Source: Halorubrum ruber (GTDB lineage Archaea; Halobacteriota; Halobacteria; Halobacteriales; Haloferacaceae). Taken from it: 64,000 nucleotides of DNA. Within the stretch, counting starts at the first letter, position 1; the number at the start of each line of letters is the position of its first letter. The stretch is from positions 310,001 to 374,000 of the forward strand of contig NZ_CP073695.1 in NCBI RefSeq assembly GCF_018228765.1. Reading direction: 5' to 3'. A program made the position numbers and the translations under genes. This document shows positions 1 to 64,000 of the stretch, piece after piece. The notes below the pieces were generated by a model that worked only from the letters and a program-made list of their open reading frames with translations, made no database searches and was not told the origin of the DNA.

Positions 1-2
1 AC

Positions 3-317
3 CCGGTCAACGCCCCGAAGGCGATCCCCGGCATCCGCAACACGAACGGCACCGCCGTCGCCGTGAGCGACGACGAGATAACGGCCGCGCAGCGCCACCT
101 CGCCAGCGAGGGCGTCGGCGTCGAGCCCGCCTCCGCGGCGAGCCTCGCGGGCCTCAAGAAGCTCCGGCGCTCCGGCGTCGTCGACGACGACGAGCGGGTC
201 GTCTGCCTGACGACCGGCCACCTCCTCAAGGACCCCGACGCCGCCTACGAGGCCGGCGGCGACCCGGAGCCCGTCCCGAACGACGCCGACGCGGTCCTCG
301 ACCATATCAGAGGATAA
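3..317 (+). CDS. thrC: Threonine synthase, C-terminal part (5' truncated by window edge)
   Basis: Only the last 104 codons are inside the window, read in the frame beginning at base 3 and ending in TAA. The fragment carries a VEPASAAS segment and the ending VVCLTTGHLLKDPDAA, typical of the C-terminal lobe of PLP-dependent haloarchaeal threonine synthase, which converts O-phosphohomoserine to threonine in the cytoplasm. The PLP lysine lies upstream and is not visible. The protein is rich in Asp and Glu, as expected for a halophile. Other fold-type II PLP enzymes, such as threonine dehydratase, are less likely because of this ending. Confidence 0.85.
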   Translation, partial: PVNAPKAIPGIRNTNGTAVAVSDDEITAAQRHLASEGVGVEPASAASLAGLKKLRRSGVVDDDERVVCLTTGHLLKDPDAAYEAGGDPEPVPNDADAVLDHIRG

Positions 318-401
318 CTGCCGACCGGAACGCCGACGACATCGAGCCGTTCGTCCCGGTCGCCACTTACTAACGCGGAGCGTCTCCCACTCTCAGAGCC
401 T

Positions 402-1715
402 TTACTCCCAGTTGTGTAGCGCGTCCCGGAACACCGCCTCGGCGTCCTCCTTCGTCACGGGCCGCGGGTTACACCGGAGGAGTCGCTGCTGGCTCTCGAC
501 GGTGCTCTCGGCGAGTACGCCGATGTCGTCGTCGGTGATCCCGGCGAGCTCGTTGAGTCCGCTCGGGAGCACGTTGAGGTCGCGCTGGAGCCGCACGAAC
601 TCCTCCCGGGCCTCGTCGGCGGCCTCGCGGGTGCTCATTCCCGAGGTGTCGGCGCCGAGCATCTCGGCCACCTTCGCGAACCGGGGCGGGTCGCTGGCGA
701 CGTTGTAGCCGAGGGTGCTCGCGGGCGTGAGCGCCGCGATCGTCTCCCCGTGGTAGGTGTGGTAGTTGTTGCCGACGGGGTACGCCATCGCGTGGGCGAG
801 GCTCGCGCCGGCGGTGAGCCCGGCGATCGCGCCGAACAGCGCGCCCTTCAGCATCGCGCCGCGCGCCTCGACGTCGTCGCCGTTGTTGACGACGCGGCGC
901 ACGTTCGAGGAGAGCAGGTCGATCGCCTTCTCGCTGAACATCTCCGTGAAGCCGGTCCGGCCGGCGTACACCGGGCGGTCGGCCGGGTCCTCCGGCCGGA
1001 GCAGGTCGTCGTAGCGGTGGGTGGTGTACCCCTCGATCGCGTGGCCGAGCGCGTCCATCGCGGTCTTCGCCGTGAGGTCCGGCGGCAGCGTGGTGGTGAG
1101 CGTCGGGTCGAGCACCGCGGCGTCGGCGCGGACGTGCGGGCTGGAGATCCCCTCCTTGATGTTCTTCTCCGGCACCGAGAGGATCGCGACGGGGGAGATC
1201 TCGGAGCCGGTCCCCGCCGTCGTCGGCAGCAGGATCAGCGGCGGGCCGGACTCGGTGAGGTCCTCGCCCGCGCCGGTCGGCGCGGCCACGTAGTCGAGCA
1301 CGTCGCCGCCGTTCGCGATGACGGCGCGGGTCGCCTTCGCGGTGTCCATGCAGCTCCCGCCGCCCAGCCCGAGGTAGAAGTCGTACCCGTCGTCGCCCAT
1401 CTCCTCGCGGACGAACGCGATACACTCCCGGACCGCCTCGATGCTGGGCTCGCGCTCGACGCCGTCGTACACGTCGACGTCGAGGCCGTCGGCGGCCAGC
1501 TCGTCCGCGACGCGGTCGACGTGGCCCAGCGAGACGAGGTCCGAGTCGGTGACGATCAGCCCGCGCTCGTCGCCGTCGAGCCCGAGCTGACCGAGCTGGT
1601 ACCCGAGCTCGTCGGCCGCGCCCGCGCCGACGCGGACCGCCGGCATCTGGACCTCCCAGACCGTCTCGGGCGAGAGCTCGTGCGGCTCGGCGGAGACGGA
1701 GCGCTCGTAGCTCAC
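402..1715 (-). CDS. Iron-containing alcohol dehydrogenase, hydroxyacid-oxoacid transhydrogenase type
   Basis: This 437-aa protein has the group III iron alcohol dehydrogenase layout: an N-terminal nucleotide-binding half with GLGGGSCMDTAK and PTTAGTGSE, and a helical half with metal ligands in MDALGHAIE, LAHAMAYP and NYHTYHGE. Its overall pattern resembles ADHFE1, which couples 4-hydroxybutyrate oxidation to 2-oxoglutarate reduction. I chose the GTG at 1713-1715 because it overlaps the TGA of the upstream lactonase-like gene as GTGA, implying translational coupling; the frame stays open further upstream but that part is low-complexity and Arg-rich. The substrate is inferred. A 4-hydroxybutyrate dehydrogenase or another Fe-ADH is the alternative. 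Confidence 0.88.
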   Translation of the reverse strand: MSYERSVSAEPHELSPETVWEVQMPAVRVGAGAADELGYQLGQLGLDGDERGLIVTDSDLVSLGHVDRVADELAADGLDVDVYDGVEREPSIEAVRECIAFVREEMGDDGYDFYLGLGGGSCMDTAKATRAVIANGGDVLDYVAAPTGAGEDLTESGPPLILLPTTAGTGSEISPVAILSVPEKNIKEGISSPHVRADAAVLDPTLTTTLPPDLTAKTAMDALGHAIEGYTTHRYDDLLRPEDPADRPVYAGRTGFTEMFSEKAIDLLSSNVRRVVNNGDDVEARGAMLKGALFGAIAGLTAGASLAHAMAYPVGNNYHTYHGETIAALTPASTLGYNVASDPPRFAKVAEMLGADTSGMSTREAADEAREEFVRLQRDLNVLPSGLNELAGITDDDIGVLAESTVESQQRLLRCNPRPVTKEDAEAVFRDALHNWE

Positions 1716-2518
1716 ACTCCCCACCCCGGCTGGATCGCCGCGAACTGCTCGGGATCGTGGCCGAACACGACCTCGGCGTCGTGGCGCCGCTCCAGCTCGC
1801 GGATCCGGTTCAGGCTCTCGGCCCACTCCGTCTTCCCCCACACGAGCGGGCCGCCGAGCGGCGTCCCCGCCTCGTAGTTCTCGTCCATGTACACCTGATC
1901 GCCGGTGAACACGAGCGTCCCCTCGTCGTCGAGGTGGATCACGCTCCCGGTGAGGCCCGGCGTGTGGCCGGGGAACCGGACGAACTCGAGGTCGGTGAAG
2001 TGCTCCTCGCGGTCGCGGTGGAGCACCCGCCAGTTCAGGTCGTGGTCGAAGTCGTCGAGGACGTACGCGCTGCTCCCCTCGTCCGTCTTCGCGCTGTAGT
2101 AGGCGAACTTCAGCTCCTCCTCGTGGACGTAGACGGGCGTGTCGGTGCCCGCGAAGAACTCCAAGCCGCCCGCGTGGTCGAGGTGGAGGTGGCTCTGGAA
2201 CACCGCGTCGATGTCGTCGAGCGAGTAGCCCGCCGCCTCAAGATCGTCGTCGAGGCGGTGCTCGCTCGCGTCGTGCGGGTAGAACGCCTGGACGAGCCCC
2301 TCCGGCCAGTGACCGTCGGCGGCGTCGTGGTGCGATCCGGTGTCCCAGAGGATCGTCGCCTCCGGGTGGTCGATGACGAGGTTCCACACCGGGATCTCCC
2401 CGTACTCGGTGTCGGGATTCGGCTCGTCGTGGCTCCCGATGGTGTTCGCCTCCATCATGTAATTCATATCGCAGTACAATCCGCCGCGGTCGATGACGTG
2501 GACCTCAGCTTCCACCAT
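1712..2518 (-). CDS. Metallo-beta-lactamase fold hydrolase, N-acyl homoserine lactonase family
   Basis: This 268-aa protein has the binuclear zinc motif HLHLDH at about residues 110-115, a later GHTPGLTGS histidine and a terminal FGHDPEQF. It matches the AHL/gamma-butyrolactone lactonase branch of the fold (AiiA, AttM/BlcC). The start is the ATG encoding MVEAEVHVID; a TATA-like element at 2543-2550 lies about 27 bp upstream, giving a nearly leaderless message, while an in-frame ATG at 2530 would be too close to it. The stop overlaps the GTG of the downstream iron dehydrogenase. The true lactone substrate is unknown. Confidence 0.85.
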   Translation of the reverse strand: MVEAEVHVIDRGGLYCDMNYMMEANTIGSHDEPNPDTEYGEIPVWNLVIDHPEATILWDTGSHHDAADGHWPEGLVQAFYPHDASEHRLDDDLEAAGYSLDDIDAVFQSHLHLDHAGGLEFFAGTDTPVYVHEEELKFAYYSAKTDEGSSAYVLDDFDHDLNWRVLHRDREEHFTDLEFVRFPGHTPGLTGSVIHLDDEGTLVFTGDQVYMDENYEAGTPLGGPLVWGKTEWAESLNRIRELERRHDAEVVFGHDPEQFAAIQPGWGV

Positions 2519-2542
2519 ACGGATCCGCATTCTTAATGATAG

Positions 2543-2550
2543 TTCATAAA
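2543..2550 (-). promoter_or_regulatory. TATA box for the lactonase-dehydrogenase operon
   Basis: TTTATGAA on the minus strand sits about 27 bp before the ATG at 2518. The spacing fits an archaeal TATA box driving a leaderless transcript and supports the shorter start of the lactonase-like protein. Confidence 0.55.
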
Positions 2551-2661
2551 CATACCTCTCGGACGGGAGTCGCCGACCCTCGACCCCGGCGGTCGCCCGG
2601 GTTCGACGCGTCTCGCGCGGGCCGCGCCGCCGATATTCAGGCGCGATACGCCGACGGTTTG

Positions 2662-2670
2662 TATTATATA
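2662..2670 (+). promoter_or_regulatory. TATA box for the 7TM histidine kinase
   Basis: TATTATATA lies about 28 bp before the TTG at 2695. Archaeal initiation about 26 bp downstream of the box centre would fall on or just before that TTG, so the message should be leaderless. This decides the unusual TTG start. Confidence 0.6.
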
Positions 2671-2694
2671 GTGGCGTATTGAACAACAAACGAG

Positions 2695-4464
2695 TTGATA
2701 GACGTCTCGCTGACGGCGCCGCTCGCCGCGCTCGCCGCGGCCGTGGCCGCCGGCGCCACCGTAGCCACGTTCGAGTACCGCGACGAGCCGGGCGGACTTG
2801 CCGCGGTCGCGTTCATGGGTGCGATCTTCTGGTGGTCCGCCGGGCTGTTCGGCGAGGCGGTCGCGGCGACGGAGGCCGGCAAGGTGTTCTGGCTCAACGT
2901 CCAGTACCCCGCGACCGCCGTCGTCCCGGTCGCGGCGGTCGCGTTCGTCGCGTCGTACCTCGGCTACGACGCGTGGATCTCCCGGCGTCGGCTGCTCGTC
3001 CTGGCGGCCCCGCTCGCGGCGCTGACGCTGCTGAGCTGGACGAACGACTACCACGGGCTGGTCCGGACCGGCACCGACCTCGTCGCGTACGGCTCCGAGA
3101 CGGTGCTGGTCCGAGAGCTCGGTCCGGCGTGGTGGGCCGGCTGGCTCTACTCGCAGTGCCTGCTCGTCGCGACGTTCGCGACGCTCGCGTACGGCGTGTA
3201 CGACTCGGCGCCCGCGTTCCGCGCGTCGGCCGGACTGCTGCTCGTCGGCGCCGGCGCGCCGTGGGCCGCGCAGTTCGTCGTCCTCGGAGGCGGGCCCGCG
3301 TTCCGGCCCGAACTCCTGTTCGTGCTCACGGGCGTCGCTTTCACCGTCGCGGTCCGACGCGGGCGGACGCTCGGCGTGACGCCGGTCGCCCGGCAGGTGA
3401 CGCTGGAAGCGGTCCCGGACCCGATCGTCGTCGTCGACAGGAGCGGCCGGATCGCAGACACGAACCCCGCCGCCCGCGCGTGGCTCGGCGACGATGTCGC
3501 CGTCGGCGCTGCGGCCGCGGACGCGCTGGCGAGCGCCCCCGAGGTCCACGCCGCGTACCGGCGCGGCGCGGCCCCCGACGAGCCCCTCCCCGTCGAGGTC
3601 GACGGGGAGACCCGCTTCGTCTCGCTTTCGGCCGTCCCGCTCCCGACGCTCGGTAGCCGCTCGCAGGGGACGGTGTTATTGTTACGGGACGTGACCGACT
3701 CGGAGCGCAACCGGCGGGATCTGGAGGTGGCGAACGACCGGCTCCAGACGCTGACGCACGCGCTGGCGCACGACATCAAGAACCCGCTGGCGGTCGCGGA
3801 CGGGTTCACGGACCTCGCGACCGCGGGCGACGAGGCGGCGATCGAGCGCGTCGAGGGGGCCCACGACCGGATCTTCGAGATCGTCGACGAGACGCTCGCG
3901 GCCGTCGACCACCCGGACCCCGACGAGGCCGCCGAGCCGTTCTCGTTCGCGGCGCTGGCCGAGGAGGCGTGGCGGACCGCGGAGACGGGGACCGCGACGC
4001 TGACTGTCGCGGGCGACGGGTCGTACGCCGCGGACGAGGCCGCGGCCCGGAGCGTCTTAGAGAACCTCTTCCGGAACGCGGCGGTCCACGCCGGGACCGG
4101 TCCGACCGTGACCGCCGTCGCGCTCGACGGGGGCTTCGCGGTCATCGACGACGGCCCCGGGATCCCGCCGGCGGAGCGCGACCGCGTCTTCGAGCGCGGC
4201 TACACGACCGCGGACGACGGCACCGGGATCGGTCTCGCGTCCGTCGCGACGCTCGCCGCGTCGCACGGGTGGACCGTCGGGGCCGGGCGGGGCCGGGGCG
4301 AGACGGATGCGATCCCCGACGGAGGGACGACGGATGTCGGCGACGGCGCGGCGTTCGTCGTCGGCTTCGGCGACCGGCCGGTCGAGGAGATCGCGGTGTC
4401 GGTCGTCGCGGACCCGGACGCGCTCGTCGCGCCCTCGGGAGCGCTCGCGTCCGGAGAACAGTAG
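2695..4464 (+). CDS. Membrane histidine kinase with N-terminal 7TM region, PAS and HATPase domains
   Basis: A 589-aa sensor kinase. Residues 1 to about 220 hold about seven hydrophobic segments of the histidine-kinase 7TM type, followed by a PAS domain (about 225-330). The dimerisation helix carries LAHDIKNPLA with the phospho-acceptor His359. The ATPase domain shows the N-box LENLFRNAAVHA (about 455), DDGPGIP and GTGIGLAS. It starts with TTG, supported by the TATA box at 2662-2670. It is divergent from the lactonase pair with about 175 bp between starts. No receiver or regulator gene lies next to it, so signal and partner are unknown. Confidence 0.9.
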   Translation: MIDVSLTAPLAALAAAVAAGATVATFEYRDEPGGLAAVAFMGAIFWWSAGLFGEAVAATEAGKVFWLNVQYPATAVVPVAAVAFVASYLGYDAWISRRRLLVLAAPLAALTLLSWTNDYHGLVRTGTDLVAYGSETVLVRELGPAWWAGWLYSQCLLVATFATLAYGVYDSAPAFRASAGLLLVGAGAPWAAQFVVLGGGPAFRPELLFVLTGVAFTVAVRRGRTLGVTPVARQVTLEAVPDPIVVVDRSGRIADTNPAARAWLGDDVAVGAAAADALASAPEVHAAYRRGAAPDEPLPVEVDGETRFVSLSAVPLPTLGSRSQGTVLLLRDVTDSERNRRDLEVANDRLQTLTHALAHDIKNPLAVADGFTDLATAGDEAAIERVEGAHDRIFEIVDETLAAVDHPDPDEAAEPFSFAALAEEAWRTAETGTATLTVAGDGSYAADEAAARSVLENLFRNAAVHAGTGPTVTAVALDGGFAVIDDGPGIPPAERDRVFERGYTTADDGTGIGLASVATLAASHGWTVGAGRGRGETDAIPDGGTTDVGDGAAFVVGFGDRPVEEIAVSVVADPDALVAPSGALASGEQ

Positions 4465-4485
4465 CCCGCTCGGCGGACCGTCGCG

Positions 4486-6090
4486 TTACTCGTCGGCGCG
4501 CTCGTCGGCGCCGTCCAGCGTGATCTCGGTGATCTCCACCACGCGGTCGTCTGCGAGCAGCTCCTCGATCGCGGCGTCGGGAACGGCCGAGTCGAGGTTG
4601 TAGACGGTGAGCGCCTCCCCGCCCTGCGTCTCGCGGCCGTTGAACATCCCGGCGATGTTGACGTCGTGGTCGCCGAGGACGGTGCCGATGAGCCCGATGA
4701 CGCCCGGCTCGTCGGTGTTGCGCGCGACGAGCATGTGGCCGTACGGAACCGCGTCGACGCGGAATCCGTCGATCCGGACGATGCGGGCGTCCTCGCCCGC
4801 GAACAGCGTCCCCTCGACCGCGATCTCGTCGTCGCCGTTGCGCACGGTGACGCGGACGAGGCTCTGGAAGTCGTCGGTCTGGCGCGTCTTCGACTCGGTC
4901 ACCTCGATGCCGCGCTCCTCGGCGAGCCGCGGCGCGTTCACCGCGTTCACCTGCCACTCTAAGGGCTCGAAGACGCCCTTCAGCGCGCTCGCGGTGACGA
5001 GATCGACGTCCTCCGCGGCGATGTCGCCCTCGTAGGTGGCCTCCACCTCGGTGATCCGGCCGTCGAGCAGCTGTGCGGCCACCTTTCCGGCGGTCTCGGC
5101 CACGTTGATGTACGGTTCGATCCGCGGGAATGCGCTCTCGTCGACGGAGGGCGCGTTGAGCGCGGTCAGGACGGGCTCGTCGTCGAACGCCGCGAGGACG
5201 GCCTCCGCGGTGTCGACCGCGACGTTCTCCTGGGCGGCCTCCGTCGAGGCGCCGAGGTGGGGGGTCACGACGATCTCCTCGACGTCGAGCAGCGGCGAGT
5301 CCTGGGGCAGCGGCTCCTCGGCGAAGGAGTCGAGCGCGGCGCCCGCGAGGACGCCGTCGTCGACCGCCTCGGCGAGCGCGTCCTCGTCGACGATGCCGCC
5401 GCGGGCGCAGTTGATCAGGTAGCCGCCCTCTAACTGGGCCAGCTCGGCCTCCCCGATCATCCCCTCGGTCTCGGGGAGGAGCGGGGTGTGGATCGTCGCG
5501 AAGTCGCCGGCCGCGAGCGCGTCGTGGAGGTCCTCGACGAGCTCGGCGCCCATCCGGTCGGCGCGCTCCTCGGAGATGTACGGGTCGTAGACGACGAGGT
5601 CCATCCCGAGCGAGTCGAGGCGCTTGGCGACCTCCTGGCCGACGCGGCCGAGGCCGACGATGGTGAGCGTCTTGTTGTTCACCTCGGTGCCGAGGAACTC
5701 GCCTTTCGCCCACTCGCCGCCGACGAGGCGCCCGTGGGCTTGCGGGATCGAGCGCGCGACGGCGAACGTCATCGCGACGGTGTGCTCGGCGGCGGCGCGG
5801 ACGTTCCCCTCGGGGGCGTTCGCGACGATGACGCCGTGGTCGGTGGCGGCCTCGATGTCGATGTTGTCGACGCCGATGCCGGCGCGGCCGACGATGACGA
5901 GGTCGCTCGCGGCCTCGAAGACGGCCTCGTTCACGTCGGTCCCAGACCGCACGATCAGCGCGTTCGCGTCGGCGACGGCGTCGAGCAGGTCGTCCCCCTC
6001 GCTCTCGTAGTCGGTGACGACCTCGTGGCCGGCGTCTCTGAGTCGGTCCAACCCCGCGTCCGCGATGGGGTCGGTCACGAGTACCTTCAT
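4486..6090 (-). CDS. serA: D-3-phosphoglycerate dehydrogenase
   Basis: 534 aa, starting MKVLVTDPIADAG. It catalyses the first step of serine synthesis, 3-phosphoglycerate to 3-phosphohydroxypyruvate with NAD. Visible parts are the Rossmann motif VGLGRVGQEV, the catalytic Arg region NCARGGIVDE and the His region TPHLGAST, then an intervening ASB-type domain and a C-terminal ACT domain (DEPGVIGLIGTVLGDHDVNI) expected to bind serine for feedback. Length fits the long SerA type. The start is the first ATG where family similarity begins; upstream codons are not protein-like. serB for the last pathway step is at 55.6-56.2 kb. Confidence 0.95.
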   Translation of the reverse strand: MKVLVTDPIADAGLDRLRDAGHEVVTDYESEGDDLLDAVADANALIVRSGTDVNEAVFEAASDLVIVGRAGIGVDNIDIEAATDHGVIVANAPEGNVRAAAEHTVAMTFAVARSIPQAHGRLVGGEWAKGEFLGTEVNNKTLTIVGLGRVGQEVAKRLDSLGMDLVVYDPYISEERADRMGAELVEDLHDALAAGDFATIHTPLLPETEGMIGEAELAQLEGGYLINCARGGIVDEDALAEAVDDGVLAGAALDSFAEEPLPQDSPLLDVEEIVVTPHLGASTEAAQENVAVDTAEAVLAAFDDEPVLTALNAPSVDESAFPRIEPYINVAETAGKVAAQLLDGRITEVEATYEGDIAAEDVDLVTASALKGVFEPLEWQVNAVNAPRLAEERGIEVTESKTRQTDDFQSLVRVTVRNGDDEIAVEGTLFAGEDARIVRIDGFRVDAVPYGHMLVARNTDEPGVIGLIGTVLGDHDVNIAGMFNGRETQGGEALTVYNLDSAVPDAAIEELLADDRVVEITEITLDGADERADE

Positions 6091-6233
6091 GCCGAAACGC
6101 ACCCGCGGCGCGGGGTTAACGCTTTCCGAATCGCGCCGTTTTGCCGCCCGGACGGATCCGCGCTCGTGGGTATCGACCCCTCCGTTTCCGGTGGAGAATG
6201 CGCGTTCGTGGGTATCACCACGTCGGTACTCCC

Positions 6234-6240
6234 TTTTATA
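6234..6240 (+). promoter_or_regulatory. TATA box for the CNNM/CorC gene
   Basis: TTTTATA centred about 23 bp before the ATG at 6260, consistent with a leaderless or very short leader transcript. It lies in the 170-bp divergent region shared with serA. Confidence 0.5.
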
Positions 6241-6259
6241 CCCGGCCGCATGTGACAGT

Positions 6260-7555
6260 ATGGACCTCACGATCGCGTTCGTCGGCGTCGGCGCCATCCT
6301 CGCGCTGACCGCGGTGAGCGCCTTCTTCTCCAGTTCGGAACTCGCGGTGTTCTCCGTGCCGACCCACCGGATCGACTCGCTCGTCGCGACCGACGTCCCT
6401 GGCGCCCGGGCGCTGTCGGCGCTGCGCGACGACTCGCACCGCTTCCTCGTCACGGCGCTGGTGAGCAACAACGTCGCCAACATCGCCGCGGCGTCGGTCG
6501 CGACCGCGGTGTTCGTCCGGTTCGGCTTCTCCGGCGGCGAGGCGGCCACGGGGTCGACGCTCGTCACGTCGCTCTTCGTCATCGTCTTCGGCGAGATCGC
6601 GCCGAAGTCGTACGCGGTCGCGAACGCCGAGAAGCACGCGCTCCGCGTCTCACGGATCGTCGTCGCGATCCAGCGCGTCCTCCGCCCCGTCCTGTACGTG
6701 TTCGAGGCGCTCTCCGGGGTCGTCAACCGCTTCACGGGGGGCGAGTCCGCGATCGAGTCGTACCTCACCCGCGAGGAAATCGCGACGCTCGTGCGGTCGG
6801 GCGAGGCCGCGGGCGCGCTCGACCCCGACGAGGGGGCGATGATCCGCGGCGTCCTCGACTTGGAGACCACGACCGTCGACGCGGTGATGGTCCCCCGGAC
6901 CGACGTGGTCGCGCTCCCGCGGACGGCGACGCCGGCGGACGCGCTCTCGCGGGCCGCGAGCGAGGGCGTCACCCGGATGCCCGTCTACGGCGAGAACCGC
7001 GACGACGTGGTCGGCATCCTCGACGTCCGCGACGCCATCCGTGCGAACGAGGCGGGCGCCGACCTCGCGAGCGCGCTCAGCGAGCCGACGTTCGTCCCCG
7101 AGACGAAGCCGCTCGACGAGCTGTTCGCGGAGATGCGCACGAGCGAGGCCCGAATGGTGATCGTCGTCGACGAACACGGCGCAGTCGTCGGGATCGCGAC
7201 CTTAGAGGACCTCTTCGAGGAGGTCGTCGGTGAGCTGGTCGGTCGGTGGGAGACGGACGCCGTCGACGTGGTCGCGCCCGACGCCGCCGTGGTCCGCGGC
7301 TGGACGACGGTCGCCCACCTCAACGAGACGCTCGGGCTCGCGCTGCCAGCGGACGCGGGCGCCGAGACCGTCGCGGGCCTGATAACTCGACAGCTCGGGC
7401 GGCTGCCGTCCGAGGGCGACCGCGTCGCGGTCGGCGACGTCACGCTCGCCGTCACCGGCGCGACCGCGACGCGGGTCACTCGGGTACGCGTGGAACACGC
7501 CGACGAGAACGGGTTCGCGTCGGGGGTGGGCGACGGGTCGGTCGATTCCGCGTGA
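6260..7555 (+). CDS. CNNM/CorC/HlyC family membrane protein with CBS pair
   Basis: 431 aa. The N-terminal 170 residues form a DUF21/CNNM transmembrane domain (FSSSELAVFSVPTHR, FGEIAPKSYAV). They are followed by a CBS pair (VMVPRTDVVALPR through IATLEDLFEEVVGE) and a C-terminal CorC/HlyC domain (VRGWTTVAHLNE to AVTGATATRVTRV). Relatives export or regulate Mg2+ or Co2+ and sense nucleotide through the CBS pair; the hemolysin name is historical. The ATG at 6260 is fixed by the TATA box upstream and by the start of the first membrane helix. The ion is not predictable from sequence. Confidence 0.9.
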   Translation: MDLTIAFVGVGAILALTAVSAFFSSSELAVFSVPTHRIDSLVATDVPGARALSALRDDSHRFLVTALVSNNVANIAAASVATAVFVRFGFSGGEAATGSTLVTSLFVIVFGEIAPKSYAVANAEKHALRVSRIVVAIQRVLRPVLYVFEALSGVVNRFTGGESAIESYLTREEIATLVRSGEAAGALDPDEGAMIRGVLDLETTTVDAVMVPRTDVVALPRTATPADALSRAASEGVTRMPVYGENRDDVVGILDVRDAIRANEAGADLASALSEPTFVPETKPLDELFAEMRTSEARMVIVVDEHGAVVGIATLEDLFEEVVGELVGRWETDAVDVVAPDAAVVRGWTTVAHLNETLGLALPADAGAETVAGLITRQLGRLPSEGDRVAVGDVTLAVTGATATRVTRVRVEHADENGFASGVGDGSVDSA

Positions 7556-7667
7556 CCGCCGTCGTCGCGCCCGTCGCGCCCGCCGGGCCAGCCGCGCGCG
7601 GCGGCCGGCCACACATAACACAACATACATGTGCTTCCGACGGGTCTCGTGAGGTACGTTCTCGACC

Positions 7668-8498
7668 ATGGTGAGCCGCTGGGCGTGTGACCGGTGCGGG
7701 TTCGTCGCGTGGACGCGGGACCGCTCGGAGATGGCCGACGTGACGGGGTCGCACCTGCTCGCCCACCACTCGGACGCCCTCTCGAAGTCGGACTTCCGCG
7801 TGAGCTGGGACTGTCCGTACTGCGCCACCGCGAAGACCGCCTACGACACCGACGGCGCCGTCGCCGAGTTCAAGACGCACCTCCACGAGCACGTGGTCGA
7901 CCGGATCGCCGGCGGGACGCACGTGGCGGACCTGGTGGGCTGGGACGGCGTCGTTCGCGTCGACGCACCGGCGGCCGGCGACGAGGCCGACCCGCTCCGG
8001 ACGCACTTCCACGGCGCCGCGGGGCTGGCGGTGGCCGTGACTCCCACCCCGGAGCGGTTAGTGCGCGCGCTCGACGGGGCTCTCGACGCGTGGCCCCGGC
8101 GGACGGTTATCGTCTCGACCGGCGAGTACGACTTCGAGGCGACGCCCGACGTCGACTTCGAGGGACGCAACGCCGAGATCGTCGAGCTCGACCCGCGCCT
8201 CTCCCCCGACGAGGTCGGCGAGACGGTCTCGCGGATCCTCGACGCCAACCACGAGCCCGGCGAGCGCGTCTCGCTGGAGGTGAGCGTCTTCCACCAGATC
8301 GTCGCCGCCTTCGACGTCGAACGCGCGGTGGCGTTCGTCCGCATGCTCGCCGCGCGCCTCGGGGACGCGGGGGGCGTGTTACAGCTGTACGTCGACGCCG
8401 ACGCGGACCGGAACGTCGCCACCGTCCTGAACTTCCTCGACGAGACCATCGACCTGACGGTCGCGGTCGACGACGGCCGGTTCGTTCGCCGGCCGTAG
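7668..8498 (+). CDS. Zinc-finger protein with DUF7504-like domain
   Basis: 276 aa of unknown function. The first 60 residues contain two paired-cysteine motifs, CDRCGF and CPYCAT, each followed by histidines (GSHLLAHHS and HLHEHVV), so it looks like two C2H2-like zinc fingers. From about residue 75 onward it resembles the haloarchaeal family of KaiC/RecA-like domains without Walker motifs (DUF7504), with the alternating strand pattern RTVIVSTGEYDFE and GGVLQLYVDADAD. The family assignment is from memory of the pattern and is moderate. It follows the CNNM gene by 112 bp on the same strand. A regulatory role is only a guess. Confidence 0.7.
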   Translation: MVSRWACDRCGFVAWTRDRSEMADVTGSHLLAHHSDALSKSDFRVSWDCPYCATAKTAYDTDGAVAEFKTHLHEHVVDRIAGGTHVADLVGWDGVVRVDAPAAGDEADPLRTHFHGAAGLAVAVTPTPERLVRALDGALDAWPRRTVIVSTGEYDFEATPDVDFEGRNAEIVELDPRLSPDEVGETVSRILDANHEPGERVSLEVSVFHQIVAAFDVERAVAFVRMLAARLGDAGGVLQLYVDADADRNVATVLNFLDETIDLTVAVDDGRFVRRP

Positions 8499-8594
8499 GC
8501 TCGGGTTTCGCGGCGCCCAGGCGGTCGACGCGGATTCCGTCGCTAGCGCGTCCGCGTCTGCGGACGCCCGGTCCCCAGCCGTCTCGTCGATCGG

Positions 8595-10013
8595 TCACTC
8601 GTTGTAGCTCTCGGTGTAGTCCGCGGGCCAGCGGACGTACACGTACTCCACGTGGCGGTCCGCGGCCGCCTCGACGACGGCCCGCTTGAACCGCCGCAGC
8701 ACCGCTCTGGCGCGCTCCCGCGCCGCCTCGGCGGCGGCCTCGTCGCTCGCGAGCGCCCGCAGGTTCCGCTCGACGTCGACGCCGAGCGGGGACTCGGTCG
8801 CGCCCTCTGAGGGGTCCTCCTCGGTCGCGTCCGCCGAGACGATCCGCGGCAGGTACGCGGCGGCGAGGTCCGCGACTAGCCGGTCGCGGTGGTCGAGCGC
8901 GTCGATCAGCCATTTGACGGCCGCCGACCGGTCGGCGGCGGTCGGGTCCGCGGCCTCGAGGAGCTCACAGTACAGCCACGCCGCGTACCGCTTGGTCTTC
9001 GCGTCGACGCGCTCCCGCGATCCGGAGGTCACGCCTTCCCGCGACCCGGCGGCGTCCCTGCTCTCCGCGGCCCGGTCGGCCGCGGTTCGCTCCGCGGCGA
9101 CCGCCCGGAACGCCGCGAGCGGGCCGTCGGCCTCGAAGGGTCGCTCGGCGAGGAGGCGGTCGCGAACGTCGCCCGCGGGGACCGCGTCTGCCTCGGCGAC
9201 CACCGCGGCGACGGACCTCGCGGCCGCCCGGCGGACCGCCTCGGCGGGGTCCCGTAGCGACCCGATCAGTACCCCGGTCGCGTCCCGTCGGTCGAGCGCT
9301 CCCAGTCGGTCGACGGCGGCGAGGCGGAGCCGCTCGTTCCCGCGCCGCGCCGCGAGCGCGAGCAGTTCGACCGCGTCGGCGCTGTCAATCGCGACGAGCG
9401 CGTCGAGCGCGGCGCCGCGCACGAGTTCGTTCGGCGCGTTCACCAGCGGTCGGACGGCTTCGACCGCCTCGCCGCCGACCCGCGCGTATCCCCTGACGGC
9501 CCGAGCGCGGACCCGCGCGTCGTCGTCGTCGAACGCCTCGCGGAGCCGGCCGGCGGCGCCCTCGTCGCCGACGGCCGACAGCCCGGTCGCGCCGAGCATC
9601 CGATACGCGGCCCGGTCGTGTTCCAGCCAGCGCGAGAACGTCTCGGCGACGCCGCGTCCCGCCGCCCGGGAGTCGCCTTCGGCGGCCCGTCGCTCGGCGA
9701 TCCGCCGCGCTAACCGGTCGACGTGGTCGTCGCCGTGGAAGTACAGCGACTCGATCGCCGCCGCGCGGACGGCCTCGTCGGGATCGCCGAGCGCGGTCTC
9801 GAACAGCCCCTCGACGACCCGCTCGGCGGCGGCGCTCATCGAACTGGAGGGGTTGCCGAGCGCCTCGGCCGCCTCGCGCCGCGTCGACGCGTCGAACCGC
9901 CGGTCGAGCCGCGCCACCGCCGGGGGGCCACCGTCGGTCGGACGGCCGCTCCGCCCGGCGCCGCCGCTCCCCGCCGATCCCGTAGCGCCCTCCGATCGCG
10001 GCCCGTCGTCCAT
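8595..10013 (-). CDS. HEAT-repeat domain protein
   Basis: 472 aa built mainly of roughly 30-residue helical repeats, seen as recurring DPDEAVRAAAIESL, DDARVRARAVRGYA, NELVRGAALDALVAI and DPAEAVRRAAARSV. This is an alpha-solenoid of the HEAT/PBS-lyase type, usually a protein-binding scaffold. There is no signal peptide, membrane span or catalytic motif. The N-terminus (about residues 1-35) is a Gly/Arg-rich linker and the C-terminus ends in the Tyr-rich VEYVYVRWPADYTESYNE. No neighbour indicates the partner. Confidence 0.85.
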   Translation of the reverse strand: MDDGPRSEGATGSAGSGGAGRSGRPTDGGPPAVARLDRRFDASTRREAAEALGNPSSSMSAAAERVVEGLFETALGDPDEAVRAAAIESLYFHGDDHVDRLARRIAERRAAEGDSRAAGRGVAETFSRWLEHDRAAYRMLGATGLSAVGDEGAAGRLREAFDDDDARVRARAVRGYARVGGEAVEAVRPLVNAPNELVRGAALDALVAIDSADAVELLALAARRGNERLRLAAVDRLGALDRRDATGVLIGSLRDPAEAVRRAAARSVAAVVAEADAVPAGDVRDRLLAERPFEADGPLAAFRAVAAERTAADRAAESRDAAGSREGVTSGSRERVDAKTKRYAAWLYCELLEAADPTAADRSAAVKWLIDALDHRDRLVADLAAAYLPRIVSADATEEDPSEGATESPLGVDVERNLRALASDEAAAEAARERARAVLRRFKRAVVEAAADRHVEYVYVRWPADYTESYNE

Positions 10014-10102
10014 CTGTGAACCCCTCTCCGATCCGGTACGTTAAACGTACGCCCGCGGCTATCAGCGGTGAGAATCTCACCGGAGACGCGTGTCGGAGCG
10101 CC

Positions 10103-10678
10103 TCACCCGAGGTCGAACCCCCGGACGACGTCGTACTCGGGCCCCGACTCGGTCAGCGTCGATCTCATCAGTCGGATCTCGTCGACCGCGAAGCTCCCGA
10201 TTTCGGGGTCGTCGGCGTCGAGCGCGCCGCGGACCGCCTCGGCGCCGGTCCCGTTCTCGACCCGGGCCAGCGTGACGTGCGGGGTGAACTCGTGCTCTTC
10301 CGGGTCGACGCCGAGCGCGGTCGTCTCCGCTTCGAGCGCCTCGTGGAGCGCGGTGAGTTCCTCGGTCCCGCTGTCGACCCCGGCCCAGGCGACGGAGATG
10401 TACTCGCGGTTCGGGAAGACGCCGAGGTCGGCGATGGTACATTTAAACGGGCCGACGGCGGCGCGGTCGACCGCGCGCTCGCCGGCCGCGATCACGTCGT
10501 CGACCGTCGGTTCGGTCTCGTCGTCGCGTCCGCCGATCTCGCCGAGGAACTTCAGCGTCACGTGGGCCTTTTCGGGGTCGACCGGGTTGACGCCGGCCGC
10601 GTCCGCGAACGGGGCCTGCGCGTCCGCGACGGCCGGCGCGAGCGAGTCCGGGAGGTCGACGGCGAAGAACGCGCGCAT
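10103..10678 (-). CDS. thpR: RNA 2',3'-cyclic phosphodiesterase (2H superfamily)
   Basis: 191 aa with the two catalytic HxTx motifs of the 2H family, HVTLKFLG at about residue 41 and HVTLARV later, plus the N-terminal MRAFFAVDLPD typical of ThpR/LigT. The family opens 2',3'-cyclic phosphates on RNA and can ligate tRNA halves in vitro. A CTTATAAA box at 10705-10712 lies about 30 bp upstream of the ATG. A second 2H protein is found at 17315-17872, but with a changed first motif. Confidence 0.92.
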   Translation of the reverse strand: MRAFFAVDLPDSLAPAVADAQAPFADAAGVNPVDPEKAHVTLKFLGEIGGRDDETEPTVDDVIAAGERAVDRAAVGPFKCTIADLGVFPNREYISVAWAGVDSGTEELTALHEALEAETTALGVDPEEHEFTPHVTLARVENGTGAEAVRGALDADDPEIGSFAVDEIRLMRSTLTESGPEYDVVRGFDLG

Positions 10679-10780
10679 GGTCGGGTACGGATCGATCGCG
10701 GTCGCTTATAAATACGGGATCCCGTCGAACCCCGAGGCGGTTGCTGTCTCCCCCGCACCGACCACTCGGTACGGGGGCGC

Positions 10781-11188
10781 CTACTCGTCGCGGCACAAGG
10801 GTTGCTCACTCGACATTATCGCCCTGATCTCGGCGTCCGTGATCTCGTAGTCGAGTTGGAGACACGACCGCTCGTCCCCCTGACCGAGAAGCGAGCCGGA
10901 CACCCGCCTGTCTCCCGCCACGGCGTGGTATCCCGACCACTCCCTGTCGCTCTTCGGCTGGAAACTGACCCGCCGGCGCTCGTCCGCGTCGAGGGCGAAT
11001 TTCCGCCATCGGCCGAGGTCTCCCTCCGATTCCAACACGAAGTGAAACGCGAGAGACGCCTCCGTCCGATTCGACAGATCGAGGCGTACGGTCCGTAATC
11101 GCTCCGTATTCAGCCGATCGGTACAACCGGCCGTCCCGACGGCGAGGGCGGCGGCGACGCACGCGAACCCACGGCGAGTGGAGGGCAT
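10781..11188 (-). CDS. Small secreted lipoprotein of unknown function
   Basis: 135 aa. The N-terminus MPSTRRGFACVAAALAVGTAGC has a charged start, a hydrophobic stretch and a lipobox ending in Cys22, indicating lipid anchoring outside the membrane. The mature part is beta-rich, with RLDLSNRTEASLAFHFVLES and a terminal SCLQLDYEITD, and resembles no family I can name. The frame is open further upstream, but those codons run into repeat element A, so I use the ATG before the signal peptide. A TTTTTATTC stretch about 25 bp upstream can serve as promoter. Confidence 0.75.
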   Translation of the reverse strand: MPSTRRGFACVAAALAVGTAGCTDRLNTERLRTVRLDLSNRTEASLAFHFVLESEGDLGRWRKFALDADERRRVSFQPKSDREWSGYHAVAGDRRVSGSLLGQGDERSCLQLDYEITDAEIRAIMSSEQPLCRDE

Positions 11189-11351
11189 CGTCTCCGTCTG
11201 TTTTCGAGCGAATAAAAAGCCATTCACGGGGAAGATGCGTCGACCCCGGAACTGGCCAGTTCGCACCGGTCTGTGAGTTTCACTTGGGCACGCGTCCGAT
11301 TTATCCGACCTAACCGAGCCGAAACGAGTGATCGCGGATCGGCAGCGAACG

Positions 11352-11627
11352 CCTCCAAAGCCCCAGCCGGGCGGCGGGCGCACGCTCGCTGTGCTCCTCA
11401 CTCGGTCGCTCACTCCGTTCGCTCCCTCGTTGCGGTGCTTACTTCGCCTGCGCCCGCCGCCCGGCTGCCCCTTTGAGTCCCACCCGACCGCGACCGCACA
11501 GCACCTCACGCCTCCCCAGCCTCGTCGGCCTCCCTGCGGTCGGCCGACTCCCTCGCGCGGTGCTGTCTCGCGGCCGCCGATGGCGGCCGCTCGCAGGCAC
11601 GCGCCGACCGCTTCGTTCTTTTATAAG
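11352..11627 (+). repeat. Covarying multi-stem element, copy A
   Basis: The start box CCTCCAAAGCCCCAG is at 11352-11366. Stem I is a perfect 19 bp: CAGCCGGGCGGCGGGCGCA (11364-11382) with TGCGCCCGCCGCCCGGCTG (11449-11467). CAAAG (11356-11360) also pairs with CTTTG (11471-11475) across a CCC/CCC internal loop. Stem II is GTCGGCC/GGCCGAC and the stem III tip is CGGCCGCC/GGCGGCCG. The closing TTTATAAG (11620-11627) overlaps the uvrC stop codon. Unlike the other copies, the expected TATA position 27 bp before the box reads AGCCGAAA, so this copy may be silent. The 160 bp upstream of it hold nothing recognisable besides the lipoprotein promoter. Confidence 0.85.
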
Positions 11628-13420
11628 CGTTCGCGAAGCGTGTCGGCGGTCGCATCGCCGACGCCGTCGACGTCGGTGAGGTCGTCGCGGGAGGCGTCGC
11701 GGACGTTCTCGACCGAGCCGAACCGCCGGAGGAGGCGGCGGCGCGTCTCGGGGCCGACGCCGGGCACGTCGTCGAGGACGGTCGCCACCTCGTCGCGGAC
11801 GGTCTGGTGGTAGGAGACGGCGAAGCGGTGCGCCTCGTCGCGCACGCGCTGGAGCAGGTGGAGTTCGGGGGCGTCCTCGTCCCACCGCCGGGTGCCGGTC
11901 GGGGTGACGACCATCTCCTCGGCCTTCGCGAGGGCGACGACGGGGACGTCCCAGCCCGTCTCCGCGAGGGCGTCGCGGGCGGCGCCCAGCTGCCCCTCGC
12001 CGCCGTCGATCAGGAGGAGGTCCGGGTCGGGCCGGTCGTCGCGGTCCTCGAGCGCGCGCTCGGCGCGCCACCGGACCAGCTCGCGCATGTTCGCGTAGTC
12101 GTCGTTGCGGTCGGTGAGCTTCTTCCGGCGGTAGTCGGCCGTCTCCGCGCTCCCGTCGACGAAGCAGACGTCGGAGCCGACCACGGCGGTCCCCTGCGCG
12201 TGGCTCACGTCGAACCCCTCGATCCGCTCGGGGCGTGAGATTCCGAGCCGGTCGCCGAGCGCGCCCACGGGATCGTCGCGCCCGCCGCGTTTCCGGGCGT
12301 TCTTCAGCGCGAGCTCGACGAGCTTCGCCTCGCGGCCGGCGCCCGGGACCCGGACCGCGACGCCCTCGCCCTCCAGCCAGTCGACCACGTCGGGGTCGGC
12401 GGGCCGCTCGGCGAGGAGGACCGCGTCCGGGAACTCCCGCTCGGCGTAGTACTGCGCGAGGAACGCCGCGAGGACGGCCGCGGGGGTGTTGGCGTCGGGG
12501 TCGGCGGGGTCCGCCTCGTCCCCACCGCTCGCTGCCGCGTCCCCGCCGCCAGCGTCCTCCACCGCCGCCGCGTCGAGTCGGTGCCGGCTCCGGTCGACCA
12601 GCTGGCCGCGCTCGCTGTGGAGCCGGGCCACGCGGGCGGTGTCGCCCTCCACCGCGGCCGCCAGCACGTCGACGGTGCGGTCGTCGGTCCGGTCGCTGAC
12701 CGCCTCGCCGCCCTCGCCGTGGAACGCCTCCACGGCCTCCAATCGGTCGCGGAGGTTCGCGGCGCGCTCGAACTCGTTCGCCTCGGCCGCGGCCTCCATC
12801 CGCCGCCGCAGCGGGTCCGCGAGCGCGCCCGTCTCCCCCTCGAAGAAGCGCCGCGCGGCGGCGACGTCCTCGGCGTACTCCTCGGGGGATATCTCGCCGG
12901 TACACGGCGCCGAGCAGATGCCCATCTCGTAGTCGAGACAGGGCCGGTCGCGGCCCTCGTACTTGTGGTCCGAGCAGCCGCGGAGGCCGTACACCTCCCG
13001 CACCGCCTTCACCACGGTCTCGACGCGGCCCACGTCGGTAAACGGACCGTACGCGACCGCGCCCGCCTCGGGGTCGCGGGTCACCTCGATCTGCGGCACC
13101 TCGTGGTCTGAGAAGGCGACCAAGGGGTACGACTTGTCGTCCTTCAGCCGGACGTTGTACCGCGGCCGGAGCCGTTTGATGAGGTTCGCCTCTAAGAGGA
13201 GCGCCTGCGTCTCCGTGTCGGTGACCGCGAACTCGATCCGGTCGGCGCGCTCGACCATCCCGCGGATGCGGCCCGAGCGGGGGTCCGCGTACGACCGCAC
13301 TCGGTCGCGGAGGTCGAGCGCCTTCCCGACGTACAGCGTCGTCTCGCCCGCGCGGAACTGGTAGACCCCCGGCTCCGTCGGGAGGTCGCGGGCCCGCTCG
13401 CGCACCGCGTCGGCGTCCAT
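11621..13420 (-). CDS. uvrC: Excinuclease ABC subunit C
   Basis: 599 aa, with UvrC domains in order: GIY-YIG nuclease ([20 protein letters not shown], about residues 15-90), a Cys-rich segment ([21 protein letters not shown]), the UVR motif that binds UvrB ([20 protein letters not shown]), the RNase H-like second nuclease ([21 protein letters not shown]) and tandem helix-hairpin-helix motifs at the end. It makes both incisions in nucleotide excision repair. The start is the ATG of [10 protein letters not shown], where family similarity begins; an in-frame ATG at 13453 would add 11 residues. The TAA stop lies inside the end box of element A. uvrA is at the right edge of the window. Confidence 0.95.
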
Positions 13421-13553
13421 CGGTCTCGGATCGCCGTAGCCGCCGGACGCCATTGAACGCTGCGGGCCGGGCGCTCCCGACTCGCCGCCGCGGGGCGTCC
13501 CCGCCGCCGCCCGGTCTTCTCCGATTATCAAACTCGAATACCGGAACGTACGG

Positions 13554-13560
13554 TTTATGA
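13554..13560 (+). promoter_or_regulatory. TATA box for the soluble chemoreceptor
   Basis: TTTATGA centred about 31 bp before the ATG at 13588 predicts initiation near 13583, downstream of the in-frame TTG at 13567. It therefore supports the ATG start. Confidence 0.5.
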
Positions 13561-13587
13561 TGCCGGTTGGGAGACGGTGACGTAGAC

Positions 13588-15210
13588 ATGACGGGACTTC
13601 GCGAGCGTCTGCGGCGGCTACTCGGACGGGGGACCGACTCTCGGTCGGTCCCCGACGGGGGCGTCGTCGTCGAGAACGGACCCGATTCTGCCGGATCGGC
13701 CGACGGGACATCGAATGACGTCGTCGACCGGACCGGCGACCACACGTTCACCGACGCCGACGGCGTGAACCGCGCGGCGACGCTCGCGGGCGCCGGCTTC
13801 CAGCAGGTGTTCAACGCCACCAGCGTCCCGACCTTCATCCTCGACTGCGAGGGGAACGTCGCGGAGTGGAACGAGGCGATCGCGTCGCTCACCGGCGTCG
13901 AGCGCGAGGAGGCGATCGGCCACGACCACGTCTCGGAGCTGTTCTACCCCGACGGCCGACGGGCCGACACGCTCGCCGACAAGGTGCTCGACGTGCCGGA
14001 CACCGCCGATGAGGTCCACGGCGTCGAGCGTCGCGAGGCCGGCCGCAACCGCTACCGCGACACCAGCACGATGGTCGACCGCCACGGCGACGAGCGCCAC
14101 ATCGAGTTCACGGCGACCGCGATGTACGACGAGGAGACCGGGGAGCTCGTCGGCGTGACCGAGGTCGTCGTCGACCGGACCGAGAACGTGAACCAGCGCG
14201 ACGCCACGGGCGAGCTGGTCGCGGAGGTTCGGGAGACCGCGGAGGCGATCGGCGAGGGGGACCTCGACGCCCGCGCGAGCCGCCGCGACTCGTTCGATCA
14301 CCTCAGCGCCGACCTGGTCCGCGTCATCGACGTCGTCAACCAGATGGCCGAGAACTTAGACCAGCTCTCCTCGGGCGTCCACGAGAAGGCGCGCGACCTC
14401 GACGAGACGGTCGAGGAGGCGAGCGCCGCGGCCGCCGACATCGCCGAGAACGTCGACGAGCAGAACGAGCTCCTCGAAGAGAGCGTCTCGGAGATGCAGT
14501 CCTTCTCCGCGGGGATGGAGGAGGTGGCCGCGACGGCCGACGAGGTCGACTCCGCCGCGGTCGCGGCGGCCGACGCCGCCGACGAGGGGCTCGACGCCAG
14601 CGAGGACGCCCGCGAGGCGACCGAGGACGTCGTCGAGATCGGCGACGAGCTCGTCGAGAGTGTCGGTGCGCTCTCCGAGCGCATGGACGACATCGAGGAG
14701 GTCATCGAGGTCATCTCCGACGTGGCCGAGCAGACGAACCTGCTCGCGCTCAACGCCAACATCGAGGCCGCCCGCGCCGGCGAGGGCGGCGACGGCTTCG
14801 CGGTCGTCGCCGAGGAGGTGAAGAAGCTCGCCGACGAGACCCGCGGCTACACCGAGGAGATCACGGAGAGCCTCGACAAGCTGCAGGCGCAGTCCGCGGA
14901 GACCACCACCGCCGTCGAGCGCTCCCACGAGCGCATCGAGGATGCGGGCACCGAGATCGAGACGGTTCTCGACTCGCTCGAAGAGATCGCCGACGCCGTC
15001 GACGAGGCGGCCGCCGGCGTCGCTGAGGTCGCCCGGACCACCGACGACCAGGCCGCGACCGTCGAGGAGCTCACCTCCTCGCTGGAGGCGGTCCGGGAGC
15101 GCTCCGACCGCACCGAGGACGCGACCGAGCGCATCGTCGACGCCACCGACGACCAGGAGGCGGCCGTCGACGAGCTGATCGCCCGCGTCGAGCAGCTGGA
15201 CGCGCGGTAG
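13588..15210 (+). CDS. Soluble methyl-accepting transducer with PAS domain
   Basis: 540 aa with no membrane span, so a cytoplasmic halobacterial transducer (Htr class). A PAS domain occupies about residues 70-215 ([20 protein letters not shown]), then a HAMP-like linker ([20 protein letters not shown]), then a long coiled coil holding the CheA/CheW-binding hairpin ([19 protein letters not shown], near residue 385). Glu/Gln-rich heptads on both arms are likely methylation sites. It should feed CheA to control the archaellum motor; the PAS ligand is unknown. The start is chosen from the TATA spacing rather than the upstream TTG. It is divergent from uvrC. Confidence 0.92.
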
Positions 15211-15325
15211 CGACGCTCACCCACCGAGTCCCGTCGATTTTCGCTCGTCCGTTTCGCTCGTCCGTTTTCGGCTCCTGATTTGCTCCCCGCCGAACGTTTA
15301 ACCCCGCTCAACCCCCAGAAATCGT

Positions 15326-16749
15326 ATGTCCGTTACGCCGCCCGGACCCCTGGGCGACCCCCTGTTCGGCAACGGTCGCCAGTTCGCGGACGACCCGTTC
15401 GGCTTCCTGCGCGCCTGCGCCGACAGCTACGGCGACGTGGTGCGACTGAACCTCGGCCCGAGGGAGACGTACCTGCTCACGAACCCTGCCGATGTAGAGC
15501 GCGTGCTCGTCGCCGACGCGGACCGCTACCGCAAGCCGCAGTTCGACGACGCGATGGACACGCTGCTCGGCGACGGCCTCCTGATGAGCGAGGGCGACAC
15601 GTGGAAGCGCCAGCGCACGCTGGCGAATCCCGCCTTCCACAACCGGCGGATCGGCGCGCTCGCCGGCGTGATGGCCGACCACGCCGAGTCGCACGTCGCC
15701 GACTGGGAGGACGGCGACGTCGTCGACCTCCAGCTGGAGTTGGCGCGGCTCACGGTCAAAATCATCGTCACGGCGATGTTCGGCGCGGACATCTCCGACG
15801 AGGAGGTGAAGACGGTCCAAGAGAACCTCGAACCGCTCGGCGCCCGGTTCGAGCCGGACCCCCGCCGGTACCTGATCCCGGAGTGGCTGCCGACCCGCGA
15901 AAACCGCGAGTTCGACGCCGCGATCGACACGCTCGAATCGGTGATCGATGACATCGTCGCGCGCCGGCGCGGCACGGAGCGCGACCCGAGCGTCGACCCA
16001 GCCGGCCCGGACGGGACCGGCGTCCGCGGGCCGCCCGGCGACCCCGACGCCGACCTCCCGATGGACCTGCTATCCGTCCTGCTCCGCGCCCGCGACCGCG
16101 GCGAGCAGACCGACGAGAACCTCCGTGACGAGCTGGTGACGATGCTGCTGGCCGGCCACGACACCACCGCGCTCGCGCTCACCTACGCGTTCTACCTCCT
16201 CTCGAACCACCCCGAGGCCCGCGAGCGGGTCGCAGGCGAGGCCGATGCGGCGGTCGATGGCAGTCGCGCAGCGGACGACGCGACTGCCGACGGGAGCCCC
16301 CTGACTGCGGACGCGGTCCGCGACATGGAGTACACTGAGCGCGTGCTCAACGAGTCGATGCGCCTCTACCCGCCCGTCTACACGCTGTTCCGCGAGCCGA
16401 AGCTCGACGTGAAACTGGGGGGTACCGGATCCCCGAGGGGTCGGCGCTGATGGTCTCGCAGTGGGTGATCCACCGCTCCGAGCGCTGGTACGACGACCCC
16501 GAGGCGTTCGACCCAGACCGCTGGACATCCGAGCGACGGAGTCAACGCCCCCGGTTCGCCTACTTCCCGTTCGGGGGCGGCCCGCGCCACTGTATCGGGA
16601 AGGCGTTCTCGCTTCTGGAGGCAAAAATAATCCTCGCGACGGTCTGCTCGCGGTTCGACCTCGACTACGAGGGGCCGAGCCTCGCCCTGCGCGGCTCGCT
16701 GACGATGCATCCGAACCATCCGGTGCCGATGCGGATCCGCGAGCGCTGA
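15326..16749 (+). pseudogene. Cytochrome P450, split by a -1 frameshift at a G6 run
   Basis: Two adjacent frames make one P450 of about 475 aa. The first (15326-16450) has the oxygen-binding I-helix LLAGHDTTALAL and the K-helix ExxR motif NESMRLYPP. The second (to 16749) has the haem-ligand loop FPFGGGPRHCIG. The break is at six Gs (16417-16422): adding one G restores KLGGYRIPEGSALMVSQW. Both halves are otherwise intact and family-like, so the break looks recent or a sequencing error. Haloarchaeal P450s of this type are soluble monooxygenases of unknown substrate. No ferredoxin partner is adjacent. Confidence 0.85.
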
Positions 16750-16752
16750 GGG

Positions 16753-16938
16753 ATGGCCGGCGACGAGGCGGAGTCGTACTGCGCCCGCTGCGGCGAGCCC
16801 CTCTCGCGGGGCCTCGTCGCGAGCGAACAGCGCGCCTGCTGTCTCAACGCGACGCCCATCGCCGGCGTCTGCCCGACGCACGGGCCGGTGGGGCCGCATC
16901 ACGCGGTTGAGGAGCCAAACGGGGTCGACGACGCGTAG
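16753..16938 (+). CDS. Small Cys-rich (zinc-ribbon-like) protein
   Basis: 61 aa, starting 3 bp after the P450 stop and so probably co-transcribed with it. It contains YCARCGEPL, then RACC and GVCPTHGPVG: paired cysteines and a histidine that could bind one zinc or another metal. It is too short to assign, but the Cys spacing and the tight coupling argue that it is real. Whether it helps the P450, for example in assembly or electron transfer, is speculation. Confidence 0.6.
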   Translation: MAGDEAESYCARCGEPLSRGLVASEQRACCLNATPIAGVCPTHGPVGPHHAVEEPNGVDDA

Positions 16939-16957
16939 TCGGTCGCGGCCGTCGCTC

Positions 16958-17321
16958 ATTTATATACAGTACCCTTGTCCGGTCGGCGCGTGCCTCCGAG
17001 CGTCCGAAGGACGCGAGGAGCACGCGCGAGGGAGTCAGCCGGCCGGAGCGAAGCGGAGGCCGGCTGACGAGGCTGGGGAGGTGTGAGGTGCGGTCGCTGT
17101 GCGGTGGGTGGGACTCAAAGGGGCAGTCGCGAGGACAGCACAGGCGACGTAAGCACCGCAGGAACGAGCGAAGCGAGTGACGAGGCGCGCAGCGAGCGTG
17201 TGCTGTCCTCGCGACTGGGGCTTTGGCGGTGGTCGCCGTCGATCTGTGGTTGGCCATTTATTAGCGAGCGACTGGGGCTTTGGTGGTAGTCACCGACACC
17301 CCGCAATCGATCACTTATAAA
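16958..17321 (-). repeat. Covarying multi-stem element, copy B
   Basis: Sense strand is minus. The TATA box CTTATAAA (17314-17321) is followed after 27 nt by the first start box. A second TATA-like box (TAATAAAT region near 17260), again 27 nt before a box, repeats the unit 57 bp on. Stem I is TGTGCTGTCCTCGCGACTG (17199-17217) with CAGTCGCGAGGACAGCACA (17124-17142), 19 perfect pairs. Stem II is TCAGCCGGCC/GGCCGGCTGA. The stem III tip is GCGTCC/GGACGC closed by a cUUCGg loop. It ends at ATTTATATA (16958-16966). It fills the gap between two convergent genes. Confidence 0.88.
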
Positions 17322-17872
17322 TCGACGCTCGCCGCGACCTCCCGGAACTCCGGGTCCCACACGTCGAGCGCGTGGACCCGCCACCGGACCGGCTCGAACT
17401 CGGCGTCGACGAGGTCGGCGACGACGCCCGGCTCCGGATTCCCACCTCTCGCCAGCGTGATATGCGGCACGTACTCGTCGCCCTCGATCCCCTCGACCGC
17501 GCCGAACAACGCACACAGCCGCCGATGGAGCCGAATCAGTTTGTCGCTCTCGACGGCCAGATACACCACCGGCCGCGACCCCGACCGCGGCGCGTCGAAG
17601 ACGTCGACGCCGGTCACGGCGACCTCGAAGGGGTCGACGCCGGCGAGCGGCCGGCGAAGCCGCTCGCGGAGGCGGTCGAGGGCCTCCTCACGGGGCGGTG
17701 CGTCTCCCCGGTCTGCTCGCTCGCCCTCCTCGTCCCGCACGTCTCCGACGCCAAACCGCTTACAGACGAGCGTGCGCCGGTCGCGCACGTGGTCGAAGCC
17801 CGTTAGTTTCGGGTGGAGATCGGCCGCGAGCCGCTCCACCGCGGGCGGCAGCGGGACGTTGAGGCTGAACAC
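17315..17872 (-). CDS. 2'-5' RNA ligase family (2H) protein with altered first motif
   Basis: 185 aa from a GTG start (SLNVPLPPAVERLAADLHP). The second 2H motif is normal, VPHITLARGG. At the first HxTx position the sequence reads RDRRTLVCKRFG, with Arg where catalytic His is expected; the codons are CGG CGC ACG CTC. Either activity is reduced or the protein only binds RNA or nucleotide. This branch of the family is short and cytoplasmic. It is followed 13 bp upstream on the same strand by a small membrane protein gene. The stop lies next to the promoter box of element B. Confidence 0.8.
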   Translation of the reverse strand: MFSLNVPLPPAVERLAADLHPKLTGFDHVRDRRTLVCKRFGVGDVRDEEGERADRGDAPPREEALDRLRERLRRPLAGVDPFEVAVTGVDVFDAPRSGSRPVVYLAVESDKLIRLHRRLCALFGAVEGIEGDEYVPHITLARGGNPEPGVVADLVDAEFEPVRWRVHALDVWDPEFREVAASVDL

Positions 17873-17885
17873 GTCGGCGTTCGAC

Positions 17886-18074
17886 TCAGATCCGATCGGT
17901 GAGGTGTAAGGCGATCACGACGACGAGCGCGACCCCGATCAGCGTCGGAATGGCGTCGAACAGCCAGGAGGCGACCTCGAGGACGGCCCCCACGATCTCC
18001 AGGAGAAGCCACGCGATGACGAGCAGCAACACGACTTTCAGGAGGTCGTCGGTGTCGATCTCGGCGCGGTTCAT
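17886..18074 (-). CDS. Small membrane protein (DUF7554-like)
   Basis: 62 aa, MNRAEIDTDDLLKVVLLLV onward, with two hydrophobic segments, VVLLLVIAWLLLEIVGAV and PTLIGVALVVVIALHL, and a short polar start. I believe it belongs to a small haloarchaeal two-helix family, but function is unknown. The start is the ATG at 18072-18074; longer in-frame reading upstream is Ser/Thr/Arg-rich antisense of mdh. It ends 13 bp before the 2H protein start, so the two are probably co-transcribed. Confidence 0.7.
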   Translation of the reverse strand: MNRAEIDTDDLLKVVLLLVIAWLLLEIVGAVLEVASWLFDAIPTLIGVALVVVIALHLTDRI

Positions 18075-18141
18075 GCTCGGAGGAGCGCGCGGCAGCGGTA
18101 AAAATCCGGTGGGTGGCGGCGACCGATTCCCGCGAACGGCC

Positions 18142-19056
18142 CTACGCGATCTTCTCGTACTGCTCGGAGAGCTTCTCGGCGGCCTCGTCGAGCAGCTCCG
18201 ACTCGTACTCGTCGAGGTCCCACTCGACGACCTCCTCGACGCCGTCGGACCCGAGCTTCGCGGGCACGCCGAGCGCGGTGTCGTCGTAGCCGTACTCGCC
18301 GTCAAGGACGACGGAGCAGGGGAGCACCTCGCCGGTGTCGTTGAGGATCGCCTCGACGGTGTGCGCGACGCCGGTGGCGGGCCCCCACTGCGTGGCGCCC
18401 TTCCGGCTGATCACATCCATCGCGGACTCCTGAAGGTCCGCGAGGATCTGCTCCTTCTCGTCGGCGTCGAAGCTCGGGTCGCGGCCGTCGACGCGCACCT
18501 TCGAGAAGACGGGCGCCTGCGCGTCGCCGTGCTCGCCGAGGATCGTCGCCTCAACGTTCTTCACGGGCGCGTCGAACCGCTCGGAGAGGACGTAGCGGAA
18601 GCGCGCGGAGTCGAGCCGGCCGCCGAAGCCGACCACCTTGTGCCGGTCGCGGTCGCCCGCCTCGTAGAGGTGGCGGTTGAGCAGGTCGACCGGGTTGGAG
18701 GTGGTGACGGTGACGAAGTCGTCGTTGTGTTCGGCGAGCGACGAGCCGATGTCCTCCATGATCGGCGCGTTGTCGCCGGCCAGATCGATCCGGGTCTGGC
18801 CCTCCTTGCGCGGGATTCCGGCCGTGATCACGACGACGTCCGAGCCGGCGGTGTCCTCGTACTCCCCCTGCCGGACGGTCGTGTTCGAGTCGTAGGCGAC
18901 GCCGTGGTTCGCGTCGGCCGCCTGCCCGATCGTCGTCTCGCGCTGGTCCGGGATGTCGACGAAGACGAGCTCGTCGACCACGTCGCGCAACGCGAGGTTG
19001 TAGCCGGCCGCGGCTCCGACGGTCCCCGCCGCACCGATAACGCTGACCTTTGTCAT
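18142..19056 (-). CDS. mdh: Malate dehydrogenase
   Basis: 304 aa, the size of the lactate-dehydrogenase-like MDH of haloarchaea. It has the NAD fold motif [36 protein letters not shown] with the substrate-binding Arg of the mobile loop, [12 protein letters not shown], and the catalytic His in [11 protein letters not shown]. It interconverts malate and oxaloacetate with NAD(H) in the TCA cycle. The surface is strongly acidic, as in the well-studied Haloarcula enzyme. It is transcribed alone, divergent from the next gene. Confidence 0.95.
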
Positions 19057-19188
19057 ACCGTCTTGATCCGCGACCGGACGGCGAGTAAACGTTTCGGAAC
19101 CCCACGAACGTCCGTGCTGGTTCCGGCGCGTCGCTCCCGCCGAACCGTCGCGAAAACCCTAACTCCGGCGGCCGCTCACACCCATCCA

Positions 19189-19782
19189 GTGCCGACGTTC
19201 CGCTACCCGTGTCCCGGCTGTCGGACGACGAACAGCCTTCACGACGCCGACTGCGAGTTCGAGGGCGTGAGCTGGCCGACCGTCGAGAAGGCGTACACGG
19301 ACCTCCTGTCGGTGCTCTCCGCCGAGCCCGACGGCCTCACGGAGGCGGCGCTGCGGGACGCGATTCCGGCGGACTGGGGCGGGCTCCACAAGGCGGCGCT
19401 CGGCGCGCTTCAGCGCGATCAGCGCGTCATCGAGGACGGCGACCGCCTCCGCCTGCTCACCGCCGCGGAGTTCAAGGAGCGCGTCTCCGAGCCCACCCGC
19501 GAGCCGATGCGCACCGTCTACGAGCACGGCTCCGTCCCCGGCTGCCACGACAACGCCGTCTTCGCGATGGTGGCGTGGTACGAGATGGTCGGCCTCTCGT
19601 GGCCCGAGACCCGCGAGAACGTTATCGAATGGCTCCACGAGTCGGGCGCGTGGGACCGCGGCGGCTTCGAGGAGTCGACCCCCGAGGAGCTCGTCGACGC
19701 CAAGCGCCACGTGTACGACGAGGGATACGGCTGGAAGGAGAAGGGACAGGCCGCGAAGCGCGTCATCGAGCGGCACCTGTGA
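19189..19782 (+). CDS. Conserved haloarchaeal protein with N-terminal zinc ribbon
   Basis: 197 aa from a GTG start (PTFRYPCPGCRTTNSLHDADC). The first 25 residues hold CPGC and a later Cys, with HDADCEF nearby, which looks like a zinc ribbon. The rest is mainly helical, with a winged-helix-like pattern, DGLTEAALRDAIPADWGGLHKAALGALQRDQRVIED, then MRTVYEHGSVPGCHDNAVFAMVAWYEM. I do not know the family. A DNA- or RNA-binding role is possible from the ribbon plus helix-turn-helix pattern, but not shown. The start was set where the ribbon begins. Confidence 0.75.
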   Translation: MPTFRYPCPGCRTTNSLHDADCEFEGVSWPTVEKAYTDLLSVLSAEPDGLTEAALRDAIPADWGGLHKAALGALQRDQRVIEDGDRLRLLTAAEFKERVSEPTREPMRTVYEHGSVPGCHDNAVFAMVAWYEMVGLSWPETRENVIEWLHESGAWDRGGFEESTPEELVDAKRHVYDEGYGWKEKGQAAKRVIERHL

Positions 19783-19828
19783 CTCGCCGCGGCCGCCCGC
19801 TTAAGTCCCCGCGCGACCTCTCACTACC

Positions 19829-21259
19829 GTGACACACCCGGAAGCCGGTGCGGCGTCGAGCGCGGACGGTCTCGACGAGGTCGGCGCCGCCGACGCCGCG
19901 GACGCCGATACCTCCGACGGCGAGAGAGGGGCTGACCGACCCCCGGCCGTCGCCAACCCGCGCCGGGCGCTCGCGGTGGTGATCGGCGTCGTGTTCATCG
20001 ACCTGGTCGGCTTCGGGATCGTGATCCCCATCCTCCCCTTCTACGTCAGGTCCTTCGGCGTCAGCGACGCCTTCATCGGGCTGCTCGCGGCCTCGTACTC
20101 GCTCGCGCAGTTCCTCGCAGCGCCGACGCTCGGCCGGCTTTCCGATCGGATCGGGCGCCGCCCGGTCCTCCTCGCGTCGCTCGCGACCGCCGGCGTCGCG
20201 TGGGTGACGTTCGGCTACGCCGGGCCCGCAGGGGCACGGTTCGGCCCCGTCACGGCGCTGGCGACGCTGTTCGCCTCCCGCACGCTCGCGGGCGCCATGG
20301 GGGGCAACATCGCCGCCGCGCAGGCGTACGTCGCCGACATCACGCCGCGCGACCGACGGGCGGGCGCGCTCGGCCTCGTCGGCGCGTCGTTCGCGCTCGG
20401 GTTCGTCTTCGGGCCGGCGATCGGGGGCCTGCTCGCCGCCGACGCCGTCGTCGCCCGCGCCGACGCCCTCTTCCCGGCGTTCGTCCCGGCCACCGCTTAC
20501 TCCCTGCCGAGCTTCGCGGCGGCGGGGATGAGCTTCCTCGCGGTCCTCGTCGGGTTCGCCTTCTTGGAGGAGCCGACTCGGACGCGACCGACCGAGGACG
20601 CGGACGGGGGCCCGCCGCCCCGCCGGACGACCGCGATCGGGCAGTTCCGCGACGCGCTGGCCTCCGCGTCGCTCCGGCCGCTGACGGTCGCGTACTTCGT
20701 CGTCGCGGTCGCGTTCGCGGGCGTTCAGGTGATGTTCATCCCGTACGTCGCGGACGCGTTCGGCTACGACGCGACGAGCGCGGCGTTCCTCCTCACCTAC
20801 GTCGGCGTCCTCGGCGCGATCAATCAGGGCGTCCTCGTCGGGCGGCTCTCGCGGGTCGTCTCCTCGCGGACGCTCGTCGCCGCCGGGTCAGTCGTCCTCG
20901 CCGTCGCGCTCGTGGCCATCCCTGCGACCGGCCTCGTCGACCGCGTCGCCGGCGGCGTCGCTCTCGGCGGCCCGGGCTGGCTCACGCTCCCGCTGGTCGC
21001 GCTGCTCGCCGCGCTCGCGGCGCTCTCGCTCGGCAACGCCCTCGTCAACGTCTCGCTGGCGACGCTCGTCTCCGCGTCGGCCGACGACGCCGACCAGGGG
21101 GCCGCCTTCGGCGTGACGCAGGGCGCGTCGAGCCTCGGGCGCACTGTCGGCCCGCCGCTGATGGCGGTGCTGTATACGGTCGCCGTCGCGTCGCCGTTCC
21201 TGATCGGCGCGCTGCTGCTCGCGCCCGTGGCGGTCGCGTTCGCCCGGGCGGCCGACTGA
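19829..21259 (+). CDS. MFS transporter (multidrug/TetA-like)
   Basis: 476 aa from GTG. An acidic 45-residue N-tail precedes twelve hydrophobic segments. The MFS signature between helices 2 and 3, GRLSDRIGRRPVLLASL, and the helix-5 type stretch SFALGFVFGPAIGGLLA place it with drug:H+ antiporters such as TetA and multidrug exporters. It acts in the cytoplasmic membrane; the substrate cannot be told. It starts 46 bp after the zinc-ribbon gene and ends 65 bp before the kinase, all on one strand, so a shared transcript is possible. Confidence 0.88.
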   Translation: MTHPEAGAASSADGLDEVGAADAADADTSDGERGADRPPAVANPRRALAVVIGVVFIDLVGFGIVIPILPFYVRSFGVSDAFIGLLAASYSLAQFLAAPTLGRLSDRIGRRPVLLASLATAGVAWVTFGYAGPAGARFGPVTALATLFASRTLAGAMGGNIAAAQAYVADITPRDRRAGALGLVGASFALGFVFGPAIGGLLAADAVVARADALFPAFVPATAYSLPSFAAAGMSFLAVLVGFAFLEEPTRTRPTEDADGGPPPRRTTAIGQFRDALASASLRPLTVAYFVVAVAFAGVQVMFIPYVADAFGYDATSAAFLLTYVGVLGAINQGVLVGRLSRVVSSRTLVAAGSVVLAVALVAIPATGLVDRVAGGVALGGPGWLTLPLVALLAALAALSLGNALVNVSLATLVSASADDADQGAAFGVTQGASSLGRTVGPPLMAVLYTVAVASPFLIGALLLAPVAVAFARAAD

Positions 21260-21324
21260 GCGCGGGCGGACGCCGCCGCCGCCCGCGACAGTTTTACCTC
21301 GCGGCTCGCCTTCGGGACCGACAC

Positions 21325-23172
21325 ATGTTCGACGCCGTCCCCGCGTGGCCGGTCGTCGGTTCGTTCGCGGGCGGCGCGGGCGCGGTCCTGCTCGCGTGGG
21401 CGATCCGCGAACGCCGCGGTCGCCCCGGAGTCGACTGGTTCCTCGCGGTGTTCGCCGCGCAGGCGACGTGGTGTTTCGCCTACGGGACCGGGCTGCTCGT
21501 GGCCGACCCGGCCCTCCGTGCCCTGCTCGAAACGGCGACGTGGCTCGGCGTCATCTGGACCGGCGTGGCCTTTCTGGGGTTCGCCTTAGAGTACACCGGT
21601 CGGAGCGACGTCGTCCGCGGTCGCCTGTTCGCGACGATCGTCGGCTTCGGCCTCCTCTCGACGCTCCTGCTGGTCACGAACTCCCTCCACGGCGCCTTCT
21701 GGACCGACTTCGGACGCGACCCGGTCTTCGGCGTCGAGACCGTCTCCTACGCGCTCGGGCCGTGGGCGTACCTCACCGTCGCCGCGGAGACCGTCCTCGT
21801 CGCCAGTGCGGTGTTCCTCCTCGTCGACACCCTCCTGAGCTACGGGCCCCTCTACCGCCGGGAGAGCGCCGCGGTCGCGCTGAGCCCCATCCCGCCGGGG
21901 TTCGCCTTGGTCGCGTGGGCGCTGGCGCTCGGCCCGGTCCCCCAGCTCCAGCTCGCGCCGATCATGTTCGTCCCGCACGTCCTGCTCGACGCGTACGCGT
22001 TCAATCGGGCGGAGATGTTCGACCGGAACCCGACGACCAGCCGCGCCGCCGAGCGCACCGCCATCGACGACCTGCGGGACCCCATCGTCGCGCTCGGGCT
22101 GGACCACCGCGTCGTCCGGCTCAACCCCGCCGCCGAGGCGATCCTCGGCGTCGACGCCGAGACCGCCCGCGACCGCCCGCTCGCCAACTTCCTCGACCTG
22201 CCGGTCGGGCTCGACGAGAGAGAGACGGGGGCGTCGGACGGGGACGACTCCGGCGACCCCGCTGATCCCGGCTCCGACGAGAGCGTTTCCCGCGAGACGG
22301 TCGAAATCGACGCCGCCGACGGCGCCGGCCGCCGCACGTACGCGGTGTCCGTCTCCCGGCTGACCGACCCAAACGAGACGCACGTCGGCTATACCGTCGT
22401 CCTCTCCGACGTCACCGAGCGCGAGCGCCGCCGCCAGCAGTTGGAGGTGCTCAACCGAATCCTCCGCCACAACCTCCGAAATGACGCCGGGGTCGTCCAC
22501 GGCTACGGTGAGATCCTCCGCGACCGCCTCGACGACCCGGAGCTGGTCCGGATGGCCGACGCCGTCGAGCGCCGCGCGGGTGCGTTGGCCGCGCTCGGCG
22601 AGAAGGCCGGCACCGTCGAGCGGCTGCTCGCCGAGACCGACCCCGAGCCGACGGACGTCCGCGAGCTCGTTGACTCGATCGTCTCGGACGCCCGCGAGCG
22701 CGACGACGCGGCGACGGTCGAGCTCGACGTCGAGGACGCGGCGGCGACCGACGGCGGCGGAGAGGTCGACTGGACCACGCGCGTCAGGCCGGACGCGCTC
22801 CGCGCGGTCGTCGAGAACACCGTGGAGAACGCCGTCGACCACCACGACGGCGAGGGCGTCGAGCGCGAGGACGGCGGGACGTGGGTGCGCGCGTCGCTCC
22901 GCCGGGAGGGCGCCCGGGGCGACGGCGGTGCGGCCGCCGACGGCGACGCCCGCTACGTCCTCACCGTCGAGGACGACGGCCCTGGCATCCCGGACCACGA
23001 GGTCGAGGCGGTCGAGTCCGGACGCGAGACCGCCCTCGAACACGGGTCGGGGCTCGGGCTGTGGGTCGTCGCGTGGGGCGCCGCCGCGGTCGGCGCCGAC
23101 GTGGAGTACGCGGACCGGGGGCCGCGCGGAACGCGGGTGACGGTGTCGGTTCCGGTGGTCGCAGCTGAGTGA
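21325..23172 (+). CDS. Membrane histidine kinase with 7TM, PAS and HATPase domains
   Basis: 615 aa with the same plan as the kinase at 2.7-4.5 kb: about seven membrane segments (1-220), a PAS domain (about 235-365, DLRDPIVALGLDHRVVRLNP), an H-box RILRHNLRND with His382, and the ATPase N-box VVENTVENAVDHHDG, DDGPGIPDHE and GSGLGLWV. The HNLRND H-box is the common haloarchaeal variant. The ATG is where the first hydrophobic helix begins. No response regulator is adjacent. It converges on pcn. Confidence 0.9.
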   Translation: MFDAVPAWPVVGSFAGGAGAVLLAWAIRERRGRPGVDWFLAVFAAQATWCFAYGTGLLVADPALRALLETATWLGVIWTGVAFLGFALEYTGRSDVVRGRLFATIVGFGLLSTLLLVTNSLHGAFWTDFGRDPVFGVETVSYALGPWAYLTVAAETVLVASAVFLLVDTLLSYGPLYRRESAAVALSPIPPGFALVAWALALGPVPQLQLAPIMFVPHVLLDAYAFNRAEMFDRNPTTSRAAERTAIDDLRDPIVALGLDHRVVRLNPAAEAILGVDAETARDRPLANFLDLPVGLDERETGASDGDDSGDPADPGSDESVSRETVEIDAADGAGRRTYAVSVSRLTDPNETHVGYTVVLSDVTERERRRQQLEVLNRILRHNLRNDAGVVHGYGEILRDRLDDPELVRMADAVERRAGALAALGEKAGTVERLLAETDPEPTDVRELVDSIVSDARERDDAATVELDVEDAAATDGGGEVDWTTRVRPDALRAVVENTVENAVDHHDGEGVEREDGGTWVRASLRREGARGDGGAAADGDARYVLTVEDDGPGIPDHEVEAVESGRETALEHGSGLGLWVVAWGAAAVGADVEYADRGPRGTRVTVSVPVVAAE

Positions 23173-23179
23173 GGCGAGC

Positions 23180-23190
23180 AAAAATAAAAT
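23180..23190 (-). terminator. T-rich terminator downstream of pcn
   Basis: On the minus strand the sequence reads TATTTTATTTTTGC about 35-45 bp past the pcn stop. Runs of T are sufficient archaeal termination signals, and this is the only T-rich tract in this very GC-rich stretch. It also lies just after the stop of the convergent kinase. Confidence 0.5.
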
Positions 23191-23225
23191 AGTCGACACC
23201 TACGAAAACAGCGAATTCGGACGTT

Positions 23226-23969
23226 TCAGTCGCTCTGAATTCGGGGGGCTAACATAAATGTCACATTTCCAAGGCCCTCTGCGAAGCCGTAGTGGAGCTT
23301 GACGGGGAACTCCTCGCCGAGCTCGACGGTGACCTCGGCGTCGGAGGGGATCGCCTTGTTCATGTCCTTCAGGTAGTCGAGGCTGAACAGCGAGTCGGCG
23401 GGGCCGGCGGTGAGCGCGATGAGGTCCTCGCGGTCGAGCTTGAGGTTGACGTCGTCGGTGTCGCCCTCGGCCTCGATGAAGAACGCCTCGTCGGTCTCGT
23501 CGACGCGGAGGCGGATGTGGTCGGAGACCATGTCGGCGGCCTTGATCCCGCGGTCGAGCTGGGCGCCCTCGACGACGATCTCGGAGGCGAGGTCGAGGTC
23601 CGGGATGTCCGGCTCCTGGCGGATCGAGTCGGGGTCGATGAGCGCGAGGGTGTACGAGAGGCCGTCGATCTCGATGTGGAGCTTGCGGGTCTCCTCGTCG
23701 AGTTCGAGGTGGATCAGGTCGCCGGAGTTGGCCATGCCGGCGATGTCCTCCAAGCGGGCGAGGTTGACGCCGATGACGCCGCCGTCGGCGTCGTACGACT
23801 CGAACGCGGCCGCCTCCAGCGTGAGGTCGACCATGCCGACGTTGGCGGGGTCGACGGCCCGGATCGAGAGCTCCTCCTCGTTCAGGCGGATCTTACACTC
23901 GTCGACCAACACGCTCACCGAATCGAGCGCGTCCTGAAACGTCGACGCGCCCACGATGGCCTTGAACAT
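23226..23969 (-). CDS. pcn: DNA polymerase sliding clamp (PCNA)
   Basis: 247 aa, starting [17 protein letters not shown], the standard length of archaeal PCNA. It has the interdomain loop region [15 protein letters not shown], conserved [13 protein letters not shown] near residue 37 and a C-terminal clamp end [13 protein letters not shown]. Three copies would form a ring around DNA that tethers polymerase, Fen1, ligase and RFC. It is strongly acidic outside. A CGTATATG-like stretch lies just upstream of the ATG. It is transcribed alone. Confidence 0.96.
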
Positions 23970-24030
23970 ATACGTTCAGCTTGGGCGGTATCACCTAAAA
24001 AGGCACCCGATCGGAGCGGCGACCGGCCGC

Positions 24031-24396
24031 TCACAGCGACCGGATGAGACGGGCGACGACGACCGCGAGCGTGACGACGGTCCGCCACAGTCGGAGCCGT
24101 TCGAGCCGGTATTCGCGTGCGTCGGGGTCGACCGAGTCGTCGCCCTCGCCGTCCGGTTCGCGGTCGCGTTCGCAGGCCGCGTCACCGTCGGGTCGGTCGG
24201 GCGGCGGGTCGGTGGCTCGGTCCGGTTCCTCCCGAGGCCCCCGGTCGGATGCGTCGCGGTCGGTCCCGTCGTAGCTCGGCGGTCCCTCGCGGTCGGCCGC
24301 GTCGCACTCGGTCAGCTTCGGTTCGGCGTCGGTGTACTCGGTCAGCTTCGGTTCGGCGTCGGTGCGCTCGGTCGCCGGCAGTGGCTCGTCGATCAT
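24031..24396 (-). CDS. Acidic repeat-containing hypothetical protein with C-terminal hydrophobic tail
   Basis: 121 aa, composed largely of Asp, Glu, Pro and Arg. It has a tandem 10-residue repeat TDAEPKLTEY / TDAEPKLTEC near the start and a C-terminal segment LRLWRTVVTLAVVVARLI that could be a short membrane anchor or amphipathic helix. There is no known domain. A TTTATAAAT box near 24440-24448 lies about 47 bp before the ATG, giving a short leader, which supports expression. It could still be a chance frame in GC-rich DNA, but the tail and promoter favour a gene. Confidence 0.5.
   Translation of the reverse strand: MIDEPLPATERTDAEPKLTEYTDAEPKLTECDAADREGPPSYDGTDRDASDRGPREEPDRATDPPPDRPDGDAACERDREPDGEGDDSVDPDAREYRLERLRLWRTVVTLAVVVARLIRSL
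24306..24365. repeat. Two exact 30-bp tandem units
   Basis: The 30-bp unit beginning ACTCGGTCAGCTTCGG occurs twice in a row without mismatch, followed by a decayed third start (GCGCTCGGTCG). It encodes the 10-residue repeat of the acidic protein on the minus strand and keeps its frame. Confidence 0.85.
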
Positions 24397-24533
24397 GTGG
24401 GCTCTCGGCCGCGATAGGCCGTACGCGATGATACGAGGTTAATTTATAAATAAACGAGCCGAACGCAAGGCGAAACTGAAACTCGTGCGAGCGGGCGGGT
24501 CCCTCACCGGCCGCCGCCCGTCGTTCGTCTCCC

Positions 24534-25943
24534 TCAGATCAGGGGCTCGACGAGCTCGCGCCCCTCTGCGAGCAGGTCGTCGACGGCGGCCTCGGAGTCG
24601 GCCTCGGCGTACACCCGGAGCTTCGGCTCGGTGCCCGAGGGGCGGACGAGCAGCCACGAGCCGCTTTCCAATAGGAGCTTGAACCCGTCGAGGGTGACGA
24701 CCTTCGCGACGGGGGAGCCGCAGACGGACTCCGGAATGTGGTCTTCGAGCTCGTCGAGGACGCCTTCCTTCCGGTCGTCGGGGCAGTCGAGCGACACCTT
24801 CCCGGCCGCGATGCGCCCGTGCTCGTTGAGCAGGCGGTCGACGCGCGCGTCGAACGGCTCGGCGGCGTGGGTCGCGGCCGCGAGCAGCGCCATCAGCACG
24901 CCGTCCTTCTCGCGGACGTGGCCGCGGAGGGTGAACCCGCCCGACTCCTCGCCGCCGAACAGCGCGTCGTGTTCGCCCATCGCCTCGGCGACCCACTTGA
25001 AGCCGACCGGCGTCTCGTACACGTCTTCGCCGTGCGCCTCCGCGATGCGGTCGACGAGGAACGTCGTCGAGACGGTGCGGACCGCGGGCCCCGAGTCGGT
25101 CTCTAGGAGGCGGTCGTAGCAGGCGGCGTAGAAGAGGTTCGCGTCGAGGACGCCGCGCTCGGGCGTGACGACCGCGATCCGATCGGCGTCGCCGTCGTTC
25201 GCGATTCCGAGGTCGACGTCGCTGTCAGGGTTCGTGACGCGCTCGGCGAGCGCTTCGAGGTGTTCGGCCGACGGCTCGGGAGAGTCGCCGCCGAAGGTCA
25301 CGTCGCGCTCGCAGCGCAGGCGGACGACCTCCGCGCCGGCCGACTCCAGCAGCGCGTCAGTGACGCCGCGCCCGCTCCCGTGCATCGCGTCGTACGCGAC
25401 CGTGAGCCCGGAGAGGTCGAGCGCGTCGCCGGTGCCGGGGGCGGCGACGCGCCCCACGAGGTCGCGGGCGGCGTCCGCGTGGTCGCTCACGAGGTCGACG
25501 CGTTCGATCTCGCCGCGCTCGGCCTCGGGCAGGAGGTCCGGCTCCGCGAGGCGGTCGACGACGTCCTCGGTGACGTCCGGGAGTGCGGGCGCGCCGTCGT
25601 GCGGGATGAACTTCACGCCGTTGTACTCGGGCGGGTTGTGCGAGGCCGTGACCATACACGCGCCGGCGAGTCCGCGATCGACGATGGCGTACGCGATGAC
25701 GGGCGTCGGCGCGTCGCGCTCGGGGAGGAGTACGTCGAAGCCGTTGCCGGCGAGCACCTCGGCGAGGCTCTCTGCGAACCCCTCCGAGGTCTCGCGGGCG
25801 TCGTACCCCACGGCGACCGGTTCGTCGTGGCCCGCCGCGTCGAGGTGGTCCGCGACCGCCTGTCCGACGATCCGCACGCGCTCGTCGGTGAAGGTGTCGA
25901 GCGTCGCCCGCCAGCCGTCCGTGCCGAAGGAGATCTGATCCAT
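24534..25943 (-). CDS. Phosphoglucomutase/phosphomannomutase family protein
   Basis: 469 aa starting MDQISFGTDGWRAT. It has the phospho-serine loop TASHNPPEYNG, the metal-binding DGDADRIAVV, the sugar-binding loop GGEESGGFTLRG and the phosphate-binding RPSGTEPKLRVY: the complete four-domain alpha-D-phosphohexomutase set. It interconverts hexose 1- and 6-phosphates for glycan precursors; glucose versus mannose preference is not readable. The start is the ATG immediately before the FGTDGWR motif. A CATTATT element about 25 bp upstream may be its promoter. Element C points toward it from 78 bp upstream. Confidence 0.93.
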   Translation of the reverse strand: MDQISFGTDGWRATLDTFTDERVRIVGQAVADHLDAAGHDEPVAVGYDARETSEGFAESLAEVLAGNGFDVLLPERDAPTPVIAYAIVDRGLAGACMVTASHNPPEYNGVKFIPHDGAPALPDVTEDVVDRLAEPDLLPEAERGEIERVDLVSDHADAARDLVGRVAAPGTGDALDLSGLTVAYDAMHGSGRGVTDALLESAGAEVVRLRCERDVTFGGDSPEPSAEHLEALAERVTNPDSDVDLGIANDGDADRIAVVTPERGVLDANLFYAACYDRLLETDSGPAVRTVSTTFLVDRIAEAHGEDVYETPVGFKWVAEAMGEHDALFGGEESGGFTLRGHVREKDGVLMALLAAATHAAEPFDARVDRLLNEHGRIAAGKVSLDCPDDRKEGVLDELEDHIPESVCGSPVAKVVTLDGFKLLLESGSWLLVRPSGTEPKLRVYAEADSEAAVDDLLAEGRELVEPLI

Positions 25944-26020
25944 GTCGCCCACGTCGGCGGCGGGGACAATAATGCCCGGTGTCGCTCGCGAGGCTTGCGC
26001 GGCCAAATCGATAGCGGCTG

Positions 26021-26374
26021 TTTATAAATCAACTGCGGTGGCGCGTGCCGGTGAGCGCCCGAAGGGCGCGAATCGCACGCGCGAGGGAGTCGGCCGACCA
26101 CAGGGAGGCCGACGAGGCTGGGGAGGTGTGAGGTGCTGTGCGGTCGCGGGGCGGGACTCAAAGGGGCAGTCGGGAGGACGCCGTAGGCGACGTAAGCACC
26201 GCAACGAGGAAGCGAACGAAGTGAGCGACCGAGTGAGGAGCGCAGCGAGCGTACGGCGTCCTCCCGACTGGGGCTTTGGAGGTAGTCGCCGTCGATCAGG
26301 AGGTGTCAGCGTATAGCCGAGCGGCTGGGGCTTTGGCGGTGTTCGCCGTCGATCTCTGGTCTCCCGCTTATAAA
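26021..26374 (-). repeat. Covarying multi-stem element, copy C
   Basis: Sense strand is minus. The promoter box CTTATAAA (26367-26374) precedes a start box by 27 nt. A second TATA-like box, GCTATACG, again lies 27 nt before a second start box. A degenerate third unit (CGACTGGGATTTAAA, about 26379) lies outside. Stem I is TACGGCGTCCTCCCGACTG (26252-26270) with CAGTCGGGAGGACGCCGTA (26167-26185). Stem II is GTCGGCC/GGCCGAC and the stem III tip is GCGCCC/GGGCGC with a cUUCGg loop. It ends at TTTATAAA (26021-26028). It fills most of the 558-bp gap before the FMN reductase gene. Confidence 0.88.
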
Positions 26375-26472
26375 CAATCGACTGGGATTTAAAAATACGA
26401 AACGCTCCCCAGCGCCGCTGACGAACCGCCGCCGATCAGAACTTCGTACCCGGACCGCTTCGATCGCCTCCG

Positions 26473-26481
26473 TTTTTATTA
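26473..26481 (+). promoter_or_regulatory. TATA box for the FMN reductase gene
   Basis: TTTTTATTA is centred about 25 bp before the ATG at 26502, the standard distance for a leaderless haloarchaeal message. Confidence 0.55.
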
Positions 26482-26501
26482 CTCGCCCCCGAACCCGGAT
26501 T

Positions 26502-27080
26502 ATGACCCGAATCGTCGCCGTCTCCGGCAGTCGGAGCGCGGACAGCACCACCCGGGCCGCGCTCCGCGTCGCGCTCGGCGCCGCGGCCGACGCCGGCGCG
26601 GAGACCGACCTGATCGACCTCGCCGCCGTCGACCTCCCGCTGTACCACCCCGACGAGGGCGCGCAGGGCGACAGCGAGGCGCTGAAGCGCCGCGTCCGCG
26701 AGGCCGACGGCGTCCTCGCGGGCACGCCCGTCTACCGCGGCTCCTACTCGTCGACGTTCAAGAACTTCCACGACTTCTGCGGCTCCGACGAGTACGAGAA
26801 CACCGCGGTCGGCCTCCTCGCGACAGCGGGCGGCGGCTCCTACGGCGGCACGCTCGAACACCTCCGCTCGACGTTCCGGAACGTCCACGCGTGGACCGTC
26901 CCCCACGAGGTCGGTATCCAGGGCGCCTCGTCGAAGGTCGAGACGGGCGCGGCCGCTGCCACCTCAGACGGCGGGCCGCGGATCACCGACGACGACCTCC
27001 GCCGCCGCACCGAGCGGCTCGGGCGAGTCGTCCTCGAACACGCCGAGCGGCTGCGGGAACGCCCGGCGACGGACGCGTGA
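26502..27080 (+). CDS. NAD(P)H-dependent FMN reductase
   Basis: 192 aa flavodoxin-like fold. It has the FMN phosphate loop SGSRSADSTTR at residue 8, the family motif GTPVYRGSYSSTFKNFHDF and a GGGSYGGT loop binding the isoalloxazine ring. Relatives (SsuE, chromate or quinone reductases) pass electrons from NAD(P)H to FMN or to small acceptors. It is leaderless from the TATA box at 26473. Its last codons lie in a 21-bp tandem repeat that continues past the stop. The rhodanese gene follows 103 bp later. Confidence 0.88.
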   Translation: MTRIVAVSGSRSADSTTRAALRVALGAAADAGAETDLIDLAAVDLPLYHPDEGAQGDSEALKRRVREADGVLAGTPVYRGSYSSTFKNFHDFCGSDEYENTAVGLLATAGGGSYGGTLEHLRSTFRNVHAWTVPHEVGIQGASSKVETGAAAATSDGGPRITDDDLRRRTERLGRVVLEHAERLRERPATDA

Positions 27081-27126
27081 CGGCCGGCGACGGACGCGTG
27101 ACGGCCGGCGACGGACGCGTGATCGC
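27064..27126. repeat. Three 21-bp tandem units across a stop codon
   Basis: The unit CGGCGACGGACGCGTGACGGC repeats at a 21-bp period (GGACGCG at 27071, 27092 and 27113). The first copy holds the TGA of the FMN reductase gene, so the later copies are untranslated downstream sequence. It looks like replication slippage at a gene end. Confidence 0.85.
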
Positions 27127-27183
27127 CGCCACCGACGCGCCGCACCCGGCAGGGATTTCCCCCGCGAGACCGACCCTCCGCCG

Positions 27184-27555
27184 ATGAGTCGCATCCGCCC
27201 GGCCGAACTGGACGAGCGCCTCGGCACCGACGACGAGCCGTTCCTGCTGGACATCCGCCCCGAGGCGGACTTCGAGGCCGGCGCGATCGACGGGAGCCGG
27301 AACGTGCCGGTGTACGACGAACTCCGCGGCGGCGACGACGCCGCGCTCCGCCGGCGGCTCGACGAGGTCCCCGACGACCGCGAGGTCGTCACCGTCTGTA
27401 AGATGGGGATCGTCGCCAAGCGCGCGACTCGCGTGCTCGACGACGCGGGCTACGAGGCGGCGACGCTCTCCGGCGGGATGAGCGGCTGGAACGGGTACGA
27501 GCGGGGATCGCTCGGCTACAAGATTCGGTCGCTGTGGTGGCGGCTCCGAGGGTGA
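27184..27555 (+). CDS. Single-domain rhodanese-like protein
   Basis: 123 aa. It holds the rhodanese framework LLDIRPEADFEAGAIDGSRN and the active-site loop VCKMGIVAKRA, whose Cys would carry a persulfide, ending GGMSGWNGY. Such proteins transfer sulfane sulfur to acceptors such as tRNA thiolation or Fe-S systems. The six-residue loop is the sulfurtransferase type and not the longer phosphatase type. It is soluble. No sulfur-carrier gene is adjacent. Confidence 0.88.
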   Translation: MSRIRPAELDERLGTDDEPFLLDIRPEADFEAGAIDGSRNVPVYDELRGGDDAALRRRLDEVPDDREVVTVCKMGIVAKRATRVLDDAGYEAATLSGGMSGWNGYERGSLGYKIRSLWWRLRG

Positions 27556-27657
27556 CGGCCGGCCGCGCGGAACCGGGGCAGTCGGGGGCCGCGACCCGCC
27601 GGGCTTTTGCCCGGCTCCCGTCTACGGCCCCCATGACCGAACCGGGTGACGACGACC

Positions 27658-28200
27658 GTGTCCGCTAACCGGAAGGGGGACCGCCGCGAGCGCGAGCTGG
27701 TGAACGCCTTGGACGAGGCGGGGTTCGCCGTGATGCGCGCGCCGGCGAGCGGCTCCGCCACGGAGCGGGAGCTCCCCGACGTGCTCGCGGGCGACGGCGA
27801 GACGTTCTACGCCATCGAGGCGAAGTCGAGCGCGGGCGACCCCATCTACCTCACCGGCGAGGAGGTGGAGGCGCTGCTCTTCTTCGCGCGGAACTTCGGC
27901 GCGAAGGCGCGGATCGCGGTCCGGTTCGACCGCGAGGACTGGTTCTTCTTCCACCCCGGCGACCTCTACACCACCGACGCCGGTTCCTACCGCGTCAAAA
28001 AGGAGAAAGCGCTCGCGGACGGCACCGACTTCCCCGAGTTCGTCGGCGAGACGGAGAAGGTCACGCTCGCGGAGGTCGGCGAGGGCGAGGGCGGCGACGA
28101 CGCGGCCGCGACCGACCCGGAGACCGAGGAGCGCCGAACGATCTTAGAGGCCGTCCGCGACGGGCACATGCCGGTCGAGGACGCGATGGACGTGCTGTGA
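27658..28200 (+). CDS. hjc: Holliday junction resolvase Hjc
   Basis: 180 aa from the GTG encoding [17 protein letters not shown]. The nuclease motifs are visible: [11 protein letters not shown] with the first Glu, then ELPDVLAG and YAIEAKSS, forming the E-D-ExK site of the PD-(D/E)XK fold. It cleaves four-way DNA junctions during recombination. The usual family start is this GTG; another GTG at 27646 is possible. A separate frame, ATG 27633 to TAA 27668 (11 codons), overlaps the start and could couple or mask translation. It has a longer acidic C-terminal tail than non-halophilic Hjc. Confidence 0.9.
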
Positions 28201-28273
28201 CCGGCTCGGTGGCGAAGCCGCCGCGGCCCGCGACCCCCTCGCTTATCCCTCGCGGCGCCGAACCCTGCCACGA

Positions 28274-29251
28274 ATGAGCGAGGACTTCGGCCTGCTCGAA
28301 CCCGCGGACCAGCCCGGCGACGAGTGGGAGCAGCTCGACGTCTCCGACACCGAGTCCGACCGGATCGCCCGGCGGCAGGACCGCGAGTTCGACGAGTTCC
28401 GCAAGCGGATCAAAGACACCGAGCAGTTCAAGCTCCAGGAGTCGGTGTTCGACGACGCCACGCTGGCGGCCGTCTACAAGCTGGTCCAGGACGGCTACGT
28501 CGACGCCTTCGGCGGGCCGGTGTCGACGGGCAAGGAGGCGAGCGTCTTCGAGGCGCTCGGCGGGCAGGCGGGCGAGCGGCCGGAGCCGGGGTCGGAAGCG
28601 GCCCGCGGCGGCCCCGAGGGCGTCACGCCCGAGCGCGAAGTCGCGGTGAAGGTGTACCGGATCAACTCCTCGAACTTCCGGCAGATGCGCGACTACCTGG
28701 AGGGCGACCCGCGCTTCGAGGGGATCGCGAGCGACAAGAAGGCGGTCGTGCTGGCGTGGACGCGCAAGGAGTTCGCGAACCTCGAACGCGCGCGGAAGGC
28801 GGGCGTCCGGGTGCCCGAGCCGATCGCGGTCCAGCGCAACGTCCTCGTGATGGAGCTCGTGGGGCACGCGGAGGACCGCGCCCGGCGGCTGAGCGAGGTC
28901 GACGTGGAGAACCCCGAGACCGCCTACGAGGTCGTCCGCGAGTACATGCGCCGGCTCTACCGCGCCGGGCTGATCCACGGCGACCTCTCGGAGTACAACA
29001 TGATCATCCACGAGGGCGAACTGGTGATCATCGACCTCGGGCAGGCGGTGACGGTCCACCACCCGAACGCCGGGGAGTTCCTGAAGCGCGACTGCGAGAA
29101 CGTGGCGACCTTCTTCACGCGACAGGGGATCGACGTCGACCCCGACGACCTCCGGGCGTACGTGACGGAGCCGGAGCCGGACCCGACGGGGGAGCCGGAG
29201 GGGAAGTCGGGCGAGCCGGAGCGCGAATCTGACGGGCCGTCTGACGAGTAG
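28274..29251 (+). CDS. rio1: Serine protein kinase RIO1
   Basis: 325 aa. An N-terminal acidic and helical part precedes the RIO kinase domain, which has a P-loop-like GGPVSTGKEASVFEA near residue 78, VAVKVYRINSSNF with the ATP-binding Lys, the catalytic loop IHGDLSEYNM and the metal motif IIDLGQAV. RIO kinases lack the usual activation segment and act in small-subunit ribosome maturation. An insertion around residues 97-118 (rich in Gly, Pro and Glu) separates the P-loop from the Lys strand. The KH protein gene, another ribosome factor, follows. Confidence 0.95.
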   Translation: MSEDFGLLEPADQPGDEWEQLDVSDTESDRIARRQDREFDEFRKRIKDTEQFKLQESVFDDATLAAVYKLVQDGYVDAFGGPVSTGKEASVFEALGGQAGERPEPGSEAARGGPEGVTPEREVAVKVYRINSSNFRQMRDYLEGDPRFEGIASDKKAVVLAWTRKEFANLERARKAGVRVPEPIAVQRNVLVMELVGHAEDRARRLSEVDVENPETAYEVVREYMRRLYRAGLIHGDLSEYNMIIHEGELVIIDLGQAVTVHHPNAGEFLKRDCENVATFFTRQGIDVDPDDLRAYVTEPEPDPTGEPEGKSGEPERESDGPSDE

Positions 29252-29324
29252 ATCGGAGCCGCGTCGCCCGAAAGCGGCCGGAGGACACCGTCACGCGGCC
29301 ACACACCGCCCGCGGCGGAACACT

Positions 29325-29332
29325 CTTAAAAG
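29325..29332 (+). promoter_or_regulatory. TATA-like box for the KH protein gene
   Basis: CTTAAAAG is centred about 26 bp before the ATG at 29355. It suggests the KH gene has its own leaderless promoter although it lies just after rio1. Confidence 0.45.
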
Positions 29333-29354
29333 GCTCCGCCGGGTACTCCGTGAT

Positions 29355-29897
29355 ATGCAACACGTGACGGTTCCGCAGGACCGTATCGGCGTCGTCATCG
29401 GCGCCGGCGGCGAGACGATGCGGGAGATCGAAGAGCGGGCGAACGTGCGGCTCGACATCGACTCGGAGTCGGGGAGCGTCGCCATCGAGGAGCGCGACGA
29501 CCCCGTGGCGGCGATGGTCGCGCCTGACATCATCAAGGCGATCGGCCGCGGGTTCAAGCCGGAGACGGCGCTGTCGATCCTCGACCACGACCTCCGGACG
29601 CTCGACCTGATCGACCTCTCCGAGCACACCCGCAACGACAACGACCTCCAGCGCAAGAAGGGCCGGATCATCGGCGAGAACGGTCGGACGCGGGAACTGA
29701 TCGAGGAGCTGTCGGGCGCGAACGTCGTCGTCTACGGCTCGACCGTGGGCGCCGTCGGCCAGCCCGAGGAGCTCGAAGTGGTCCGGCGGGCCGTCGGGAT
29801 GCTGCTCGACGGCGCCCCGCACGGCGCGGTGTACTCGTACCTAGAGCGCATGTCCAACGAGCTCGACGACGACGTGAGCTTCAACGCGCCGCAATAA
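29355..29897 (+). CDS. KH-domain protein, Krr1/Pno1 (Dim2) type
   Basis: 180 aa with two KH domains. The first carries RIGVVIGAGGETMREIEE and the second GRIIGENGRTRELIEEL, each with the GxxG loop that grips RNA. This is the archaeal counterpart of Pno1/Dim2 and Krr1, which bind the 3' end of pre-16S rRNA during small-subunit assembly. The pairing with rio1 directly upstream is conserved in archaea and supports that role. The C-terminus ends YLERMSNELDDDVSFNAPQ. Confidence 0.92.
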   Translation: MQHVTVPQDRIGVVIGAGGETMREIEERANVRLDIDSESGSVAIEERDDPVAAMVAPDIIKAIGRGFKPETALSILDHDLRTLDLIDLSEHTRNDNDLQRKKGRIIGENGRTRELIEELSGANVVVYGSTVGAVGQPEELEVVRRAVGMLLDGAPHGAVYSYLERMSNELDDDVSFNAPQ

Positions 29898-29932
29898 GTG
29901 GTGTTCTGTGCTGGCGTCGCCGCCGTCGTTCG

Positions 29933-30230
29933 TTTATAAATCGTCGTTACTAGCGATGTGGTAAACGCCTCCAAAGCCCCAGCCGTGAGGCGGGCGCACG
30001 CTCGCTGCGTTCCTCGGTCGCTCACTTCGTTCGCTCCCTGCGGTACTTGCGTCGCCTGCGCCCGCCTCACGGCTGCCCCTTTGAGTCCCGCCCCGCACGG
30101 CAGCCTCACGCCTCCCCAGCCTCGTCGCTGGCACCCTCCGCTTCGCTCCGGGAGCCAGCGACTCCCTCGCGCGGTGCTGCTCGGCCGCAAAGCGGCCTCG
30201 CAGGCACGCGCCACCGCGGCTGTTTATAAA
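29933..30230 (+). repeat. Covarying multi-stem element, copy D
   Basis: A simple, single-unit copy and a good reference. TTTATAAA (29933-29940) is followed by exactly 27 nt, then CCTCCAAAGCCCCAG at 29968. Stem I is CAGCCGTGAGGCGGGCGCA (29980-29998) with TGCGCCCGCCTCACGGCTG (30057-30075). Stem II is TCGCTGGC/GCCAGCGA and the stem III tip is GGCCGC/GCGGCC. The end box is TTTATAAA at 30223-30230. It lies between the KH gene and the thermosome gene; its sense strand matches both. Confidence 0.9.
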
Positions 30231-30344
30231 CAATGTACGCCCAGCAGTTGATCTGGAGTTCTATATAAAGAGCCGTGTGAACGCACCCCATACCGGCCGA
30301 TACTCCCCCACCGTGTTGCGGTTTCGCACGACCCGAGCGAAGGG

Positions 30345-30352
30345 TTTATATA
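30345..30352 (+). promoter_or_regulatory. TATA box of the thermosome gene
   Basis: TTTATATA preceded by CGAAGGG, which fits BRE plus TATA. From its centre, initiation is expected near 30374, closer to the ATG at 30378 than to the one at 30369, so the start could be the second ATG. This form resembles the heat-responsive cct promoters of Haloferax. Confidence 0.6.
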
Positions 30353-30368
30353 GAATCACAATCAATCA

Positions 30369-32063
30369 ATGGCTGTAATGTCACAGCGTCAGCGGATGGG
30401 CAATCAGCCCATGATCGTACTTTCTGAAGAGTCGCAGCGTACCTCCGGAAAGGACGCGCAGAACATGAACATCACGGCCGGCAAGGCGGTCGCGGAGTCC
30501 GTCCGCACCACGCTCGGCCCGAAAGGGATGGACAAGATGCTCGTCGACTCCGGCGGGTCCGTCGTCGTCACGAACGACGGCGTCACCATCCTGAAGGAGA
30601 TGGACATCGACCACCCGGCGGCCAACATGATCGTCGAGGTCTCCGAGACGCAGGAGGAGGAGGTCGGCGACGGCACCACCTCCGCGGTCGTGGTCGCCGG
30701 TGAGCTCCTCGATCAGGCCGAGGAGCTCCTCGACCAGGACATCCACGCGACGACCCTCGCGCAGGGGTACCGACAGGCCGCCGAGAAGGCCAAGGAGATC
30801 CTCGACGAGGAGGCCATCGACGTCTCCGCGGACGACCGCGACACGCTCGTCGAGATCGCCGAGACGGCGATGACCGGCAAGGGCGCCGAGAACTCCAAGG
30901 ACCTCCTCGCCGAGCTCGTCGTCGACGCCGTCCTCGCGGTTCAGGACGACGATGGCATCGACACGGAGAACGTCTCCGTCGAGAAGGTCGTCGGCAGCTC
31001 CATCGACGAGTCCGAGCTCGTCGAGGGCGTCATCGTCGACAAGGAGCGCGTCGACGAGAACATGCCCTTCGCGGTCGAGGACGCCGACGTCGCGCTGTTC
31101 GACGGCGCCATCGAAGTGAAGGAGACGGAGATCGACGCCGAGGTCAACGTCACGGACCCCGACCAGCTCCAGCAGTTCCTCGACCAGGAGGAGGCGCAGC
31201 TCCGCGAGATGGTCGACCACCTCACCGACATCGGCGCCGATGTCGTCTTCGTCGGTGACGGCATCGACGACATGGCGCAGCACTACCTCGCGCAGGAGGG
31301 CATCCTCGCCGTCCGCCGCGCGAAGTCCGGCGACCTCAACCGCCTCGCCCGCGCGACCGGCGGCCGCGTCGTCTCCAACCTCGACGACATCGAGACGGAC
31401 GACCTCGGCTTCGCCGGCTCCGTCGCCCAGAAGGACATCGGCGGCGACGAGCGCATCTTCGTCGAGGACGTCGAGGAGGCGAAGTCCGTCACGCTCATCC
31501 TCCGCGGCGGCACCGAACACGTCGTCGACGAGGTCGAGCGCGCCATCGACGACTCGCTCGGCGTCGTCCGCACGACGCTGCTCGACGGGCAGGTGCTGCC
31601 CGGCGGCGGCGCCCCCGAGGCCGAGCTGGCGCTGCAGCTCCGCGACTTCGCCGACTCCGTCGGCGGCCGCGAGCAGCTCGCCGTCGAGGCGTTCGCCGAC
31701 GCATTAGAGGTCGTCCCGCGCACCCTCGCCGAGAACGCGGGTCTCGACCCCATCGACTCGCTGGTCGACCTCCGCTCCCGCCACGACGGCGGCGAGTTCG
31801 GCGCCGGTCTCGACGCCTACACGGGCGACGTGATCGACATGGAGGCCGAGGGCGTCGTGGAGCCGCTCCGCGTCAAGACCCAGGCCATCGAGTCCGCCAC
31901 CGAGGCGGCCGTCATGATCCTCCGCATCGACGACGTCATCGCGGCCGGTGACCTCAAGGGCGGCGGCACGGACGACGGCGGCGACGACGGCGGCCCCGGC
32001 GGCGCGCCCGGCGGCATGGGCGGCGGCATGGGCGGCATGGGCGGGATGGGCGGCGCGATGTAA
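30369..32063 (+). CDS. Thermosome subunit (group II chaperonin)
   Basis: 564 aa. The equatorial ATP motifs are clear: [27 protein letters not shown] and [14 protein letters not shown], with [11 protein letters not shown] late in the protein. The apical domain with its built-in lid lies in the middle, and the tail is a Gly-Gly-Met repeat. Eight or nine subunits per ring fold proteins using ATP. An in-frame ATG at 30378 gives [10 protein letters not shown] and fits the promoter spacing better; the longer form adds only three residues. T5 at 32169-32173 is a possible terminator. Confidence 0.96.
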
Positions 32064-32376
32064 GCGTCCGATAGGACAACTACACTCACCCACGCCGACC
32101 GCAGTCGCTTCACCGAACCGTCCGCAGACCGACCGTCGCGCGCCCCTTCGGGCCCCGACGACACGCGATTTTTATGACGACCCGACCCGCGTAGCGTTCC
32201 GCTCGTCGTCCGACCGAACGTCCCGTTCGCCTCCGACCACGTGCCGCGTTACTACATCCCACATTCGGCTCGCGCGACACGAGGGTAACACCGGCGTAAC
32301 CACCGGACGGCGGTGTCCGCGAGCGGTTAAGTGACTCCCGGCCCTCCGATCTCCCGACGAGGTTCTCACGTTCACC
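32064..32376. other. 313-bp intergenic region, little recognised
   Basis: Between the thermosome and LUD genes I see only a T5 tract at 32169-32173 that may end the thermosome transcript and an AT-weaker GCGGTTAAGTGA near 32321-32332 about 50 bp before the next ATG. No stem set like the repeat elements and no convincing small gene is present. Confidence 0.4.
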
Positions 32377-33033
32377 ATGCCACAGCAGAAAGCCGACTAC
32401 GCGGACGACGCCGAGATCGACGCGGAACTGGACGAGCTGCCCGACGACGAGACGGTTGAGGCGACGGTCGCCAACTTAGAGGAGCGCGGCTTCGACGTGG
32501 TCGTCGTCGACGACGCCGACGAGGCGCTGGCGGCCGTGAAGTCCCAGATCCCCGCGGGGGTCTCGGTGATGAACGGGCACTCGACGACGCTCGAAGAGAT
32601 CGGGTTCGACGAGTTCCTGAGCGGGGGCGACCACGAGTGGGAGAGCCTCCCGGACCAGATCTGGGGCATCGACGACGACGCGGAGCGACAGACCGCGCGC
32701 CGCGAGTCGCAGACGGCCGACTACTTCCTCGGCGGGATCAACGCGGTCGCGCAGACGGGCGAGCTCGTCGCCGCCGACCTCTCCGGCAGCCGCATCGGCG
32801 CGTACCCGTTCGCCGCGGGCAACGTCGTCATCGTCACCGGGATCAACAAGATCGTTCCGACGCTCGACGACGCGCTCGACCGGCTGGAGTCGGTCGCGTA
32901 CCCGCTTGAGAACGAGCGCGCCCAGGAGGCGTACGGCGTCGAGTCAGCCATCGCGAAGCAGCTGATCTACCGGCGCGAGACCGAGGAGGGCCGGACGACG
33001 GTCGTCCTCGTGCGCGAGCAGCTCGGGTACTGA
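32377..33033 (+). CDS. LUD-domain protein (lactate utilisation, DUF162 type)
   Basis: 218 aa. The LUD core is visible as NLEERGFDVVVVDDADEAL, VSVMNGHSTTLEEIGF, GGINAVAQTGELVAADLSG and FAAGNVVIVTGINKIVPTLDDALDR. This resembles stand-alone LutC-type proteins rather than the Fe-S fusion LutB. In bacteria LutABC oxidises L-lactate. No LutA or LutB partner is next to it, so its pathway is uncertain. It is cytoplasmic. Confidence 0.85.
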   Translation: MPQQKADYADDAEIDAELDELPDDETVEATVANLEERGFDVVVVDDADEALAAVKSQIPAGVSVMNGHSTTLEEIGFDEFLSGGDHEWESLPDQIWGIDDDAERQTARRESQTADYFLGGINAVAQTGELVAADLSGSRIGAYPFAAGNVVIVTGINKIVPTLDDALDRLESVAYPLENERAQEAYGVESAIAKQLIYRRETEEGRTTVVLVREQLGY

Positions 33034-33179
33034 GCGGTTCGCGTCACGCGCAGGCGCGTCACACGTCGACGCTCCACACGCTTTCTTCCCCCTTTCGACG
33101 ACCGTTAGCGTCCGCCACGCGCCGCCCGACACCGCAACCCGTTTTCCCCTCCTCTGAGAACCGCAGCGTAGGTCCCGCT

Positions 33180-34001
33180 ATGATGCCCGACCCAGCGCAA
33201 CTCTCGACGGACGCGTGTACCCTCTCGGACGGACGCATCCTCTCGTACGCGACCGGCGGCGACCCGGACGGGGTCCCGGTCGTCGTCCACCACGGCACCC
33301 CCGGATCGCGGCTGTTCGGTGCCCTGCTGTCGGAGCCCGCAGCCGAGGCCGGCGTTCGGCTCCTCGTTCCCGACCGTCCCGGCTACGGTCGCTCGTCGCC
33401 GCCGCCGGCCGAGTGGACGTGGAACGACTGGCCGGCCGACCTCGGCGCGCTCCTCGATGCGGAGTCGGTCGACCGGGCCGGCGTCCTCGGCTTCTCCGGC
33501 GGCGGCCCGTTCGCGCTCGCCGCCGCGAGCGACGACCGCGTCGCTCGGGTCGGACTGGTGAGCAGCGTCGTCCCGCCGGCCGAGAACGCCCTCGCGACGC
33601 TCGCGTCGGTCCCGTTCGCGCTCCGCGCCGTGTTCCGAATCTCCGATGTGGTCGCGTCGATCTCCGGACCGAGCGCGGTCGTCTCGCAATACACGGACCG
33701 GTCCGTCTCCGACCCGGTCGCCGAGGCCGTGGCGGCCGACTTCCACGAGGCGCTCGACCGCGGCGCCCGGGCGGTCGAACGCGAGAACCGGGTGTTCGCG
33801 AACGCGTCGCTCGACGCCGACTCGGTCGGTGTCCCGGTCCGCGCGTGGCACGGCACGAGCGACGAGAACACGCCGCTTCCGCCCGTGCGCTCGCTCGTTC
33901 AGGAGATGGACGGAACGCTGGAGACCGTCGAGGCGGACCACCTCGGGACGCTGCTCGACCGTCGGGCGGCGGCGCTGGAGTGGGTCGGTCGGGAGGTATG
34001 A
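33180..34001 (+). CDS. Alpha/beta hydrolase
   Basis: 273 aa. The oxyanion region HHGTPGSRLFG, the nucleophile elbow GFSGGGPFALAAA (Ser), an Asp candidate in WHGTSDENTPL and a late EADHLGTL His form the triad of the alpha/beta-hydrolase fold. The sequence is nearest the epoxide-hydrolase or haloperoxidase-like esterases; the substrate is unknown. It has no signal peptide. The TGA lies about 5 bp before a stretch of tRNA-like repeats. Confidence 0.88.
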   Translation: MMPDPAQLSTDACTLSDGRILSYATGGDPDGVPVVVHHGTPGSRLFGALLSEPAAEAGVRLLVPDRPGYGRSSPPPAEWTWNDWPADLGALLDAESVDRAGVLGFSGGGPFALAAASDDRVARVGLVSSVVPPAENALATLASVPFALRAVFRISDVVASISGPSAVVSQYTDRSVSDPVAEAVAADFHEALDRGARAVERENRVFANASLDADSVGVPVRAWHGTSDENTPLPPVRSLVQEMDGTLETVEADHLGTLLDRRAAALEWVGREV

Positions 34002-34005
34002 CCGG

Positions 34006-34081
34006 GGTTCGAATCTCTCCCTCCGCACAGCACTGCCCATCGCGATTTTGCTCGCGGCGGTGACAGCGGGCCGGGAGGGAT
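34006..34081. repeat. 76-bp direct repeat, distal copy (tRNA 3' fragments)
   Basis: It starts with a T-arm-like GGTTCGAAT and ends in AGCGGGCCGGGAGGGAT, the last 16 bp of which equal the 3' end of the tRNA-Lys gene. It matches 34262-34337 with about seven differences. It is a truncated tRNA end without the rest of the gene. Confidence 0.75.
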
Positions 34082-34261
34082 CCACACGAACGAAGTAAGA
34101 GTGAGTCAGTCGCGCCCGTGACCGAACGAAGTAGGGAACGGATGTGACGGGATTCGAACCACGGTCGCTTCCGTTCGCTCGCTGCTCGCGGCTTCGCCGC
34201 TCGCTTTTCGAGGCGCTCGCTTCGCTCGCGCCTCGCCCCGCTCGCTCACCTCCCGCTCCCT

Positions 34262-34337
34262 GGTTCGAATCCCTCCCTCGGCACAGCACCGCCGCTCGCG
34301 GTTTTGCTCGCGGCGGTGACAGCGGGCCGGGAGGGAT
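34262..34337. repeat. 76-bp direct repeat, proximal copy overlapping tRNA-Lys
   Basis: This is the second copy of the repeat at 34006-34081, offset by 256 bp; its end forms the true 3' end of tRNA-Lys. The 180 bp between the copies are a low-complexity TTCGCTCGC-type stretch with another T-arm-like GGGATTCGAACCA at 34150-34162. No coding sequence is recognised there. Confidence 0.75.
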
Positions 34338-34396
34338 TCGAACCCCCGACCGTCCGGTTAAAAGCCGGACGCTCTCCCTAACTGAGCTACCGGCCC
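34323..34396 (-). tRNA. tRNA-Lys (anticodon TTT)
   Basis: A 74-nt cloverleaf on the minus strand: acceptor GGGCCGG/CCGGCCC, D-arm with TAGCTCAGTTAGG, anticodon stem TCCGG/CCGGA with loop CTTTTAA (anticodon TTT), T-loop TTCGAAT and discriminator G. CCA is not encoded. There is no intron. Its 3' side is duplicated 256 bp downstream, a hint of past integration or recombination at this tRNA. Confidence 0.95.
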
Positions 34397-34501
34397 AGAC
34401 GACTCCGGATAAGGTCAGCCGAGGGATAAACGTTTAGAACCGCGGCAGGGGTCGGCGCCGCCACCCGAAACGGTTTCCGACCCCCCGCCGTCGCCGCGAG
34501 C

Positions 34502-35851
34502 ATGGCATTCGACATGCGCGCGTTCGCCGCCGAGCTCTGTCGGCACCGATCGACCGCCGGCGAGGAGGCGGCCGCGGCCGCGTTCGTCGCGGAGCGACTC
34601 GCCGACCTCGGCTTCGAGACGTACGCCTGGGACGCCGACCCCGCCGTCCTCGCCGACCACCCCTCCTTCCCGGACGATCTCGACGCGGCGGCCGTCGAGG
34701 GGCGGCGCAGCGTCGCGGGCGTCCTCGAACTCGGCGGCGCGAGCGACGCCGCCATGCCCGACGACGATGGCGGCGACGACCCGGCCCCCACGCTCGTCTT
34801 GAACGGCCACCTCGACGTCGTCCCGGCCGAGCCGTCCGAGTGGTCGAGCGACCCCTTCGAGCCGGTCTGGCGCGACGACGCGGAGGGGGCCGCGTCCGCG
34901 GACGCCGACGGCGACGAGAACGGCGAGACCCTCACCGCCCGCGGTGCGGCCGACATGAAGTCGGGGCTGGCGGCCTGCGTCGGCGCCGCGGTGGACGTCC
35001 GCGAGGGGGTCGCGGACGGGTCGATCGACCTCCCGCCGTCCGGGCTCCGGCTCGTGGTCGAGGCCGTCGCGGGCGAGGAGGACGGGGGCTACGGCGCGGC
35101 GACCGCCGCGCTCGCGAACCCGTATCCCTTCGAGCGCGACGCGGCGATCGTCGCCGAGCCCACCGAACTGCGTCCCGTCGTCGCCTGCGAGGGGTCGCTC
35201 ATGGCCCGCTTAGAGATCGACGGGCGGAGCGCGCACGCGGCCACCCGGTGGCGCGGCGAGGACGTACTCCCGCGGTTCGAGGCGATCCGCGAGGCGTTCA
35301 TGGAGCTGGAGACGGAGCGTAGCGAGTCGGTCTCGCACCCGCTGTACGGGGAGTTCCCGGTGCCGTGGCCGGTCGTCTGCGGCCGCGTCGAGGCCGGCTC
35401 GTGGGCGTCGACGGTGCCGGCGACGCTCGAAGCCGAGTTCCGGATCGGCGTCGCGCCCGGCGAGACGGTCGACGAGGTGGAGGCGACGTTCCGCGAGCGG
35501 TTAGAAGCGGTCGTCGCGGACGACTCTTGGCTGCGCGACCACCCGCCCCGGTTCGAGCGGTTCTCGGTCCAGTTCGAGCCCGCCGAGATCGCCGTCGACG
35601 AGCCGGTCGTCGAGGCGGTCCGCGCCGGCCTCGTCGCGACCGGCCTCCCGGACGTCGAGCCGCGGGGGGCGACGTACGGCGCGGACTCGCGGCACTTCGT
35701 CGCGGCCGGGATCCCGGCGGTACTGTTCGGTCCGGGCACCATCGACGAGGCGCACTACCCGGACGAGACGATCGCGTGGGGCGAGGTGGTCCGAGCGCGG
35801 GCGGCGATCGCCGCGGCCGCGGAGCGGTTCGCGACCGGCTACGCGGCGTAG
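34502..35851 (+). CDS. M20 family metallo-deacylase (ArgE/DapE type)
   Basis: 449 aa. The metal site motifs are LNGHLDVVPA, RGAADMKSGLAA and AGEEDGGYG, with the dimerisation or lid domain in the middle (GRSAHAATRWRGEDVLP) and a final ligand region GADSRHF. The fold removes acyl or peptide groups using two zinc or cobalt ions; ArgE, DapE and LysK-like substrates are possible. An in-frame ATG at 34514 is an alternative start. It is transcribed away from tRNA-Lys. Confidence 0.9.
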   Translation: MAFDMRAFAAELCRHRSTAGEEAAAAAFVAERLADLGFETYAWDADPAVLADHPSFPDDLDAAAVEGRRSVAGVLELGGASDAAMPDDDGGDDPAPTLVLNGHLDVVPAEPSEWSSDPFEPVWRDDAEGAASADADGDENGETLTARGAADMKSGLAACVGAAVDVREGVADGSIDLPPSGLRLVVEAVAGEEDGGYGAATAALANPYPFERDAAIVAEPTELRPVVACEGSLMARLEIDGRSAHAATRWRGEDVLPRFEAIREAFMELETERSESVSHPLYGEFPVPWPVVCGRVEAGSWASTVPATLEAEFRIGVAPGETVDEVEATFRERLEAVVADDSWLRDHPPRFERFSVQFEPAEIAVDEPVVEAVRAGLVATGLPDVEPRGATYGADSRHFVAAGIPAVLFGPGTIDEAHYPDETIAWGEVVRARAAIAAAAERFATGYAA

Positions 35852-35865
35852 TCGATCGGCGGTTC

Positions 35866-36534
35866 TCAGTCTCCCCGGTCGTCCGCGAGGTACTCGTCGA
35901 CCGCGTCGGCGACGATCTCGCCCGGCTCGACGTTCTCCATCGACGCGCGGCGACGCAGTTCCACGTACGTCTCGGGCGGGAGCCGGAGCTGGAGCCGGCC
36001 GAGCTCGACGCCCGCCTCGCGGACCGCGGCCTCGATGTCCGCCCCCTCGTTGACCGCGGAGGCGATGGCGCGCACCTCACGGACGGTGAGCTCGCCGTCG
36101 ATCGCCGCCCACGCGAGCAGGTAGCGGTCCCGCCCGCCGAGCCGCGCGACGTGCTTGGCGGCGCTCGGCGCGATCCGCCCGTTGGCGACCTGCCTGCGGA
36201 TCGCCTGCGGGAGGTCGTGGACCCGCGCCCACTTGCGGATGAACGCGACGGAGACGTCCTCGCCCGCCCGCTCTGCGGCCTCCTTGTACGAGCCGACGCC
36301 GCGGACGAGCGCCGCGCAGGCGGCGGCGCCGCGCAGCATGAGGACGTTGTCGCCGTCGCCGACGTCGCCGGCCGCGAAGCGGGCCACCGTCTCCGCGGCC
36401 TCGGCGACGCTGTCGGGGTCGTTCGGGTCGAACCCCACCGCGTCCGCGGCCCGGTCGCCCGTCACCGCCGGGTCCGACCGGACCACCGGCTCGCCGACGG
36501 GGGACTGCCGGTCAGCGCGTGACTCCTCGGTCAT
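35866..36534 (-). CDS. Haloarchaeal DUF7119-like helical protein
   Basis: 222 aa, starting MTEESRADRQ. After a disordered acidic N-terminus there is a ParB/KorB-like helical region, ALVRGVGSYKEAAERAGEDVSVAFIRKWARVHDLPQ, with a helix-turn-helix look, then VANGRIAPSAAKHVARLGG. The C-terminus (LQLRLPPETYVELRRRASMENVEPGEIVADAVDEYLADD) resembles a ribbon-helix-helix segment. DNA binding is inferred from these shapes. I recall this as DUF7119 but cannot verify it. The ATG fits a TATA box 26 bp upstream. Confidence 0.75.
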   Translation of the reverse strand: MTEESRADRQSPVGEPVVRSDPAVTGDRAADAVGFDPNDPDSVAEAAETVARFAAGDVGDGDNVLMLRGAAACAALVRGVGSYKEAAERAGEDVSVAFIRKWARVHDLPQAIRRQVANGRIAPSAAKHVARLGGRDRYLLAWAAIDGELTVREVRAIASAVNEGADIEAAVREAGVELGRLQLRLPPETYVELRRRASMENVEPGEIVADAVDEYLADDRGD

Positions 36535-36555
36535 ACCGCTTCCTTCGGGGCCGCG

Positions 36556-36564
36556 GATATAAAC
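36556..36564 (-). promoter_or_regulatory. TATA box for the DUF7119-like gene
   Basis: GTTTATATC on the minus strand is centred about 26 bp before the ATG at 36534, so the message is leaderless. This excludes the in-frame ATG at 36573 as start. Confidence 0.6.
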
Positions 36565-36624
36565 GCCGGGCACCGGGGCGGAACTCGCCAGCGCCTCGGA
36601 GCGCCGACGCCGAGCGTCGGATCT

Positions 36625-37329
36625 CTACTCCGCGGCCCGAGACGCGGCCTCGCCGTCGTCTCCGCCCTCTCCGTCGGCCCGTCGCGCGTACAGGACGTAC
36701 GAGTACGCGACGGTGATCGCGGCGGTCGCGAGCGCCGGGCCGACGAGGAAGTACACCGCGTACTCGCCGACGAGGAGGCCGGCGACCGCGATCAGCGCCG
36801 AGAGCTTGAACAGCCGGGCGCCGAGCGCGTGGGTGCGGTCCCAGACGGCGTCGTCGCTGAGCGTCCACGGCGTCCGGATCCCGAGGAACCAGTTCGGCTC
36901 GACGTGCGGGAGCAGCGTCCCGACGTAGTAGAACAGCGCGGCGCCGCCGGCGACCGCGACCGTCGTCACGTCGACCGCGTAGCCGAGGTTGACGGCGAGC
37001 ACGGAGAGGTGGACGGCGACGAGGAACGCGGTGAGAACGACGACGAACCGGTCGTAGTGGACCCGGAACGCCGAGATATTTTCGCCCAAGGGGTCGATCC
37101 GCGGGAGCAGCGCGAACAGGCCGATCAGCCCGGCCGCGAGCCCCGGCACGAGCCACATCCCGAGGGTTCGGGAGAGCGTCCCCGTCGGCTCGCCGGCCGC
37201 GTCCCACCGCGTCACCATCCGCTCCGGGAGGTCCGGCGCGACCGCGAGGCTGGCGGCGGCGCCGACGGCGACGAGGAGGGCCGCGACGCCGAACCGGAGC
37301 CGCGTGGAGAGTCGAGGGTCGGAGGGCAT
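36625..37329 (-). CDS. SdpI/DUF1648-type membrane protein
   Basis: 234 aa with about six hydrophobic segments. The N-terminal DUF1648 motif VAPDLPERMVTRWDAAGEPTG is followed by the SdpI-type NWFLGIRTPWTLSDDAVWDRTH. In Bacillus, SdpI gives immunity to the SdpC toxin and sequesters a repressor; archaeal relatives have no known role. No toxin-like gene is adjacent. The C-terminal tail is charged and cytoplasmic by the positive-inside rule. Confidence 0.87.
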   Translation of the reverse strand: MPSDPRLSTRLRFGVAALLVAVGAAASLAVAPDLPERMVTRWDAAGEPTGTLSRTLGMWLVPGLAAGLIGLFALLPRIDPLGENISAFRVHYDRFVVVLTAFLVAVHLSVLAVNLGYAVDVTTVAVAGGAALFYYVGTLLPHVEPNWFLGIRTPWTLSDDAVWDRTHALGARLFKLSALIAVAGLLVGEYAVYFLVGPALATAAITVAYSYVLYARRADGEGGDDGEAASRAAE

Positions 37330-37438
37330 GCGGCCGGGGACACGGTCCCCAGCGGTAAAAGCGTCTACCCGTGGGAGTCTCCCCCGCGGGACGCGGTGCG
37401 ACGCAACCCTTACGCGTCGTGACCGCCAATCCGCGGGT

Positions 37439-38361
37439 ATGACCGACGAACGCGACGACGACGGCCACGAGTTCTCCTCGGGGCAGGGCGTCGACGCCGA
37501 CTACGACGCGTTCACGCTGGACCCGCCGGAGCTGGGCGAGGACCCGAGCCGCGTCGACCCCGTCGACTCCCGCGTGCTGACCGAGGAGCTTGACCGCCGG
37601 AACATCGGCAGCGAGGACGTCGACGTCGAGCAGCTGATCGACGTCGGCCTCTCGTACATGGGGATCAACCGCTTTGAGGAGGCGACGGAGACGTTCGAGC
37701 GCGCCGCCAACTTCGCCGAGGAGGACTCGCTTGCGGCCCAGGAGGCGTGGGTGAACAAGGGCGCCGCCCACGCCCAGCTGGAGGAGTTCGACCAGGCGAT
37801 CGGCGCGTATCAGGAGGCGCTCCGCATCGACGAGGAGTCGGAGCACGCCGCGACCGCCGAGACGAACCTCGCGTACGCGCTCTGGGAGTCCGGCCGGAGC
37901 GAGCAGGCGCTCGAACACGCCGAGCGAGCCGTCGAAGCCGACCCGCGCTTCGCCGAGGCGTGGTACAACCGCGGGTTCCTGCTGGTCGAGCGCGGGCTCG
38001 CCGAGGACGCGGTCAAATGCTTCGACAACGCGATTCGGCTCGGCTACCGCGACGCGGGCGTCTTAGAGGAGAAGGCGCGGGCGCTCGAAGAGGCGGGCGA
38101 ACACGAGCAGGCCGAGGAGGTCGCCGATCAGGCCGAGGAGCTCCGCCGCGAGACCGAAGAACAGATGATCGAAGAGCAGACCGGGCAGGCGCCCGGCCCC
38201 GGCGGGCAGGCTCCCCAGGGCGGCCGCGGCGGACAGGGCGGCGCCGGCGGCCCCGGGGGCCAGCCCGGCGGTCGCGGCGGACAGGGCGGTCGTCGCGGGG
38301 GGACGGTGAGGCCGAAGGCCCGGAGCGAGAGCTTCAGGGCGAGGGGCCCGAGGGCTTCTGA
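37439..38361 (+). CDS. Tetratricopeptide-repeat protein, C-terminus frameshifted at a G6 run
   Basis: About 306 aa. Acidic N-terminus, then four or five TPR units, for example GLSYMGINRFEEATETFERA, KGAAHAQLEEFDQAIGAYQEAL and RGFLLVERGLAEDAVKCFDNAI. A Gly/Gln/Arg-rich tail (GGQGG, GRGGQ repeats) follows. As sequenced, six Gs at 38297-38302 throw the frame so that it runs to 38467 over the next gene. One more G gives the ending GEAEGPERELQGEGPEGF and a TGA that abuts the ATG of the DUF424 gene at 38362. TPRs bind proteins; the partner is unknown. Confidence 0.85.
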
Positions 38362-38661
38362 ATGCTCCTCCGCGAGCGCGAGACCGCCGAGGGCCGGCTC
38401 GTCTCCGTCTGCGACCCCGACTGCCTCGGCGAGACGTACGAGGACGGGCCGGTCACGCTCACCGTGAGCGAGGAGTTCTACGGCGGCGACGACGCCGTCG
38501 AGGCGACCGCCGAGGAGGTCGTCGCGGGCCTTCAGCGCGCGCAGGTCGCGAACATCGTCGGCACCGAGTCCGTCGGCGTCGCCGTCGACGCGGGGCTCGT
38601 CGACGAGGAGACCGTCCTGGAGTTCGAGGAGACGCGGCACGCGCAGCTGCTCTGGCTGTAG
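38362..38661 (+). CDS. DUF424 family protein
   Basis: 99 aa, MLLRERETAEGRLVSVCDPD. It matches the small archaeal DUF424 family, which has the pattern VSEEFYGGD, EEVVAGLQRAQVANIVGTESVGVAVDAGLV and a C-terminal EFEETRHAQLLWL. Function is not established, though neighbours in archaea are often translation genes. Its ATG follows the corrected TPR stop without a gap (TGAATG), so the two genes are translationally coupled. Confidence 0.88.
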   Translation: MLLRERETAEGRLVSVCDPDCLGETYEDGPVTLTVSEEFYGGDDAVEATAEEVVAGLQRAQVANIVGTESVGVAVDAGLVDEETVLEFEETRHAQLLWL

Positions 38662-38721
38662 CGGGCTCCGATTTCGCCGGATTCCGAACCGGCTAAGGGC
38701 GCGCGCGACGATTCGAACCCG

Positions 38722-39003
38722 ATGAGACGACTCACGCGGAGCGAGCTGGCGTCGCGGGTGGGGCCGCGGCCGCCCTCGGACGCCTTCTGGCGGCGCGCGA
38801 TCGACCGAGGAGCGGCCGCGCTCGCCGTCGGCGCGGACGCGGTCGACGGTGAGGCGGAGAGCGAAACGAGCGAGGAACCGCTCGCCACCGGCGACATCGT
38901 CGACGTCGGCGACCGCGCGTTCGTCGTCGTGGGCGCGGAGCGGACGGAGAGCGGCGGTCGAATCTATCGGATCGAACTCGTCGCCGACCGCGACGAGGGC
39001 TGA
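38722..39003 (+). CDS. Small conserved haloarchaeal protein
   Basis: 93 aa, MRRLTRSELASRVGPRPPSD. A helical N-terminal half (SDAFWRRAIDRGAAALAVGAD), an acidic linker and a C-terminal beta-rich half (TGDIVDVGDRAFVVVGAERTESGGRIYRIELVAD) give a plausible folded protein. I do not recognise the family. It stands 60 bp after the DUF424 gene, same strand. Confidence 0.65.
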   Translation: MRRLTRSELASRVGPRPPSDAFWRRAIDRGAAALAVGADAVDGEAESETSEEPLATGDIVDVGDRAFVVVGAERTESGGRIYRIELVADRDEG

Positions 39004-39034
39004 AGCGGCTCGAATTCGGTCGGTGGGGGCCGGA

Positions 39035-40144
39035 TTACAGGTCCGCCACGTCCTCGATGGCGTCGGTGAGCTCTTTCACGCTCTCGACGGTGTGCTCGCC
39101 CATGTGGCCGATCCGGAACGTCTCCTCGCCGAGGTCGCCGTAGCCGTTCGAGAAGGCCATGTCGTACTTCTCGTTCACTTCCTCGATGGTCGCGGCCACG
39201 TCGATCCCCTGCGTGTTCTCGATGCAGGCGACCGTCTGCGACTCGTAGCCCGCCTCGGGGAACATCGCGAAGTGCTCGGCGGCCCAGTCGTGGACGTACT
39301 CGGTCATCTCGCGGTGGCGCTCGTCGCGGGCGCGGTGACCCTCGTCGAGCATGCGCTTCATCTGCTTGCGGTACGCTAACATGATGGGGATCGCGGGCGT
39401 GGAGTGGGTCTGGCCCTTCCGGTCGTAGTAGTCGATGGTGCGGCGGAAGCCGCCGTACCACGAGGAGTCGCCCTTCTCGACCTCGCGGTCGTAGGCGTCT
39501 TCGCTGACGACGCAGACGGCGAGTCCGGGGGGCATCGCGAACGCCTTCTGGGTGGACGCGAAGATCGCGTCGATCCCGTGGGCGTCGATGTCGACGTAGT
39601 CGCCGCCGAGCGAGGAGACGGCGTCGACGGCGAAGTAGGTGTCCGGGTACTCTTTGAGAACGTCGCCGATCTCCTCGACGGGGTTCCGGACGCCGGTCGA
39701 GGACTCGTTCATCACGCCAGCGACCATGTCGTACTCAGCGTCGGCGGTCTCGATCGCCTCGCGGACGTCCTCGGGCTTGACCGCCTCGCCCCACTCGTAC
39801 TCCAGCCGGTCGACGTCCTTGCCGAGGCGCTCGGCGACGTTGGCGTAGCGCTCGCTGAAGGCGCCGCAGGTCGGGACGAGGACGCGGTCGTCGACGAGGT
39901 TCAGCGTCGTCGCCTCCCAGAACTCCGTGCCGGAGCCGGTTAAGATTACGACCTCGTTGTCGGTGCCGAGGAACTCCTTCGTGTCCTCGACGATGGTCGT
40001 GTACAGGTCGGTCATCCGGTCCATCCGGTGGCCGAACATCGGCTCCGCCATCGCCTCGATGACGTCGTCGCGGACCTCCGTCGGGCCGGGGATGTACAGC
40101 GTCTTCTCGTCGTAGTCGTCGCGGTATTCGCGTTTCTTCGTCAC
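39035..40144 (-). CDS. Class V PLP-dependent aminotransferase (alanine-glyoxylate/serine-pyruvate type)
   Basis: 369 aa from GTG. It has the N-terminal [16 protein letters not shown] and FGHRMDRM, the phosphate-binding [11 protein letters not shown] and the PLP Asp region [14 protein letters not shown], with the Schiff-base Lys in [16 protein letters not shown]. This group includes alanine-glyoxylate and serine-pyruvate aminotransferases and the haloarchaeal members of unknown preference. I chose the GTG at 40142-40144 because GGTGGATC lies just upstream as a Shine-Dalgarno-like site; GTG at 40153 is an alternative. Confidence 0.9.
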
Positions 40145-40336
40145 GGGATCCACCTGTTGGATCGTACCGGGGCGCGTGAGGGTATGGACCTTGTGTTCCG
40201 TTCAAAAGGCGCGACCAGCTCGCCTTCGCTCCCGGAACGGCGCCGTCGCCCGGATCAGCCGACTTTATACGAACGGAGGAGAGAAAGGAGGTATGATACA
40301 CGCCCGAAGAGTCACAACCGTCCGAGGTGGTCCGCC

Positions 40337-42733
40337 ATGAGCGGCGACGAGGAACTCGCGAAGGACCTCGGGCCGCTCGCGGCGCTCACCATCGGGATCG
40401 GGACGATGATCGGCGCGGGGATCTTCGTGCTCCCCGGCACCGCGGTCGCCCGCGCCGGGCCGCTCGCCGCGTTCACCTTCGTCCTCGGCGGCGTGATCGC
40501 CTTGTTCACCGCGTTGTCGGCCTCCGAACTGGGAACGGCGATGCCGAAGTCCGGCGGGGCGTACTTCTACGTCAACCGCGCGCTCGGGCCCATGTTCGGC
40601 TCCGTCGCGGGGTGGGCGAACTGGCTCGGGCTGGCGTTCGCGTCCGCCTTCTACATGTACGGGTTCGGCGAGTACGTCAACGCCCTCGTCGGCCTCGGCC
40701 CGGTCGGACTCGGTCCGGTGACGCTGGAGGCGGCGCAGGTGATCGGGCTCGCGGGCGCGCTGCTTTTCATCGCAGTCAACTACTTCGGCGCGAAGGAGAC
40801 GGGCGGGCTCCAGATCGTTATCGTGATGTCGCTTTTGGGCATCCTCGCCGTCTTCACCGTCGTCGGCCTGCTGAACGCCGACATGGAGTCCCTGCGTCCC
40901 CTCGCGCCGCCGGGCACGACGAGCCAAGTGCTGCCGGTGACGGGGATCATCTTCGTCTCGTATCTCGGGTTCGTCCAGATCACTTCGGTGGCCGAGGAGA
41001 TCAAAGACCCCGGACGGAACCTCCCGCTCGCGGTGCTGGGATCGGTTATCATCGTGACGGTCGTGTACGCGCTGTTCCTCGTCGTGCTGCTCGCGGCCGT
41101 GCCGAACGAGCTGGTCGCGAACAACGAGACTGCGGTCGTCGACGCCGCCCGGCTCCTGTTCGGACAGTACGAGGTGTTCGGCTTCTCGCTCGGCGCCGTC
41201 GGCGCCAGCATGCTCCTGATCGGCGGGCTGCTCGCGACCGCCTCCTCGGCGAACGCGTCGATCCTCTCGTCGTCGCGGATCAACTTCGCGATGGGCCGCG
41301 AGAAGATCGTCACCCCGAAGCTGAACGAGATCCACGAGCGGTTCGGCACCCCGTACAAGTCGATCGCGCTCACCGGCGCGCTCATCCTCGTGTTCCTCGT
41401 CGCCGGCGGCGTCGAGTCGCTGTCGACGATGGGCTCCGTCCTCCACCTCATCGTCTACGGACTGCTCAACCTCGCGCTGATCGTGATGCGCGAGTCCGAG
41501 GTCGAGGGGTACGACCCCGACTTCGAGGTCCCCTTCTACCCGCTCGTTCCGATCATCGGGACGGTGTCGTCGTTCGCGCTGATAATCTACATCGAGCCGA
41601 CGATCATCCTGATCTCGTTCGGGCTCGTCGCCTTCGCCCTGCTGTGGTACCTGCTGTACGCCCGCGGGAAGGTGGAGTCGCGCGGCGTGCTCGGCACGTG
41701 GATCCTCGACCGCTCCGAGGACCTGCCCGAGCAGGCCGTCTCGGCGGCGACCGCGGTCCAGCCGAGCGGCGACGACTACCGCGTGATGGTGCCGCTCGCG
41801 AACCCCAAGACCGAAGAGCACCTGATCACGCTCGCCTCGGCCATCGCCAAGCAGCGGAACGGGACGGTCGTCGCGGTCAACATCGCGAACGTCCCCGACC
41901 AGACCTCCCTTGAGGCGGCGCGCGACCGCGGCGCCCACGAGGCGGCCCACGGCCTCCTCGACCAGGCCCGCGCGGACGCCGAGACGTTCGGCGTCGACGT
42001 GGAGACCCACGTCGTGCTCTCGCACCGCGTGTTCGAGGAGGTGTTCGACGCCGCGCGCACTTACGGCGCGGACATGACCGTGATGGGCTGGGGCGAGGAC
42101 TCCCACGGGGCGCCCGGGCGCGCCGAGTCCGCGATCGACGAGCTGGCGTACTCGCTGCCCTCGGACTTCCTCGTGTTCCGCGACCGCGGGTTCGACGCCT
42201 CGCGCATCCTCGTGCCAACCGCGGGCGGTCCGGCCTCGGACCTCTCCGGCGCCGTCGCGAAGATGCTCCAGACCGAGTTCGACGGCGAAGTGACGCTGCT
42301 CCACGTCGCGGAATCGGGAGAGGAGGACGAGGGCCGCGCGTTCCTCGCCGACTGGGCCGACGCCCACGACCTCTCGGACGCGACGCTCCGGATCGAGACC
42401 GGCGACGTGGAGGCCAGCATCGAGCGCGCCGCCCGCGACGCCACGATGCTCATCGTCGGCGCGACCGAGAAGGGGCTGCTCTCGCGGCTGGTCAGCGGCT
42501 CGCTCGTGTTGGACGTGCTCAACGACGTGGAGTGCTCCGTCCTGCTCGCGGAGAAGCGCAGCGACCGCGGTCTCTTCGGCCGGCTGTTCGGGGCCGGCGC
42601 GCGGGCGAACGACGTCGCCGACGCGACCGCGACCCCCGCCGAGACCGGCGTCGAGCCGGAGCCGTCGACGCCGGAGATAGCGGAGGGCGCGGACGAGGAG
42701 TCAGGCGCGGACGAGGAGTCGAAGTCGGACTGA
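40337..42733 (+). CDS. APC-family amino acid permease fused to universal stress protein domains
   Basis: 798 aa. Residues 1 to about 460 form about twelve helices of an APC transporter ([34 protein letters not shown]). From about 470 a cytoplasmic tail holds two UspA domains: [19 protein letters not shown] and [15 protein letters not shown], the second ending with the nucleotide loop [19 protein letters not shown]. Usp domains bind ATP or other nucleotides and probably gate the permease. The end is acidic and disordered. The start is an ATG 70 bp after a TTTATACG box (40264), so this gene has a real leader. Confidence 0.92.
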
Positions 42734-42741
42734 CGCGGCGG

Positions 42742-42750
42742 TTTCTTTTT
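42742..42750 (+). terminator. T-rich terminator of the APC-Usp gene
   Basis: TTTCTTTTT begins nine bases after the stop codon in otherwise GC-rich sequence, typical of archaeal intrinsic termination. Confidence 0.5.
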
Positions 42751-42797
42751 AAACGGTGAGGAAATTGCGGTGCGGGAGCCGGGCGACCTGCTCCGCG

Positions 42798-43055
42798 TTA
42801 GCCCCAGTGCCAGAAGTGGTTGCCGTCGTCCTCGACCGGGTCGGTGCGCTCCCGGAGGTCGGCCACGTCCTCGGCGGTCGGCTCGTGGTCGTCGGGCAGT
42901 TTCTCCATGCAGTCGAAACAGAGGAAGAACTCCGAGCCGTCGGTGAGTTCGAGCGTGAGTCCCTGCGTCGACTCGAACGCGAAGTTCCACAGGTCGCCGA
43001 TCCCGCCGGCGATCCGCACGGACCGCTCGCAGACGTCGCACGCCTCGGAGGCCAT
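42798..43055 (-). CDS. Small zinc-binding protein (two CxxC knuckles)
   Basis: 85 aa, MASEACDVCERSVRIAGG. CDVC near the start and CFDC (FFLCFDCMEKLPDDH) in the middle make a treble-clef or zinc-ribbon site. The central part, IGDLWNFAFESTQGLTLELTDGSE, is beta-rich and the tail is Trp- and His-rich (GNHFWHWG). It belongs to a haloarchaeal family without known function. It converges with the APC-Usp gene. Confidence 0.78.
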   Translation of the reverse strand: MASEACDVCERSVRIAGGIGDLWNFAFESTQGLTLELTDGSEFFLCFDCMEKLPDDHEPTAEDVADLRERTDPVEDDGNHFWHWG

Positions 43056-43191
43056 ATGTGTGTCCTACTGGGTCCGCGGGGTAAGGCGTGTCGCCTCGAT
43101 ACGTTTACGAGGTGGATGGATTCGGTGGGATGGTCCGGTAGCTCGTAATCGCGGGCTGAACGGTGACTGCTTTTTAAGAATGAACCGTTTA

Positions 43192-43558
43192 TTTATAAAT
43201 AGCTGCTACTAACTCGACGGACGACACCTCCAAATCCCCAGCCGCTTACTTATAAATAGCTGCCAGCAAGCCGACGGACGACACCTCCAAAGCCCCAGCC
43301 GCGAGGGCGGCGTACGCTCGCTGCGCGCTTCACTCGGTCGCTCACTGCGTTCGCTCCCTCGTTCCAGTGCTTACGTCGCCTACGCCGCCCTCGCGGCTGC
43401 CCCTTTGAGCCCCACCCGACGGCGACCGCACGGCACCTCACGCCTCCCCAGCCTCGTCAGTCGCCGTCGCTTCGCTCCGGCGACTGACTCCCTCGCGCGT
43501 GCTGCTCGGCCGCGGGGCGGCCTCGCAGGCACGCGCCACCGCACCGCATTTATAAACA
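43192..43558 (+). repeat. Covarying multi-stem element, copy E
   Basis: Two promoter-box units 57 bp apart. TTTATAAA (43192-43199) then 27 nt then a mutated box (CAAAT for CAAAG, at 43227); CTTATAAA (43249-43256) then 27 nt then the proper box at 43284. Stem I is CAGCCGCGAGGGCGGCGTA (43296-43314) with TACGCCGCCCTCGCGGCTG (43381-43399). Stem II is TCAGTCGCCG/CGGCGACTGA and the stem III tip is GGCCG/CGGCC. The end box is TTTATAAA (43551-43558). It fills the 514-bp gap before the convergent ABC ATPase gene. Confidence 0.9.
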
Positions 43559-43569
43559 AACGTCGTCGC

Positions 43570-44754
43570 TCACCGCGATTCGACCTCGATCACGTGCGCG
43601 TCGCCCGGGTCGAATCCGACTGTGACCGCGCCGTCGAGGGGATCCACGGCCCGGACGAGCAGTTCGCGGTCACCCCAGTCGAGCGTGACGCGCGTCGTCT
43701 CGCCGAGGAACTCCGCGCTCGCGACGGTCGCGCGGAGGGCGTTCTCGCCCGCGGGGGCGGCGGGCTCGTCGCCCGCGGCCTCGCCCGCGCTTGCGACGCG
43801 GAGGTGTTCCGGACGGACGCAAAAGACGGCACGGTCGCCGACCGACGTGGCCGTGCCGGCGTCGATTCGCACGCGGAGCGTCTCGTCGCCGCCGTCGACG
43901 TCGACCGCGATCGCTCCCTCGGCGGGCGTGTCGACGACGCTCCCGGCGAACACGTTGTTGTCGCCGACGAACTCGGCGACGAACCGGGTGGCGGGCTCGC
44001 GGTAGACCGTCCGCGGGGGCGCCACCTGCTCGGGCGTCCCGCCGTTCATCACCGCGACGCGGTCCGAGACGGCCAGCGCCTCCTCCTGGTCGTGGGTGAC
44101 GTATATCGTGGTGATTCCCAGCTCGGACTGAATCCGCTTCACCTGCGCGCGGAGCCGCTCGCGGAGGCGCGCGTCGAGCGCGCTCATCGGCTCGTCGAGC
44201 AGCAGGACGTCGGGGCCGGGCGCCAGCGCCCGCGCCATCGCGATCCGCTGCTGTTGCCCGCCCGAGAGGCTCTCGGGGTCGCGGTCGGCGGCGTCGGGGA
44301 GGTCCACCAGTTCGAGCAGCTCCGCGACGCGCTCGTCGCGCGTCATCCCCTCGGGCGGGTCAGCGAAGTTGAGCCCGTACGCGACGTTCTCGCCGACGGT
44401 CATGTGCGGGAACAGCGCGTAGCTCTGGAACACGACGCCAACGTCGCGGTCCTCGGGCGGGACGCCGGACATCGACTCGCCGGCGAACCGGACCGTCCCC
44501 GAGGTCGGCTCCTCGAACCCCGCGATCAGCCGGAGCGTGGTCGTCTTCCCGCAGCCGGAGGGGCCGACGAGCGTGAAGAACTCCCCCTCGCGCACCCGGA
44601 GGCCCACGTCGTCGACGGCGGCCGTCTCGCCGTAGCGCTTCGTCACGCCGTCGAGTTCGACGGCGACCGCGGGGTCCGTCTCGTCGCCGTCGAACTCCGC
44701 GTCGCCGCCGTCGCCGTCGAACTCCGCGCCGCGCTCAGAGCCCACGGTGGTCAC
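43570..44754 (-). CDS. ABC transporter ATP-binding protein (thiamine/iron/spermidine type)
   Basis: 394 aa from GTG 44754. It has Walker A GPSGCGKTTTLRL, Q-loop VVFQSYALFPHM, signature LSGGQQQRIAMARAL, Walker B VLLLDEPMSALD and the switch His VTHDQEEAL, then a C-terminal TOBE-like regulatory domain. It drives the permease encoded upstream. The start is unclear: an ATG at 44799 overlaps the permease by 65 bp, while GTGs at 44754 and 44745 overlap by 20 or 11 bp; similarity begins later (AVELDGVTKRYGE), so the acidic N-tail may be short. Confidence 0.88.
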   Translation of the reverse strand: MTTVGSERGAEFDGDGGDAEFDGDETDPAVAVELDGVTKRYGETAAVDDVGLRVREGEFFTLVGPSGCGKTTTLRLIAGFEEPTSGTVRFAGESMSGVPPEDRDVGVVFQSYALFPHMTVGENVAYGLNFADPPEGMTRDERVAELLELVDLPDAADRDPESLSGGQQQRIAMARALAPGPDVLLLDEPMSALDARLRERLRAQVKRIQSELGITTIYVTHDQEEALAVSDRVAVMNGGTPEQVAPPRTVYREPATRFVAEFVGDNNVFAGSVVDTPAEGAIAVDVDGGDETLRVRIDAGTATSVGDRAVFCVRPEHLRVASAGEAAGDEPAAPAGENALRATVASAEFLGETTRVTLDWGDRELLVRAVDPLDGAVTVGFDPGDAHVIEVESR

Positions 44755-46534
44755 CTCCGAGGCGCTCGATGACGACGAAGCTGAGGCCGGTGACGACAAG
44801 CAGGACGACGCCCATGGCGGTCGCGGGTCCGAGCCGCCGCCCGATGAACCGTTCGATCGCGACGGGCATCGTGTACGCGTCGGCGCCGGTCGCCAGCACG
44901 ACCGTCGACGTGAACTCGCCGATCGAGATGGCGAACGCGAACGCCGCGCCCGCGACGACCGCGGGCCAGACGAGGGGGAGCTCCACGTCCCGGATCACCC
45001 GCGCCCGCGACGCGCCGAGCGCCCGCGCGGACTCGACGAGCGAGCGGTCCAGCCCGTCGAGCCCGGGCGACACGGTGCGCACGACGAACGGGTACCCCGA
45101 GACCGCGTGCGCGACCACGACCGCGACCGCGCCGCTCGCGGCGATCCGCCACCCCGCGATCTCGACGCCGAAGACGAGCCCCCGGAGGAGGCCGAGCCCG
45201 ACGATGATCCCGGACACCGCGAGCGGCGCCATCGCGGCCGCGTCGACCAGCGTCCGCCCGCGGTACCGCCGCGTGGTCAGCACCGCGACGACGACACCCA
45301 TCGGGAGCGCGAGCAGCGTCGCCCCCGTCGCGAACACCAGCGAGTTCCGGATGGCGGGCCACGGACGAACCTGAAACGCCGCGCCCGTCTGCTGGCGCTC
45401 GACCAGGAACCGGTAGTGGTTGAGCGTGAGCGCGCCGTCGCCGCCCGTGACGCTCGCGAGGATCATCGACGCGATCGGCGCGAGGAAGATGACCCCGGCC
45501 ACGACCGCATAGGCGGCCAGCCCCGCCCGCGGCAGCAGTTCGCGGAGCGTCGGGGCGGTCGGAACCAACGGGCGCCGCGGAAGGGGTCTCGCGCCCCGCG
45601 TGTTCGTCGACTGTCGGGCCTCGTACCGGAGGTACGCGAGGAGAACGCCGAGCGAGATCACGAGCTCGACGATCGCTAACGCGGCGGCCTCGGCGTAGCT
45701 CAGGTCGCGGACGAGTCGGTAGATGAACACCTCGACGGTCGCCAGCTGGAACCCGCCGAGCGCGAGCACGATGGGGAAGGTGCCGAAGGTGAACACGAAG
45801 GTGAGCGCCGCGCCCGTGAGGACGGCGGGGTACACCTGCGGGGCGACCACGTCGACGAACGCCCGGACCGGGCCGGCGCCGAGGCTGCGGGCGGTCTCGA
45901 CCGCGCTCGCGTCCACCGACTCCCACGCCGCGGTCGTCACCCGCGCCACGAGCGGCGCGTTGTAGAACGCGTGGGCGATCACCACCGCTTCGAGGGTGAA
46001 CAGCAGGTCGACCGGCGGGAGTCCGATGGCCGTCAGCGCGGCGTTCAGCGTGCCGTTGTCGCCGAACGTGGCGACGAACCCGACCGCGACCATGATCGAC
46101 GGGAGGACGAACGGGACGATGGTCAGCGAGCGCAGCGTCTTCCGGCCGGGGAACTCGAAGCGCGCGAGCAGGTAGGCGGCCGGGAGCCCGAGGGCGACGC
46201 TCGCGATAGTCGAGAGGACCGCCTGGTAGGCGGTGAAGCCGACGATCCCGAGCCGGCGGTCCGGCGAGGCGAGCGAGCGCGCGACCGCCGCTGGCGACTC
46301 GCCCGATAGCAACCGCGCCAGCTCGCCGAAGTAGAACGGGTCGGTGAGCACGTCGGCGAAGACCGCGAGGGTGACCGCGCCGTCGACGACGACCGCCTCG
46401 ATCAGGACGGTCGCGGTCGGGTAGTAGAAGGCGACGACGAGCGCGGCGCTGGTGAGGACCGCGAGCGCGGTCAGCGCGTGCGACTCGACGCCCTCGCGGA
46501 GGCGGGTCAGCCGCTGGGTATCGGTTCCCGTCAC
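44735..46534 (-). CDS. ABC transporter permease, fused two-domain (ThiP-like)
   Basis: 599 aa from GTG, with about twelve helices in two homologous halves. Each half has the EAA loop that docks the ATPase: ESVDASAVETARSLGAGPVRAF and DRSLVESARALGASRARVI. The fused arrangement is that of ThiP and FbpB permeases, for thiamine or ferric ion. The substrate binder upstream argues for thiamine. It lies 27 bp after that gene and overlaps the ATPase gene. Confidence 0.9.
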   Translation of the reverse strand: MTGTDTQRLTRLREGVESHALTALAVLTSAALVVAFYYPTATVLIEAVVVDGAVTLAVFADVLTDPFYFGELARLLSGESPAAVARSLASPDRRLGIVGFTAYQAVLSTIASVALGLPAAYLLARFEFPGRKTLRSLTIVPFVLPSIMVAVGFVATFGDNGTLNAALTAIGLPPVDLLFTLEAVVIAHAFYNAPLVARVTTAAWESVDASAVETARSLGAGPVRAFVDVVAPQVYPAVLTGAALTFVFTFGTFPIVLALGGFQLATVEVFIYRLVRDLSYAEAAALAIVELVISLGVLLAYLRYEARQSTNTRGARPLPRRPLVPTAPTLRELLPRAGLAAYAVVAGVIFLAPIASMILASVTGGDGALTLNHYRFLVERQQTGAAFQVRPWPAIRNSLVFATGATLLALPMGVVVAVLTTRRYRGRTLVDAAAMAPLAVSGIIVGLGLLRGLVFGVEIAGWRIAASGAVAVVVAHAVSGYPFVVRTVSPGLDGLDRSLVESARALGASRARVIRDVELPLVWPAVVAGAAFAFAISIGEFTSTVVLATGADAYTMPVAIERFIGRRLGPATAMGVVLLVVTGLSFVVIERLGGDHRGL

Positions 46535-46561
46535 GCGCTCGGTCCCACGTCGGCCACGGGG

Positions 46562-47809
46562 TTAGTTCCCGGCGAACTGCCGCTCCCAGGCCTCGACCCA
46601 CGCGTCGACCGAGCCCTGGAGCTCGTCGTAGGTGAACGTCACCGGGTCGGCCGGCTCCTTCGCCAGCTCGGCGTAGTCGCTCGGGAGCTCGGCGCCGTCG
46701 GTCGCCGGGAACGCGACGTTGCGCTGCGCGATCTCGCCTTGGACGTCGGGCTCCAGCATGAACGACATGAACTCGCGGGCGAGGTCCGGCTCGTCGGCGT
46801 CGGCGAAGACGGCCATCCCCTCGGGGTTCGCGTACGCCTGGTCGTTCAGGAATCGGATCTGGTGTTTCTCGAGGTCTTGGCCCTCCATATCCGCGAACAC
46901 CTGATCGGTGGAGTAGGAGACGACTATCGGCGCCTCGCCCTCGCTCCAGGCCGCGTACGCGTCGTCCCACGAGCCGAGGACGCGCACGTCGTTCTCCTGG
47001 AGGTCCGTCCAGTAATCGAGGTAGTCGTAGTCGGGGTCGCCGTCCTCGCCCTCGATCGCCTCGCCGTCGCCGTCGCTCGCGACGCCGCCGTCGCCGAAGC
47101 GGTTGATCGTGTGAAGGAGGAACGCGCGGCCGGTCGAGGAGGCGCCGGGGTTCTGCGCGATGAGCGCGCCCGCGTGCTCGTCGTCGAGCAGCCCGTCGAA
47201 CGTCTCGGGCGCCTCCATCGTCGTACCGTCGTACACGAGGCTCACGTAGCCGGTGTCGTACGGGACCGCGCGGTCGAACGGGTCGAACCGGAGCCCCTGC
47301 TTGACCGCGTCGCGCCCCTCGATCTCGCCCGCCTCGGCGAAGAGGTCCCCGTCAAGCTCCTCGTCGACGCGCACGAGGTCCTCCGTCGTGAGGCCGACGT
47401 AGAGGTCGGCGTCGATGCCCGCGCCCGAGGCGGCGCGCTCGACGTAGTAGTTCACCTCGTTGTCGGGGGTCGCCCACTCCAGCTCGGCGTCGACACGGCT
47501 CTCGAACTCCTCTTTGAGCCATTCGCCGGGGCTCACGGAGGGGGCGTCGATGAAGCTCGTGTAGGTCGCCACCGTCAGCGTCGGGGTCTCGTCGTCGCCG
47601 CCGTCTCCCTCCCCGTCGCCGTCGTCGGTGTCGGTTCCGTCGCCCGTCCCGTCGCTCCCGGAGCCGTCGCCGCCGTCGCTCCCGTCGGTCCGCTCGGCGC
47701 TACAGCCGGCGAGCGCGACGGCTCCCGCCGTCCCGGCCGCCGTCAGGAACCGTCGTCGGGTGCGTGACCGGGCCGATCGCCGCCGCGTCTCGCTCTCGTC
47801 GGTAGTCAT
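46562..47809 (-). CDS. Thiamine-type ABC transporter substrate-binding lipoprotein
   Basis: 415 aa, starting MTTDESETRRRSARSRTRR. A twin-arginine motif and the lipobox AVALAGC make it a Tat-exported lipoprotein. A Gly/Asp linker leads to a class II binding fold: LTVATYTSFIDAPSVSPGEWLK, DADLYVGLTTEDLVRVDEEL and PIVVSYSTDQVFADM are like TbpA (ThiB). It should deliver thiamine or a derivative to the permease; the substrate is inferred. I saw no TPP-riboswitch-like sequence upstream. Confidence 0.88.
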   Translation of the reverse strand: MTTDESETRRRSARSRTRRRFLTAAGTAGAVALAGCSAERTDGSDGGDGSGSDGTGDGTDTDDGDGEGDGGDDETPTLTVATYTSFIDAPSVSPGEWLKEEFESRVDAELEWATPDNEVNYYVERAASGAGIDADLYVGLTTEDLVRVDEELDGDLFAEAGEIEGRDAVKQGLRFDPFDRAVPYDTGYVSLVYDGTTMEAPETFDGLLDDEHAGALIAQNPGASSTGRAFLLHTINRFGDGGVASDGDGEAIEGEDGDPDYDYLDYWTDLQENDVRVLGSWDDAYAAWSEGEAPIVVSYSTDQVFADMEGQDLEKHQIRFLNDQAYANPEGMAVFADADEPDLAREFMSFMLEPDVQGEIAQRNVAFPATDGAELPSDYAELAKEPADPVTFTYDELQGSVDAWVEAWERQFAGN

Positions 47810-47832
47810 CACTCGGTTGTTGTACTCGGTGG

Positions 47833-47841
47833 TTACATAAG
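47833..47841 (-). promoter_or_regulatory. TATA box for the thiamine-type ABC operon
   Basis: CTTATGTAA on the minus strand is centred about 28 bp before the ATG at 47809. It gives a leaderless operon message of binder, permease and ATPase. Confidence 0.5.
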
Positions 47842-47920
47842 GGATCCGTCCGCGTCCCGGTTTCGTGTCTGAATACCCTCCCGCCGACACCCATTTACTC
47901 CGGGACGACCACCCGGATCC

Positions 47921-48739
47921 ATGGACGAGTACACCGGAGCGCGGTCGACGCGGACGACCCGGCGGCGGCTGCTCGCCGGCGGCGCGGCGGTCGGGGTCGC
48001 CGGCCTCGCGGGCTGTCTCGGCGGGCGCGACGGGCCGGTGCCGGCCCCCGAGGTGACGAGCGACCGGATCGAGGACTGGCGCCAGACCGACGAGTCGGAG
48101 AGCACCGTCTTCGAACAGTCGTACGGTCCGGTCACGGTCCGGGCGCTCGAACGCACGCGGATCTTCGAGTACGCGCCCGTCGCGGACGCGCTCGCCGAGA
48201 CGGTCGACGCGTCGGGCTCCCCGGTCGTCTTCTTCGCGACGCGGATCGACCTCCGCCCCGCGATCGATCAGCTCCCGGCCGGGGTCGGCCGCGACCGGGT
48301 GATGAGCGAGGTGGAGACGGCCGCCACCGACGCGTTCCGCGCGCAGCTCCGGAACGCTGGCATCGAGAACGTCGAGGTCGCCGAGGAGATGACGACCACC
48401 GTCCGGTCGGGCCACACCGCCACGGCGTGGCGGCTGACGGGCGAGTACGCGCTCGACGGCGAGATCCCGCTCCCCGACGGCTCCACCACCGACGTGGAGG
48501 GGGTGCTCGACATCGGGGCCCGGCTCGGCGTCTGGCACGATGGGACCGACGTCATCGTCGCCGGCGGCGCGTACCCGACCGAGCCGCTCATCGGCGTCCT
48601 CGACGAGGCGCTCCCCAATTTCGTCGACGCCGAGACGGTCGTGCGACAAATCGCGGACGCGGAGACCGCCGAGACGCTCGCGACCGACCCCACGAACTTC
48701 GACGAGGACGTCTCGCAGCTGCTCATCTCGGTGGCGTGA
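47921..48739 (+). CDS. DUF6517-type Tat lipoprotein
   Basis: 272 aa. The Tat signal TTRRRLLAGG and the lipobox GLAGC at residue 32 put it outside the membrane, lipid-anchored. The rest matches the haloarchaeal DUF6517 pattern: SYGPVTVRALERTRIFEYAPV, VFFATRIDLRP, YALDGEIPLPDGS, GVWHDGTDVIVAGGAYP. Function is unknown. It is divergent from the thiamine-type binder gene with 111 bp between starts. Confidence 0.82.
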   Translation: MDEYTGARSTRTTRRRLLAGGAAVGVAGLAGCLGGRDGPVPAPEVTSDRIEDWRQTDESESTVFEQSYGPVTVRALERTRIFEYAPVADALAETVDASGSPVVFFATRIDLRPAIDQLPAGVGRDRVMSEVETAATDAFRAQLRNAGIENVEVAEEMTTTVRSGHTATAWRLTGEYALDGEIPLPDGSTTDVEGVLDIGARLGVWHDGTDVIVAGGAYPTEPLIGVLDEALPNFVDAETVVRQIADAETAETLATDPTNFDEDVSQLLISVA

Positions 48740-48783
48740 GCGGCTAGCGGATCCGGACTTTCGACTTCGTTGAAACGCTATCG

Positions 48784-49427
48784 TTTATAAGTGAATGCGG
48801 TGGCGCGTGCCTGCGAGCGGCCGCCGAAGGCGGTCGCGAGCCAGCACGCGCGAGGGACGCGGTGAGCGCTCGGAGAGCGCGAACCGCGAGGCTGGGGAGG
48901 TGTGAGGTGCTGTCGCTGTGCGGGGCGGGGACTCAAAGGGGCAGCCGCGAGGCCGCAGTAGGCGACGTAAGCACTGGAAGGAGCGAACGGAGTGAGCGAC
49001 TGAAGCGCGCAACGAGCGTACTGCGGCCTCGCGGCTGGGGCTTTGGAAGTGTTCGCCGTCGTTCTGCGGTCAATCACGTATCGCCGAGCGGCTGGGGCTT
49101 TGGAAGTGTTCGCCGTCGTTCTGCGGTCAATCACGTATCGCCGAGCGGCTGGGGCTTTGGAAGTGTTCGCCGTCGTTCTGCGGTCAATCACGTATCGCCG
49201 AGCGGCTGGGGCTTTGGAAGTGTTCGCCGTCGTTCTGCGGTCAATCACGTATCGCCGAGCGGCTGGGGCTTTGGAAGTGTTCGCCGTCGTTCTGCGGTCA
49301 ATCACGTATCGCCGAGCGGCTGGGGCTTTGGAAGTGTTCGCCGTCGTTCTGCGGTCAATCACGTATCGCCGAGCGGCTGGGGCTTTGGAGGTGTTTCACC
49401 GGCGATCCACAGTCAGCCATTTATAAG
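48784..49427 (-). repeat. Covarying multi-stem element, copy F, with expanded promoter array
   Basis: Sense strand is minus. The distal promoter box is CTTATAAA (49420-49427). The 57-bp array runs from there down to the body. Stem I is TACTGCGGCCTCGCGGCTG (49019-49037) with CAGCCGCGAGGCCGCAGTA (48942-48960). Stem II is CGCGGT/ACCGCG with inner GCGCTC/GAGCGC. Stem III is GCGCGTGC/GCACGCGC with a cUUCGg-capped tip holding one mismatch. It ends at TTTATAAG (48784-48791). It is the longest copy and fills the gap before hisA. Confidence 0.9.
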
Positions 49428-49429
49428 CA
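49031..49429 (-). repeat. 57-bp tandem array, seven units (part of copy F)
   Basis: GCGGCTGGGG recurs at 49031, 49088, 49145, 49202, 49259, 49316 and 49373, exactly 57 bp apart. Each unit has a start box (CTTCCAAAGCCCCAGCC on the minus strand) and, 27 nt before it, a TATA position that reads GCGATACG in six units and CTTATAAA in the outermost. Six units are identical or nearly so; a decayed eighth lies at about 49433-49460. Confidence 0.95.
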
Positions 49430-49490
49430 AATGACTGCGTCTTTGGAGACGTCCGCCGCGTAACCCTCTGTTTCATCTCGAATCGACCGG

Positions 49491-49497
49491 TTTAATC
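49491..49497 (+). promoter_or_regulatory. TATA-like box for hisA
   Basis: TTTAATC is centred about 27 bp before the ATG at 49521, consistent with leaderless transcription independent of element F, which points away. Confidence 0.45.
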
Positions 49498-49520
49498 ACC
49501 GGCCGCGACTCCCCTCCCGT

Positions 49521-50261
49521 ATGAGCCAGTTCCCCGAGTTCGAGGTGATCCCCGCCGTCGACGTGCAGGACGGCGAGGTCGTCCAGTTGGTCGGCGGCGA
49601 GCGCGGGACGGGCAAGCGCTACGGCGATCCGGTCGCGGCCGCCGAGCGGTGGATCGAGGCGGGCGCCGGCACGCTCCACCTCGTCGACCTCGACGGCGCG
49701 TTCGAGGGCGAGCGCGTCAATGCCGCCGCGATCGAGTCAGTCGTCGAGAGCGTTCCGGACGCGGTCGGCCTCCAGCTCGGCGGCGGCATCCGGACTGCGG
49801 AGGGCGCGCGGGACCTGCTCGACCTGGGGCTCGACCGCGTCATCCTCGGCACCGCGGCGGTCGAGACGCCCGAGATCGTCGCCGAGATCGACGAGACGCA
49901 TCCCGGGGGCGTCGTCGTCAGCCTCGACGCGAAGGACGGCGAGGTCGTCGTCTCGGGCTGGACCGAGGGGACCGGGCTGGACCCGGCCGAGGCCGCGGCC
50001 CGCTACGAGGAGTTGGGCGCGGGCGCCATCCTCTTCACGAACGTCGACGTGGAGGGGCAATTAGAGGGGATCGACCGCGAGGCGGTCGCGAGCGTGGTCG
50101 AGGCCGTGGACATTCCGGTTATCGCCTCCGGCGGGGTGGCGACGGTCGAAGACGTCGTCGACTTAAAAAAGGCCGGCGCGGCCGCCGTCGTCGTCGGCAC
50201 CGCGCTGTACGAGGGCGAGTTCACGCTCCGAGAGGCGCAGAACACGGCTGACGAGATTTAA
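49521..50261 (+). CDS. hisA: ProFAR isomerase (1-(5-phosphoribosyl)-5-[(phosphoribosylamino)methylideneamino]imidazole-4-carboxamide isomerase)
   Basis: 246 aa, a TIM barrel. The N-terminal VIPAVDVQDGEVVQLVGG has the catalytic Asp. The half-barrel motifs are LHLVDLDGAFEG, LQLGGGIRTAEGARDLL, DRVILGTAAVETPE and IASGGVATVEDVVDLKK. It performs the fourth step of histidine synthesis. The next step of the pathway, hisF/hisH, is not in the window. hisB is 500 bp downstream, separated by element G. Confidence 0.95.
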   Translation: MSQFPEFEVIPAVDVQDGEVVQLVGGERGTGKRYGDPVAAAERWIEAGAGTLHLVDLDGAFEGERVNAAAIESVVESVPDAVGLQLGGGIRTAEGARDLLDLGLDRVILGTAAVETPEIVAEIDETHPGGVVVSLDAKDGEVVVSGWTEGTGLDPAEAAARYEELGAGAILFTNVDVEGQLEGIDREAVASVVEAVDIPVIASGGVATVEDVVDLKKAGAAAVVVGTALYEGEFTLREAQNTADEI

Positions 50262-50290
50262 ATAGTGAAATCTTGGCATGCCGCAGTTCA

Positions 50291-50666
50291 TTTATAAATA
50301 GATCTCGCTGGATCGGCGGTGAACACTTGCTTGGCCCCAGCCGCTTGCTTATAAATAGCCACCTGTCGCTTGCCGGCGAACACCTCCAAAGCCCCAGCCG
50401 GGAGGGCGGCGCACGCTCGCTGCGGTCCTCACTCGGTCACTCACTGCGTTCGCTCCCTCATTGCGGTCCTTACGTCGCCTGCGCCGCCCTCCCGGCTGCC
50501 CCTTTGAGCCCCGCCCCGCACGGCACCGCACCTCACGCCTCCCCAACCTCGCCGCTCGCTCGGGGCTCCCTCCGGTCGCCCGCGTCGCTCGCGGCGTCCC
50601 TCGCGCGGTGCTGCTCGGCCGCTTCGCGGCCTCGCAGGCACGCGCCACCGCACCACCATTTATAAA
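50291..50666 (+). repeat. Covarying multi-stem element, copy G
   Basis: Two units 57 bp apart. TTTATAAA (50291-50298), 27 nt, then a decayed box (CTTGCTTGGCCCCAG at 50326); CTTATAAA (50348-50355), 27 nt, proper box at 50383. Stem I is CAGCCGGGAGGGCGGCGCA (50395-50413) with TGCGCCGCCCTCCCGGCTG (50480-50498). Stem II is CGCCGC/GCGGCG and the stem III tip GGCCGC/GCGGCC. The end box is TTTATAAA (50659-50666). It sits between hisA and hisB in their direction. Confidence 0.9.
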
Positions 50667-50763
50667 TGAACTCTCGACTCCCGCACCGCGTCCGCTCTCT
50701 TTTCACGAACTCGAACGCCCTCACACCCGCAACCGACTTACGAATCCCCCGCGACGAGCCGGT

Positions 50764-51360
50764 ATGAGCGAGCACGACCGGACCGCGGCCGTCACCCGCG
50801 AGACGAGCGAGACGACGATCGAACTCACCCTCGCTATCGACGGCGACGGCGACAGCGAGGTCTCGACGGGGATCGGCTTCTACGACCACATGCTCGAATC
50901 GTTCGCCAAGCACGGCCTCTTCGATCTGACGGTCCGCTGTGACGGCGACCTCGACATCGACGACCACCACACCGTCGAGGACGTGGCGATCTGCCTCGGC
51001 GAGGCGTTCGACGAGGCGCTCGGTGACAAGCGAGGAATTCGGCGGTACGCCGACCGACGCGTCCCCCTCGACGAGGCGGTCGCGAGCGTCGTCGTCGACG
51101 TCGCGGGACGCCCGTACTACGAGTTCGAGGGCTCGTTCTCCCAGGAGTCCGTCGGGGAGTTCACCAGCGTCATGGCCGATCACTTCGTGCTCTCTTTGGC
51201 CCACAACGCCGGGCTGACGCTCCACGCGACGGTCGAGAAAGGGGACAACGCCCACCACGAGGTCGAGGCGCTGTTCAAGGCCTTAGCGCGCGCGCTCGAC
51301 GACGCGACCCGCCTCGACGAGCGCCGCAGCGACACGCCCAGCACGAAGGGGGAGCTCTGA
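50764..51360 (+). CDS. hisB: Imidazoleglycerol-phosphate dehydratase
   Basis: 198 aa. The duplicated metal-binding motifs are present: [40 protein letters not shown] and [18 protein letters not shown]. It removes water from imidazoleglycerol phosphate, the sixth step of histidine synthesis, as a 24-mer with manganese. It is the monofunctional form without a phosphatase domain. The start is the ATG 97 bp after the end of element G. Confidence 0.95.
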
Positions 51361-51441
51361 GCGGGCCGAATCCCCTCGTCCCGGCCGAACCGCGCCGCCC
51401 CGCCGATCGCTTATCCGCGCGCGAACCGTTCTCACGGACGC

Positions 51442-52338
51442 ATGGAACTCGACTGCGAGGGCTGCGCCGGCTGCTGCGTCGACTGGCGCCCGCTCGATCC
51501 GGCCGCCGCGGGCTCGGACCGCACCGGGCCGCGCCCCCCGCTCGACGACGCCTACGACCTCGTCCCGCTCACTCGCGACGAGGTCGCCCGGTTCGTCGAC
51601 GACGGCCTCGGCGACGCCCTGATCCCCCGGCTGTTCGAACCTGCCGAACGGGACGACAGCGTCCGGATCGACGGGGTCGACCTCGCCGCGGTCGACGGCC
51701 GCCCTGTCTTCGTCGTCGGGCTCCGGAAACCCCCGAAGCCGGTCGCGCCGATCGGGACCGACGAGCCGCGCTGGCTCGACGCGTGCGCCTTCCTCGACCC
51801 GACGACGCTCCAGTGCCGGATCCACGACACCGACCGCTACCCCCGGACCTGCTCGACGTACCCCGGGCACAACCTCGACCTCGGCGCCGAGACGGAGTGC
51901 GATCGCGTCGAGGCCGCGGGCGGCGGCGACCGACTCCTCGACGACGAGCCGCCCGAGGACCTCCCGGCGCCCGCGTTCGGCCCGCAGGCGCTCGGCGCGA
52001 CCGTGTTCGCCTACCCCGATCCCGACGCGCTCGACGGGGTCGTCGCGCGCCTCCGCGACGGCGCGGGGACCGCCGACGACCGCGCCCGCTTCGCCGGCGC
52101 CGCGGTCGGCTCCCGCCCGGGGTCGCTGTCCGTGACCCGCGACCGCATGGCCGAGGCCCGGGAGCGCGCCCGCGAGGCCGACTCGTGGGTCGGCCGAGCG
52201 ATCGGGGCGTGGACCGAACGCGCCGGCGACGACGGCGAGCGTGTCGCCCTCGACCGCGACGCGCGCGACCGGCTCGTCCGCGAGATCGAGGACGACGGGG
52301 GCGCACCCGGCACGCCGGGCTGGAACTCGGAAGTCTAA
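51442..52338 (+). CDS. YkgJ-type cysteine-cluster protein
   Basis: 298 aa. The Cys motif MELDCEGCAGCC at the start plus ACAFLDPTTLQCRIHDTDRYPRTC and ECDRVEA later form the CxxCxxCC...C...C cluster of the YkgJ (UPF0153) family, which probably binds zinc or an Fe-S centre. The C-terminal half is acidic and poorly conserved. Function is unknown. It stands 81 bp after hisB, perhaps co-transcribed. Confidence 0.85.
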   Translation: MELDCEGCAGCCVDWRPLDPAAAGSDRTGPRPPLDDAYDLVPLTRDEVARFVDDGLGDALIPRLFEPAERDDSVRIDGVDLAAVDGRPVFVVGLRKPPKPVAPIGTDEPRWLDACAFLDPTTLQCRIHDTDRYPRTCSTYPGHNLDLGAETECDRVEAAGGGDRLLDDEPPEDLPAPAFGPQALGATVFAYPDPDALDGVVARLRDGAGTADDRARFAGAAVGSRPGSLSVTRDRMAEARERAREADSWVGRAIGAWTERAGDDGERVALDRDARDRLVREIEDDGGAPGTPGWNSEV

Positions 52339-52396
52339 CGCCGGCCACATGCGAAGCCGAGTCGACCGGCGACCGCTCGCTCCTCTCCCGCTCCCC

Positions 52397-52696
52397 TCAG
52401 CCGCCCCGCTTCCGGTACCAGACGCGCTCGCCGACCGGCGACTCCCCCTCCTCGATCGGCAGCCGGCTCACGAACAGGTCTCGCACGGCGAAGGTGATCG
52501 TCAGTTTGACGAGTTCGGCGTCGGGCTCGTCCGCTCCGCGCTCGCCCGCCCCGCGCTCGTCTCCGTCCCCCGACGCGAGCGGTCGCACCGTCACGACGCA
52601 GTGGCCGTCGCGCTCGCCGATCGACTCGACGACCCCCTCAGACCACCGGTCGACGTGATGCGACGGCGCTCGGGCGTGGACACGGTCGTGGTTCAC
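52397..52696 (-). CDS. Small uncharacterised protein, coupled to GNAT gene
   Basis: 99 aa from a GTG that overlaps the TGA of the GNAT gene as GTGA, which fixes the start. It reads NHDRVHARAPSHHVDRWSEG, then VVESIGERDGHCVVTVRPL, an acidic insertion, and VKLTITFAVRDLFVSRLPIEEGESPVGERVWYRKRGG. It is small and beta-rich and I know no name for the family. The overlap suggests it works with or is expressed with the acetyltransferase. Confidence 0.7.
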   Translation of the reverse strand: MNHDRVHARAPSHHVDRWSEGVVESIGERDGHCVVTVRPLASGDGDERGAGERGADEPDAELVKLTITFAVRDLFVSRLPIEEGESPVGERVWYRKRGG

Positions 52697-53343
52697 GACC
52701 GGGTCGCCTCCGCGTCCCTCTCGTCGCCCCCGTCGTCCCCGACCCGCCGGACCGCGAGCGCGCCCGCGCAGACGCACTCCCCCTCGCACTTCGGGCACTC
52801 GTCCGCCGACCGCTCGATCGGGTCGCGGTGGACCGTCTCGTACCCGTGCGCGTCGAACAGCTTCTCCGGGGAGTCGTCGCCGCCGTGGTACCACGAGTCC
52901 GCGAGGAACAGGTCGACGCCGCGCGCCGCGCCGACCGCGTGGAGCCGTTCGAGCAGCCGGCTCCCGATCCCGCGGCCGGTCGTATCCGGCCGGACGTACC
53001 CCATCTCCAAGTGGCCGTACAGCGTCGCCGCCGGAAGCAGCTCCGGGTCGTCGAAGAAGTACATCTCGTCGGCGACGGCGGCCGGGTCGTCGAGTTCGCG
53101 GAGCGCCATCACGCCGAGGATCGCGTCGTCGCGGTCGCTCTCGCCGTCCTCGCGGGGTTCCTCGCCGCCCGCCTCCTCCGCCTCCTCCGCGCCGCACTCG
53201 ACCGCGACCAGCACGTGGTACGCCGGGTCGCCGATCCCGAGGTCGACCCCGTAGGCGCTCCCCTCGCTGAAGTGCGAGGTGATGAGCGCCTCCAGCGGCT
53301 CGGCGTCGCTCGGCCGCGGGTCGCGGATCGCGATCTCGTCCAT
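52693..53343 (-). CDS. GNAT family N-acetyltransferase with C-terminal Cys cluster
   Basis: 216 aa, MDEIAIRDPRPSDAEPLEAL. The acetyl-CoA loop is VRPDTTGRGIGSRLLERLHAVGA. The C-terminus carries DECPKCEGECVCAGALAV, four cysteines and so a possible zinc site, an unusual addition to GNATs. An acidic stretch near the middle (AEEAEEAGGEEPREDGESDRDD) is a halophilic insertion. The substrate is unknown. The stop overlaps the next start. Confidence 0.87.
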   Translation of the reverse strand: MDEIAIRDPRPSDAEPLEALITSHFSEGSAYGVDLGIGDPAYHVLVAVECGAEEAEEAGGEEPREDGESDRDDAILGVMALRELDDPAAVADEMYFFDDPELLPAATLYGHLEMGYVRPDTTGRGIGSRLLERLHAVGAARGVDLFLADSWYHGGDDSPEKLFDAHGYETVHRDPIERSADECPKCEGECVCAGALAVRRVGDDGGDERDAEATRS

Positions 53344-53411
53344 TATGGGAGGGACGCGGCCGCCGACAAAGAGCGGTGCGGTGTCGGAGCCGGGAGGCTC
53401 GCGCTCCCCGG

Positions 53412-54626
53412 TCAGCTCCCGGTGCCCGGCCGCCAGACGCCCTGTCGCCGGTCGAGCCACGCGACCACGACGACGTGGGGGAGCGTCATGGCGGCGATGG
53501 CGACCAGCGACACGGCCAGCAGGTCGCCGGGCGCCGCGACGCCCGCGGGGACGCTCGCGCCGACCGCGGCCACGACGAGAAACCCGCCGAGCGTGAGCGG
53601 CGCGGCGTCGCGGCCGAAGCGGGCGAGCGCCCCGACTGCGTTGCCCGCGGACGCCGCGCTCGCGGCCTCGGGATCGACGAGGACGAGCCGCCCGACGTGT
53701 CGGAGCGCGTGCCACAGCGCGAAGTACACCCCGATCGCGAACACGGGCGCGGCGAGCAGGAACCACGCCCACAGCACCGCGAGTTCGCCGACGTCGCGCC
53801 GCCAGCCGCCCGGGTCACGCCGCCGGCCGTCCGGGTCACGCCGCCGGCCGTCCGGGTCACGCCGCCGGCCGTCCGCGTCGCGCCCGTCCCGGACCCGGCG
53901 GTAACCCAGCCCGACCGACGCCAGCGTCGCCGTCGCCATCCCGACGCCGACCCCGATCCGGACCGCGGGCGCAAAGAGGGGGTCGACCGCGGTCGCGGCC
54001 GCACCGGCGTCGACGAGGAACAGCCCGACGATCCACTCGGCCACCAGCCGGTACTCCTCGGGGTGCGCGAGGAGGGGGACGCCCATCGGGAGGCCGCCGC
54101 GGACGACGAGCGCCAGCCACCGCTCCCCGGAGGTTGGCAGGTGGTCGACGCCGGCGATCGCGAGCGTCGCCACGTCGCCCTGTCCCCAGTGGAGCCACGT
54201 GAGCGCGATGAACCCGACGAACGCCGCGACGGGCGCGGCGAAGAACGCGGCGACGACCGCGCCGCCGAGGACCGCGTACACGACCGAGACGACCGCGATC
54301 GACCGCCGGAGCGACACGCCCGGCGCGCCCCGGAGGGGAACGAGATGGTCGACCGCGCCGTGGGCCATCCCGACGGCGAGGGTGCCGAGCGCGAACGTCG
54401 CGACGCCGAGTTCGACCGGAAACAGGGGGGTCACGGCGCCGATCGGCAGCAGCGCGGCCAGCGCCAGCGCCGGGCGGCGCGCGAACCAGCGGTCGACCCG
54501 TTCGCTCGCGGCGTCGGCCGCCGATTCGGGCCGCGCGTCCGCGGGGGCCGCTCCGGCGTCGCGCCCGCGAGTCTCCGCGGAACCGGACTCGGTCGCCCTC
54601 GCCGACGTCGAGGACGCCTCAGTCAT
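53412..54626 (-). CDS. Beta-carotene 15,15'-dioxygenase, Brp/Blh family
   Basis: 404 aa membrane protein with about eight helices. The iron-binding histidines are in GMAHGAVDHL, WLHWGQGD and WHALRHVGR, with LPHVVVVAWLD near the end. It cleaves beta-carotene to retinal, the cofactor of rhodopsins. Its ATG overlaps the stop region of the lycopene cyclase gene, so the two steps to retinal are coupled. A loop contains a GRRRDPD tandem repeat not expected in the family. No opsin gene lies in the window. Confidence 0.92.
   Translation of the reverse strand: MTEASSTSARATESGSAETRGRDAGAAPADARPESAADAASERVDRWFARRPALALAALLPIGAVTPLFPVELGVATFALGTLAVGMAHGAVDHLVPLRGAPGVSLRRSIAVVSVVYAVLGGAVVAAFFAAPVAAFVGFIALTWLHWGQGDVATLAIAGVDHLPTSGERWLALVVRGGLPMGVPLLAHPEEYRLVAEWIVGLFLVDAGAAATAVDPLFAPAVRIGVGVGMATATLASVGLGYRRVRDGRDADGRRRDPDGRRRDPDGRRRDPGGWRRDVGELAVLWAWFLLAAPVFAIGVYFALWHALRHVGRLVLVDPEAASAASAGNAVGALARFGRDAAPLTLGGFLVVAAVGASVPAGVAAPGDLLAVSLVAIAAMTLPHVVVVAWLDRRQGVWRPGTGS
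53800..53883. repeat. Four 21-bp tandem units inside brp/blh
   Basis: The unit CGCCGGCCGTCCGGGTCACGC occurs at 53821 and 53842 exactly, with diverged units at 53800 and 53863. It encodes GRRRDPD-type repeats in a cytoplasmic loop of the Brp/Blh protein and keeps the frame. Confidence 0.9.
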
Positions 54627-55457
54627 CGACCACGTCGGGGTCCGGGTCGGCCGGCGCGTCGGGGCCGGCCACCTTGCGGTCGGACGCCTCCGACCCGGGG
54701 CCGGTGACCGCGTCCGCCGCGGTCGGCCGGCGTTCGTTCCAGTCGAGCACCCACTCGAACAGGACGAGGCCGTTGATCGTCATCAGCCCCGCGGCGACGA
54801 AGAACAGCATCTCCTCTATCGGGAGCCCGAGGACCGCAATTCCGGTCGTCAGCTCCGGCGACAGGTACCAGGTCCCCATCCCGATCGCGATCCGGTCGAC
54901 GACCCAGAAGTACGCGGCGGGGAGCAGCGTCGCCGTGACCCACAGCCGAGGCGTGCGCGCGAGGTACCCCCGCCCACGCTCCACTGGAGCGCGAGGACCG
55001 GCCCGACCCACGCGATCAGCCCGCCGAGGTACAGGAACGAGGGGTCGAGCCGAACGAGCCCCAGCCCGACCGGCACCATCGCGAGGCCGACGGCGACCCC
55101 GGCGGCCCGCGGCGCGCGGTCGAAGTCTCCCTCCCGGAACGTCGGGTCGAAGCCGACCCGGTGGAGCGCGAACGCGACGACGACCGTCTGTACCGTGAAG
55201 AAGAGGTACTCCCCCAGCGGGATCGACAGCGCCCGCGCGACGACGGCGCCGTCGGCGTATCCCCACGCCCCCCGTCGGATCATGTAGCTGATCCACGGCG
55301 TGGTGTAGGCGTACGCGATAGCGACGAGGATCGCGATCCCGGCGATCGCCCGGCGCTGGCGCTTCGGCTCGTACCGCGGGGCGACGTACCACAGCAGCGC
55401 CAAGACGGGGAGACTGAAGACGAGATGAAACTGGAGATACGTCAGCGTCGGCAGCAT
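54619..55457 (-). pseudogene. Lycopene cyclase (CrtY-type), frameshifted at a short C5/G5 run
   Basis: Two frames together make one protein of about 279 aa with the heterodimer-type lycopene cyclase repeats. The first half holds MLPTLTYLQFHLVFSLPVL and PWISYMIRRGAWGY; the second RIAIGMGTWYLSPELT and GLPIEEMLFFVAAGLMTING. Adding one G in the run at 54967-54971 (minus strand GGGGG) joins SVGGG to YLARTPRLW. It forms beta-carotene from lycopene. The second frame ends at a TGA next to the start of brp/blh (ATGACTGA overlap). It may be intact in reality. Confidence 0.85.
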
Positions 55458-55562
55458 CGGACCACCCCAACGAGGACGCTCATACCTATGTGTACTCTCT
55501 ATTTCTCTTTAACCCTTCAGCCGAACGTGGTCAGGTATCTCCGGCCCGAACCGGTTCGGGGA

Positions 55563-56213
55563 TCACGCTTCGGCGGCGAGCACGCCGTGCGACTCCAACA
55601 CCTTTCCGAGCCGGTACATGGAGGCGACGACCGAGTCGCAGACGGGGCGCACCGCGGACTTGGGGACGAAGCCGACGGCGAGCCCAGCGACCTCCAGCAT
55701 CGGCAGGTCGTTCGCGCCGTCGCCGACCGCCACCGTCTCCGCCATCGGCACGCCCGCCTCGGCCGCGAGGTCGGCGAGCGCGTCGTCTTTCGTCCCTTCG
55801 ATCAGCGGCCCCTCGGCCTCGCCGGTGAGCGCGCCGTCCGCGTCGGTCGGCAGTCGGTTCGCGACGATCGTGTCGACCGAGACGCCCTCGCGGGCGAGCG
55901 CCGCCTCGACGCCGCGCTCGAACCCGCCAGTGAGCACGGCGACGTGGTGGCCCTCCGCCCGCAGGCGCTCGATGAGACGCGCCGCGCCGGGCCGGATCCG
56001 GACCGCGTCGAACGCGTCCTCGACCTCCGTCGCCCCGAGGCCCTCCAGAAGCGCCGCGCGCTGATAGAGGCTCTCGGCGTAGCTGAGCTCGTCGTTCATC
56101 GCCCGCTCGGTGATCTCGGCGACCTCGTCGGCGACGCCGGCCCGCTCGGCGAGTAAGACCGTCATCTCCGAGTCGGAGAGCGTCCCGTCGAAGTCGAACG
56201 CGATGAGGCTCAT
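55563..56213 (-). CDS. serB: Phosphoserine phosphatase
   Basis: 216 aa HAD hydrolase. Motif I is FDFDGTLSDSE (nucleophile Asp), motif II VLTGGFERGVEAAL, motif III Lys in EGTKDDALADLA and motif IV VGDGANDLPMLEVAG. GDGANDLPML and overall size fit SerB, which makes serine from phosphoserine. A general HAD phosphatase is less likely. serA is at 4.5-6.1 kb, so the pathway is dispersed. Confidence 0.9.
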   Translation of the reverse strand: MSLIAFDFDGTLSDSEMTVLLAERAGVADEVAEITERAMNDELSYAESLYQRAALLEGLGATEVEDAFDAVRIRPGAARLIERLRAEGHHVAVLTGGFERGVEAALAREGVSVDTIVANRLPTDADGALTGEAEGPLIEGTKDDALADLAAEAGVPMAETVAVGDGANDLPMLEVAGLAVGFVPKSAVRPVCDSVVASMYRLGKVLESHGVLAAEA

Positions 56214-56277
56214 GGCCCCCGTTCGTCGCGGCGGGGTCTTGAAGCGCGCGGTCGACGGCGGTTCTCGCCCGCTCCCG

Positions 56278-56481
56278 TCACTCCCCGTCCGCGTCGGCGA
56301 GGAATTCCACGTCGCCGGCGATCACCGCGCTCGCGATGACGCCGACCCCGACGAGCGTCGCGACCCCGAGGGTGGTCAGCGTCACCGAGAGCGCCGACCC
56401 GCCGACCGCGACGCCGACGAACGCCCCGACGGAGCCCCCGACGCCGCCGGCGATCACCGCCAGCGTCTGTGCCTCGCGCAT
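56278..56481 (-). CDS. Small two-helix membrane protein
   Basis: 67 aa, MREAQTLAVIAGGVGGSVGA. Two Gly-rich hydrophobic segments (LAVIAGGVGGSVGAFVGVAV and TTLGVATLVGVGVIASAVIA) and an acidic end. The TATA box TTTATAAG mirror at 56504-56511 lies 27 bp before the ATG, which supports a leaderless real gene. I do not know the family. Confidence 0.65.
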   Translation of the reverse strand: MREAQTLAVIAGGVGGSVGAFVGVAVGGSALSVTLTTLGVATLVGVGVIASAVIAGDVEFLADADGE

Positions 56482-56503
56482 AGGTGTCGATTCAGTAACA
56501 CGG

Positions 56504-56511
56504 TTTATAAG
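56504..56511 (-). promoter_or_regulatory. TATA box for the small membrane protein gene
   Basis: CTTATAAA on the minus strand is centred 27 bp before the ATG at 56481, supporting the short start over in-frame upstream codons. Confidence 0.6.
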
Positions 56512-56576
56512 CCTTCGCGCCGGGTTCTCTCCGGTGATAACGCTGCGAGCGCCGGCCGAATCCGTCCGGCCCCGTT

Positions 56577-57560
56577 TCAACGCGGGTAGCTCCGACCGAG
56601 GTCGACGCCGCCGGAACCATCGTCGTCCGCGCCGTCGGCGTCGCCGGAATTGTCGGGGCGTTCGTTGACGTCGTCATCCGCGCCGCCGACCCCCTCGTCG
56701 GAGCCGCTTTCCTCGCCGCCCGGGCTCACGCTCCCGGTCCGGTAGCCGGCCATGTCGAGGGTGACGTACTCGAAGCCGAGGTCGGTGAGGTGCTCGTGGA
56801 CGGCGTCGGCGAAGGCGGGGTCGAGCGCGCGCTCTAACTCGTCCGGCGCGATCTCAACGCGCGCGAGCCCGTCGTGGTCGCGGACGCGGAACCCCCCGAA
56901 CCCCCACTCGCGGAGCACGCGCTCGGCCTTCTCCACGCGGGTCAGCCGCTCCTCGGTCACTTCGAGGCCGGTCGGGATCCGCGAGGAGAGGCACGCCATC
57001 GAGGGCTTGTCGGCCACGGAGAGGTCGTACGAGTCGGCGATCGCGCGGACCTCGTCCTTCGAGATCCCGGCGTCCAGGAGGGGAGAGAACACGTCGAGCT
57101 CCTCGACCGCGCGGAGCCCGGGCCGGTGCCCCTCGCCCGGGTCGTCCGCGTTCGTCCCGTCGCAGACGGTGTCGATGCCGAGCTCCTTTGCCGTCTCGTA
57201 CATCCGGCCGAGCCGCATCGTCCGGCAGTGGTAACAGCGGTCGCCGTCGTTGGCGACGAAGTTCGGGTCGTCGAGCTCGGAGAAGGTGACCGTCTCGTGG
57301 TCGATTCCGATCTCGTCGGCCACGCGCTTCGCGTCGTCGAGCTCCGCCGCGGGGAGCGTCTCGCTGCGGGCGGTACACGCCACGGCGTCGTCGCCGAGCG
57401 CGTCCCGCGCCAGCGCCGCGACGACCGCGGAGTCGACGCCGCCCGAGAACGCGACGAGGACCCCGTCGCGCTCGCCGAGCGCGTCGCGGGCGCTCGCCGC
57501 CTTCGCCGCCGTCTCGGGATCGAGCGAGCCGTCGCCGACGGCCCGCGCGTTCTGACTCAT
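56577..57560 (-). CDS. LarE-like ATP-dependent sacrificial sulfur transferase
   Basis: 327 aa. The PP-loop SGGVDSAVVAALA at about residue 41, CYHCR and the region PSMACLSSRIP carry the conserved cysteines of LarE. LarE donates sulfur to the nickel-pincer cofactor of lactate racemase. The C-terminal 50 residues are acidic and disordered (a halophilic extension). No larA/larB/larC genes are in the window, so another thiolation target is possible. It is divergent from the MutS-like gene. Confidence 0.88.
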   Translation of the reverse strand: MSQNARAVGDGSLDPETAAKAASARDALGERDGVLVAFSGGVDSAVVAALARDALGDDAVACTARSETLPAAELDDAKRVADEIGIDHETVTFSELDDPNFVANDGDRCYHCRTMRLGRMYETAKELGIDTVCDGTNADDPGEGHRPGLRAVEELDVFSPLLDAGISKDEVRAIADSYDLSVADKPSMACLSSRIPTGLEVTEERLTRVEKAERVLREWGFGGFRVRDHDGLARVEIAPDELERALDPAFADAVHEHLTDLGFEYVTLDMAGYRTGSVSPGGEESGSDEGVGGADDDVNERPDNSGDADGADDDGSGGVDLGRSYPR

Positions 57561-57692
57561 GGCCGGCGTTCGCGGCGGGCGCGAAAAAGGGCGTCGCACG
57601 CGGAACCGGTGCCGTCGTCTCGCGCTTCCGAACCGCCGGACCCCGGGAGCGACCCGCACGCTTTAGACCGTTGCCGCGATACCGGCGGGTAG

Positions 57693-59731
57693 ATGGAGCT
57701 GGAGGCGATCCCCGGCGTCGGCGCCAAGACGGCCGCGGCCCTGCGCGAGCTCGACGACCCGGCCGCGACCGTCGAGTCCGGCGACGTGGCCGCCATCGCC
57801 CGCGCGCCCGGCGTCAACGAGGCCCGCGCGGCCCGCATCGCACGCGGGGCGATCCGCCGCCGCCACGACGACGACGGACGCGTGCTGGCCACCGACCGCG
57901 CCCGCGAGCTGTACCGGGAGGCGATCGACCTGCTGCGCGAGCGCACCGTCACCGACTACGCGGCGAAGCGCTTGGAGACGTTCTACCCGAGTGCGTCCGC
58001 CTCGCGGGTCGCGGAGGCGCAGGCGTTCGCCGCCGAGGCGACCGACCGCGACCCCGATCCGGCGGTCCGCGAGGCGCTCGCCGACTGCGCGCCCCTCTCG
58101 GACCCGCCCACCGTCCGCGTCCGCGACCGCTGCCTCGCGACCGCCGACGCCGAGACGCTCGCCCGCGCCGAGGCCGAGGTGCCCGAACTCTCCGTCGAGA
58201 CGGTCGAGGACGCGCGCGACGTCTCCGAGCTTGGCCGCTCGTACGCCTCTGTCATCGTCTTGGACGAGTCGTTCGCCGGCCTCGACGTGGAGGGCGACGT
58301 GAGCGTGCGGCCGGACGCCCTCGAAAACCCCGCCGAAACCGTCCCCGAGCGCCTGCTCGCGTTCTTCGCTGAGAACCGCGAGCGGTTGGAAGCGGCCGCG
58401 GCGGTCCACGAGGCGGCCGCGGCGGCCGGCGACCCCGTCTCGGGAGTGATCCGGATGACGGGGGCGACGCCGACCCCCCGGTCGACCTCGACCGCCTGCG
58501 CGACGCGCTCTCGCGGCTCGACGACGACGGCACGATCGCCGGCGACGCGGAGTTAGACCGGCTCACCGCCGCCGTCGACGACCTCGACGCCGCCGTGTCG
58601 ACGGCGGCCTCGGTCGCCGACGACCGCCTGCGCGAGGCGATCCGCGAGCGCGACGTCACCATCGAGGGGACCGACTTCCTCTCCCTCGTCGAGCAGGGCG
58701 CTCGCGTCGACTCCCTCTTGGACCGCGAGTTGGCGGATGAGTACGACGCGGCGGTCGACGCCGCCCGCGAGCACCTCGCCGACGCGCTCCGCTTGGAGCC
58801 CGAGGAGGCGGAGTTGGCGGAGCGGGTCTTCGGCGGTGACCCCTCATTTCCGGTCGACCACGACGAGAGCGCCGTCTCGCGGCTCCGCACCGAACTGTCG
58901 GCGGCCCGCGACCGCCGCGCGGCGAAGCTGAAGGCCGACCTCGCGAGCGACCTCGGCGACCTACGCGAGCCGGTCGAGGCGCTGGTGCGCGACGCTCTCG
59001 AACTCGACGTGGAGCTGGCGATTTCGCGGTTCGCCCGCGACTTCGACTGCGCGATGCCCGATGTGGTCGACCCGGAGGACGCCGACGCGGACGCGGGCTT
59101 CCGCATCGAGGGCGGCCGCTCCCCGCTGCTCGACGTCGACTTCGCGGACGTCGAGCCCGTCGACTACGCCGTCTCCGGCGCGACGCTTCTGTCGGGGGTC
59201 AACTCCGGGGGGAAGACCTCCACGCTCGATCTGGTCGCCCTCGTCGTCGTCTTAGCGCAGATGGGGCTGCCCGTGCCCGCCGAGTCGGCGACCGTCGAGC
59301 GGTTCGAGGAGATCCACTACTACGCCAAATCGCAGGGGACTCTCGACGCGGGCGCGTTCGAGGCGACGCTCCGGGACTTCGGCGACCTCGTCGACGGCGC
59401 GGACGGCCGGCTCGTCCTCGTCGACGAGTTAGAGTCGATCACCGAGCCGGGCGCCTCCGCGAAGATCATCGCGGGCATCTTAGAGGCGCTCGACGACCAG
59501 GACGCGACCGCGGTGTTCGTCTCCCACCTGGCCCGCGAGATCCGCGACGCCGCCGACTTCGAAGTCGCGGTCGACGGCATCGAGGCCGCCGGGCTCGTCG
59601 ACGGCGAGCTCCGCGTGAACCGCTCGCCGAAGAAGGGGCACCTCGCGCGGTCGACGCCGGAGCTCATCGTCGAGAAGCTCGCGGACGACCGCGGCGGCGA
59701 GTTCTACGGCGACCTGTTGGAGAAGTTCTGA
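57693..59731 (+). pseudogene. MutS-like ATPase with N-terminal helix-hairpin-helix, frameshifted
   Basis: Two frames form one protein of about 680 aa. The first begins MELEAIPGVGAKTAAALREL, a helix-hairpin-helix DNA-binding motif. The second carries the ATPase: Walker A GVNSGGKTSTL, Walker B RLVLVDELESITEPG and VFVSHLAREI, as in MutS family members. One base is missing near 58460-58479, in either the G5 or the C6 run, after which RMTGATP continues with PPVDLDRLRDALSRLDDDG. The gene is otherwise complete. It is of the MutS2/MutS5-like type with HhH seen in haloarchaea. Confidence 0.83.
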
Positions 59732-59805
59732 GCCGCGGTTCGTCTGTGCGCGGCTCGTCGCGTCGCCGGGTCGGTCGGGCTCAGTCGCCGTCAGATCGGT
59801 CGAGC

Positions 59806-60186
59806 TCAGTCGCCGTCGAGCTCCGCGGTGACCGTGATCTCGACGTCGAGCGGCGCCGGAAGTCGGGACACCTCGACGCAGGTCCGCGCCGGATACGGCG
59901 CCGAGAGGAACGACCGGTACGCCTCGTTGACCGCGTCGTAGTCGTCCATGTCGGTGAGATAGACGGTCGCCGACACGATCGCGTCCGGAGTCGTCCCGGC
60001 CGCCTCTAGGATCGCGGCGACGTTTTCGAGCGTCTGCGTCGTCTGTTCGGCGACCGACTCGGGGGCCTCGCCGGTGTCGGGGTCCACGCCCGTCTTCCCC
60101 GAGACGTGGACCGTGTCGCCGGAGACGATCCCCTGTGAGTACGGGCCGAGGGCCTCCGGCACGTCATCCGTCGTAATCTCTCGCAT
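59806..60186 (-). CDS. RidA family reactive intermediate/imine deaminase
   Basis: 126 aa, MREITTDDVPEALGPYSQG. The family motifs are GPYSQGIVSGDTVHVSG, the substrate-binding Arg in YPARTCVEVSRLP and a LENVAAILEAAGT helix. It hydrolyses reactive 2-aminoacrylate-type imines, as a trimer. The start is at the family start Met; the frame continues upstream but without similarity. Confidence 0.92.
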   Translation of the reverse strand: MREITTDDVPEALGPYSQGIVSGDTVHVSGKTGVDPDTGEAPESVAEQTTQTLENVAAILEAAGTTPDAIVSATVYLTDMDDYDAVNEAYRSFLSAPYPARTCVEVSRLPAPLDVEITVTAELDGD

Positions 60187-60304
60187 TGCTCGGAGGAGGA
60201 CGCGCCGCGGTATCAAGATGCGGGTCGCGGGGGTCGGTTCGGTCGCTCCGGGCGTTCTTCGTCCCGCCGACATATTCATACAGACTCGGTCGGAATCGTG
60301 GGGC

Positions 60305-60553
60305 ATGCCAGCTGTGTCCCCGTTCGGCGTCCTCCTCTTCGCGGCGCAGGTCGGCGTCGGTGCTCAGGTGTCCCGCTTGCTTTCGACCACCGACCGCGCT
60401 CGTCGCGCCGCGGTCGGGCTCGCGGTCGCGGTGCTCGGACTGTTGGTCCTGTTCCGCTTCGGTGCGGTCGCGGCGCTCACGGCCGACCTGATCGCGCTCC
60501 TCGTCGTTGCGAGCGCGACGGGATCGTCCGGTCGTCGCCCGACTGCGGGGTGA
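60305..60553 (+). CDS. Small hydrophobic membrane protein
   Basis: 82 aa, MPAVSPFGVLLFAAQVGVGA. Three hydrophobic segments around 6-21, 36-53 and 56-71 separated by a basic stretch STTDRARRAA. A TATA-like CATATTCATA at 60271-60280 lies about 29 bp before the ATG, supporting a leaderless gene. I do not know the family. Confidence 0.6.
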   Translation: MPAVSPFGVLLFAAQVGVGAQVSRLLSTTDRARRAAVGLAVAVLGLLVLFRFGAVAALTADLIALLVVASATGSSGRRPTAG

Positions 60554-60647
60554 CCCTCGGCAGGTGACCTCTCGGCTTCGTTCGCTTCTTATAGTGATCG
60601 CGACGGTCGATAGCGGGAGTAGGTGTAGTACATTTTTAGTGGGGCAG

Positions 60648-60984
60648 TTTATAAATGGAATCTCGACGTTGCCGTCGGTTGTTTATAAGTGATCGATGCT
60701 ACTGCGGTGAGGGCTTCCAAAGCCCCAGCCGTCGAGGATGGTGTACCCTCGCTGCGCTCCTCACTCGGTCGCTTGGCTCCCTCATTCCGGTGCTTACGTC
60801 GGCTACACCATCCTCGACGGCTGCCCCTTTGAGTCCCACCCCACACCGCACAGCACCGCAGCCTCACGCCTCCCCAGCCTCGCCGCTCACGCCCTCCGGG
60901 CGTTCGCGGCGTCCCTCGCGGGCTGGCTCGCGGCCGCCGGTGGCGGCCGCTCGCAGGCGCGCCACCGCACTTTCTTTTTATAAC
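60648..60984 (+). repeat. Covarying multi-stem element, copy H (most diverged)
   Basis: TTTATAAA (60648-60655) and TTTATAAG (60682-60689) precede the box (GCTTCCAAAGCCCCAG near 60713); here the last spacing is about 24 nt, not 27. Stem I is 20 bp: CAGCCGTCGAGGATGGTGTA (60726-60745) with TACACCATCCTCGACGGCTG (60804-60823). Stem II is CGCCGC/GCGGCG with inner ACGCCC/GGGCGT. Stem III at the base is weak because AC is lost from GCACGCGC. It ends with a T-rich TTTCTTTTTATAAC (60971-60984). It fills the gap between the small membrane protein and uvrA. Confidence 0.88.
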
Positions 60985-61132
60985 TTCTCGTCGCTGTCGC
61001 TCACGGGTATTTAAATACGACATCGTAGCCGCCGATTTGCGATACCTCCTCTCAGTATCGCTCGACGACCGGAAATCTCAGTTGCGTCTCCGTTCGGTCC
61101 GAGGCACGGGATTTCGACGGAGCGCTCCCGCC

Positions 61133-64000
61133 TCAGTCGTCGTCGGCGATCGCGGGCTTCCGGCGGTCGTCGCGGGGCCCTTCGAGGTCGACCTTCGGGA
61201 GCATGTCTCGGAGGTAGCGCCCGGTGTGGGACGCCTCCTCGTGCGCGATCTCCTCGGGGGTGCCGTCCGCGACGAGCTCGCCGCCGCCGTCGCCGCCCTC
61301 GGGACCGAGGTCGATCACGTGGTCGGCGTTCTTCACGAGATCGAGCTCGTGCTCGATGACGACCACCGTGTTGCCGGCGTCGACGAGCCGATGGAGCACG
61401 TCGATCAGCTTCCGCTCGTCCTCCTTGTGGAGCCCCGTCGTCGGCTCGTCGAGGAGGTACAGCGTGTCGCCGGTCGCGCGCTTGCCTAACTCCTCGGCGA
61501 GCTTCACGCGCTGGGCCTCGCCGCCGGAGAGCGTGGTGGAGGGCTGGCCGAGCTCCATGTAGCCGAGCCCGACGTCCTTCAGGAGCTTCAGGCGGCGTTC
61601 GAGCCCGCGGTGGCTCTCGAAGAACTCGTGGGCCTCCTCGACGCTCATGTCGAGCACGTCGGCGATCGTCTTCCCCTTGTACTCGACGTCGAGCGTCTCG
61701 TCGTTGTAGCGGGCGCCGCCGCACTCCTCGCAGGGGACGTACACGTCCGAGAGGAAGTTCATCTCGATCTTGACGGTGCCCTGCCCGCCGCACTCCTCGC
61801 AGCGACCGCCCTTCACGTTGAACGAGAAGCGGCCCTTCTCGTAGCCGCGGCGCTTCGAGAGCTTCGTCTCCGCGAACAGCTCGCGGACGTGGTCGAACAC
61901 GTCCGTGTACGTCGCGGGGTTCGAGCGCGGCGTCCGCCCGATCGGCGACTGGTCGATGAGCCGGACCGTCTCCACCTCGTCGAGTCCCTCGATCGCGTCG
62001 TGGTCGCCGGGGTCGACCGAGGTGTTGTCGTTCATCTCGCGGGCGAGTCCTTTATAAAGAATATCGTTGACGAGCGTCGACTTCCCGGAGCCGGAGACGC
62101 CGGTGACGGTCGTCAGCGTGCCGAGCGGGATCGGCACGTCGAGATCCTTCAGGTTATGCTGGCGGGCGCCCCGAACCGTCAGTTCGCCGTCGGGCTCGCG
62201 GCGCTCGTCGGGCACCGGAATCTCCTTCCGGCCCGCGAGGTAGTCGGCGGTCACCGACTCGTCGGTCGCGACCACCTCGTCGAAGTCGCCCTGCGCGACG
62301 ACCTCGCCGCCGCGCTTCCCGGGGCCGGGCCCCATGTCGATGATCTCGTCGGAGCGCCGCATCGTCTCCTCGTCGTGCTCGACGACGAGGAGGGTGTTGC
62401 CGAGGTCGCGGAGGCCTTCGAGCGTGTCGAGCAGGCGATCGTTGTCGCGCTGGTGGAGCCCGATGGAGGGCTCGTCGAGGACGTAGAGGACGCCCACCAG
62501 CCCGGAGCCCACCTGCGTCGCGAGCCGGATGCGCTGGCTCTCGCCGCCGGAGAGGGTCGACGCCTCGCGGTCGAGCGTGAGGTACTCCAAGCCGACCTCC
62601 TCCATGAAGCCGAGCCGCGCGCGGATCTCCTTTAAGATCTCCTCGGCGATGGTCGTCTCGCGCTCGTTCAGCTCGTCTTCCATCCCCTCGAAGTGCTCGC
62701 GGGCCTCCGCGATCGACAGCTCGTTGACCTCGGTGATGGCGGTGTCCGCGACGAGGACGTGCCGCGACTGCTCTTTCAGGCGCGTCCCCTCGCACTCCGG
62801 ACACGTCGTCACGGCCATGTACTCCTCGATGTGGTCGCGGGCGCGCTCGGAGTCGGTCTCGACGTGGCGACGCTCCAAGTTGGGGATCACTCCCTCGAAC
62901 CGCTCCGTCTTCTCGCGGGTGCCGTTCTTCGTGGTCCACTCGAAGTGGACCATCTCGTCGGTGCCGTAGAGGAACTGCCGCCGAATCTCCTCGTCGAGCT
63001 CCTCGAAGGGCGTGTCGAGGTCGACGCCGAAGTGCTCCGCGACGTTGTCGAGCTGGCGGGAGTAGTAGGTGCGGTCGTAGCTCCACGGCTCGAACACGTG
63101 TTTGAGGGGTTTCGAGGGGTCCTCGACCACGAGCTCCTCGTCGACCTCCTTCGTCGAGCCGATCCCCTCGCACTCGGGGCAGGCGCCGTAGGGGCTGTTG
63201 AAGGAGAACGAGCGCGTCTCGATCGCGGAGAACTGGACGTCGGAGTTGGGGTTGCCGAGCTCCTCGGAGAACTCGACGACGAGGCGGTCGTCGCCGTCGG
63301 CGTCTGCCGCGAGCGACCCCGTCGAGCGCGCGTTCGACGCGAACGGGACGTCTTCGGGCGGGTCCGGGACGATCAGCTTGAGGGCGCCGTCGGCCTCTTC
63401 GAGGGCGGTCTCGACGGAGTCGGTGATCCGCGAGCGCGCGTCCGGCGAGACGGTGACGCGGTCGACGATCACGTCGATCGTGTGGTCGTAGTTCTCGTCG
63501 AGGTCGGGGTCGTCGAGGGTGAGGTCCACCGGCTCGCCGTCGACCTCGACGCGGCTGTACCCGTCCAAGACGAGCTCCTCGAACAGCTCCTCGAACGCGC
63601 CCTTCTGGTCGCGGACGACCGGCGCGGCGATCTTCGCGCGGGTGTCCTCGGGGAGGTCGAGGATCTGGTTCACCATGTCCTGGGCGGACTGCTCGCCGAC
63701 CTCCTCGCCGGTGACGGGGTCGTACTGGGTGCCGATCCGGGCGTACAGCAGGCGGAGGTAGTCGTGGAGCTCCGTGACGGTCCCCACCGTCGACCGGGGG
63801 TTGTTCGCGGCGTTCTTCTGGTCGATGGAGATCGCCGGCGAGAGCCCCTCGACCGACTCCACCTGCGGTTTGTCCATCTGCCCGAGGAAGTTGCGGGCGT
63901 ACGCGGACAGCGACTCGATGTAGCGGCGCTGCCCCTCGGCGTAGACGGTGTCGAACGCGAGCGACGACTTCCCCGAGCCCGAGAGCCCGGTGACGACGGT
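61133..64000 (-). CDS. uvrA: Excinuclease ABC subunit A (5' end beyond window)
   Basis: 956 codons including the stop are inside. At the right edge the first Walker A region is partly visible (TGLSGSGKSSLAFDTVYAEG), followed by QRRYIESLSAYARNFLGQMD. Zn motifs include CPECEG (twice) and GGRCEECGGQGTVKIEM. Two ABC signatures, LSGGESQRIRLA and LSGGEAQRVKLA, and the second Walker A GVSGSGKSTLVND are present. UvrA finds DNA damage and loads UvrB. Only the first few residues are missing. uvrC is at 11.6-13.4 kb; uvrB is not in the window. Confidence 0.97.
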   Translation of the reverse strand, partial: TVVTGLSGSGKSSLAFDTVYAEGQRRYIESLSAYARNFLGQMDKPQVESVEGLSPAISIDQKNAANNPRSTVGTVTELHDYLRLLYARIGTQYDPVTGEEVGEQSAQDMVNQILDLPEDTRAKIAAPVVRDQKGAFEELFEELVLDGYSRVEVDGEPVDLTLDDPDLDENYDHTIDVIVDRVTVSPDARSRITDSVETALEEADGALKLIVPDPPEDVPFASNARSTGSLAADADGDDRLVVEFSEELGNPNSDVQFSAIETRSFSFNSPYGACPECEGIGSTKEVDEELVVEDPSKPLKHVFEPWSYDRTYYSRQLDNVAEHFGVDLDTPFEELDEEIRRQFLYGTDEMVHFEWTTKNGTREKTERFEGVIPNLERRHVETDSERARDHIEEYMAVTTCPECEGTRLKEQSRHVLVADTAITEVNELSIAEAREHFEGMEDELNERETTIAEEILKEIRARLGFMEEVGLEYLTLDREASTLSGGESQRIRLATQVGSGLVGVLYVLDEPSIGLHQRDNDRLLDTLEGLRDLGNTLLVVEHDEETMRRSDEIIDMGPGPGKRGGEVVAQGDFDEVVATDESVTADYLAGRKEIPVPDERREPDGELTVRGARQHNLKDLDVPIPLGTLTTVTGVSGSGKSTLVNDILYKGLAREMNDNTSVDPGDHDAIEGLDEVETVRLIDQSPIGRTPRSNPATYTDVFDHVRELFAETKLSKRRGYEKGRFSFNVKGGRCEECGGQGTVKIEMNFLSDVYVPCEECGGARYNDETLDVEYKGKTIADVLDMSVEEAHEFFESHRGLERRLKLLKDVGLGYMELGQPSTTLSGGEAQRVKLAEELGKRATGDTLYLLDEPTTGLHKEDERKLIDVLHRLVDAGNTVVVIEHELDLVKNADHVIDLGPEGGDGGGELVADGTPEEIAHEEASHTGRYLRDMLPKVDLEGPRDDRRKPAIADDD

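Follow-up and report, generated by a model that had tools for sequence, protein, structure and literature searches.

A hairpin repeat of Halorubrum with a TATA-bearing 57-bp leader unit, and the probable origin of its constant TATA-to-box interval

The question and the copies in the window

The window, i.e. the whole stretch of DNA that was analysed, comprises 64 kb (70% GC) out of a 3.02-Mb Halorubrum chromosome and contains copies A to H of an intergenic repeat. In several of these copies a TATA-like word precedes the box CCTCCAAAG by 27 nt, which the first-pass annotation had interpreted as promoter geometry that gives the element a direction and a predicted 5' end. The locus thus raises the question whether the constant interval reflects the distance from a TATA box to a transcription start, or whether both landmarks were copied together. 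The copies and the landmarks of copy E, which served as reference, are as follows.

11352..11628, plus strand: copy A, leader TATA absent
16960..17321, minus strand: copy B, two leader units with 27 nt each
26021..26374, minus strand: copy C, two leader units, the inner one without TATA
29933..30230, plus strand: copy D, one leader unit with 27 nt
43192..43556, plus strand: copy E, two 57-bp leader units, a three-hairpin core and TTTATAAA at the right end
43192..43199, plus strand: copy E, outer unit, TATA-like palindrome TTTATAAA, 27 nt ahead of the box at 43227
43227..43235, plus strand: copy E, box CCTCCAAAT of the outer unit
43249..43256, plus strand: copy E, inner unit, TATA-like word CTTATAAA, 27 nt ahead of the box at 43284
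43284..43292, plus strand: copy E, inner box CCTCCAAAG, whose CAAAG at 43288-43292 forms the 5' base of hairpin 1
43288..43407, plus strand: copy E, hairpin 1, in the order CAAAG, CCCC, stem, loop, complementary stem, CCCC, CTTTG; stem copy-specific and covarying
43549..43556, plus strand: copy E, right-end TTTATAAA
48784..49427, minus strand: copy F, seven 57-bp units, the outermost with TATA (28 nt), the inner six with GCGATACG
50291..50666, plus strand: copy G, two leader units, the outer box decayed to CTTGCTTGG
60648..60984, plus strand: copy H, belonging to the 24-nt sub-family; the remaining members of the latter lie inside a MITE with the terminal inverted repeat (TIR) GGCTCTGTTGAAA

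The sole RNA gene in the window is a tRNA-Lys (TTT) at 34322-34396. A search of the window against Rfam 15 at gathering scores matched this tRNA alone, so no Rfam family was found for the repeat. The right-end TTATAA of copy A (11621) overlaps a possible stop codon TAA of a minus-strand open reading frame (11621..13711), and the edge TTATAA of copy B (17315) likewise lies over the TAA stop of a minus-strand open reading frame. Copies A and B may therefore abut or form gene ends.

Spacing between the TATA-like word and the box

Direct counting in the window gave 27 nt for copies B, D, E and G and for the outer unit of copy C, whereas the inner unit of copy C, for which the same value had been assumed, comprises GCTATACG instead of a TATA. 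Furthermore, the 27-nt interval does not run through the array of copy F as had been proposed, since its six inner units have no TATA and show GCGATACG at that position. The remaining values of the first-pass annotation were reproduced, namely 28 nt for the outermost unit of copy F, 24 nt for copy H and the loss of the leader TATA in copy A; the far-end spacing, described there as variable, amounts to 14-24 nt between GCGCC and the right-hand TATA. Within the window, only copy D and the outer units of copies E and G show exactly TTTATAAA 27 nt ahead of the box. The other words at this distance are TTTATAAG (outer units of B and C), CTAATAAA (inner unit of B) and CTTATAAA (inner unit of E).

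A similar picture was obtained for the whole genome. Among 159 leader units drawn from about 100 fetched copies, the interval was 27 nt in 96, 24 nt in 15, 26 nt in 3 and another value in 3, and 42 units were TATA-less, so that 27 nt holds for 96 of the 117 units keeping a TATA-like word. Other Halorubrum genomes showed 27 nt in 60 units, 24 nt in 3 and no TATA in 33, and the 27-nt spacing is kept in old single-unit copies, too. Chance is excluded as the source of the TATA-box spacing: TTTATAAA occurs 10 times in the window compared to 0.00 expected occurrences, and about 95% of the TTTATAA/TTATAAA matches adjoin elements (443 vs 24 in 390 kb), a share that is somewhat inflated because the sequence was fetched around elements. 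Since the units are homologous copies, they do not provide independent evidence for a constraint on the spacing.

A tandemly copied leader unit

The distance from box to box is 57 bp in 61 of 62 pairs, and the distance from a box to the next TATA is 20 nt in 43 of 43 cases, which is fixed as firmly as the distance from TATA to box. The reason for both being fixed is that a single 57-bp unit, copied in tandem, contains the TATA as well as the box. Neighbouring units within a copy were at least 90% identical in 19 of 62 pairs, compared to 0.2% of the pairs between different copies. Orthologous copies are present in the genomes of H. sodomense and H. distributum. The number of units varies at orthologous sites of sister species, as can be seen for copy F with seven units and its H. 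distributum orthologue with two. In 78 of 97 copies the TATA beside the core is retained despite drift of the intervening sequence up to the box, a retention that could result from selection on the TATA.

Altogether, the most probable reading is that the 27-nt interval is inherited via the copied 57-bp unit of a noncoding, dispersed and structured repeat, with CCTCCAAAG as a hairpin base and not a start box. TATA and box would be two landmarks in a leader unit that is copied along with the element and has been duplicated in tandem in the manner of a minisatellite, presumably by slippage or recombination. The TATA-bearing leader would have been added in the Halorubrum lineage, and the copies would persist as largely neutral intergenic repeats.

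The box as the base of a covarying hairpin

In copy E, the CAAAG of the box pairs with a CTTTG about 110 nt downstream, and both together form the base of hairpin 1. The fold of this copy has a z of -4.5. In a core alignment of 64 copies, 92.9% of the cells were paired, and double-changed cells amounted to 402 compared to a shuffle mean of 120 and a maximum of 139; this excess is not a strict probability, as the relatedness of the copies survives shuffling. The stem letters differ among copies with the complementarity being kept (17 perfect pairs in most copies), and the box covaries with the far side of the hairpin. CCTCCAAAG is the 5' base of a hairpin of 17 bp or more.

The same genome also harbours a minority variant (G000 about 232000, g00:62006-; matches of CCGAAGCCCCAG) that carries CGAAG...CTTCG in place of CAAAG...CTTTG, which is another compensating change at the hairpin base; some of its pairs show box spacings of 66-69. 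The loop of hairpin 1 can contain small inserted hairpins such as TTCGAAAGGCGCGAAGCGCCTTTCGTGATGACGAGACGCC. They recur in several copies, at L103 about 975-1030 and in the upstream loops of copies 530427-, 1166819+ and 1827143+.

Distribution in genome, genus and class

Counted by the exact tail GCCCCTTTGAGYC(CC), the chromosome comprises 153-157 copies, i.e. a high-copy extragenic palindrome with stems of 17 bp or more, as is typical of the REP type. Within a 384-kb stretch, most of the copies are common to this genome, G074 and further relatives. For 117 copies the intergenic context was determined as convergent in 40, co-directional in 56 and divergent in 21 cases. A role as promoter or terminator of genes was rejected on the basis of position, given that the orientation to the neighbours is not consistent and only a moderate excess of convergent sites was found.

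The exact tail GCCCCTTTGAGYC was present in all 35 Halorubrum members sampled. Outside the genus, 24 genomes yielded no match to the exact Halorubrum tail TTTGAG. A family survey allowing one mismatch returned mainly the form CTTTCAG, and by these matches a class-wide family was recognised. The right-arm 20-mer occurs in 125 of 242 Halobacteria genomes and 49 of 74 genera, with no match of the reversed-pattern control. Other genera show the same hairpin design with CGAAAG and CTTTCAG, a compensating change within the box. In none of the 44 hairpins read from these genera was a TATA-type word found upstream of the box. As TATA-less homologues of box and hairpin are spread over the class, both are older than the TATA leader, and we infer a gain of the leader in Halorubrum and not a loss elsewhere.

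In other genera the hairpins are often arranged as tail-to-tail inverted pairs with tails tens of bp apart, resembling REPINs (G233:C3:158130/158174, G276:C8:1857199/1857243 and G267:C1:104274/104320). For the 11-mer CTTTCAGTCCC, no published description in haloarchaea was found in the literature searched; the match in PMC5217627 was discarded, as it concerns a CRISPR repeat of bacteria. The hairpin repeat is uncatalogued.

The leader TATA as a putative promoter

Another explanation for the interval would be that TTTATAAA is an archaeal TATA box with a start a few nt before CCTCCAAAG, that each copy yields a short structured ncRNA and that tandem units are tandem promoters. For calibration, AT-hexamers upstream of ATGs were collected in Halorubrum genomes, with gene calls by a crude composition score; as these native sites were preselected for the AT-hexamer, they are readable for distance and word use only. 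In this genus the native AT-hexamers lie mostly 30-33 nt ahead of leaderless ATGs, compared to the 27 nt between TATA and box. The resulting predicted start lies 2-5 nt ahead of CCTCCAAAG, within GAACACC and near the 3-6 nt proposed earlier. Consequently, the geometry of a promoter fits and the two predicted starts are close, whereas the constant spacing, on which the first-pass annotation had relied, is weak evidence for a promoter. Transcription direction and 5' end of the element are therefore to be taken as predictions.

Besides the 96 of 117 units with 27 nt and the retention of the TATA in most copies, the conserved GATC is in favour of a promoter, as its AT, at 21-22 nt from the first base of the TATA, is close to the A-rich -10 position of native sites. 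A precedent is given by halovirus HF2 with its proven repeat promoters (PMC8707807). Against these points, an A-rich BRE as in the CGAAA expected from Haloferax work (PMC4983044) is absent, the unit consensus ahead of the TATA being CCGCTCGC; the native sites of the genus also showed a weak A excess only. Among the few cells of hairpin 1 that are of the unpaired type, A-C outnumbers G-T by 30 to 7, which would favour the other strand if RNA counts. Moreover, the promoter inference is weakened by the reverse interval from box to TATA being as fixed as the forward one, by the box being a covarying hairpin base, by the class-wide homologues with box and hairpin but no TATA, and by the word itself, since TTATAA is palindromic, alone gives no direction and was found in just 7 of 136 candidate native promoters, which favour TTTTWA. 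Copy F amplified units whose TATA had been lost. Of 50 co-oriented genes lying downstream, no more than 2 begin at a distance of 15-40 nt from the right-hand TATA. Taken together, a promoter reading of this kind seems rather unlikely, although the leader TATA may act as a promoter weakly or under certain conditions. The copied leader unit remains the preferred reading of the interval.

Fixed spacing inside a repeat should be treated with caution, as it is not evidence for promoter geometry. Copies at orthologous sites, which have between 0 and 7 TATA units, would make it possible to relate promoter activity to the number of units.

The conserved C-tracts

The element could also act from the opposite strand, where G-rich RNA or DNA with four G-tracts around the hairpin duplex would form a quadruplex-duplex hybrid that is recognised by a host protein. 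The corresponding C-tracts (left CCCC, right CCCC, TCCC and RCCC) are unpaired in the fold and intact in 88-99% of 172 Halorubrum copies. They are also intact in nearly all of the 44 copies from other genera, with stem letters varying freely. The A-C excess over G-T in the stem points in the same direction in Halorubrum and elsewhere (15 to 7, p = 0.13), but the A-C cells originate mostly from two stem positions and from related copies. In addition, the third loop would measure 25-90 nt, and conserved C-tracts could equally be transposase contacts. Given this relatedness and the weight of two stem positions in the count, the A-C excess and the nearly invariant C-tracts are a lead only, and we regard such a hybrid as improbable. 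Hardly more can be said for the extended version, in which the hybrid would be selected across the haloarchaea and Halorubrum alone would have added a self-multiplying TATA leader, maybe driving transcription.

Mobility of the element

The 24-nt class including copy H shares its flanks, because its copies sit inside a MITE with the TIR GGCTCTGTTGAAA at both ends. All seven full-length MITE copies are bordered by 8-bp target duplications with 7 or 8 of 8 positions matching, and empty sites were found in relatives, namely in G074 for the insertion L101 and in G000, G027 and G028 for the insertion at g74:228423. TIRs, target duplications and empty sites identify a MITE for the H-type sub-family only. 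They show that this sub-family moved as MITE cargo, and it is the only one for which movement was shown. The MITE measures about 600-650 bp, as in L101 764-1420 (G000:377300-380000) and g74:228423, and it bears the hairpin element in either orientation relative to its arms. No transposase of the MITE was found.

Several candidates for the origin were considered. An IS6-type transposase as parent of the MITE seems not to fit, as the own genome has no PF13610 and the sole IS6 locus of the genus with recognisable ends has the TIR GTGTTCAGATAAG and not GGCTCTGTTGAAA. The genome comprises one Y1 transposase. A halovirus or plasmid origin was discarded, too: blastn of copy E against a phage collection gave no match, and the two plasmid matches were weak.

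In the ordinary copies, for example copy E, no TIR with target duplication and no clean empty site with a duplication was found. TTTATAAA as their target-site duplication was rejected, since the same-copy similarity of left and right TATA words was reached by 42 of 500 shuffles. A related possibility would be that the TTTATAA palindromes at the two ends serve the mobile element for recombination or protein binding, as sites for a transposase or a host factor or as a preferred target, and are not promoters. Most copies do have TATA-like words at each end (right end in 66 of 90), and the MITE-borne sub-family has two words per end, 32-34 nt apart. The flanks of copy G mirror each other (GTTCATTTATAAAT and ATTTATAAATGAAC), and one MITE insertion (L143) duplicated ATTTATAA/ATTTATAG. 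Yet the ordinary copies comprise no target duplication at the TATA words, and the ends of the MITE are located elsewhere, at GGCTCTGTTGAAA. Judged from these patterns, such sites are unlikely, and we know of no protein that binds the TTTATAA palindromes of this element.

Comparison with known systems

The whole element is a REP/MITE-like noncoding repeat with a TATA minisatellite. Half of the Halobacteria genomes sampled contain its marker 20-mer, and in Halorubrum it reaches more than 150 copies; it is a good natural system for the spread of structured archaeal repeats and the upkeep of stem complementarity.

The class I intergenic repeats of the Halorubrum virus HF2 (PMC8707807) are similar in length (56-58 bp) and comprise an AT-box, with the TATA box of these promoters starting at -26. 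They differ in their motifs (CTTTAAGT, CGTCTNNTAGAG) and are not in tandem with a hairpin. The BrickBuilt MITE of Porphyromonas gingivalis (PMC4596501) is likewise an intergenic noncoding repeat with a variable-number minisatellite beside structured ends and promoter-like elements inside. In contrast to this bacterial element with a 23-bp unit and 19 copies, the present one is archaeal with a 57-bp unit and more than 150 copies, and terminal repeats with target duplication were shown for one sub-family only.

According to the parts of PMC3119063 considered here, the PATEs, MITEs and SMRs of Haloquadratum walsbyi are short, transposase-free, dispersed palindromic repeats in a haloarchaeon, too. 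The MITE class resembles the H-type copies in its terminal inverted repeats and target duplications, and the PATEs, which cause no target duplication, have near-terminal palindromes in common with IS605-type transposons. Neither 57-bp TATA units nor a class-wide C-tract hairpin are described in those parts. A further resemblance exists to the bacterial REP/BIME elements, as portrayed in the sections of PMC2817692 consulted: these are high-copy extragenic palindromes mobilised by REP-associated tyrosine transposases, and the frequent inverted pairs of hairpins tens of bp apart in other haloarchaeal genera are reminiscent of them.

What the first reader, a model, noticed from the sequence alone, without database searches (positions are those of the whole stretch)
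49019..49460. 57-bp tandem array of promoter plus start box, with only the outermost TATA intact
Copy F carries seven units exactly 57 bp apart plus a decayed eighth. Each repeats TATA position, 27-nt spacer and start box. Six have GCGATACG at the TATA position; the outer one has CTTATAAA. Copies B, E and G have two units with the same 57-bp period, and C has two or three at irregular spacing. So expansion of this unit recurs in the family. It may be slippage, or may tune initiation or create several 5' ends.
Basis: seen in the sequence. Interest (0 to 1): 0.7.

Follow-up and report, generated by a model that had tools for sequence, protein, structure and literature searches.

The report
Variable tandem promoter-module array in Halorubrum
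A salt-loving archaeon carries many copies of a hairpin-forming DNA element whose start, a small promoter-like module of about 57 bases, is repeated in tandem a changeable number of times; the array studied here has seven units while its closest sampled relative has two.

Summary
The array is real. On the minus strand at 49032-49388 lie seven 15-nt boxes exactly 57 bp apart, plus a decayed eighth 58 bp out; the six inner spacers are identical and TATA-less, and only the outermost unit has TTATAAAT.

It is the leading end of a hairpin-forming interspersed element (about 190 hairpin arms in this 3.02-Mb genome); with a strict pattern I found it only in the window's genus (17 of 194 class genomes, 1 of 65 genera).

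The unit looks like a promoter module: TATA, an A/T pair at -10 from a predicted start, and the 5' arm of the first hairpin. Unit number differs between species at the same site. At F (beside hisA) the sister species has two units (TATA + GCGATACG), so five were added here or lost there.

GCGATACG is not random decay: spacers are either TATA or a recurrent CTCGGCNNTACG form. And F is atypical: inner TATAs are usually kept, even in diverged arrays, so tandem promoters seem maintained in the family, whereas F expanded a TATA-less unit.

Transcription is untested, and the transcribed strand is not established. TATA-less unit lengths are nearly all multiples of three, yet the units do not look coding: unexplained.

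The parts
49032..49388 (-). Tandem array of copy F: seven 15-nt boxes (CCAAAGCCCCAGCCG) at 49388-49374, 49331-49317, 49274-49260, 49217-49203, 49160-49146, 49103-49089 and 49046-49032, spaced exactly 57 bp; six identical TATA-less spacers between them (CTCGGCGATACG...)
49419..49426 (-). Outermost TATA box, TTATAAAT, the only one in the array; starts 38 nt before the outermost box
   Evidence: kept in G010, G050, G028, G042
49432..49446 (-). Decayed eighth box (3 mismatches), 58 bp outside the first good box; a similarly decayed outer box is seen at the same site in relatives
48934..49045 (-). First hairpin of the element: innermost box plus extension pairs with the 3' arm CGGCTGCCCCTTTG (48947-48934); CCC/CCC internal loop, covarying stem
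48799..48933 (-). Rest of the element body (further hairpins), ending at the conserved far end GGCACGCGCCACCGC
48784..48790 (.). TATA-like TTTATAA just beyond the far end; role unknown
49521..50261 (+). hisA, the neighbour on the outer side of the array; divergent from the predicted promoter

Best explanation
F is the leading end of one copy of a Halorubrum-wide, hairpin-forming interspersed element. Its basic 57-bp module holds a TATA box, an A/T pair at the -10 position, a predicted start 7-8 nt before the box, and the box, which is the 5' arm of the first hairpin. Once two modules lie in tandem, their identical boxes let slippage or unequal recombination add or remove modules, so unit number changes between species at the same site (shown: number differences, identical units; inferred: the recombination step). 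In most copies every module keeps its TATA, so elements probably carry several tandem promoters that start the same RNA at different 5' ends (inferred from conservation). F is an exception: before this species split from its sister, its inner module already had the recurrent TATA-less form CTCGGCNNTACG, and it is this probably silent module that is now present six times. Predicted result: one promoter, at the outermost TATA, and a transcript with six extra 57-nt repeats before the hairpin, without gain in initiation.
For: Six identical spacers; sister species G010 has two units at the same site, its TATA-less spacer differing at 2 of 42 positions; unit number differs at five window sites among up to five relatives; promoter-like spacing: A/T pair at -17/-16 from the box in 99 of 128 distinct TATA units v 1-3 of 128 at the four neighbouring positions tested; in 25 diverged adjacent pairs TATA 7-mer 89% identical v 62% for the middle 18 nt; distinct 57-bp spacers are TATA 61, TAC form 10, other 5 of 76 here and 70, 17, 9 of 96 elsewhere; box-arm covariation.
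Against: No transcript data. No BRE-like motif before TATA in 49 outermost units. Hairpin mismatches do not favour G.U on the assumed RNA strand; box position 11 favours the other strand. Many arrays are recent copies of one unit (31 of 64 adjacent pairs at 95% identity or more), and conversion between copies could keep TATAs alike. 18 of 67 sampled elements have no TATA before the outermost box. The near-exclusive multiple-of-three lengths of TATA-less units are not explained.
Confidence: 0.6

Rival explanations
1. Neutral tandem-repeat drift: units are duplicated and lost by slippage with no effect on expression; the conserved TATAs reflect recent shared ancestry or gene conversion between copies.
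For: Adjacent units are often identical (31 of 64 pairs at 95% or more here, 23 of 33 elsewhere); TATA and TAC units both expand; F expands a TATA-less unit.
Against: In diverged adjacent pairs the TATA stays at 89% identity while the middle falls to 62%; the -10 pair is sharply positioned.
Confidence: 0.25
2. The element is transcribed from the other strand, so the array lies at the 3' end of the RNA and its TATAs are not promoters of that RNA (they may face outward or mark the RNA's end).
For: C.A over T.G at box/arm position 11 (40 v 1 of 201 copies), which is G.U on the other strand; body hairpins lean the same way, not significantly (36 v 25 distinct contexts, p = 0.2); a TATA-like sequence follows the far end in 46 of 63 copies.
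Against: Totals over all stem positions are balanced (20 v 22 here, 79 v 87 elsewhere); the A/T pair and purine fit a start just before the box in the assumed direction; a start about 27 nt from the far-end TATA would cut into the last stem (inference).
Confidence: 0.2
3. The units are a translated repeat (about 19 residues each) in a small protein.
For: TATA-less unit lengths are multiples of three in 92 of 94 units and in 33 of 34 arrays with a non-57 unit v 11 of 17 TATA arrays (p = 0.004); sense frame box+2 is open in 78 of 92 such units; an in-frame ATG/GTG/TTG near the predicted start is commoner before TATA-less units (19 of 32 v 27 of 81).
Against: Codon-position G+C is unlike hisA except for a third-position excess in the 54-bp subfamily; no conserved start codon; box-to-arm distance is not a multiple of three, so the frame is lost after the array; pN/pS singles out no frame.
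Confidence: 0.05
4. Assembly artefact: the true unit number at F is lower.
For: Six identical 57-bp spacers are longer together than a short read; no reads could be examined.
Against: The genome is one contig of 3,021,820 bases; eight other arrays of five or more boxes exist in the sampled stretches, several with diverged units, and arrays of four to six in other species.
Confidence: 0.05

Closest known systems
Multiple promoters of haloarchaeal rRNA operons (five in H. cutirubrum, three start sites in Hfx. volcanii; passages of PMC4983044)
   Same: Several promoters in series before one structured RNA in a haloarchaeon.
   Different: Here the promoter module includes the 5' hairpin arm, has an exact 57-bp period, varies in number between species at one site, and belongs to a dispersed element with about 190 copies.
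Tandem spacer promoters and enhancer repeats of eukaryotic rDNA (recalled)
   Same: Promoter-bearing units amplified in tandem before the functional start, with number variation and degenerate inner units.
   Different: Archaeal, dispersed, short units, no shown effect on transcription.
Transposase-free mobile repeats of haloarchaea: PATEs, MITEs, SMRs (passages of PMC3119063)
   Same: Short, non-coding, palindrome-rich, many copies per haloarchaeal genome.
   Different: No clean empty site or target duplication found here; copies sit at the same sites in several species; a promoter-like tandem array is part of the element.

Membership tests
Variable-number tandem repeat | Head-to-tail units with near-identical sequence | tested here: met
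Variable-number tandem repeat | Unit number differs between related genomes at the same site | tested here: met
   (between species; strains of one species were not available)
Tandem promoters of the haloarchaeal type | TATA and -10 A/T pair at promoter spacing in each unit | tested here: inconclusive
   Met in most family units; in F met only by the outermost unit for TATA; BRE not seen in 49 units
Tandem promoters of the haloarchaeal type | Mapped transcription starts | not testable with these tools
   No transcript data for this genome
PATE / MITE / IS605-related mobile repeat | Clean empty sites or target duplications in relatives | tested here: inconclusive
   sites without the element have diverged flanks; E lost its first hairpin in G024
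PATE / MITE / IS605-related mobile repeat | Ends shared with a transposon | not tested
   No transposon ends were compared
Known structured RNA family | Match to an Rfam model | tested here: not met
Protein-coding tandem repeat | Codon-position composition of haloarchaeal genes | tested here: not met
   (the 54-bp subfamily alone shows a third-position excess)

The most novel reading that the evidence does not exclude
Halorubrum carries a genome-wide, evolvable dosage system: close to two hundred copies of one structured RNA element, each with its own number of tandem promoter modules, where modules can be gained, lost, or switched into a conserved silent form (CTCGGCNNTACG) that keeps the RNA's 5' arm but removes initiation. 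F would be an array that grew in the silent form, lengthening the leader without adding starts.
Probability: 0.2. Interest if true: 0.78.

Novelty: new variant of a known kind. Interest (0 to 1): 0.5.

Why it matters
If the modules work as promoters, one archaeal genus offers many natural promoter-number variants of one RNA element at matched genome sites, which would let one ask directly how promoter copy number and a silent module form evolve. The element has no Rfam match, and no paper listed by seven searches was about it, judged from titles and abstract starts. F itself is the less functional kind of array, which lowers its own interest.

Tried and rejected
Translated repeats: suggested by unit lengths in multiples of three and one open sense frame, rejected on codon-position G+C, lack of a conserved start and a box-to-arm distance that is not a multiple of three. 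Pairwise pN/pS over six frames did not single out one frame (lowest 0.56 on the antisense strand, 0.61 in the sense frame). Upstream open length and in-frame start codons were looked at; a start codon is commoner before a TATA-less unit (19 of 32) than before a TATA unit (27 of 81), but GTG there is also the family consensus, so this is not taken as evidence.

Strand of the structure: G.U against A.C counts and folding z-scores on 32 of 63 copies (every second one) did not settle it. The whole-element alignment of 63 copies was too gappy (701 columns) for a useful consensus fold.

Alternative core promoter element at the TAC motif: rejected, because the motif keeps its place relative to the box before it, not to the box after it, when unit length changes.

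Mobile element with target duplication: no clean empty site found. Plasmid and phage records: three partial plasmid matches to the body, none in phages. A tblastn of the 194-aa minus-strand frame hit 12 plasmid records, all Xanthomonas (44-46% identity in the eight listed); I take this as chance similarity of repetitive sequence and did not follow it.

Full report
WHAT IS THERE. The window is part of a 3,021,820-base single-contig genome (310001-374000). The array of copy F is confirmed: Tandem Repeats Finder gives 49031-49395, period 57, 99% matches; on the minus strand there are seven boxes CCAAAGCCCCAGCCG at exact 57-bp spacing. The six spacers between them are identical. The outermost unit has TTATAAAT, 49426-49419. 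The decayed eighth box is 58 bp out; copy C is regular (57, 57, third box decayed), and G's second box is a decayed one at 57 bp.

THE FAMILY. In this genome the box (CCAAAGCCCCAGYCG, up to 1 mismatch) occurs 350 times against 4 for the reversed control, and the matching 3' arm (CGRCTGCCCCTTTGA) 190 times against 2, about 1.8 boxes per arm. Box and arm are the two sides of a hairpin with a conserved CCC/CCC internal loop. The variable base of the innermost box covaries with its partner: 46 C-G and 14 T-A against 8 C-A and 0 T-G of 68 copies here; 72, 28, 32 and 1 of 133 copies in other species. The extension of the stem covaries too. The full exact hairpin pattern was found in 17 of 194 genomes of the class and in 1 of 65 genera (a strict pattern, so diverged forms are missed: G015 and G046 of the same genus score zero there yet carry boxes). 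Tandem box pairs occur in 44 of 52 genomes of the genus.

UNIT NUMBER CHANGES AT FIXED SITES. hisA (49521-50261) flanks F. The hisA search found a match in 38 of 39 genomes and 30 loci were fetched. Besides this genome's own, six of the other 29 hold boxes in the matching place: G010 two, G050 two, G028 two, G042 two (with 2 and 1 mismatches), G024 one, G015 three at 63 bp; the rest have none there, and at least two are cut short (L158, L170). A decayed outer box is also visible in G010, G050, G028 and G024. A hisA tree of 28 genomes makes G010 the sister of this genome (98/96). G010's array is one TATA unit followed by one GCGATACG unit whose spacer differs from F's at 2 of 42 positions. So the TATA-less state predates the split, and the difference of five units arose after it, as gain here or loss there; the six identical spacers favour gain. 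At four other window sites (D, E, G, H), compared in up to five relatives (some sites were not recovered in some species), unit number also differs; E has five all-TATA boxes in G042 and two here.

WHAT A UNIT IS. The consensus of 76 distinct inner 57-bp spacers is CTCGcTTATAAATaGCTGATtGCGGATCGACGGCGAACACCt, followed by the box. Three things sit at promoter spacing: TATA; an A/T pair at -17/-16 from the box, present in 99 of 128 distinct TATA units against 1 to 3 of 128 at the four neighbouring positions tested; and a purine 7-8 nt before the box, about 27 nt from the TATA centre. The haloarchaeal rules used for comparison (TATA 'TTWT', -10 'WW', BRE 'CGAAA') are from passages of PMC4983044; the 27-nt distance is recalled. 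No BRE-like motif was seen in 49 outermost units, and only 25 of these 49 have the -10 pair. The unit is therefore promoter-like, with the 5' hairpin arm attached.

GCGATACG IS NOT A RANDOM RUIN. Among distinct 57-bp inner units, 61 of 76 here and 70 of 96 in the other species have TATA, 10 and 17 have the TAC form (CTCGGCNNTACG), and only 5 and 9 are anything else, several of them near TATA. The 51- and 54-bp units are nearly all of the TAC form and mostly lack the -10 pair (1 of 7 and 4 of 20), so they do not look like promoters; F's own spacers keep A/T at that place. The motif stays at a fixed distance from the box before it while its distance to the next box changes with unit length, so it reads as an extension of the box. 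Its role is unknown.

INNER TATAS ARE USUALLY KEPT. In the sampled stretches of this genome (67 elements, enriched for arrays), eight arrays other than F have five or more boxes, and all their inner units but one have TATA. In 25 diverged adjacent pairs the middle 18 nt is 62% identical and the TATA 7-mer 89%. This is what one expects if more than one promoter per element is useful, and it is the opposite of what F shows. Counter-evidence: many arrays are recent copies of one unit (31 of 64 adjacent pairs at 95% or more), and conversion between elements could also keep TATAs alike.

MECHANISM. Most likely, tandem modules arise and are lost by slippage or unequal recombination through the identical boxes; where modules keep TATA they add start points for the same RNA; where the module is of the TAC form, as in F, growth only lengthens the leader. 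Shown: units, spacing, number differences, two states, conservation. Inferred: recombination, transcription, start sites, effect.

OPEN POINTS AGAINST THIS READING. Hairpin mismatches do not show the G.U excess expected of the assumed RNA strand: stem totals are balanced (20 v 22 here, 79 v 87 elsewhere), box position 11 has 40 C.A against 1 T.G, and body hairpins have 36 A.C against 25 G.U distinct contexts, p = 0.2. Folding z-scores are alike for both strands (about -5, 32 of 63 copies). A TATA-like sequence also stands near the far end in 46 of 63 copies. So the transcribed strand is not established. TATA-less unit lengths are nearly all multiples of three (92 of 94 units; 33 of 34 arrays with a non-57 unit v 11 of 17 TATA arrays, p = 0.004, not corrected for shared ancestry). 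Codon composition does not support coding (a third-position G+C excess in the 54-bp subfamily alone), so I leave this unexplained.

KNOWN OR NEW. Rfam has no match. Seven library searches listed no paper that is about this element, judged from titles and abstract starts; I read only passages of PMC10927574, PMC4983044 and PMC3119063. Closest in behaviour are the multiple promoters of haloarchaeal rRNA operons; closest in appearance are the transposase-free mobile repeats of Haloquadratum. I rate it a new variant of a known kind: a variable-number tandem promoter-like module inside a dispersed archaeal hairpin element.

Noticed in passing
Related loci L031-L150 and own-genome arrays: TATA-less units have lengths 48, 51, 54, 57, 60, 63 or 66, almost all multiples of three, while TATA units also show 56 and 58; no coding signal explains it.
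   Followed up: partly
G000:C1:543083 and 1072338 (L216, L217): Own-genome arrays with 66- and 69-bp spacing; boxes of the form CCGAAGCCCC and arms ending CTTCGA are listed at these places, a compensatory change in the hairpin.
   Followed up: no
L229-L230 (G024), site of copy E: The element persists without its first hairpin: the stretch from the box to the 3' arm is deleted.
   Followed up: no
48784-48790 and the far ends of the other copies: A TATA-like sequence stands near the far end of the element in 46 of 63 own-genome copies; role unknown.
   Followed up: partly
53793-53884 and 24304-24373: Other tandem repeats in the window with periods of 21 and 30 bp, lengths that would fit coding sequence.
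   Followed up: no
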